From a virus: DNA of 20,505 nucleotides. Under the pieces are notes generated by a model. That model was not told the DNA's origin. It saw only the letters and a list, made by a program, of their open reading frames with translations, and did no database searches. The position numbers were made by a program, and so were the translations under genes. Below, piece after piece: positions 1 to 20,505 of the stretch. The stretch is taken from the IMG/VR virus record IMGVR_UViG_3300037891_000124, positions 1 through 20,505 of that record. One strand, written 5' to 3'. Each line of letters begins with the position of its first letter. The first letter of the stretch is position 1.

Positions 1-1
1 A

Positions 2-283
2 ATGCCAAGATACCATAATATTAACGGAGAAAACGTACAGTTCACAGCAGAGGAAGAGACTGCACGTGATGCTGAAGAACAGGCATGGGCTGATGGTGCA
101 GACACACGTGCTGCTGTACAGGTCCGTGAAGAACGTGATGCACTACTAGCATCTACAGACTGGATGGCTAACAGTGACGTAACACTTGCAGATAACTGGA
201 AGACTTATCGTGCAGCACTACGGGATGTACCAGCACAGGGTGGATTCCCTAATAGTATTACGTGGCCTACTAAGCCTAGCTAA
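2..283 (+). CDS. Tail-fibre assembly chaperone-like protein
   Basis: The gene encodes 93 residues. Its C-terminal half has the layout of the phage tail assembly chaperone family (Phage_tail_APC): a charged helix, then R-x-x-L-L-x-x-T-D-W at about residues 44-53, then W-x-x-Y-R-x-A-L-R-D-x-P at about 66-77, then a short F-P...W-P-x-x-P ending. Proteins of this family sit beside tail-fibre genes and are thought to help fibres fold or assemble without remaining in the virion. The two fibre genes immediately downstream fit this role. The start codon is the second base of the window, so no ribosome binding site can be seen and a longer protein cannot be excluded, although the N-terminal MPRYHNINGE looks like a natural start. 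Confidence 0.75.
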   Translation: MPRYHNINGENVQFTAEEETARDAEEQAWADGADTRAAVQVREERDALLASTDWMANSDVTLADNWKTYRAALRDVPAQGGFPNSITWPTKPS

Positions 284-293
284 AGGATAAATT

Positions 294-1250
294 ATGACTA
301 AAGCAAGAGATACAGCTAACATTGTAGGCGGTGGGTTTTCTGGTACTATAGCAGGAGCTACAATGGAACCTACGGGTGACACTGCTGCAGGAGATAATGC
401 TGCTATTGGCTTTACCTCTGCTGAAGGTCTAATTATTACAGGGCAAGGTAGTACAGGTGACGTTACAATTAAGAATGATGCTGATGCATTAGTAGCTCAT
501 GTACCTACAGGTACTACAGGAGTTAACTTTGCTGGTGATGTAATTGTACCTGATGGTGACCTGATCTTAGGCAGTACTGCAGTAACAGCTACAGGTGCTG
601 AGATTAATCTAATTGATGGTGGCACTGCACGTGGTACAACTGCTGTTGCTGACGGTGATGGGTTCCTTACTAATGACGGTGGAACCATGAGGATGACTAA
701 GGTTGACACTTTAGCTACGTACATGGGTACTAAGCTAGGTGGTGGGCTAGAGTTTATTGCTACTGCTGATGCTAGTGGTTCTACTGCCCTTGCCTTTACA
801 GGTTTTGACAGTAGTAAATATGATAGCTATTTGTTTACACATGCTAATATTTTACCTGCCACAGACGATCAATACCTTAGAATAAGGCTATCTGTAGATA
901 GTGGAAGTAACTATTTAGCTGCTAGTGATAGCTACACAGTTGATGCAAGTGCTGGTGTTAGTGCAGGAGATAGCACGTATATATCATTAGGGTATTACTC
1001 TCTAGGTAATGCAGCCTCTGATGCAGGTTTTAGTGGAGACACAAGAATAAATGGACCTCATTTAAATGTACCGACATATGTTACTAATACTGGCCTTATG
1101 ACAAGAGCCAATGGACAGGTCAATTCTGCTATTCCCAATGGAGGAGGAAAAACTAAAGCTGCTACAGTTGTAAATGCAGTTCAATTTAGTTTTACAAGTG
1201 GTAACATAGCAAGTGGGACAATCACTATGTACGGTATGGTAAACTCATAA
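294..1250 (+). CDS. Tail fibre / fibre-like structural protein
   Basis: The protein has 318 residues, rich in Gly, Thr, Ala and Asp and almost free of Cys, as is usual for beta-structured phage fibres. Residues about 85-150 carry a module often seen in marine phage fibres: T-A-x-x-A-E-I-N-L-I-D-G-G followed by a G-T-T-A-V-A-D-G-D-G stretch and a T-M-R-M-T segment. The C-terminal part, from about residue 155, has short beta strands that could form a globular receptor-binding or trimerising tip. The ribosome binding site AAAGGATAAATT lies directly before the ATG, 10 bases after the preceding stop. It is followed by a second fibre gene, so the virion may carry a two-part or branched fibre. The fibre assignment is good; its partner and receptor are unknown. 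Confidence 0.7.
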   Translation: MTKARDTANIVGGGFSGTIAGATMEPTGDTAAGDNAAIGFTSAEGLIITGQGSTGDVTIKNDADALVAHVPTGTTGVNFAGDVIVPDGDLILGSTAVTATGAEINLIDGGTARGTTAVADGDGFLTNDGGTMRMTKVDTLATYMGTKLGGGLEFIATADASGSTALAFTGFDSSKYDSYLFTHANILPATDDQYLRIRLSVDSGSNYLAASDSYTVDASAGVSAGDSTYISLGYYSLGNAASDAGFSGDTRINGPHLNVPTYVTNTGLMTRANGQVNSAIPNGGGKTKAATVVNAVQFSFTSGNIASGTITMYGMVNS

Positions 1251-1259
1251 GGAAACAAA

Positions 1260-3305
1260 ATGTCAGGATATATAGGCGCAATACCTACCCCACAAGCTAC
1301 ACAAAGTCGGGATGTATATACAGCCACATCAAATCAAACTACCTTTACTACCCAAGGCTACACGCCTAATTTCGTATCAGTGTATCTGAACGGGGTGCAT
1401 CTGGCACGGGCTGATTTTACAGCTTCCAATGGGTCAGACGTAGTGTTGGCTGTAGGGGCTGCAGCTAATGATGTAGTAGAGATTGTGTCTTTTGGTACAT
1501 TTCAATCGGCAGATGCATTGCCCTTAACTGGTGGTGCAGTTACTGGTGATGTAACTTTTGCAGATGGTGCAGATATTATTACTGCTTCAGCAGGTACATC
1601 TAACTTTCGTGCAGGTGTAAACGCAGGTAACTCTATTCAGTCTGGCGGTAATTTTAATACCGTTGTGGGCGATGAGGCAGGTACTGCTTTGACTACGGGT
1701 GATAACAATGTAGCCATTGGATTTGAAGCACTTAAAACTGAAGATGCTCACGGTACTAATACTGCAGTAGGGTATCAGGCTTTAAAAACACTTAATGCGG
1801 GGGCAGATGGTTTCAATGTTGCTGTTGGTTATCTTGCAGGAACAGCAGTCACAACAGGTACAAGTAATTGCTTGATAGGATCAGAGGCAGGCGATGCTAT
1901 TACTGACGGAAATACTAACGTAGCAGTTGGTAGTAGCAGTCTTACAACCAATCAACGTGGAGATAAAAATACGGCAGTAGGCTTTAAATCGCTGGAGAAT
2001 ATGAATCCTTCGGGTGATGTAGACACGTTTAACACGGCTGTAGGTAGTTTTGCAGGACAAGCAGTAACCACGGGCGTAGATAACACTTTAATCGGTAGTC
2101 TTGCAGGTGATGCACTTAATACAGGTGGTGGTAACACTGCTTTAGGTAAACAGGCTTTAAGTGCAGATACAAAAGGTGCTACAGCAGTGGCTATAGGCCA
2201 GCTTGCTTTAGGCGCACAAAACTTCACATCAGCTACTGATAACTACAATGTTGCAGTAGGTTTTAGTGCAGGAGTAGGAATCACCACGGGCGTAAACAAC
2301 ACGATTATTGGTGGTCTTGCTGGTGATGCTCTGACTGATGCTGATTTAAACGTAGCAGTTGGTAAAGGTGCATTAACTTCTGACACCTTAGGTAGTAACT
2401 CCACGGCAATAGGTTTTGCAGCATTAGAAGCACAAAACTTTACATCAGCCACAGATTCTCACAACACGGCTGTAGGAAGTGCAGCAGGAGCAGCAATCAC
2501 AACAGGTAGATTTAATGATTTATTTGGTAGTTTAGCAGGGGATTCTCTTACAGTTGGAGGTTCTAACGTAGCAGTAGGTCATGCCGCATTAAGTGCCGAC
2601 ACTAAAGGCAGTCAAAATGTAGCTGTAGGCACAGGTGCTTTAAATGCTCAAAACTTTACTTCAGCTACAGATTCTTTTAATACAGCAGTAGGCCGTTCCG
2701 CAGGAGTAGCAGTCACCACAGGTACAAAGAACACCTTTCTCGGTTCACTAGCAGGTGGTTCTGTAACCTCAGGTAGTAACAATTTGTTTTTGGGTAAAGA
2801 TGCAGGAATTACAGGTAGTCCCGGCGGTAATATCACTACAGCATCTAATGAGATAGGGTTAGGTGATGAAAATATATCCGCAGCTAACATTCAAGTTGAT
2901 TGGACTGTAGCCTCTGATCAACGTGACAAGACAGACTTTACTGCACTAGATTTAGGTTTAGACTTTGTTAAGGCACTAAACCCTGTAACGTACAAGTGGG
3001 ACAAACGTTCTAAATACGGTGACAAGTCTGCTGATAATTATGATTTAGATGCACAGACACCAGACGGCACACATAAAGAAGATTGGTTGGACATAGGCTT
3101 TAAAGCACAAGATGTTCAAGCTCTTGAAGAAGCTGCTGGATACACAACTGCTGCTAAGAAAAACCTTATAGTATCTACATCAGGTGATGGCAAGCAGATG
3201 GGTCTACAGTACAGCAAGTTTGTGCCAATCTTAGTCAAAGCCCTGCAAGAACAGAACGCTTTAATTGAAGCCTTAGCGGCCCGTATCACAGTCTTAGAAG
3301 GATAA
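1260..3305 (+). CDS. Repeat-rich tail fibre with C-terminal S74 chaperone domain
   Basis: The 681-residue fibre has three visible parts. Residues 1-85 form an N-terminal domain common in marine phage fibres (G-Y-I-G-x-x-P-x-P-Q-A-T-Q start, then Y-L-N-G-V-x-L). Residues 132 to about 530 are tandem beta-roll repeats built of N-x-A-x-G-x-x-A-type motifs, as in YadA/Hep-Hag adhesin heads; five units are spaced exactly 72 residues apart. Residues from about 552 form a Peptidase_S74 intramolecular chaperone, recognised by S552-D553-Q-R-x-K557 and the L-N-P-V-T-Y-K-W segment, and end in a leucine-zipper-like helix (about 655-680). In characterised fibres this domain drives trimerisation and then cuts itself off near the conserved Ser, using a Ser-Lys-type dyad. 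The ATG follows AAGGAAACAAA. Adhesion to the host surface is the inferred role. Confidence 0.85.
   Translation: MSGYIGAIPTPQATQSRDVYTATSNQTTFTTQGYTPNFVSVYLNGVHLARADFTASNGSDVVLAVGAAANDVVEIVSFGTFQSADALPLTGGAVTGDVTFADGADIITASAGTSNFRAGVNAGNSIQSGGNFNTVVGDEAGTALTTGDNNVAIGFEALKTEDAHGTNTAVGYQALKTLNAGADGFNVAVGYLAGTAVTTGTSNCLIGSEAGDAITDGNTNVAVGSSSLTTNQRGDKNTAVGFKSLENMNPSGDVDTFNTAVGSFAGQAVTTGVDNTLIGSLAGDALNTGGGNTALGKQALSADTKGATAVAIGQLALGAQNFTSATDNYNVAVGFSAGVGITTGVNNTIIGGLAGDALTDADLNVAVGKGALTSDTLGSNSTAIGFAALEAQNFTSATDSHNTAVGSAAGAAITTGRFNDLFGSLAGDSLTVGGSNVAVGHAALSADTKGSQNVAVGTGALNAQNFTSATDSFNTAVGRSAGVAVTTGTKNTFLGSLAGGSVTSGSNNLFLGKDAGITGSPGGNITTASNEIGLGDENISAANIQVDWTVASDQRDKTDFTALDLGLDFVKALNPVTYKWDKRSKYGDKSADNYDLDAQTPDGTHKEDWLDIGFKAQDVQALEEAAGYTTAAKKNLIVSTSGDGKQMGLQYSKFVPILVKALQEQNALIEALAARITVLEG
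1653..2840 (+). repeat. Tandem 216-bp repeats in the fibre gene
   Basis: Five units begin at 1812, 2028, 2244, 2460 and 2676, exactly 216 bp (72 codons) apart. A shorter 159-bp leading unit starts at 1653, and the last unit decays after about 2840. Each full unit encodes four beta-roll turns. The phrase A-Q-N-F-T-S-A-T-D recurs at the end of units 2, 3 and 4. Units are similar but not identical in DNA, so the duplication is not recent, yet no unit boundary has gained or lost a codon. Confidence 0.85.
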
Positions 3306-3310
3306 ACACA

Positions 3311-3556
3311 ATGGCAAGAGAAACAGCACAGATAGCACAGGATTACTCAGCAATGCTGGGCAGTGTAAGTGTAATCACGAACGTAATTGATGACGACAAT
3401 GAGTTCTGCAATGACATGACCACTGCTGAAAAGAAAGCACGTGTAGCACGTAGCATGGGCTATATTGCTCACATGAAAACATTAGATGACTGGGGTAGTG
3501 AAAACATGACACCTGTTAATAATGCTATTACGGCTGCAACAAATTTTATAGGATAA
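3311..3556 (+). CDS. Small conserved phage protein of unknown function
   Basis: This encodes 81 residues that I do not recognise as a characterised family. The protein is soluble, with no membrane segment, and appears mostly helical. An acidic centre (I-D-D-D-N-E-F) is followed by an Arg/Lys-rich helix and a segment with M-G-Y-I-A-H-M-K-T-L-D-D-W-G. The start is well supported: GAAGGATAAACACA precedes the ATG, and the stop codon of the fibre gene lies inside this ribosome binding region, which suggests translational coupling. It sits between the fibre gene and three small membrane or exported genes. A structural accessory or late regulatory role is possible but nothing in the sequence decides it. 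Confidence 0.7.
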   Translation: MARETAQIAQDYSAMLGSVSVITNVIDDDNEFCNDMTTAEKKARVARSMGYIAHMKTLDDWGSENMTPVNNAITAATNFIG

Positions 3557-3560
3557 ATAA

Positions 3561-3815
3561 ATGGATATTAACTGGACAGTAGTAACAATAGTTGGTGCAT
3601 TATTAGCCCAAGGTGCTGCTATTGTCTGGGCAGTATCAGGCATGGTGTCAGACATCCAGTATAACAGAAGTGACATATCTGAAATGGAAAACAGCACAGC
3701 AAGACTAGCTGATGACATACATGAGAATGACGTAATGATTGCACGTATTGATGCTAACGTTACTGCAATTAAGGAAGCGTTGAACATAGTTGCTGCTAGT
3801 CACGCCAAGAGGTAA
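3561..3815 (+). CDS. Small single-span membrane protein, possible holin or spanin-like
   Basis: The protein has 84 residues. Residues about 5-28 are a single strong transmembrane segment with a short N-terminus. The remainder (about 35-80) is a charged helix with heptad-like spacing of Ile, Met, Leu and Val, probably a coiled coil (N-R-S-D-I-S-E-M-E-N, then A-R-I-D-A-N-V-T-A-I-K-E-A-L). A single-span protein of this size with a coiled-coil tail fits a small holin or an inner-membrane spanin subunit. It precedes two more envelope-type genes and lies a few kilobases upstream of a murein amidase. The ATG follows AGGATAAATAA, which overlaps the stop of the previous gene. The lysis role is inferred only from topology and position. 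Confidence 0.65.
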   Translation: MDINWTVVTIVGALLAQGAAIVWAVSGMVSDIQYNRSDISEMENSTARLADDIHENDVMIARIDANVTAIKEALNIVAASHAKR

Positions 3816-3820
3816 GACTA

Positions 3821-4300
3821 ATGATTGACCCCATCACAGCTTTTGCTGCAGCCAATGCAGCTTTCAAAGGGGTCAAGATGCTTGTAGGGGCTGGCAGAGA
3901 GATACAAGATGTATCACAGCAACTAGGGGCATGGTACGGTGCAGTAGCTGACATTACTAGGGCTGAGTCTCAACGTAAGAAACCTACATGGTTAGACAAG
4001 CAGACCCACGGCAGTGACAACATTGAACAAGAAGCAATGGACATTGTTGTTCGTAAGAAGACATTGCTTGAGAAAGAAAAAGAAATAAAGTTTATGTTAG
4101 ACTACAGGTTTGGTCTTGGCACATACGATGAAATGCTAGGTATGCGTAGGCAGATACGTAAGGAACGTGAAGAGACTGTGTATGCAGCAATGGAAGCTAA
4201 GAGACAGATGGCTAACAACGCAGCCATAGGTGGCCTATCATTACTAATCATTAGTGTATTAGGTGGAGGCATGTATTTAATAGCACTAGGAATTAGTTAA
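3821..4300 (+). CDS. C-terminally membrane-anchored protein of unknown function
   Basis: The 159-residue protein starts with an amphipathic helical region (M-I-D-P-I-T-A-F-A-A-A-N-A-A-F-K) followed by a long charged helix (about 55-132) rich in Lys, Glu, Arg and Met. It ends in one hydrophobic segment (about 134-157, with S-L-L-I-I-S-V-L-G-G-G), so it is probably tail-anchored with a large cytoplasmic helical domain. I associate the M-I-D-P-I-T-A-F-A-A-A start and this architecture with conserved hypothetical proteins of marine phages, but I know of no function for them. AGAGGTAAGACTA precedes the ATG. Its stop codon TAA overlaps the next ATG by one base, so translation of the two is likely coupled. 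Candidate roles are lysis control or virion-membrane interaction during DNA entry. Confidence 0.65.
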   Translation: MIDPITAFAAANAAFKGVKMLVGAGREIQDVSQQLGAWYGAVADITRAESQRKKPTWLDKQTHGSDNIEQEAMDIVVRKKTLLEKEKEIKFMLDYRFGLGTYDEMLGMRRQIRKEREETVYAAMEAKRQMANNAAIGGLSLLIISVLGGGMYLIALGIS

Positions 4301-4566
4301 TGATTAATCTTGTTGTGTTACCCCTTGTGTTAGCAGGGCTGTTAAGTAACCCTGAGTTTGTACAGTGTCACTTAGCAAAAAGAGTTAAGATACAGGGAGA
4401 AATGGTTTGCATTTACCGTGGACCTAATGGTACAATAGGCTACCACTACCCTATGTTTAAGTTTAGTGAGTGTCCTAAGACATACATGTGCAGGTACACA
4501 CCTAATGCCAAGAAGAAAGTAAGTGTACAAGATATACTAGATGGCCTAAAAGATGGCTTTGAATAA
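4300..4566 (+). CDS. Small exported protein with four cysteines
   Basis: The protein has 88 residues. Residues about 3-15 are hydrophobic (L-V-V-L-P-L-V-L-A-G-L-L) and resemble a short signal peptide. The mature part contains four cysteines (C23, C37, C58, C64) that could form two disulfides in the periplasm. There is no clear lipobox (the L-A-G run is not followed by Cys), so a lipoprotein is not supported, although C23 after a hydrophobic N-terminus recalls Rz1-like proteins. The start overlaps the stop of the upstream gene as TAATG. Together with the two preceding genes it forms a compact three-gene envelope cluster. The function is unknown; periplasmic location is the inference I hold most firmly. 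Confidence 0.6.
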   Translation: MINLVVLPLVLAGLLSNPEFVQCHLAKRVKIQGEMVCIYRGPNGTIGYHYPMFKFSECPKTYMCRYTPNAKKKVSVQDILDGLKDGFE

Positions 4567-4581
4567 GAGAAAGACTTAAGC

Positions 4582-6846
4582 ATGCAGATGATGACAGATA
4601 ACTTGCCCGGTGAAACACAGGATCAGGCAAATAAACGTATAGCATCTAGTCTGTCTTTAGAGCAGTTAAATGCACCAATGCCTGCAATGGGCTATCCACC
4701 GGGATATTTAGAAGCTTTGGCTGCTAGAAAAGCTCAACTAGATACCCCATTTGCGTCAACCCCCAGAGGCTTCACCGATCCTAATACAGCAGTGCAACCA
4801 GCAGTGCAACCAGCCGTTAATAAGGGTTATGACTCAAGGGCTAATGAAGCGGCATCTAAGATGTCTTTAGAGGATATTAGAGCTTACCAAGCTGGTGAAG
4901 TACCGGGGGCGTATCCACCTTACTTCAAAGAGGCTGTGACTGCTAGAAAAGCTCAACTAGAGGCTGCTGCAAATCCTAATGTACCTTTTACTACTGGTGG
5001 ACCTATCCCTCCTTTTTCACCTAAACCCGTAGGCGGTTCCAATATGACTCCAATGCAAGACAAACTAGACAAAATCAATCAAGAGCTTGCTGATCTGTAC
5101 GCTATGGATCAAAGTGATCCTGCTACGATTAAAGCTATTGCTGATAAGACTAAAGAGCAACAAGCTGCTGGTGCTGCAGCTATGACTGAGGGACAGCAGA
5201 ACCTTGTAAGTACTGCAGTTAAGTCACCTGAACAACTAGCAACACAAACCCCTGTATCCACAATAAATCCTAACACTGTAGGCACTGCTATTGCTCCCGG
5301 CCTTGGTGATGCAGGTGCTACAGGTGGGGCTACACCTACGATAACAGGTACAGGACAACAGGCTGTAACCCCTGACGCTATGACCCCTGCATCCGTACAA
5401 GCTACAGCAACGCAAGGAGCAGTAGATACTGCACTAGGTGGCGTAGACGCAGCGCAAGGTGCTGTATCAACTACAGTAGACGCTGCCACTAAAGACCCTA
5501 CCACAGTAGCTGGTACAGACCTTGATGTAGATCAGATAGCTGATGCTACACAGGTAGTTAAACCTGATGCACGTAAAGTTGAGACAGGTGAGCTACTAGA
5601 TGGCTCTGCCGTTAACATGGCTGCAGTCAAGGAAGCTACTGAGTTTGAAGCTGCACAAGCTGACCCATCTAAGCAAGCTACTGTAAAAGGCCAGCTAGAT
5701 GACTTGATGGATGACTTTGATGATGGTGCTACACCTGCATGGGCTGCAGGAGCCATGAGAGCCGCTACAGCAGCTATGGCTGCACGTGGGCTAGGCTCTA
5801 GTAGCATGGCAGGACAAGCCATTGTACAAGCTGCAATGGAATCAGCCTTACCTATCGCTCAACAAGATGCACAGACTACGGCTGCATTTGAGGCTGCTAA
5901 CTTAAGTAACCGCCAACAGACTGCCTTGTTTGCTGCACAACAACGTGCTGACTTTCTTAAGTTAGACTTCAATCAGGAGTTTCAATCACGTGTAGCTAAT
6001 TCAGCTAAGATCAGTGACATAGCTAATGTTAACTTTACTGCAGAACAACAGATTGCATTAGAGAATGCACGTATGGCTCAGACTGTAGACTTAACTAATC
6101 TTAACTCTAGGAACGCTAAGATCATGGCTAACGCTGCAGCTATGGCTAACATGGATATGGCTAACTTGAGTAATCAACAGCAAGCCAGAGTAGAGAACGC
6201 TAAGAGCTTCCTGCAGATGGACTTGACTAATCTAAATAATGCTCAACAGGTAGAAATCTTTAAGGCTAACTCAGTACAGCAAGCAATCCTTAGTGACGCT
6301 GCAGCAGACAATGCAGCTAAACAGTTTAACGCTTCTAGTGTTAATCAAACAAATCAATTCATGGCTGACTTAGAGTCCCGTACTTCTCAGTTTAACGCTG
6401 CACAAAGCAATGCTTTAGAGCAGTTTAACGTAGGTGAAGTAAACGCTATCTCTAAGTTTAATGAAGAACAGAACAACGCTAGAGAAGAGTTTAACACTAA
6501 GAATGCTTTAATCATAGCACAGGCTAATGCACAGTGGCGTCAAGCTACAACCACAACTAACACAGCCGCACAGAACGAGGCTAACATGCAGGACGCTAAA
6601 GCTATGAATGCGTTTACAGCTAGTACGCTAGACCAAGTTTGGCAAAGAGAGCGTGACTTGTTGAGCTATACTTGGCAGACAAGTAACAATGCTTTGGAAA
6701 GAATTAACAACGTTATTCTTGCTAACATACAAGCTACCTCTGCAGCTAATACTAATGCAGCTACAAATGCAGCTAATACAAAGTCAGCGGAGTCAAACAT
6801 GTGGGGTCAGATTGGTGCAGCAGTAGTAGGATTTGATTGGAGTTAA
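4582..6846 (+). CDS. Large helical-repeat virion protein (putative internal core protein)
   Basis: The 754-residue protein is rich in Ala, Gln, Asn and Thr. Residues about 21-56 and 91-126 are a duplicated motif (S-L-E-x-x, then Y-P-P-x-x, then A-R-K-A-Q-L). Residues about 180-350 are low-complexity Ala/Thr/Val/Pro and probably disordered. Residues about 385-430 are a small-residue helical region (A-A-M-A-A-R-G-L-G-S-S-S-M). From about 440 onward there is a long helix with 22-residue units starting at D503, D525 and D547, and then seven 11-residue units from Q581. There is one tryptophan near 650 and a short Gly-rich C-terminus. Position between tail and amidase genes, size and composition suggest an internal core or ejection protein. 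Three in-frame ATGs (4582, 4588, 4591) are possible starts. Confidence 0.7.
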   Translation: MQMMTDNLPGETQDQANKRIASSLSLEQLNAPMPAMGYPPGYLEALAARKAQLDTPFASTPRGFTDPNTAVQPAVQPAVNKGYDSRANEAASKMSLEDIRAYQAGEVPGAYPPYFKEAVTARKAQLEAAANPNVPFTTGGPIPPFSPKPVGGSNMTPMQDKLDKINQELADLYAMDQSDPATIKAIADKTKEQQAAGAAAMTEGQQNLVSTAVKSPEQLATQTPVSTINPNTVGTAIAPGLGDAGATGGATPTITGTGQQAVTPDAMTPASVQATATQGAVDTALGGVDAAQGAVSTTVDAATKDPTTVAGTDLDVDQIADATQVVKPDARKVETGELLDGSAVNMAAVKEATEFEAAQADPSKQATVKGQLDDLMDDFDDGATPAWAAGAMRAATAAMAARGLGSSSMAGQAIVQAAMESALPIAQQDAQTTAAFEAANLSNRQQTALFAAQQRADFLKLDFNQEFQSRVANSAKISDIANVNFTAEQQIALENARMAQTVDLTNLNSRNAKIMANAAAMANMDMANLSNQQQARVENAKSFLQMDLTNLNNAQQVEIFKANSVQQAILSDAAADNAAKQFNASSVNQTNQFMADLESRTSQFNAAQSNALEQFNVGEVNAISKFNEEQNNAREEFNTKNALIIAQANAQWRQATTTTNTAAQNEANMQDAKAMNAFTASTLDQVWQRERDLLSYTWQTSNNALERINNVILANIQATSAANTNAATNAANTKSAESNMWGQIGAAVVGFDWS
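4721..4961 (+). repeat. Dispersed duplication within the 754-residue gene
   Basis: The 20-mer CTGCTAGAAAAGCTCAACTA occurs at 4721-4740 and again at 4940-4959, encoding A-R-K-A-Q-L in both copies. It lies inside a longer, diverged duplication of about 35 codons (near 4645-4750 and 4855-4970), visible as S-L-E-x-x and Y-P-P-x-x at matching positions. It is an internal gene duplication, not a mobile element. Confidence 0.7.
6325..6553 (+). repeat. Hendecad (33-bp) repeats encoding a long coiled helix
   Basis: Residues 581-657 of the 754-residue protein can be written as seven units of exactly 11 residues, most beginning Q-F-N (Q581, Q592, Q603, Q614, then K625, E636, Q647). The codons CAGTTTAAC recur at several unit starts. 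The period of 11 matches hendecad coiled coils, and the upstream 22-residue units (6088-6285) are twice that period. Confidence 0.75.
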
Positions 6847-6848
6847 TA

Positions 6849-8201
6849 ATGGGATTTTTTAATAAAGAACTAAAAGAGCTATTTGATTTTAGCTCCAAAG
6901 AGCGTCCTAAAGTTGTAGCTGATGAGATACAAGCTGGTGTAGAAGAAGCTGGTAAAGGCAGGGGCTTGGGTGTTCAAACTAAGAAAAGAAAACAGCCTAA
7001 CTTCTCTTTAAGTGATGCAGGGCAGAACTTGTATAAGGATTCTTATGGGGCTTCTGAGGAAGCTTTAGCTAAACAAGAGCAAATTCGTAAGGACATTCAA
7101 AGCCAAAGTATTACTAATATTCTATCTGCTGTTATGAAAGATACTGAGAATGAAACTCAAAAGTATTTACCCAAAGGCGATACTTTAGGTGAGGCTACTT
7201 ATTTAACTAAAGAAGAACAAAAGCAGCGCACTATTACAACAGTAGGTTCTTTTTTAAAAGGGTCATATAAACCGTTAGAAGGCTCTGGCATTGTTATTGA
7301 CACTACTGTAGCCGATAAAATTAGGTCTGGAAATGAGCGACAAGTACTTGAAGTAAAGGACGGTAAGGTAGTTCAAGCAACAACAAAACCGGGCCAATTT
7401 AGTGATATGTATGGTCAAGGAGCTACATCACGGGCAGAAAATCAAGGCATAGGTTATGCAGGAGTAGTTGTACATCATACAGAACATACAGGGGCAGAGA
7501 AACATATACGTGGTGGTATGAATATAACCAGCTATGAAAAAGACGGTGAGACAAAACACCAACAAGTAGGCTACCACTTCTACATTGATAGGAAAGGCGT
7601 AGTACACCAAGGCGCACCTTTAGAAAAGCGTGTTAATCATGTAGGCGGTTTAGCTAGGTGGGCTGCAGGAGAGTATAAAAAAAGATATAAGAAAAAAGCA
7701 AAAGGTAATACCGATACCAAGGAGTATAAAGCAATAGAGACAGAAGCCTTAGAACTTATGAAAAAAGGCGACATCCTTACTAATGAAAATACCATAGCTA
7801 TAACTCTTTTAGGTTCTGTTAATGATGCAACCGCTGAACAACTAAAGTCATTTACATCACTATCTAAAGATATACATGAACAGACTAAAATTGGCTATGA
7901 TAAATTTGATACTCATGGTATGCTTCCTTATCAAGATAGAATGGCAACGGAAGGTGTACTAGCATTAAATCATATGTTAAAGAAATTAACTGGAAAAGAA
8001 CGTGCTGGCTATAAAGCTAGAACATTTAACTTCCAAGACCTAAAACCAAATGGCTTGGGTGGTAGAACAAAATCTTATCCTTTTGTATCTAAAGAGGATG
8101 TTTTAGCATTTCAAAGACAATATTCTGAATTAGTAAATGATGGCATTATGGGTCCAAAAACAATGGCAATGATGGAAAAAGTAGGATACTTTAAAAAATG
8201 A
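6849..8201 (+). CDS. N-acetylmuramoyl-L-alanine amidase with peptidoglycan-binding domain
   Basis: The 450-residue protein has a 190-residue N-terminal extension of unknown role, then an Amidase_2 (PGRP/T7 lysozyme-like) domain at about 200-375, then a PG_binding_1-like domain at about 403-448 (F-Q-R-Q-Y, then D-G-I-M-G-P-K-T). The amidase cleaves the bond between N-acetylmuramic acid and L-Ala. Zinc-site candidates are H209 or H210 (V-V-V-H-H-T), H356 (D-T-H-G) and E368 (A-T-E-G) in place of the usual Cys or Asp. Y-H-F-Y-I-D with V-H-Q-G follows the family core. ATG 6849 is chosen because GGAG lies 6 bases before it; a TTG at 6837 would overlap the upstream gene. Its place among virion genes and its extension suggest a virion-borne murein hydrolase, but it may serve as the endolysin. 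Confidence 0.85.
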   Translation: MGFFNKELKELFDFSSKERPKVVADEIQAGVEEAGKGRGLGVQTKKRKQPNFSLSDAGQNLYKDSYGASEEALAKQEQIRKDIQSQSITNILSAVMKDTENETQKYLPKGDTLGEATYLTKEEQKQRTITTVGSFLKGSYKPLEGSGIVIDTTVADKIRSGNERQVLEVKDGKVVQATTKPGQFSDMYGQGATSRAENQGIGYAGVVVHHTEHTGAEKHIRGGMNITSYEKDGETKHQQVGYHFYIDRKGVVHQGAPLEKRVNHVGGLARWAAGEYKKRYKKKAKGNTDTKEYKAIETEALELMKKGDILTNENTIAITLLGSVNDATAEQLKSFTSLSKDIHEQTKIGYDKFDTHGMLPYQDRMATEGVLALNHMLKKLTGKERAGYKARTFNFQDLKPNGLGGRTKSYPFVSKEDVLAFQRQYSELVNDGIMGPKTMAMMEKVGYFKK

Positions 8202-8782
8202 GTAGAGCATTAAACGGCCCAATTCCCGGCCAATCACTTACAGACGAGCCAAGCAACTACGCTTGGGAGCGTCCACCTGAGACTGCCGATCCTACCGAGG
8301 CACTTAGTATGCACCTTAAAAAGATGGCTGGCCCTAAGTTTATGGATAGTGCGCTTTACATGATGGAACTTGGTGTACCTGCAGATGTAATCACCAACAC
8401 TACTTTAACTATGGCTATAGGTAACGGTATTCACAGCGTTGATGTTGGACTTATGATTGCCCCTGCCATACATAAAGAGGTTGTATCTATAGCTGACATG
8501 GCTGGCATTGAATACGATGAGCATTTCCCAGAGGATGCAGAGAAAGAGCAAGAAGCTAAAGAAAAGCTTAAGACACTTGTTATATCCAAGATGAAACGCA
8601 ATCAACCTGAAGGCAAAGCTGAAATATCACAAACTATGGAGGCTATGACTAGCCCCCAGACAGAAGAGTTTGAGGATATGCAGGAGCAAGATGAGCCTAT
8701 GGATATGGCACAAGCAGAAGAACCACAGGAGCCACCTACACCAGAAGACATGGGCATGGGCTTAATGAGTAGGGGAGCATAA
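8198..8782 (+). CDS. Putative virion-associated protein with acidic Met/Pro-rich tail
   Basis: The 194-residue protein begins with a G-P-I-P-G-Q-S-L-T motif and W-E-R-P-P, a signature I associate with conserved structural-module proteins of marine phages. The central part (about 40-120) is a compact helical region with A-L-Y-M-M-E-L-G-V-P-A-D. The C-terminal 60 residues are strongly acidic and rich in Met, Gln and Pro (E-E-P-Q-E-P-P-T-P-E-D), probably disordered. Its ATG overlaps the amidase stop as ATGA, and the next gene begins 3 bases after its stop, so it is expressed with the internal virion genes. The acidic tail could be a scaffold or packaging contact. The precise role is unknown. Confidence 0.65.
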   Translation: MSRALNGPIPGQSLTDEPSNYAWERPPETADPTEALSMHLKKMAGPKFMDSALYMMELGVPADVITNTTLTMAIGNGIHSVDVGLMIAPAIHKEVVSIADMAGIEYDEHFPEDAEKEQEAKEKLKTLVISKMKRNQPEGKAEISQTMEAMTSPQTEEFEDMQEQDEPMDMAQAEEPQEPPTPEDMGMGLMSRGA

Positions 8783-8785
8783 CTC

Positions 8786-10348
8786 ATGGGTATTAATTTA
8801 AACGTCTTAAGTGCAGTAGCTGGTGCAGCAGAGCAATACACAAAGAATACAGGGGAGCTTAAAAAAGAGCTACGTGAGAATAAACGTAGGCAGCGTGATT
8901 GGTTAGCTACTTATGGTACTAAGGCTCTTAATGAAACTAAGCAACAGCAAGAGAGCGTACAGTCTGCTTTAGATGACTTAAAAGCACGTGGGTTAGATAC
9001 CCCAGATGCAATCCAGCTACTCCAAAAGCACGGCGTAGGTTCTGTGCTTGAGTTATCTAAATACGTAAAAGAGTATGAAATAGCTAATAATACAAAAGTA
9101 GACAAAGACCTTATGAATAAGCTATGGACTTCTGCAGATGACTTCACTACAACTGAGACTACCTTTGAGGCTGCTGTAGCTAAAGTATTTGGTGCATCTG
9201 CAGGGGCTGCAACTGCGCCTGTAATACAAGAGGCTGAAGATAGAAACTTCTTTGAGCAACTTAAGTATAACATGGGTGAGCGTTATGATGATGAGCTTGA
9301 GGACTTCTTAACTGATGCCTCTGAGGGTATCGGTGGTAAGTCCATTAGAGAACTAAGAGCTATGTCAGCGTCTTCACCTTCTATGCTTGGCACTGAAGGT
9401 TCTGCTGTGTTTGACAGGTCTGTTCTTAGGGGTAATGAGCCTTCTGCTGGCGAAGTTAGACTTTGGAAAAACACTACAAATATTATTGTACGAGAGACAC
9501 TTAAAAATCTTTCACCAGCAGACAGACAAGCAGTTGAAATGAGGGAGTCAAATTCAGATTCAGGCTTTAGTGTCCGTGACACAGATGATATATTCTTTGA
9601 TTTAGCTGATCCTGACAGTGTTTATTTTGAGGCATTTAGTGAGGCTACTAGAAAAGTACACGAACAAAATCCTTTCTCTGACAACAGGTCTGCTAGAGGT
9701 GCATATGGCGGTCAAGCTGCCCTAGATGCAATACTTAATCCACCAGAGCCACTTACACCAGAAGAGTTAGCAGAACAACTTGAGCAAGACCTTATAGATA
9801 ATAATCTAACAGGGGCTACTAGACCTGAAGATTTAGGTGAATCTACAGACGTACAAGTAGGTGAGTACTTTAGGGACAATAATAAAGACTTTGTTATATC
9901 AAATGGAGAGTTAATCGGGCGTCCAGAAGATGCACCCTTTGAGGAATCTAAAGTTGTAGAACTGCCCCCAACAGAACTGCCTGTAGAAGAAGGGACTTAC
10001 AATAGTGATCTAACTCTAAAAGCCCAACCTACTGTAGCCCCTGAAGGCGTACCTACACGTCCAGAGCCTACGTATAGAGGTGAGGAAAAGAAACTATTAG
10101 AGAGACCTAGAAACAAAAGAGCCATAGATGATTGGGATGATCAATATGGAGATAAGTACAACTACGATGGTACTTACAAAATAGTTAGACCTCAAGGCCC
10201 AAGACCTGAAGATATAAATAGCCGAGAGTATTATGAGTATGAGCTTTGGGATGCTACCTTCGGAGATACCCATGATCCTCGCACAGGATATCCTCTAATA
10301 GAAGGCTTAGATAAGACCCTCATTCCTAACTCAGAGGTTGCTGAATAA
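8786..10348 (+). CDS. Putative internal virion protein
   Basis: The 520-residue protein has no enzyme motif that I can find. Residues about 15-70 form a charged helix with coiled-coil character (K-K-E-L-R-E-N-K-R-R-Q-R-D-W). The middle (about 150-300) is mixed helical and acidic. The last 200 residues are rich in Pro, Glu and Asp with many aromatic residues (Y-E-Y-E-L-W-D, then G-D-K-Y-N-Y-D-G), suggesting an extended binding region. GGGGAG precedes the ATG by about 10 bases, and the stop TAA overlaps the next ATG by one base. In T7-like phages the genes just before the giant internal protein encode inner-core and ejection proteins (the gp14 and gp15 positions). I assign this role by position and size, not by sequence homology. 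Confidence 0.65.
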   Translation: MGINLNVLSAVAGAAEQYTKNTGELKKELRENKRRQRDWLATYGTKALNETKQQQESVQSALDDLKARGLDTPDAIQLLQKHGVGSVLELSKYVKEYEIANNTKVDKDLMNKLWTSADDFTTTETTFEAAVAKVFGASAGAATAPVIQEAEDRNFFEQLKYNMGERYDDELEDFLTDASEGIGGKSIRELRAMSASSPSMLGTEGSAVFDRSVLRGNEPSAGEVRLWKNTTNIIVRETLKNLSPADRQAVEMRESNSDSGFSVRDTDDIFFDLADPDSVYFEAFSEATRKVHEQNPFSDNRSARGAYGGQAALDAILNPPEPLTPEELAEQLEQDLIDNNLTGATRPEDLGESTDVQVGEYFRDNNKDFVISNGELIGRPEDAPFEESKVVELPPTELPVEEGTYNSDLTLKAQPTVAPEGVPTRPEPTYRGEEKKLLERPRNKRAIDDWDDQYGDKYNYDGTYKIVRPQGPRPEDINSREYYEYELWDATFGDTHDPRTGYPLIEGLDKTLIPNSEVAE

Positions 10349-13300
10349 TGAGAGTGCTTGACGCAAAGTTTATAAACCCAAGCCAACAAGAGCCTGACTT
10401 CATGACCTACACAGGTGGTGAGAAGGATACGTTTGGCATTAGTGATCTCACAGAGGATCACAACTACAACGTCATTGAAGCGCAGATGAAAGCTCGCTTT
10501 GGTATGTCTGAGAAGTCTCACGACAGGCAAGAAGTCGTAGATAAGTGGATTAATTACAACAGAAAGTTTAACGTAGGTAACACCCTTAGTGTACTAGGGG
10601 AAGCCAGCTACTTAAGCAAAGCTGACGATGAAGAGAAAGTAAAAGCTCTCAACTCGTACAAACTCTTTGATAACATGAAGGGTTCCTTTAGTGGTGGCAC
10701 TGTTGGTCAAAAGCTAGACAGTGTGTATGACTACGGTATGGCTTTGATTGTAGACCCTGTTAACTTGGTCAGCTTTGGTGCTGGTAAGTTAGCTACAGGT
10801 GGTGCTTCAAAGGTTGCTGCTGAAGCTGCAAAAGAAGCTTTAACAATATCTGCTAATCAAATAATAAAGAAGGCAGGACAAGAAGGTGCTAAACGCTCTA
10901 TGCTTAAGCCAGCCATAAAAGCTGAGATAGGTAGAGCGCGTCAACGTGTGCTTAGTAAGTCACTAAAGGGTGAGGCTGTAGATGAGCTTGAAGAAGGTGT
11001 TGTAAAGGGTGCGCTTGAAAAAGCTGCAACTAAAGAGCTTAGAGTTGGCTTTGGTGTTGAGACTGTTAGTGCTATAGGTATTGATGCAGTACAGCAAAAT
11101 ATGACTTACCGTGAGGTAGGCTTTCAAGATGAGTTTAGTTATTTAAACTCTGGCTTAATTGCTGGCGGCGGTTTCTTTGGCTATGGGCTAGTTAAAACAT
11201 TAGGTATGTTTTCTGGTACAGACCTACCCAAGTCTGTAGTCTTAGATACATATGATGCTGCTGTAACTGCAGAAGCTGCAGCTATAAAGATGGCAAAGCA
11301 AGAGGGCATAGAAAAGAATAAAGAAGTATTAGAAAAACTTAGAGCAGACACTGCAGAGGCAAAACAAGCTAGAGATAAAATTATAGCCTCTATTAACGCT
11401 AGTAAGGAGGCCTCTGAAAAGTGGGCTAAGATGTTAGCGGAAGGTAGAAAGACTGCAAAGGGTTTAAGAGAAGACGGAGTTACCAGTAGTCCAGATTCAG
11501 TAGAAGGCATTAGTGCTTTTCTAAATGGTAATAAAAAAGGTGAAAACCAGTTTGACGGTATGAGAGATATATTTGAGCAAAATGGTATTAAGCTTGTTGG
11601 TGAAGATGATGTATGGCGAGGTGTAGTACACTTTGTTGCTGATACAGCCAAGAACGCACCTGAACCCATTAAAAAAGAAATACAGTCTTTGTATGAAAAT
11701 ACTATAAAAGCTTTAGATGAAGGATTTGATGGCGTTAATACTTTAGATGAAGCTATGCCTTTGATGGCACAGAAGTTCAGTTACGCTGGTAGCTTAATGC
11801 AGACAGCCTCAATGCTGGGCCGAGATATTAATAACGTTAAAAAGGTTAAGGCTGCACTAGGTGACGGTAAAAGCGTTACACCAGAGGAACTACTTGAGGG
11901 CGTTATGGACCCTAGTACTGGTACAGCTAAGAACGCTGAAAAAGGAAAGCGTGGTTTGTTTGGACGCTCACAGGATAACCTTATTCGTGTGCTTGTAACT
12001 CATCCCGGTACTACTGCGCTTAACTTGTTAGGATGGGTACATGCCTCTGGTATTCAATCTGTTTCTGACATACTTAGGGGTGCGCTTTATGGTGGCGCAT
12101 GGGCTGCAAAAGGTTTAACAGGTCAAGCAGATGCTGTTGAATATGCAACAAAAAGTAAACTTATGTTTGACTTGCAAAAACAAAAGATGCGAAACCTTCT
12201 TAACCCTTTTGCTACACAAGAAGAAACACTTAACTTCCTGTCTCTTAACCCTAAGATGCGTAATGAGCTATTTCGTTACGTATCAGGTGGCGTAGACAGT
12301 AAAGATGTTTTAAAGAGCTTAGACTTAGAGTTTGATGACCTTGAAAAAGAGGGTGCTGGTGAAAAAATAATTAACACCTTTCAAACCATGTATGGGGTTA
12401 AAGCTGTAGACATTTTGACTAAGACACAGGAGTTTATGTATAACATAGACAAACAGATACGGCTTAAGTATAACGTAAGCTACAATGAATTTATGTCAGC
12501 TAGGGATGCCCAAGGCGCACCCGTACATTGGAATAAGATGCGCTCTGATGACTTCATTAAAATACAAGCTACTGCTGTAGATGATGCATTACGTAATGTG
12601 TTTGCTAAGTCTTTTAGTGGCGGTGACTTTAAAAGAGACCGTAACATTGTAGAAATGGTAGCCAAGACTATAGAAGACGCACGTAAGTATCCTATCCTTG
12701 GTGCTATGGTTCCCTTTGGGCAGTTTTTTAATAACACTATTGCGTTTATGGCTGATTACAGCCCTATTAGCCTTGTACATAGTAAGTTTGCTAAGAACAG
12801 TAGAGACCCTATGGAAATGGTAACTAAGATGGGTGTAGGATTAACTGCTGTATACGCAGCATCTGAGTTTGAAATGAAGAACATGGAAGAAGGCTTGGCT
12901 TGGCATGAGGAACGTGACGATGATGGACAAGTAAGGTCACGCCTATATGACTTCCCATTTAGCTATTGGAAAGGTGTAGGACGCATTGTGGCGCACCTTA
13001 GACGCGATGGTGAAGTACCTGTTGAGCTTATTGATGATGTTACCACTACGTTTGGTACAGCAAACCTTACACGATCTTTAGGTGAAGCAACATCATCTGC
13101 ATTTGAAACTGTTCAAGATGCTCTTTCAGGAGACTACCCTGAACTAAAAGAAGGTTTGCAGAAAGCCTTTGGTAGCATAGGTTCTATGTATATATCTGGA
13201 TTTAGTAGGCCACTAGACCCTCTTAATCAAATTACAGCGTTTGCTATGGGTGACGCCTATAATGAAACAGATCGTAACATTGGTAGTAAGTTCATCAACA

Positions 13301-13944
13301 ACTCCACACGTTACGTTGAGAGTATCTTTGACGGCTTTGATCAGCTTACAGGCATACCTACTGCTGCAGGTACTGCACTAGGATTAGACATGACAGAAAC
13401 ACCTGCTAGGGAAAGACCTTTGGAAGAAAGACCTAGAGGCGTAGCTATTGGGCGTATCTTTGGTTACAGGGACTCACCTGCACCACAGGCCATTGATAAG
13501 ATGTTTGCTGATATAGGTAAGCCTAAGTGGAAGACAGAAGTCAAGTCGGCTGTGCCAGAGGCCAACAATACGCTTAACAGGGTTATAACTAAATACTTAG
13601 AAGCAGAAGCAGCTAAGGTTGTCTATGGTGATAAATGGAAGAACTCATCATTAGATCAAAAGAAATCCGATCAAAAACTAGCGGTATCTAGGGCTAAAAA
13701 AAGAGCTTTGGCTGAGTTGTACAGATCAGGCAACCCTACAGATAAACGTCATCGTGAAATGTTTAAGCTTAGTAGGCGAGGGTCAGGTGTAACTATGTCT
13801 GACATGGAGGAAGCTTTAGAGGAGATTGGCATAGATAAGAAAGTAGAAGACTTATCATACGATCAGCTACGCCTACTAAGGCGTTTTCTAAAGATGGAGA
13901 AGCGGGAACTTAAACGTTCTTCCAGAGAATCACTTAGAGGTTAA
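10348..13944 (+). CDS. Giant internal virion protein (T7 gp16-like position)
   Basis: At 1198 residues this is the largest gene of the window and the last of the structural operon, as is the inner-core/ejectosome protein gp16 in T7-like phages. Residues about 115-155 include a Gly-rich hydrophobic stretch (V-D-P-V-N-L-V-S-F-G-A-G-K-L), with another near 265-290 (L-I-A-G-G-G-F-F-G-Y-G). Residues about 300-372 are a long charged coiled coil. The C-terminal 100 residues are highly basic, with R-A-K-K-R and a K-R-E-L-K-R-S-S-R ending, suitable for nucleic-acid or capsid contact. I see no lytic transglycosylase motif like that of T7 gp16; a separate amidase gene upstream may supply that activity. 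The stop codon is 4 bases before the A-run of the terminator. Confidence 0.7.
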   Translation: MRVLDAKFINPSQQEPDFMTYTGGEKDTFGISDLTEDHNYNVIEAQMKARFGMSEKSHDRQEVVDKWINYNRKFNVGNTLSVLGEASYLSKADDEEKVKALNSYKLFDNMKGSFSGGTVGQKLDSVYDYGMALIVDPVNLVSFGAGKLATGGASKVAAEAAKEALTISANQIIKKAGQEGAKRSMLKPAIKAEIGRARQRVLSKSLKGEAVDELEEGVVKGALEKAATKELRVGFGVETVSAIGIDAVQQNMTYREVGFQDEFSYLNSGLIAGGGFFGYGLVKTLGMFSGTDLPKSVVLDTYDAAVTAEAAAIKMAKQEGIEKNKEVLEKLRADTAEAKQARDKIIASINASKEASEKWAKMLAEGRKTAKGLREDGVTSSPDSVEGISAFLNGNKKGENQFDGMRDIFEQNGIKLVGEDDVWRGVVHFVADTAKNAPEPIKKEIQSLYENTIKALDEGFDGVNTLDEAMPLMAQKFSYAGSLMQTASMLGRDINNVKKVKAALGDGKSVTPEELLEGVMDPSTGTAKNAEKGKRGLFGRSQDNLIRVLVTHPGTTALNLLGWVHASGIQSVSDILRGALYGGAWAAKGLTGQADAVEYATKSKLMFDLQKQKMRNLLNPFATQEETLNFLSLNPKMRNELFRYVSGGVDSKDVLKSLDLEFDDLEKEGAGEKIINTFQTMYGVKAVDILTKTQEFMYNIDKQIRLKYNVSYNEFMSARDAQGAPVHWNKMRSDDFIKIQATAVDDALRNVFAKSFSGGDFKRDRNIVEMVAKTIEDARKYPILGAMVPFGQFFNNTIAFMADYSPISLVHSKFAKNSRDPMEMVTKMGVGLTAVYAASEFEMKNMEEGLAWHEERDDDGQVRSRLYDFPFSYWKGVGRIVAHLRRDGEVPVELIDDVTTTFGTANLTRSLGEATSSAFETVQDALSGDYPELKEGLQKAFGSIGSMYISGFSRPLDPLNQITAFAMGDAYNETDRNIGSKFINNSTRYVESIFDGFDQLTGIPTAAGTALGLDMTETPARERPLEERPRGVAIGRIFGYRDSPAPQAIDKMFADIGKPKWKTEVKSAVPEANNTLNRVITKYLEAEAAKVVYGDKWKNSSLDQKKSDQKLAVSRAKKRALAELYRSGNPTDKRHREMFKLSRRGSGVTMSDMEEALEEIGIDKKVEDLSYDQLRLLRRFLKMEKRELKRSSRESLRG

Positions 13945-13948
13945 TACG

Positions 13949-13986
13949 AAAAAAAGGGGCGGTCACAACGACTGCCCCTCTTGCTT
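13949..13986. terminator. Bidirectional rho-independent terminator between converging operons
   Basis: The arms 13955-13964 and 13970-13979 form a 10-bp stem with one G-U pair and a 5-base loop (ACAAC). On the left are seven A residues (13949-13955), which become a perfect U-tract for minus-strand transcripts. On the right, CTTGCTTTGTTT gives a weaker T-rich tail for the plus-strand operon. It begins 4 bases after the stop of the giant virion protein. Confidence 0.85.
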
Positions 13987-14002
13987 TGTTTCACGTGAAA
14001 CA
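13987..14002. promoter_or_regulatory. parS: Perfect parS-type ParB binding site (bacterial centromere)
   Basis: The 16-bp palindrome TGTTTCACGTGAAACA matches the canonical chromosomal parS site bound by ParB/Spo0J in many bacteria, including alphaproteobacteria. In bacteria, ParB loads there as a CTP-dependent sliding clamp, spreads to neighbouring DNA and is pulled by ParA. The site lies between the terminator and the stop codon of the 67-residue minus-strand gene, one base past that stop, outside all coding sequence. No second copy and no parA or parB gene is visible in the window. As a self-complementary site without a loop it is a poor RNA hairpin, so a DNA-binding role is the better reading. 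Binding by host ParB is inferred. Confidence 0.8.
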
Positions 14003-14003
14003 T

Positions 14004-14207
14004 TTACTTTACGCCATGTAACTCCGAGCAGTACCTAGCCCATAAATAAACATCCCTAACGCTCTGCATAACGTGCTTACGCTCTGGGCAAGGCTCTATA
14101 TGTTTAACTATAAAATTATCTAGTCCCTCACATAGCTTTGTTAAATCTTCAACAAAGATTTGCCTATTGCCTTTACTGTAGTTTAATGCTTCTTCTTCTA
14201 AGTTCAC
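14004..14207 (-). CDS. Small helical protein next to parS; weak Acb2/Tad1-like resemblance
   Basis: The 67-residue protein begins at a GTG codon with AAAGGTAG about 7 bases upstream. It appears all-helical: a first helix at about 16-38, then a turn with C-P-E-R-K (40-44), then a second helix ending in Y-L-W-A-R-Y (54-59). This helix, P-x-R/E, helix-with-W-A pattern recalls the helical hairpin of Acb2/Tad1-family phage proteins, which sequester cyclic nucleotide signals of CBASS and Thoeris defence. The match is short and by eye, so a generic helical hairpin is equally possible. It has its own promoter-like sequence upstream and lies directly beside the parS site and terminator, like a small accessory cassette. 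An alternative is a partner of the parS site, for example a ParB-interacting protein. Confidence 0.6.
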   Translation of the reverse strand: MNLEEEALNYSKGNRQIFVEDLTKLCEGLDNFIVKHIEPCPERKHVMQSVRDVYLWARYCSELHGVK

Positions 14208-14242
14208 GGGGCTACCTTTCTTGTGTGTGTCTTTATAGCAAC

Positions 14243-14271
14243 ACTTTAAAGCTTATCAGAAAGGTTGTCAA
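14243..14271 (-). promoter_or_regulatory. Sigma70-like promoter for the parS-adjacent gene
   Basis: Read on the minus strand, a perfect -35 TTGACA (14271-14266) is followed, after exactly 17 bases, by TAAAGT (14248-14243), a 4-of-6 match to the -10 TATAAT. The start codon of the 67-residue gene is about 36 bases further on. The element sits in the only minus-strand gap longer than 50 bases (14208-14298). It would be used by host RNA polymerase. Confidence 0.5.
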
Positions 14272-14298
14272 GATGTTTGTTGACCTTCCTACTATCAT

Positions 14299-14520
14299 CT
14301 AACTTTCTATATCTACATTAAAAGGTAAAGGTACACACTCGCTAACTGCCCTTGCTTTTGGTGATGGCCTTGTTTGAAACAGATACAACATATTTAACTC
14401 TCTATATGTTTGACAGTCATCTTCATTTTTAAATGCCATGTTTGGTGCATTTACGATAAACGTTGTTTCTGATGTAACAGGTGTAGTCATTGCCATTATT
14501 ACTACATAAGCCCATATCAT
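14299..14520 (-). CDS. Small exported protein of unknown function
   Basis: The protein has 73 residues. Residues 1-17 form a short signal peptide (M-I-W-A-Y-V-V-I-M-A-M-T-T-P-V-T-S), with likely cleavage before E18. The mature part of about 56 residues contains two cysteines (C36, C62) that could make one disulfide in the periplasm. The ATG is preceded by AAAAAGGAGAACTAAA, a strong ribosome binding site that starts right at the stop of the ribonucleotide reductase gene. I recognise no family. It is the last gene of the replication operon before the junction. Its export and its lack of a metabolic motif set it apart from its neighbours; an envelope-directed role such as superinfection exclusion is only a guess. 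Confidence 0.6.
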   Translation of the reverse strand: MIWAYVVIMAMTTPVTSETTFIVNAPNMAFKNEDDCQTYRELNMLYLFQTRPSPKARAVSECVPLPFNVDIES

Positions 14521-14534
14521 TTTAGTTCTCCTTT

Positions 14535-16436
14535 TTAGGTTATATCTACCATTTCACAGACATCACCAGTACATGCCATTGTTTGCATACCAGAGGTGTT
14601 GTCTTCTATTTCATAGTTGTCAAATAAACTCCAATCTACTTTAGGGGGTGACTTGTCAAGCATTTCGTAGTAGTCCTCTTTAGTACACTCTTGGTAAGGT
14701 GCCTGTTGGTACGTATGCTCATTGAACGGAAGGAACGACACACCTGACATTTCATCAAAGTGTTTGTATACAAATGCTCCTACCTCAAACCACTCGTCAG
14801 ACTTAACGTTAATCGTAACGCTAGGCTTATGCTCACACCAATGGCGTTGATACATCAACCACATTTCTAATTGCTCTAGTGCTGTCATGTCAGCCGTACA
14901 CACTGCACCCAAGGGTGACTGCATAGGAAAGCTAAACACGGTTGTAGCATCAGGCTTCATAACGTCAGGCTCACTAGGGATGCCTTGGTCACGCATAAAT
15001 GCAGTCAATGGGTCTTTATTATCTCCACGCACAGTACGGATATAATAGGGACTATGACGAGCATGTATTCCAGAAGCCGAATCAACCAGTTGGGAAACTG
15101 TTCCACTGGGCTTAACGCAAGTAATAGCAGTGCTGTGAGGGATACCAAGACGGTCAGCCCACTCAGCGTTAGTAGAAACAGCCACATTTTTAAGATGCTC
15201 CAATGTTTCGGACAACCCTTTGTTCTCTAAGGTCATCAGTTTGTTATCCATTATCCCCGTGAGTGACACACCCAGCAATCTTTCTGCCGCTGTATTGGTG
15301 TTCCACACCTTACGCAAGTATGGAAAGTTGGTGAAGGTGGATTGTATTGTTCCAAGTACAGTTGCAAGACGGACTTTTCTTGTAAGGTCTTCCAAACTAT
15401 CCGTAGCCCTGATGACAACTTCTGTGAGATTACAGAATTGGTTAGGGCGTAAAATAATCTCTGAACACGGGTTGGTTCCAAACTCATAGCAAGTTTCTCG
15501 TCTTCCATTTTTTGCTGCTTGTTTAATCGAAGCTTCTCTATTAAATATACCACGCTCCCCGCTCCCACTCTCCATTAGGGCTGTCCACTCACGCATAAAT
15601 GACATGCTGTCAGGTTTCTCTGAGTACGACACTGAGTTATTAGCCAAGGCTCTATGCCCTGCATTCTCCCACCAGTTACCTGACTTGGCGTGGCGCATAC
15701 GGTCATCTGACAGGTTAGACAAGCTGATCATAGCACTACGTCTAACGCCACCTACAACAACTACCTCACCAATCTTACACATAAGATCATGACACTCAAG
15801 ACTAGAAAGCCTACGCCCTTGTGCGCCCTTGAATGTTGTAACCGCAAAGTTAAACAAATCAACCAAAGGAGCAGGACCACTAGCCCGACCACCAAACGTT
15901 TTAAGCCTTGCACCTGCAGGGCGAACTCTGCTAATATCCCACTTAGGAATTTCACCAGCCCACAGGAGTGCCAACACTTGTCTGAGACCTTTAGCCCATC
16001 CTTCCTTGCTGTCCTTGATGACAACACACGTTTCACTTTGGAAAAGAGTAGGAACATCAGGGAGTTTAGCGATGAACTGACGCTCAACACTGAAACCAAC
16101 CCCCGTACCGCAAAGCAAGATGAACATAGCCTCATCGAAAGACTTAGGGTCATCTACGGGTAGGTAACTACAATTGTACATGCAAGTGTTATCACGGTCA
16201 GCAGCTTTACCTGCAGTCATAAGTGACCTCATACTAGGCATAACCTCAAGACTAAGGATAGCACTACGCATTTCATCTAGGTCAACAGGTTTCAGCCATG
16301 TCTTAGCAATGTTCTGTAGGTAACGCTCTACAGTCTCACCCCATGTTTCACGGCGTCCCTCGCCTTCAAGCCAACGTGCATAGCGGCTGGTTGCAATAAA
16401 GGTCTGGTAGTCACTTGGTAGATAGTTATTACTCAT
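14535..16436 (-). CDS. nrdJ: Adenosylcobalamin-dependent (class II) ribonucleotide reductase, monomeric type
   Basis: The enzyme reduces ribonucleotides to deoxyribonucleotides using a B12-generated thiyl radical. The 633-residue protein carries the N-P-C-S-E finger: N322, C324 (thiyl position) and E326. C335 lies 11 residues on, the same spacing as C408/C419 in Lactobacillus leichmannii RTPR. C89 (N-C-S-Y) is the likely second member of the reducible pair. The C-terminal C622-T-G-D-V-C627 matches the mobile redox cysteines of RTPR (C-x4-C). P-S-M-R-S-L near 67 and P-S-G-T-V-S-Q-L are further family motifs. It is about 100 residues shorter than RTPR. AAGGAAAATAAAT precedes the ATG. It works with MazG and the DNA polymerase to supply dNTPs; B12 would have to come from the host. 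No small subunit or activase is visible, as expected for class II. Confidence 0.95.
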   Translation of the reverse strand: MSNNYLPSDYQTFIATSRYARWLEGEGRRETWGETVERYLQNIAKTWLKPVDLDEMRSAILSLEVMPSMRSLMTAGKAADRDNTCMYNCSYLPVDDPKSFDEAMFILLCGTGVGFSVERQFIAKLPDVPTLFQSETCVVIKDSKEGWAKGLRQVLALLWAGEIPKWDISRVRPAGARLKTFGGRASGPAPLVDLFNFAVTTFKGAQGRRLSSLECHDLMCKIGEVVVVGGVRRSAMISLSNLSDDRMRHAKSGNWWENAGHRALANNSVSYSEKPDSMSFMREWTALMESGSGERGIFNREASIKQAAKNGRRETCYEFGTNPCSEIILRPNQFCNLTEVVIRATDSLEDLTRKVRLATVLGTIQSTFTNFPYLRKVWNTNTAAERLLGVSLTGIMDNKLMTLENKGLSETLEHLKNVAVSTNAEWADRLGIPHSTAITCVKPSGTVSQLVDSASGIHARHSPYYIRTVRGDNKDPLTAFMRDQGIPSEPDVMKPDATTVFSFPMQSPLGAVCTADMTALEQLEMWLMYQRHWCEHKPSVTINVKSDEWFEVGAFVYKHFDEMSGVSFLPFNEHTYQQAPYQECTKEDYYEMLDKSPPKVDWSLFDNYEIEDNTSGMQTMACTGDVCEMVDIT

Positions 16437-16447
16437 ATTTATTTTCC

Positions 16448-16870
16448 TTATACTAAGTCAGACAGGTCAGGCTTCCAGTAGTGTGACCCTTTTAATACTT
16501 TACCATCAGGCCGCTTGATTGGCTTGCCTTGTGGCCCTAGCTTAGACATATTAGATGCGTGTACTCTACGCACTGCCTCGTCTAAGTCCCACCCGTAGGT
16601 AGCTGCATAGCCATACGTAACGTACACCAAGTCAGCTAATTCTTTGAGTAACTCTATTGGACCATCTGCATCACGTACTTCACCGTACTCCTCTTTGAGT
16701 AGTAGCCAGCGCAACCCTTCTAGCTTTCTACTGTAACCATACTTCTCATCAAGAGGGTGATCCATTGCTACTGCAAACTCTTTTACCATATCTAGTGGAC
16801 TACGAGTGTGTTCTATAGTAGCCTCTCTGTCGTACTCAGCGAAATCGTCTATCTCTTGTTGCGTAATCAT
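16448..16870 (-). CDS. mazG: MazG-like nucleotide pyrophosphohydrolase
   Basis: The 140-residue protein belongs to the all-alpha NTP pyrophosphatase (MazG/PRA-PH) superfamily, which hydrolyses nucleoside triphosphates to monophosphate and pyrophosphate with Mg2+. The metal-binding E-x-x-E is at E61-E64 (K-E-E-Y-G-E-V) and E-x-x-D at E77-D80 (K-E-L-A-D-L). R-V-H-x-S-N-M-S-K follows at about 102-110, then K-P-I-K-R-P-D-G-K-V-L-K-G, which is typical of phage MazG proteins. In phages MazG is thought to clean non-canonical nucleotides or change nucleotide signalling during host takeover; the first fits its place directly before the reductase gene. Its ATG overlaps the stop of the upstream gene as ATGA. 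Confidence 0.9.
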   Translation of the reverse strand: MITQQEIDDFAEYDREATIEHTRSPLDMVKEFAVAMDHPLDEKYGYSRKLEGLRWLLLKEEYGEVRDADGPIELLKELADLVYVTYGYAATYGWDLDEAVRRVHASNMSKLGPQGKPIKRPDGKVLKGSHYWKPDLSDLV

Positions 16871-17040
16871 CCCTGATCCTTTACGTTTATGTTAGATATT
16901 TCTACATCATCTATATCATAGATAATACGAGCCATCAAGTCTTTTATATCTTCTTCATAGTACATAGGGTGAGAAGACAATATGTTGTTTGACTTGTCAA
17001 CTTGTAAGACAAAGGTAACACTGAACTTCTCAGTCTTCAT
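16867..17040 (-). CDS. Small protein of unknown function
   Basis: The gene encodes 57 residues when started at ATG 17040. That start is chosen because AGGAGG lies 9 bases upstream; a TTG at 17049 would leave no space between ribosome binding site and start. The protein looks like a small alpha/beta fold: a beta strand (F-S-V-T-F-V-L-Q-V-D), a loop (N-N-I-L-S-S-H-P), a helix (D-I-K-D-L-M-A-R-I-I-Y-D-I) and a final strand. I recognise no family. It overlaps the 3' end of the DUF3310 gene by 11 bases and the MazG start by 4 bases, so it is translated as part of the same operon. Confidence 0.6.
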   Translation of the reverse strand: MKTEKFSVTFVLQVDKSNNILSSHPMYYEEDIKDLMARIIYDIDDVEISNINVKDQG

Positions 17041-17296
17041 TGCGCTCAACCTCCTGTATCAATCTATCTAAGTACCATCGTGCTTTCTTTAAGTCTTCTA
17101 CACCATTCTTGTAAGGCCACCTCCACATATACTTGAATGAGTTCTGCCAACAGTATGCCTCATGGGGTGATACATCTGCACCCTCTGACATAGCTTTCAT
17201 AGCATCTATACACTCAATGTTAGCTGTGTTGTAGTGAGGCGGCTTATCTACCATGTCTACCTCAAAGGGCATGATTGTTTCTTTCCATTTAGCCAT
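17030..17296 (-). CDS. DUF3310 (SaV-like) protein
   Basis: With ATG 17296 as start the protein has 88 residues. The DUF3310 pattern is clear: D-K-P-P-H-Y-N at about 17-23, then I-E-C-I-D-A-M, then the hallmark F-K-Y-M-W-R-W-P-Y-K-N-G (about 54-65) followed by D-L-K-K-A-R-W-Y-L-D-R-L-I. The family is frequent in phage nucleotide-metabolism regions and has sometimes been annotated as a nucleotide kinase, without firm biochemical proof that I know of. The start follows the upstream stop as TAGTATG. ATG 17272, with GGAAAG 8 bases before it, is an alternative that gives 80 residues. A longer reading from 17380 would overlap the upstream gene by 83 bases and is less likely. Confidence 0.85.
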   Translation of the reverse strand: MAKWKETIMPFEVDMVDKPPHYNTANIECIDAMKAMSEGADVSPHEAYCWQNSFKYMWRWPYKNGVEDLKKARWYLDRLIQEVERNED

Positions 17297-17297
17297 A

Positions 17298-17639
17298 CTA
17301 GCAGTTACCCTTAGTTTTGGTGAAAGCACTGAGTGTAAGTACATTACCCTCTGCTGTATAGGAAGATTGTGGTGTATCATCCGTAGGCACTTGATTGTCC
17401 TCTAGTAGACGCTGTACTTTATCTTCTAGTGCAAACTTGAGGTCTTCATAGATTTCATCATCGTCATCATTAAGCAACTCAAACAAGCCAATCATAGCTA
17501 GACCTACACCCATAGCATCTGATAACTGATCGTCAGTCAATTCGTGATCATCACTCTTGCAGATACAAGTACCAATGCGCCCATCACCCATAGGCTTGAT
17601 TAGTATTGCAATCTCATCATCGTCTAGTGAATACGGCAT
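17298..17639 (-). CDS. Small acidic protein of unknown function
   Basis: The 113-residue protein is rich in Asp and Glu, including a D-D-D-D-E run in the middle, and should be strongly negative. The N-terminal 50 residues look like a small alpha/beta domain; a helix rich in Leu and acidic residues follows, and the C-terminal 30 residues are Thr/Ser-rich. ATG 17639 is chosen because AAGGAAG lies 5 bases before it; the TTG at 17642 is not needed. The start overlaps the endonuclease I stop as TGATG, so translation is coupled. An acidic phage protein in an early region could mimic DNA or bind a host regulator, but nothing specific supports that. Confidence 0.65.
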   Translation of the reverse strand: MPYSLDDDEIAILIKPMGDGRIGTCICKSDDHELTDDQLSDAMGVGLAMIGLFELLNDDDDEIYEDLKFALEDKVQRLLEDNQVPTDDTPQSSYTAEGNVLTLSAFTKTKGNC

Positions 17640-18082
17640 CAAGTCTTCCTTTTTGTTTTAAGTGGTATCTTAGTCTGTGTAACATACTTTCCCGGCTCTG
17701 TCAACCACCCTTGAGGTATTAGTCTATGCGAGTACAAGAAGTCGTTTTTCTCACACCAATCGCAATATCTACTCTTAGCACCCTTGTAGAGTTTAGCCCT
17801 AGCGTTACTGAATACAAAGCGTATGTCTAACTCAGGGTGCTGCCTTCTTACTTCTACATGCTTGCGCCTGTCCTCACTGTCAAAGATACCCTTGGTCTCA
17901 ATAAAGATACCGTTGTCCAACTGAAAGTCAGGCGTGTAAGTACGATAACGTAAGTCCTCCCACTCTATTTTAAGTAACTCATACCTTACCTTTTTCTGGC
18001 ACTCAGACAAAACAAGAGCAGTCTGTTTTTCAAGACCACTCCTGTACTTGGCTTTAAGGTGTAGCCTCTTAGGTTTAGGCAT
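17639..18082 (-). CDS. Endonuclease I, Holliday-junction resolvase (T7 gp3-like)
   Basis: The 147-residue protein matches T7 endonuclease I (149 residues) in length and motifs. The PD-(D/E)XK-type catalytic set is present: E18 (S-G-L-E-K-Q), D52 (Y-T-P-D-F), E62 and K64 (I-E-T-K-G). The spacing D-x9-E-x-K is the same as D55, E65 and K67 in T7. Q-H-P-E-L-D-I-R-F-V-F-S-N (about 80-92) and the Y-C-D-W-C-E-K segment are further family marks. The enzyme acts as a homodimer that resolves four-way junctions and branched replication intermediates before packaging and helps degrade host DNA. Its start overlaps the end of the nuclease gene upstream by 8 bases. Confidence 0.93.
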   Translation of the reverse strand: MPKPKRLHLKAKYRSGLEKQTALVLSECQKKVRYELLKIEWEDLRYRTYTPDFQLDNGIFIETKGIFDSEDRRKHVEVRRQHPELDIRFVFSNARAKLYKGAKSRYCDWCEKNDFLYSHRLIPQGWLTEPGKYVTQTKIPLKTKRKT

Positions 18083-18944
18083 CTGTCTTTAGCTTAGTGT
18101 AGTGTACCGTAGGCGGCGTTAGTTTGCCTTGGTAAGTCTTAGAAGGTAGTTCTTGATAGTCAGGCCAACAAGCTTTCTTGAATGAGCAGAAGCTACACTC
18201 TCTGCATAGCGTTCTGTTACCTGATTCTTTCTTGCGATAGGTCTCAGGTATGTCTGTGTACTGACGCTCAAGTGGCTCATTGTTATCTAGGTAGTCATAC
18301 GTTTCACGCATCTTATCCAAGACAGCCTCAACGTCTACGTGCTTGGCTGAAACGTACTTGTGATGACCATTAGCCTTGTTGACTACCCACCATCCCCCAA
18401 CCTTCTTACCTGCTGCTGTAGCGTAGCCTACAAGCTGTGCTACGTAGCCAAAAGGATCACTAGCCTGTAGTGTCTCAAGGTCAACAAACTTCTTAGTGTA
18501 GGAGTAATCAGATGCACTCTTAACATCGTCTACCCTGCCAGCCATCACTAAGTCATACTCACCCTTGATTGGGCGTCTACCTCCCCCTAAGTCTAACGAC
18601 ACGTATTCATTGTCTTGGAACTCTACACCAGCAGTGCGTAGGATACCTTTGAATACTGCCTCAACTATATCGCCTAGCATCATGTTCATCATGAACTGCT
18701 CTGGCATTGGTTCTTTTTCTTCTGGCATGTTCTTTTCAAACCAGAGTTGACACTTAGCGCGTCCTATGTTGGACATTCTAAGCCTGAACTTATCCCGTGG
18801 CCCACCGTTGAATTGCTTGTTTAGTCCTGCCGATACGTCAGAAGCAACGTTCTCAATTATTGCTTCTGACATTTCTGCTTGGCCTAAAGTAGCATCACGC
18901 ATGAGTATCTTAATGGGTAGTTCAGCAGCGTGTGCAAAGTCCAT
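18075..18944 (-). CDS. Cas4-like PD-(D/E)XK exonuclease with probable 4Fe-4S cluster
   Basis: The 289-residue protein has a RecB/Cas4-type nuclease core: G-E-Y-D131, then D140-V-K142, then Q170-L-V-G-Y174 (the Q-x3-Y helix motif). Cysteines C65 (near the N-terminus, G-R-A-K-C) and C247, C250, C253, C259 at the C-terminus match the one-plus-three arrangement that holds a 4Fe-4S cluster in Cas4 and AddB-type nucleases, with one spare Cys. In phages this family often stands where T7 has the gp6 exonuclease and probably digests host DNA or processes replication ends. There is no CRISPR context. The start at 18944 is one base after the preceding stop and has only a weak TAGG before it; ATGs at 18902 and 18872 are alternatives. 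Confidence 0.85.
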   Translation of the reverse strand: MDFAHAAELPIKILMRDATLGQAEMSEAIIENVASDVSAGLNKQFNGGPRDKFRLRMSNIGRAKCQLWFEKNMPEEKEPMPEQFMMNMMLGDIVEAVFKGILRTAGVEFQDNEYVSLDLGGGRRPIKGEYDLVMAGRVDDVKSASDYSYTKKFVDLETLQASDPFGYVAQLVGYATAAGKKVGGWWVVNKANGHHKYVSAKHVDVEAVLDKMRETYDYLDNNEPLERQYTDIPETYRKKESGNRTLCRECSFCSFKKACWPDYQELPSKTYQGKLTPPTVHYTKLKTDA

Positions 18945-18945
18945 C

Positions 18946-19830
18946 CTAGAAAGGAATTTCTTCTACTTGCACGATAGCGTCAAGTGTAGCTGGGTCTATA
19001 GCCACATCAGGCTTACGTAAAGACTTCCACTTGCTAAGTACATACTCGTTACCGTAGTCAATGTAGTCAACGAAAGCCTGTACTGTAGCGTGATCCTCTG
19101 GAACCATTTTAGCCTTAGTACCCAAGTTAGCAACCATAGTAGCGTACTTGTTACCTGTAGGCAGGGTCTCCTTATTGGCAGCAAGTGTTATCGTATGCTC
19201 AATAGGCAACAGCTTCTTAGATACAATATCTTTAAGTACTGCATCCAAGGAACGCTTACTGTCAGCATTCTTTACGTCCATCGTAAAGTCAATCTCTGAG
19301 TCGTAACCTTTTACAGCTACACCATTCTCATCAGTAACTTTACCTAGCTTAACCTTGCCAAACAAAACCTTAGTGTTCTTAACGCTACGAATAACAGCTT
19401 TAGTGTCTTCATCAACAGCATCCCAATCCTTGATGTATGCACTAGGCCGACCAAGGTTGAACGTACCTTTGGTGTCTTTAAGATCACCCTTGAGTACAGT
19501 AGCCATGACAGTCTTGTTCATAGCGTTGTTTTCACTATCCCATTGAGTCCACTGCTGACGCTGTGCAAACAAACGGATGGTAGCACTACGGCTATATACA
19601 GTCGTACCCTCTGAGTCAGTAAGCTTGTAAGCACCCAAGGGTACTACTACCTTCTCTTCTAGCTCACCGTCTTCATCTACTTGCTCCTTCATGATGGGAG
19701 CCTGTACTTGTGCTAGTCGTGAAAGGTTAGGGCCACTGGAAGAACCCATAGACATATCAGCATCTGCACTGAAACCCATAGCTGCAGCAAGGTCTGCACT
19801 TGCCATTGTCGTAGATAACTCATTGCTCAT
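18946..19830 (-). CDS. Putative single-stranded DNA-binding protein
   Basis: The 294-residue protein has a Met/Ser/Gly-rich flexible N-terminus (about 1-35), a beta-rich centre (about 60-190) and a helical C-terminal part. It ends in V-E-E-I-P-F. Bacterial SSB proteins end in D-D-D-I-P-F, the tip that recruits replication partners, so this ending is suggestive. Its position between DNA polymerase and the recombination nucleases also matches where T7-like phages carry the gp2.5 ssDNA-binding protein. I cannot see a definite OB-fold by eye, so the role is inferred from tail motif and context. AAAGGATATATA precedes the ATG. The gap to the polymerase gene (19831-19870) holds only this ribosome binding site. 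Confidence 0.55.
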   Translation of the reverse strand: MSNELSTTMASADLAAAMGFSADADMSMGSSSGPNLSRLAQVQAPIMKEQVDEDGELEEKVVVPLGAYKLTDSEGTTVYSRSATIRLFAQRQQWTQWDSENNAMNKTVMATVLKGDLKDTKGTFNLGRPSAYIKDWDAVDEDTKAVIRSVKNTKVLFGKVKLGKVTDENGVAVKGYDSEIDFTMDVKNADSKRSLDAVLKDIVSKKLLPIEHTITLAANKETLPTGNKYATMVANLGTKAKMVPEDHATVQAFVDYIDYGNEYVLSKWKSLRKPDVAIDPATLDAIVQVEEIPF

Positions 19831-19870
19831 TATATATCCTTTCTGAGCTTACATTTGAACCGCAGTTATA

Positions 19871-20505
19871 TCATATCACATCTTTAGTGTCAAGCCAATT
19901 CGGTCCAATCTTGGCTTCTAAAAGTAGTGGTACATTCATCTTTATGCCGTAGTAATTATCAATGATACTATTAAGACAGTCGTTAACATCGTTAATGACA
20001 TTGATTACCTCCTTTTGTTCATCAGGGTGTATGTCAATGACCGCTGAGTCATGGACACTATTAACTATGCAAGATCGCATATCCTTGAGCCGCTTGTCAA
20101 TCTCAAGCAATACAACAGGTACAACATCACCAGTAGCAAACCCTTGGACAGGGTAGTTCTTAATCCTAGTAAAGTTAGTGGGTGTATTGTTTTCCCTTCT
20201 AGTAGTGCCGGGAAATGCATACTGCCTACCTGATACATTGGTTATCTTCTGGAACCGTATAGCCTCATCACCTAGCTTCTTATGCCACTTAGCTATGCCT
20301 TTGTACTTGGCAATGAAGTGCGTGTAGTACGCAGCTTCTGCCTTAGTCCTGCCAAAGCCTGTCGCACCAAACAGAGGGGCGAAGGTGTGTTCCTTGGCAG
20401 CTTGCCTAGCAGTAGGTTGACCCGCATCAGAGATAATCTGTGCAGTGTATGCGTGTACGTCAAACCCTGTGTTAATCTCTTCCATAGCGGTCTCGTCCTG
20501 TGACA
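19871..20505 (-). CDS. DNA polymerase family A, C-terminal part (runs off the window)
   Basis: The reading frame is open to the right edge; 210 residues are visible, starting within the palm at S-Q-D-E. The O-helix (motif B) is R-Q-A-A-K, then T-F-A-P-L-F-G, aligning with the Taq segment R-R-A-A-K...F...Y-G. Motif C is V-H-D-S (HDS at 20045-20053), with the catalytic Asp. N-Y-P-V-Q-G-F-A-T-G-D is the region before motif C, and the C-terminus is complete. This is the replicative polymerase of the phage. The residue matching E. coli Phe762 is Phe (codon at 20381-20383), and that matching Tyr766 is Phe (20369-20371). The exonuclease domain and motif A lie outside the window. The internal Met at 20485 is not the start. 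Confidence 0.93.
   Translation of the reverse strand, partial: SQDETAMEEINTGFDVHAYTAQIISDAGQPTARQAAKEHTFAPLFGATGFGRTKAEAAYYTHFIAKYKGIAKWHKKLGDEAIRFQKITNVSGRQYAFPGTTRRENNTPTNFTRIKNYPVQGFATGDVVPVVLLEIDKRLKDMRSCIVNSVHDSAVIDIHPDEQKEVINVINDVNDCLNSIIDNYYGIKMNVPLLLEAKIGPNWLDTKDVI

Follow-up and report, generated by a model that had tools for sequence, protein, structure and literature searches.

A rod of invariant 11-residue phase and variable length in a putative DNA-ejection protein of HMO-2011-type podoviruses

The 20,505-base window analysed here, which is the whole of its record, encodes on the plus strand a 754-aa protein in which an 11-residue phase runs from about P424 (nt 5851) to W652 (nt 6537). 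Among the matches listed, 238 distinct members of its family had rods in which multiples of 11 residues were the only length changes found. The protein is probably a structural helical rod of the DNA-ejection apparatus in HMO-2011-type podoviruses.

The rod protein and its repeat

The ORF (4582-6846, plus strand) matched 26 records of the phage collection, each with less than 60% identity. These were Puniceispirillum phage HMO-2011 (gp25), Roseobacter CRP phages and pelagiphages, together with Vibrio phage CHOED, Aeromonas phages MQM1 and 1233, Pseudoalteromonas Slicky01, rhizobial phages and one spring-water genome. The virus carrying this ORF is an HMO-2011-type podovirus, one of a common marine kind that is given as short-tailed in the available text of PMC9038755. 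The right part of the window holds replication genes on the minus strand. The protein would comprise a variable N-terminal arm, probably mostly disordered, and then an uninterrupted alpha-helical rod built of 11-residue, three-turn steps, and its parts are as follows:

4582..6846, plus strand: rod-protein ORF, 754 aa
4582..5571, plus strand: N-terminal part, residues 1-330, of differing length between relatives
5752..5892, plus strand: conserved pre-rod segment, residues 391-437, with RGLGSSSMAGQAIVQAAMESALPIA, which served as the N anchor
5851..6537, plus strand: rod, P424 to W652, with the 11-residue phase without a break
5899..6219, plus strand: 22-residue-unit zone, N440-M546, with a consensus around NLSNxQQxALxNAQ
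6220..6321, plus strand: junction, D547-K580, which opens with the last 22-residue unit
6322..6537, plus strand: 11-residue-unit (QFN) zone, Q581-W652, with F at 582, 593, 604, 615, 626 and 637
6538..6702, plus strand: conserved C-terminal helical segment, residues 653-707, 3' of the rod

The preliminary description of this DNA had placed 22-residue units at D503, D525 and D547 (nt 6088, 6154 and 6220, spaced 22 residues) and seven 11-residue units from Q581 (nt 6322), and both repeats proved to be real and correctly located. Over residues 441-656, the strongest lag was 22 (z 8.0), a value that 2000 shuffles, scored at all lags from 2 to 60, never attained; lags 44, 11, 55 and 33 came next (z 6.0 to 3.7). 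The seven units had been said to start mostly with QFN; phenylalanine does occupy position 2 in six of them, whereas the exact QFN start appears in three, the remaining ones being QFM, KFN, EFN and QAN. The extent of the repeat had been underestimated, its phase beginning 79 residues earlier than claimed, at ~P424, and ending at W652. Furthermore, the two unit frames of that description are offset by one residue, yet the 11-residue phase is unbroken between them, D547 and F582 being 35 residues apart in 35 of 35 aligned members (in this alignment, the truncated L018 stops short of the last anchor). No DNA-level repeat was found by Tandem Repeats Finder between positions 5700 and 6700 of the window, and the repeat is therefore old and has been maintained at the protein level.

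The 22-residue zone varied from 0 to more than 40 units across the family members among the matches listed. In the N-terminal part, the YPPxYxEAxxARKAQL motif, of ~35 residues, is present in two copies (residues ~22-54 and ~91-125), and pLDDT values above 80 were obtained for short helices only in the full-length AlphaFold2 model. Moreover, basic N-termini (net charge of at least +5 in the first 40 residues) were found in 39 of the 62 proteins with rods longer than 260 residues and in 2 of the 89 with short rods, among the matches listed; those of the long forms would be suited to DNA contact.

Phase and length of the rod among relatives

Three anchors were used for the phase test, namely P424 in the unique pre-rod segment, F582 where the QFN zone opens and W652 where it closes. 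The outer two, P424 and W652, sit in sequence that is both conserved and unique, so that the total-length result cannot stem from misplacement of F582 among the repeats. Residue-level mapping gave at least 247 ORFs with all anchors, at least 238 of them distinct over the rod, the window included, once 46 identical ORFs, 23 without an anchor and 9 identical over the rod had been left out.

Loss of the 11-residue phase in relatives, for which a check had been proposed, was not seen: the distances P424..F582 and F582..W652 differed from those of the window by multiples of 11 in 238 of the 238 distinct members among the matches listed, which come mostly from metagenome contigs, are related by descent and do not represent independent events. 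A fairer count, still not of independent events, is given by the length classes, nineteen for P424..F582 (from -110 to +836) and seven for F582..W652 (from -11 to +55) among the matches listed. The flanks, which served as the control, follow no such rule: the residue number of P424 and the number of residues beyond W652 fell in all classes modulo 11. Odd multiples of 11 occurred between P424 and F582 in 27 of the 238 members. Overall, rod lengths ranged from 118 to 1086 residues, a ninefold spread corresponding to about 11 to 99 eleven-residue steps, again among the matches listed. Three rows carried a deletion of one or two residues upstream of the rod, with a P424..F582 difference of -66 by residue-level mapping.

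All anchors were recognized in 17 of the 18 named records, the first one not being recognisable in CRP-212, and multiples of 11 were found in 17 out of 17; 12 of the named records also belong to the 238. Rods in these 17 records (52.7-68.7 kb) had 151-338 residues, those of pelagiphages ranging from 162 to 316. For phages of a single host strain, FZCC0040, the rod measured 217 residues in CRP-207 vs. 162 in CRP-3 and CRP-235. The length therefore depends on more than the host envelope, and the rod as an envelope ruler was ruled out. These rods of 162 and 217 residues also oppose a simple envelope-spanning length for the channel or strut of the ejection apparatus that had been suggested in the preliminary description, a suggestion with which the gene context is, by analogy, compatible.

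The 41 arrays of at least 300 residues among the matches listed repeated most strongly at lag 110, with 220 second. Of the array-length classes, the eleven at +66 or more occupied two classes modulo 110 (0 and 66), which suggests that long arrays expand by blocks of 330 bp. Such block duplication is what neutral tandem expansion would produce, the unit multiples then arising from unequal recombination alone, without any structural demand. This is very improbable as the whole explanation, given that no other indel was present in the 238 distinct rods among the matches listed, that both flanks vary freely, that the rod of the window lacks a DNA repeat and that proline is excluded from the rods. 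Since 11 residues make three turns, the gain or loss of a step leaves the rod ends unrotated; with the phase kept and the length free, the two ends must hold their rotational relation while their distance may vary. Constant rotation with free length is a need of a side-by-side helical assembly, not of a disordered linker.

Helical nature of the rod

Among the matches listed, only 3 prolines were found in 68,850 rod residues, 236 of the 238 rods having none, and glycine accounted for 1%, with a proline content of 6.9% in the N-terminal linker. Two single-chain AlphaFold2 runs were performed, and the check for a non-helical prediction proposed in the preliminary description gave a helical fold at modest confidence, with no strand in either model. 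In the full-length run (the window protein and 19 relatives), the rod was helical with pLDDT values of 37-75 and a pTM of 0.20, the helices spanning residues 409-458, 465-482, 487-501, 510-551 and 556-676. In the run of a short form (60 sequences), the mean pLDDT was 70.5 and the pTM 0.31, with helices at 60-146, 151-262 and 266-307, of which the first two constitute the rod, showing a weak spot at 145-148 where the QFN zone starts. Taken with the multiples of 11 and the scarcity of proline, the AlphaFold2 helices make a continuous alpha-helical rod a well supported model. At the rise of 1.5 Å per residue of an alpha-helix, the rod of the window would be ~34 nm long if straight and the longest one ~160 nm.

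In contrast, a canonical hendecad coiled coil with one seam is not well supported, and the hendecad coiled coil put forward in the preliminary description is only half supported. It agrees with the QFN zone, where a hydrophobic period of 3.66 (11/3) leads (power 7.8, shuffle maximum 1.5) and where F, L/N/W and I/V form one seam on the 11 positions, with Asn (~80%) beside it and Gln elsewhere. However, the 22-residue zone is led by 11/4 (power 8.2 vs. 2.0) together with 11/5, these periods of 2.75 and 2.2 being ahead of a weak 3.67 (11/3). A single hydrophobic seam over the whole rod fails, as column permutation gave no significant hydrophobic face in either of the two zones (p 0.09 and 0.66). 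The 11-residue period and the strong period of 3.66 in the QFN zone would also be expected of an amphipathic 11-mer helix lying on a membrane, as in the lipid-binding helices of apolipoproteins and synuclein. Such a role is highly unlikely for this protein, in view of the few charges of the rods (K+R 6.7% and D+E 9.0%, with Asn+Gln at 30%, among the matches listed) and of a 22-residue zone without a single hydrophobic face.

On the helical wheel of the 22-residue zone, hydrophobic residues and Ala occupy two sides, with two-fold peaks near 39° and 219° (p 0.22), and Q/S/T peak near 311° (permutation p 0.067). Charge showed two-fold peaks near 136° (the larger one) and 316°, with a p of 0.006 that is uncorrected for 32 tests, and was the sole pattern with p <0.01, its peaks falling on each of the two polar faces, one of which is the supposed lumen face. 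For hydrophobic residues in a two-seam barrel layout, the two-fold term was not significant (p 0.12 to 0.29). This wheel would suit a helix with two neighbours in a barrel-like arrangement, a reading that is not pressed because the hydrophobic patterns were not significant (p 0.09 to 0.66), and the 22-residue zone remains the less certain part of the fold. Two other folds were considered and disfavoured. These were an alpha-solenoid of 22-residue helices, on account of the odd multiples of 11 (27 of 238 among the matches listed) and of the 110-residue block, which equals five units and at which a hairpin stack would flip, and a beta-solenoid, prompted by the periods of 2.2-2.75 in the 22-residue zone, on account of the proline and glycine content and the AlphaFold2 models.

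Nothing convincing was found in PHROGs, Pfam and NCBIfam, either for the rod protein or for the three partners encoded downstream of it, the lowest E-value being 0.0015 (the medium gene of HMO-2011 to phrog_9762, of unknown function). Tape-measure profiles (PHROGs and Pfam) did not match the window protein or six relatives, and the PDB gave no match to the rod protein by sequence or profile. Foldseek returned none at E≤0.001 against the PDB and six against BFVD, none of them functionally named (one is 'DUF4214 domain-containing'). In a VIA second look, generic helical matches were obtained (Z up to 7.6), and the rows of the N4 tail complex (9lc0, Z 5.2) and the Pa223 periplasmic tunnel (9nxo, Z 3.0) were not above other helical rows. 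Profile comparison, of limited sensitivity with single-sequence targets, gave no link to T7 gp13-16, P22 gp26/14/7/20/16 or phiX174 H. In the open-licence literature, no paper was found on the repeat of the rod gene and no virion proteomics reporting its product; the protein is not a subject of the available portions of PMC13320782, PMC10386132, PMC10410586 and PMC11440229, and PMC8528129 gave no match to structural terms.

Gene neighbourhood, known systems and possible role

The genes downstream of the rod gene in the window are the following:

6837..8201, plus strand: next gene, Amidase_2 plus an N-terminal part of ~131 aa conserved in relatives
8198..8782, plus strand: 194-aa partner gene, with PIPGQSLTDxPxNxPWExPP
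8786..10348, plus strand: 520-aa cassette gene, in what would be the position of a gp15/gp20-type ejection protein
10348..13944, plus strand: 1198-aa cassette gene, in what would be the position of a gp16-type ejection protein

In the records examined, the order was the rod gene, mostly one variable gene, the 194-aa type, and then a medium and a large gene, and this cassette stands after the tail genes in the HMO-2011, CRP, HTVC, CHOED, MQM1, phiM6 and RHph records. Among the matches listed, 189 loci extend at least 2.5 kb beyond the rod gene, and 188 of them carry a gene of the 194-aa type there (L119 being the exception); a further 49 loci were too short. The slot of the Amidase_2 gene is occupied elsewhere by an endolysin (CRP-207) or, in many cases, by basic proteins. 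Intervening ORFs of at least 50 aa were chosen mechanically in 212 loci among the matches listed, of which 102 had a net charge of at least +5 in the first 45 residues and 38 a 19-residue window above 1.6 on the Kyte-Doolittle scale; a net charge of at least +5 in the first 40 residues was found in 13% of 1143 comparison ORFs. Eleven intervening genes were compared with PHROGs, and those of L231, L234, L223 and CRP-2 matched tape-measure families (1.3e-6 to 8e-3), which is a hint only, because composition can cause such matches. The rest matched one 'tail protein', one endolysin, one 'membrane protein', and families of unknown function or none.

A role of the rod protein in the virion and in ejection is suggested, by analogy, by this gene context. 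The ejection cassettes of the T7 and P22 groups have a small-medium-large layout according to the accessible part of PMC8954989, and the late genes that follow the rod gene likewise come in the order small, medium, large, as in T7 gp14-15-16 and P22/Sf6 gp7-20-16, with the difference that an additional rod gene precedes the trio here. In nine T7 and P22 proteins, the lag-11 z did not exceed 2.2, and the best among many windows at lag 22 gave 3.4 (P22 gp16) and 3.3 (T7 gp16). As proposed, the rod protein would be carried in the virion, several copies would associate laterally as a bundle or tube, and the rod would leave the capsid and help DNA across the envelope. It may do so with the 194-, 520- and 1198-aa proteins and with the product of the adjacent gene, which is a wall hydrolase or a basic protein that is possibly membrane-active. 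Rods of up to 1086 residues (~160 nm if straight) far exceed a periplasm, an observation that goes against this reading.

A tail needle or fibre shaft, that is, a parallel low-order coiled coil outside the tail with the N-terminal arm distal, is clearly less probable. The highly variable length, up to 1086 residues, and the varying unit number resemble those of other shafts, tail-fibre-like genes lie upstream of the rod gene, the P22 needle gene sits two genes ahead of ejection genes 7, 20 and 16, and work on RcGTA, in the part of PMC7296036 available, ties the needle to tape-measure proteins. However, ten long N-terminal parts yielded no Pfam family over the cut-off, a conserved C-terminal end with a low-complexity arm is unlike the usual fibre, the basic N-termini of the long forms (39 of 62 among the matches listed) suit DNA contact, and the profile link to P22 gp26, a single-sequence target, was not found. 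The same basic N-termini, the same gene context and a length independent of the host would also fit an internal scaffold, or a strut of the core, that remains inside the capsid without forming a conduit. This is unlikely, as the wall hydrolases and the basic, perhaps membrane-active proteins encoded next to it indicate envelope crossing, and a straight rod of 160 nm would be too long for a podovirus head unless bent.

For the preferred ejection-apparatus rod, one of the closest parallels is the H protein of phiX174 (PDB 4JPP), which is also a long Gln-rich alpha-helix with 11-residue repeats, and whose lag-11 z of 4.6 was the sole one above 2.2 among ten known ejection and tail proteins. In the available text of PMC7354561, H is a DNA-translocating tube with an N/Q/R-lined lumen, Gln and other amide side chains of its hendecads facing it; it brings DNA across the envelope, a use that is proposed for the rod by analogy. 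The hendecad wheel of H resembles that of the 22-residue zone. In contrast, three hendecads are followed by heptads in H (same text), with about 11 to 99 steps in the rods, and H is a demonstrated decamer of an ssDNA microvirus, whereas the rod protein is known from sequence and single-chain models. Sf6 gp12 is a decamer with a predicted coiled-coil region, into whose stem the H tube fits (PMC4755594, accessible part).

The tape-measure proteins built of 11-aa units described by Belcaid et al. (2011), in the available part of PMC3271669, share with the rod a variable unit number, F/W markers and growth by duplication, and six F at a spacing of 11 stand in a row in the window. However, their published pattern of seven F/W appeared in 5 of the 238 members among the matches listed, where runs of six were present in 62 and no run longer than two in 74. 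The control was imperfect, with runs of at least five in 27 of 1269 other ORFs of at least 200 aa, 25 of which had a family anchor and were family members outside the distinct-rod list, leaving 2 of the 1194 ORFs without a family anchor. Moreover, HMO-2011-type phages are short-tailed according to the literature (PMC9038755, available text). Long forms as tape measures of long-tailed relatives were rejected, since 17 of 20 long-rod records (18 with rods of 426-1086 residues, two absent from the distinct-rod list) had the HMO-2011 tail hub, a protein with matches to 'amidase' families and, at lower strength, to 'head closure Hc3' families. DNA_pol_A was found in 17 of the 20 and PhageMin_Tail in none, the latter being weak evidence, as tape-measure families are diverse and the control was positive in 7 of 14 genomes. 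By analogy, the rod protein may work in plan like phiX174 H and the 11-unit tape-measure proteins and yet belong to neither, the HHalign probability of homology to H (as a single sequence) being at most 0.4% for three rod alignments.

A more speculative reading, put forward only tentatively, is that of a tape measure without a tail, in which the rod, a membrane-active segment and a peptidoglycan hydrolase are adjacent genes and the rod becomes a helical tube after ejection, potentially ~160 nm long. If this were true, functions that can be combined within a single tape-measure protein in long-tailed phages would be separate genes here, and the rod tube would greatly exceed the 17 nm of the phiX174 H tube, the rod growing in 110-residue blocks at a fixed 11-residue phase. 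The ninefold range of lengths in 11-residue steps constitutes an unusually clean natural experiment, in which the phase is needed and the length is not, and the rod system makes the envelope crossing of podoviruses testable in cultured isolates.

Genes flanking the rod gene

Upstream and downstream of the gene for the predicted helical rod protein, the following features were found in the window:

1260-3305, tail-spike-like protein in which NTAVG/AGxxITTG repeats are numerous and the C-terminal domain is S74 (endosialidase chaperone)
3561-4566, three small ORFs (84, 159 and 88 aa), each with a single hydrophobic segment
6837-8201 (+), gene adjoining the rod gene on its 3′ side, with Amidase_2 in the C-terminal part of its product
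8198-8782 (+), gene of a 194-aa protein, a near-constant partner of the rod gene

The three small ORFs, which had no family match, are possible holin/spanin-type lysis genes. For the adjoining gene, the N-terminal ~131 aa of the product were common to relatives of ~285-304 aa, while the C-terminal part was exchanged between relatives, Amidase_2 being the window's version; a protein of the related locus L002 aligned with it over the full length. Moreover, this slot was occupied in many other relatives by a basic amphipathic protein of the MGFFKKIFKGVGKVFKKIGRGIKK... type, and in CRP-207 by an endolysin. The gene directly 3′ of the rod gene in the pelagiphage HTVC115P (L321, 3566-4015) is annotated in its record as a toxin-activating lysine-acyltransferase. 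Furthermore, the 194-aa protein had a conserved start (PIPGQSLTDxPxNxPWExPP) and a conserved GLM C-terminal tail, and family and PDB searches with it returned no match.

Size variants of the rod protein

Giant versions with strongly basic N-termini were found in four relatives (L123, L231, L230 and L228), the largest reaching 2020 aa (L231), and a 110-residue super-repeat appeared in rod arrays of at least 300 aa. One or both copies of the N-terminal YPPxYxEAxxARKAQL motif were absent from several close relatives, as these proteins start further downstream.

The anchor segment in a protein with no lag-11 signal

The conserved segment preceding the rod (RGLxSSSxG...ALPIAQQDAQ) was also present in a 484-aa protein of a Shewanella sp. 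scaffold (L132, 7407-8858), where no lag-11 signal was detected after it (z 0.4). Thus, the anchor segment may predate the rod or occur more widely than it does.
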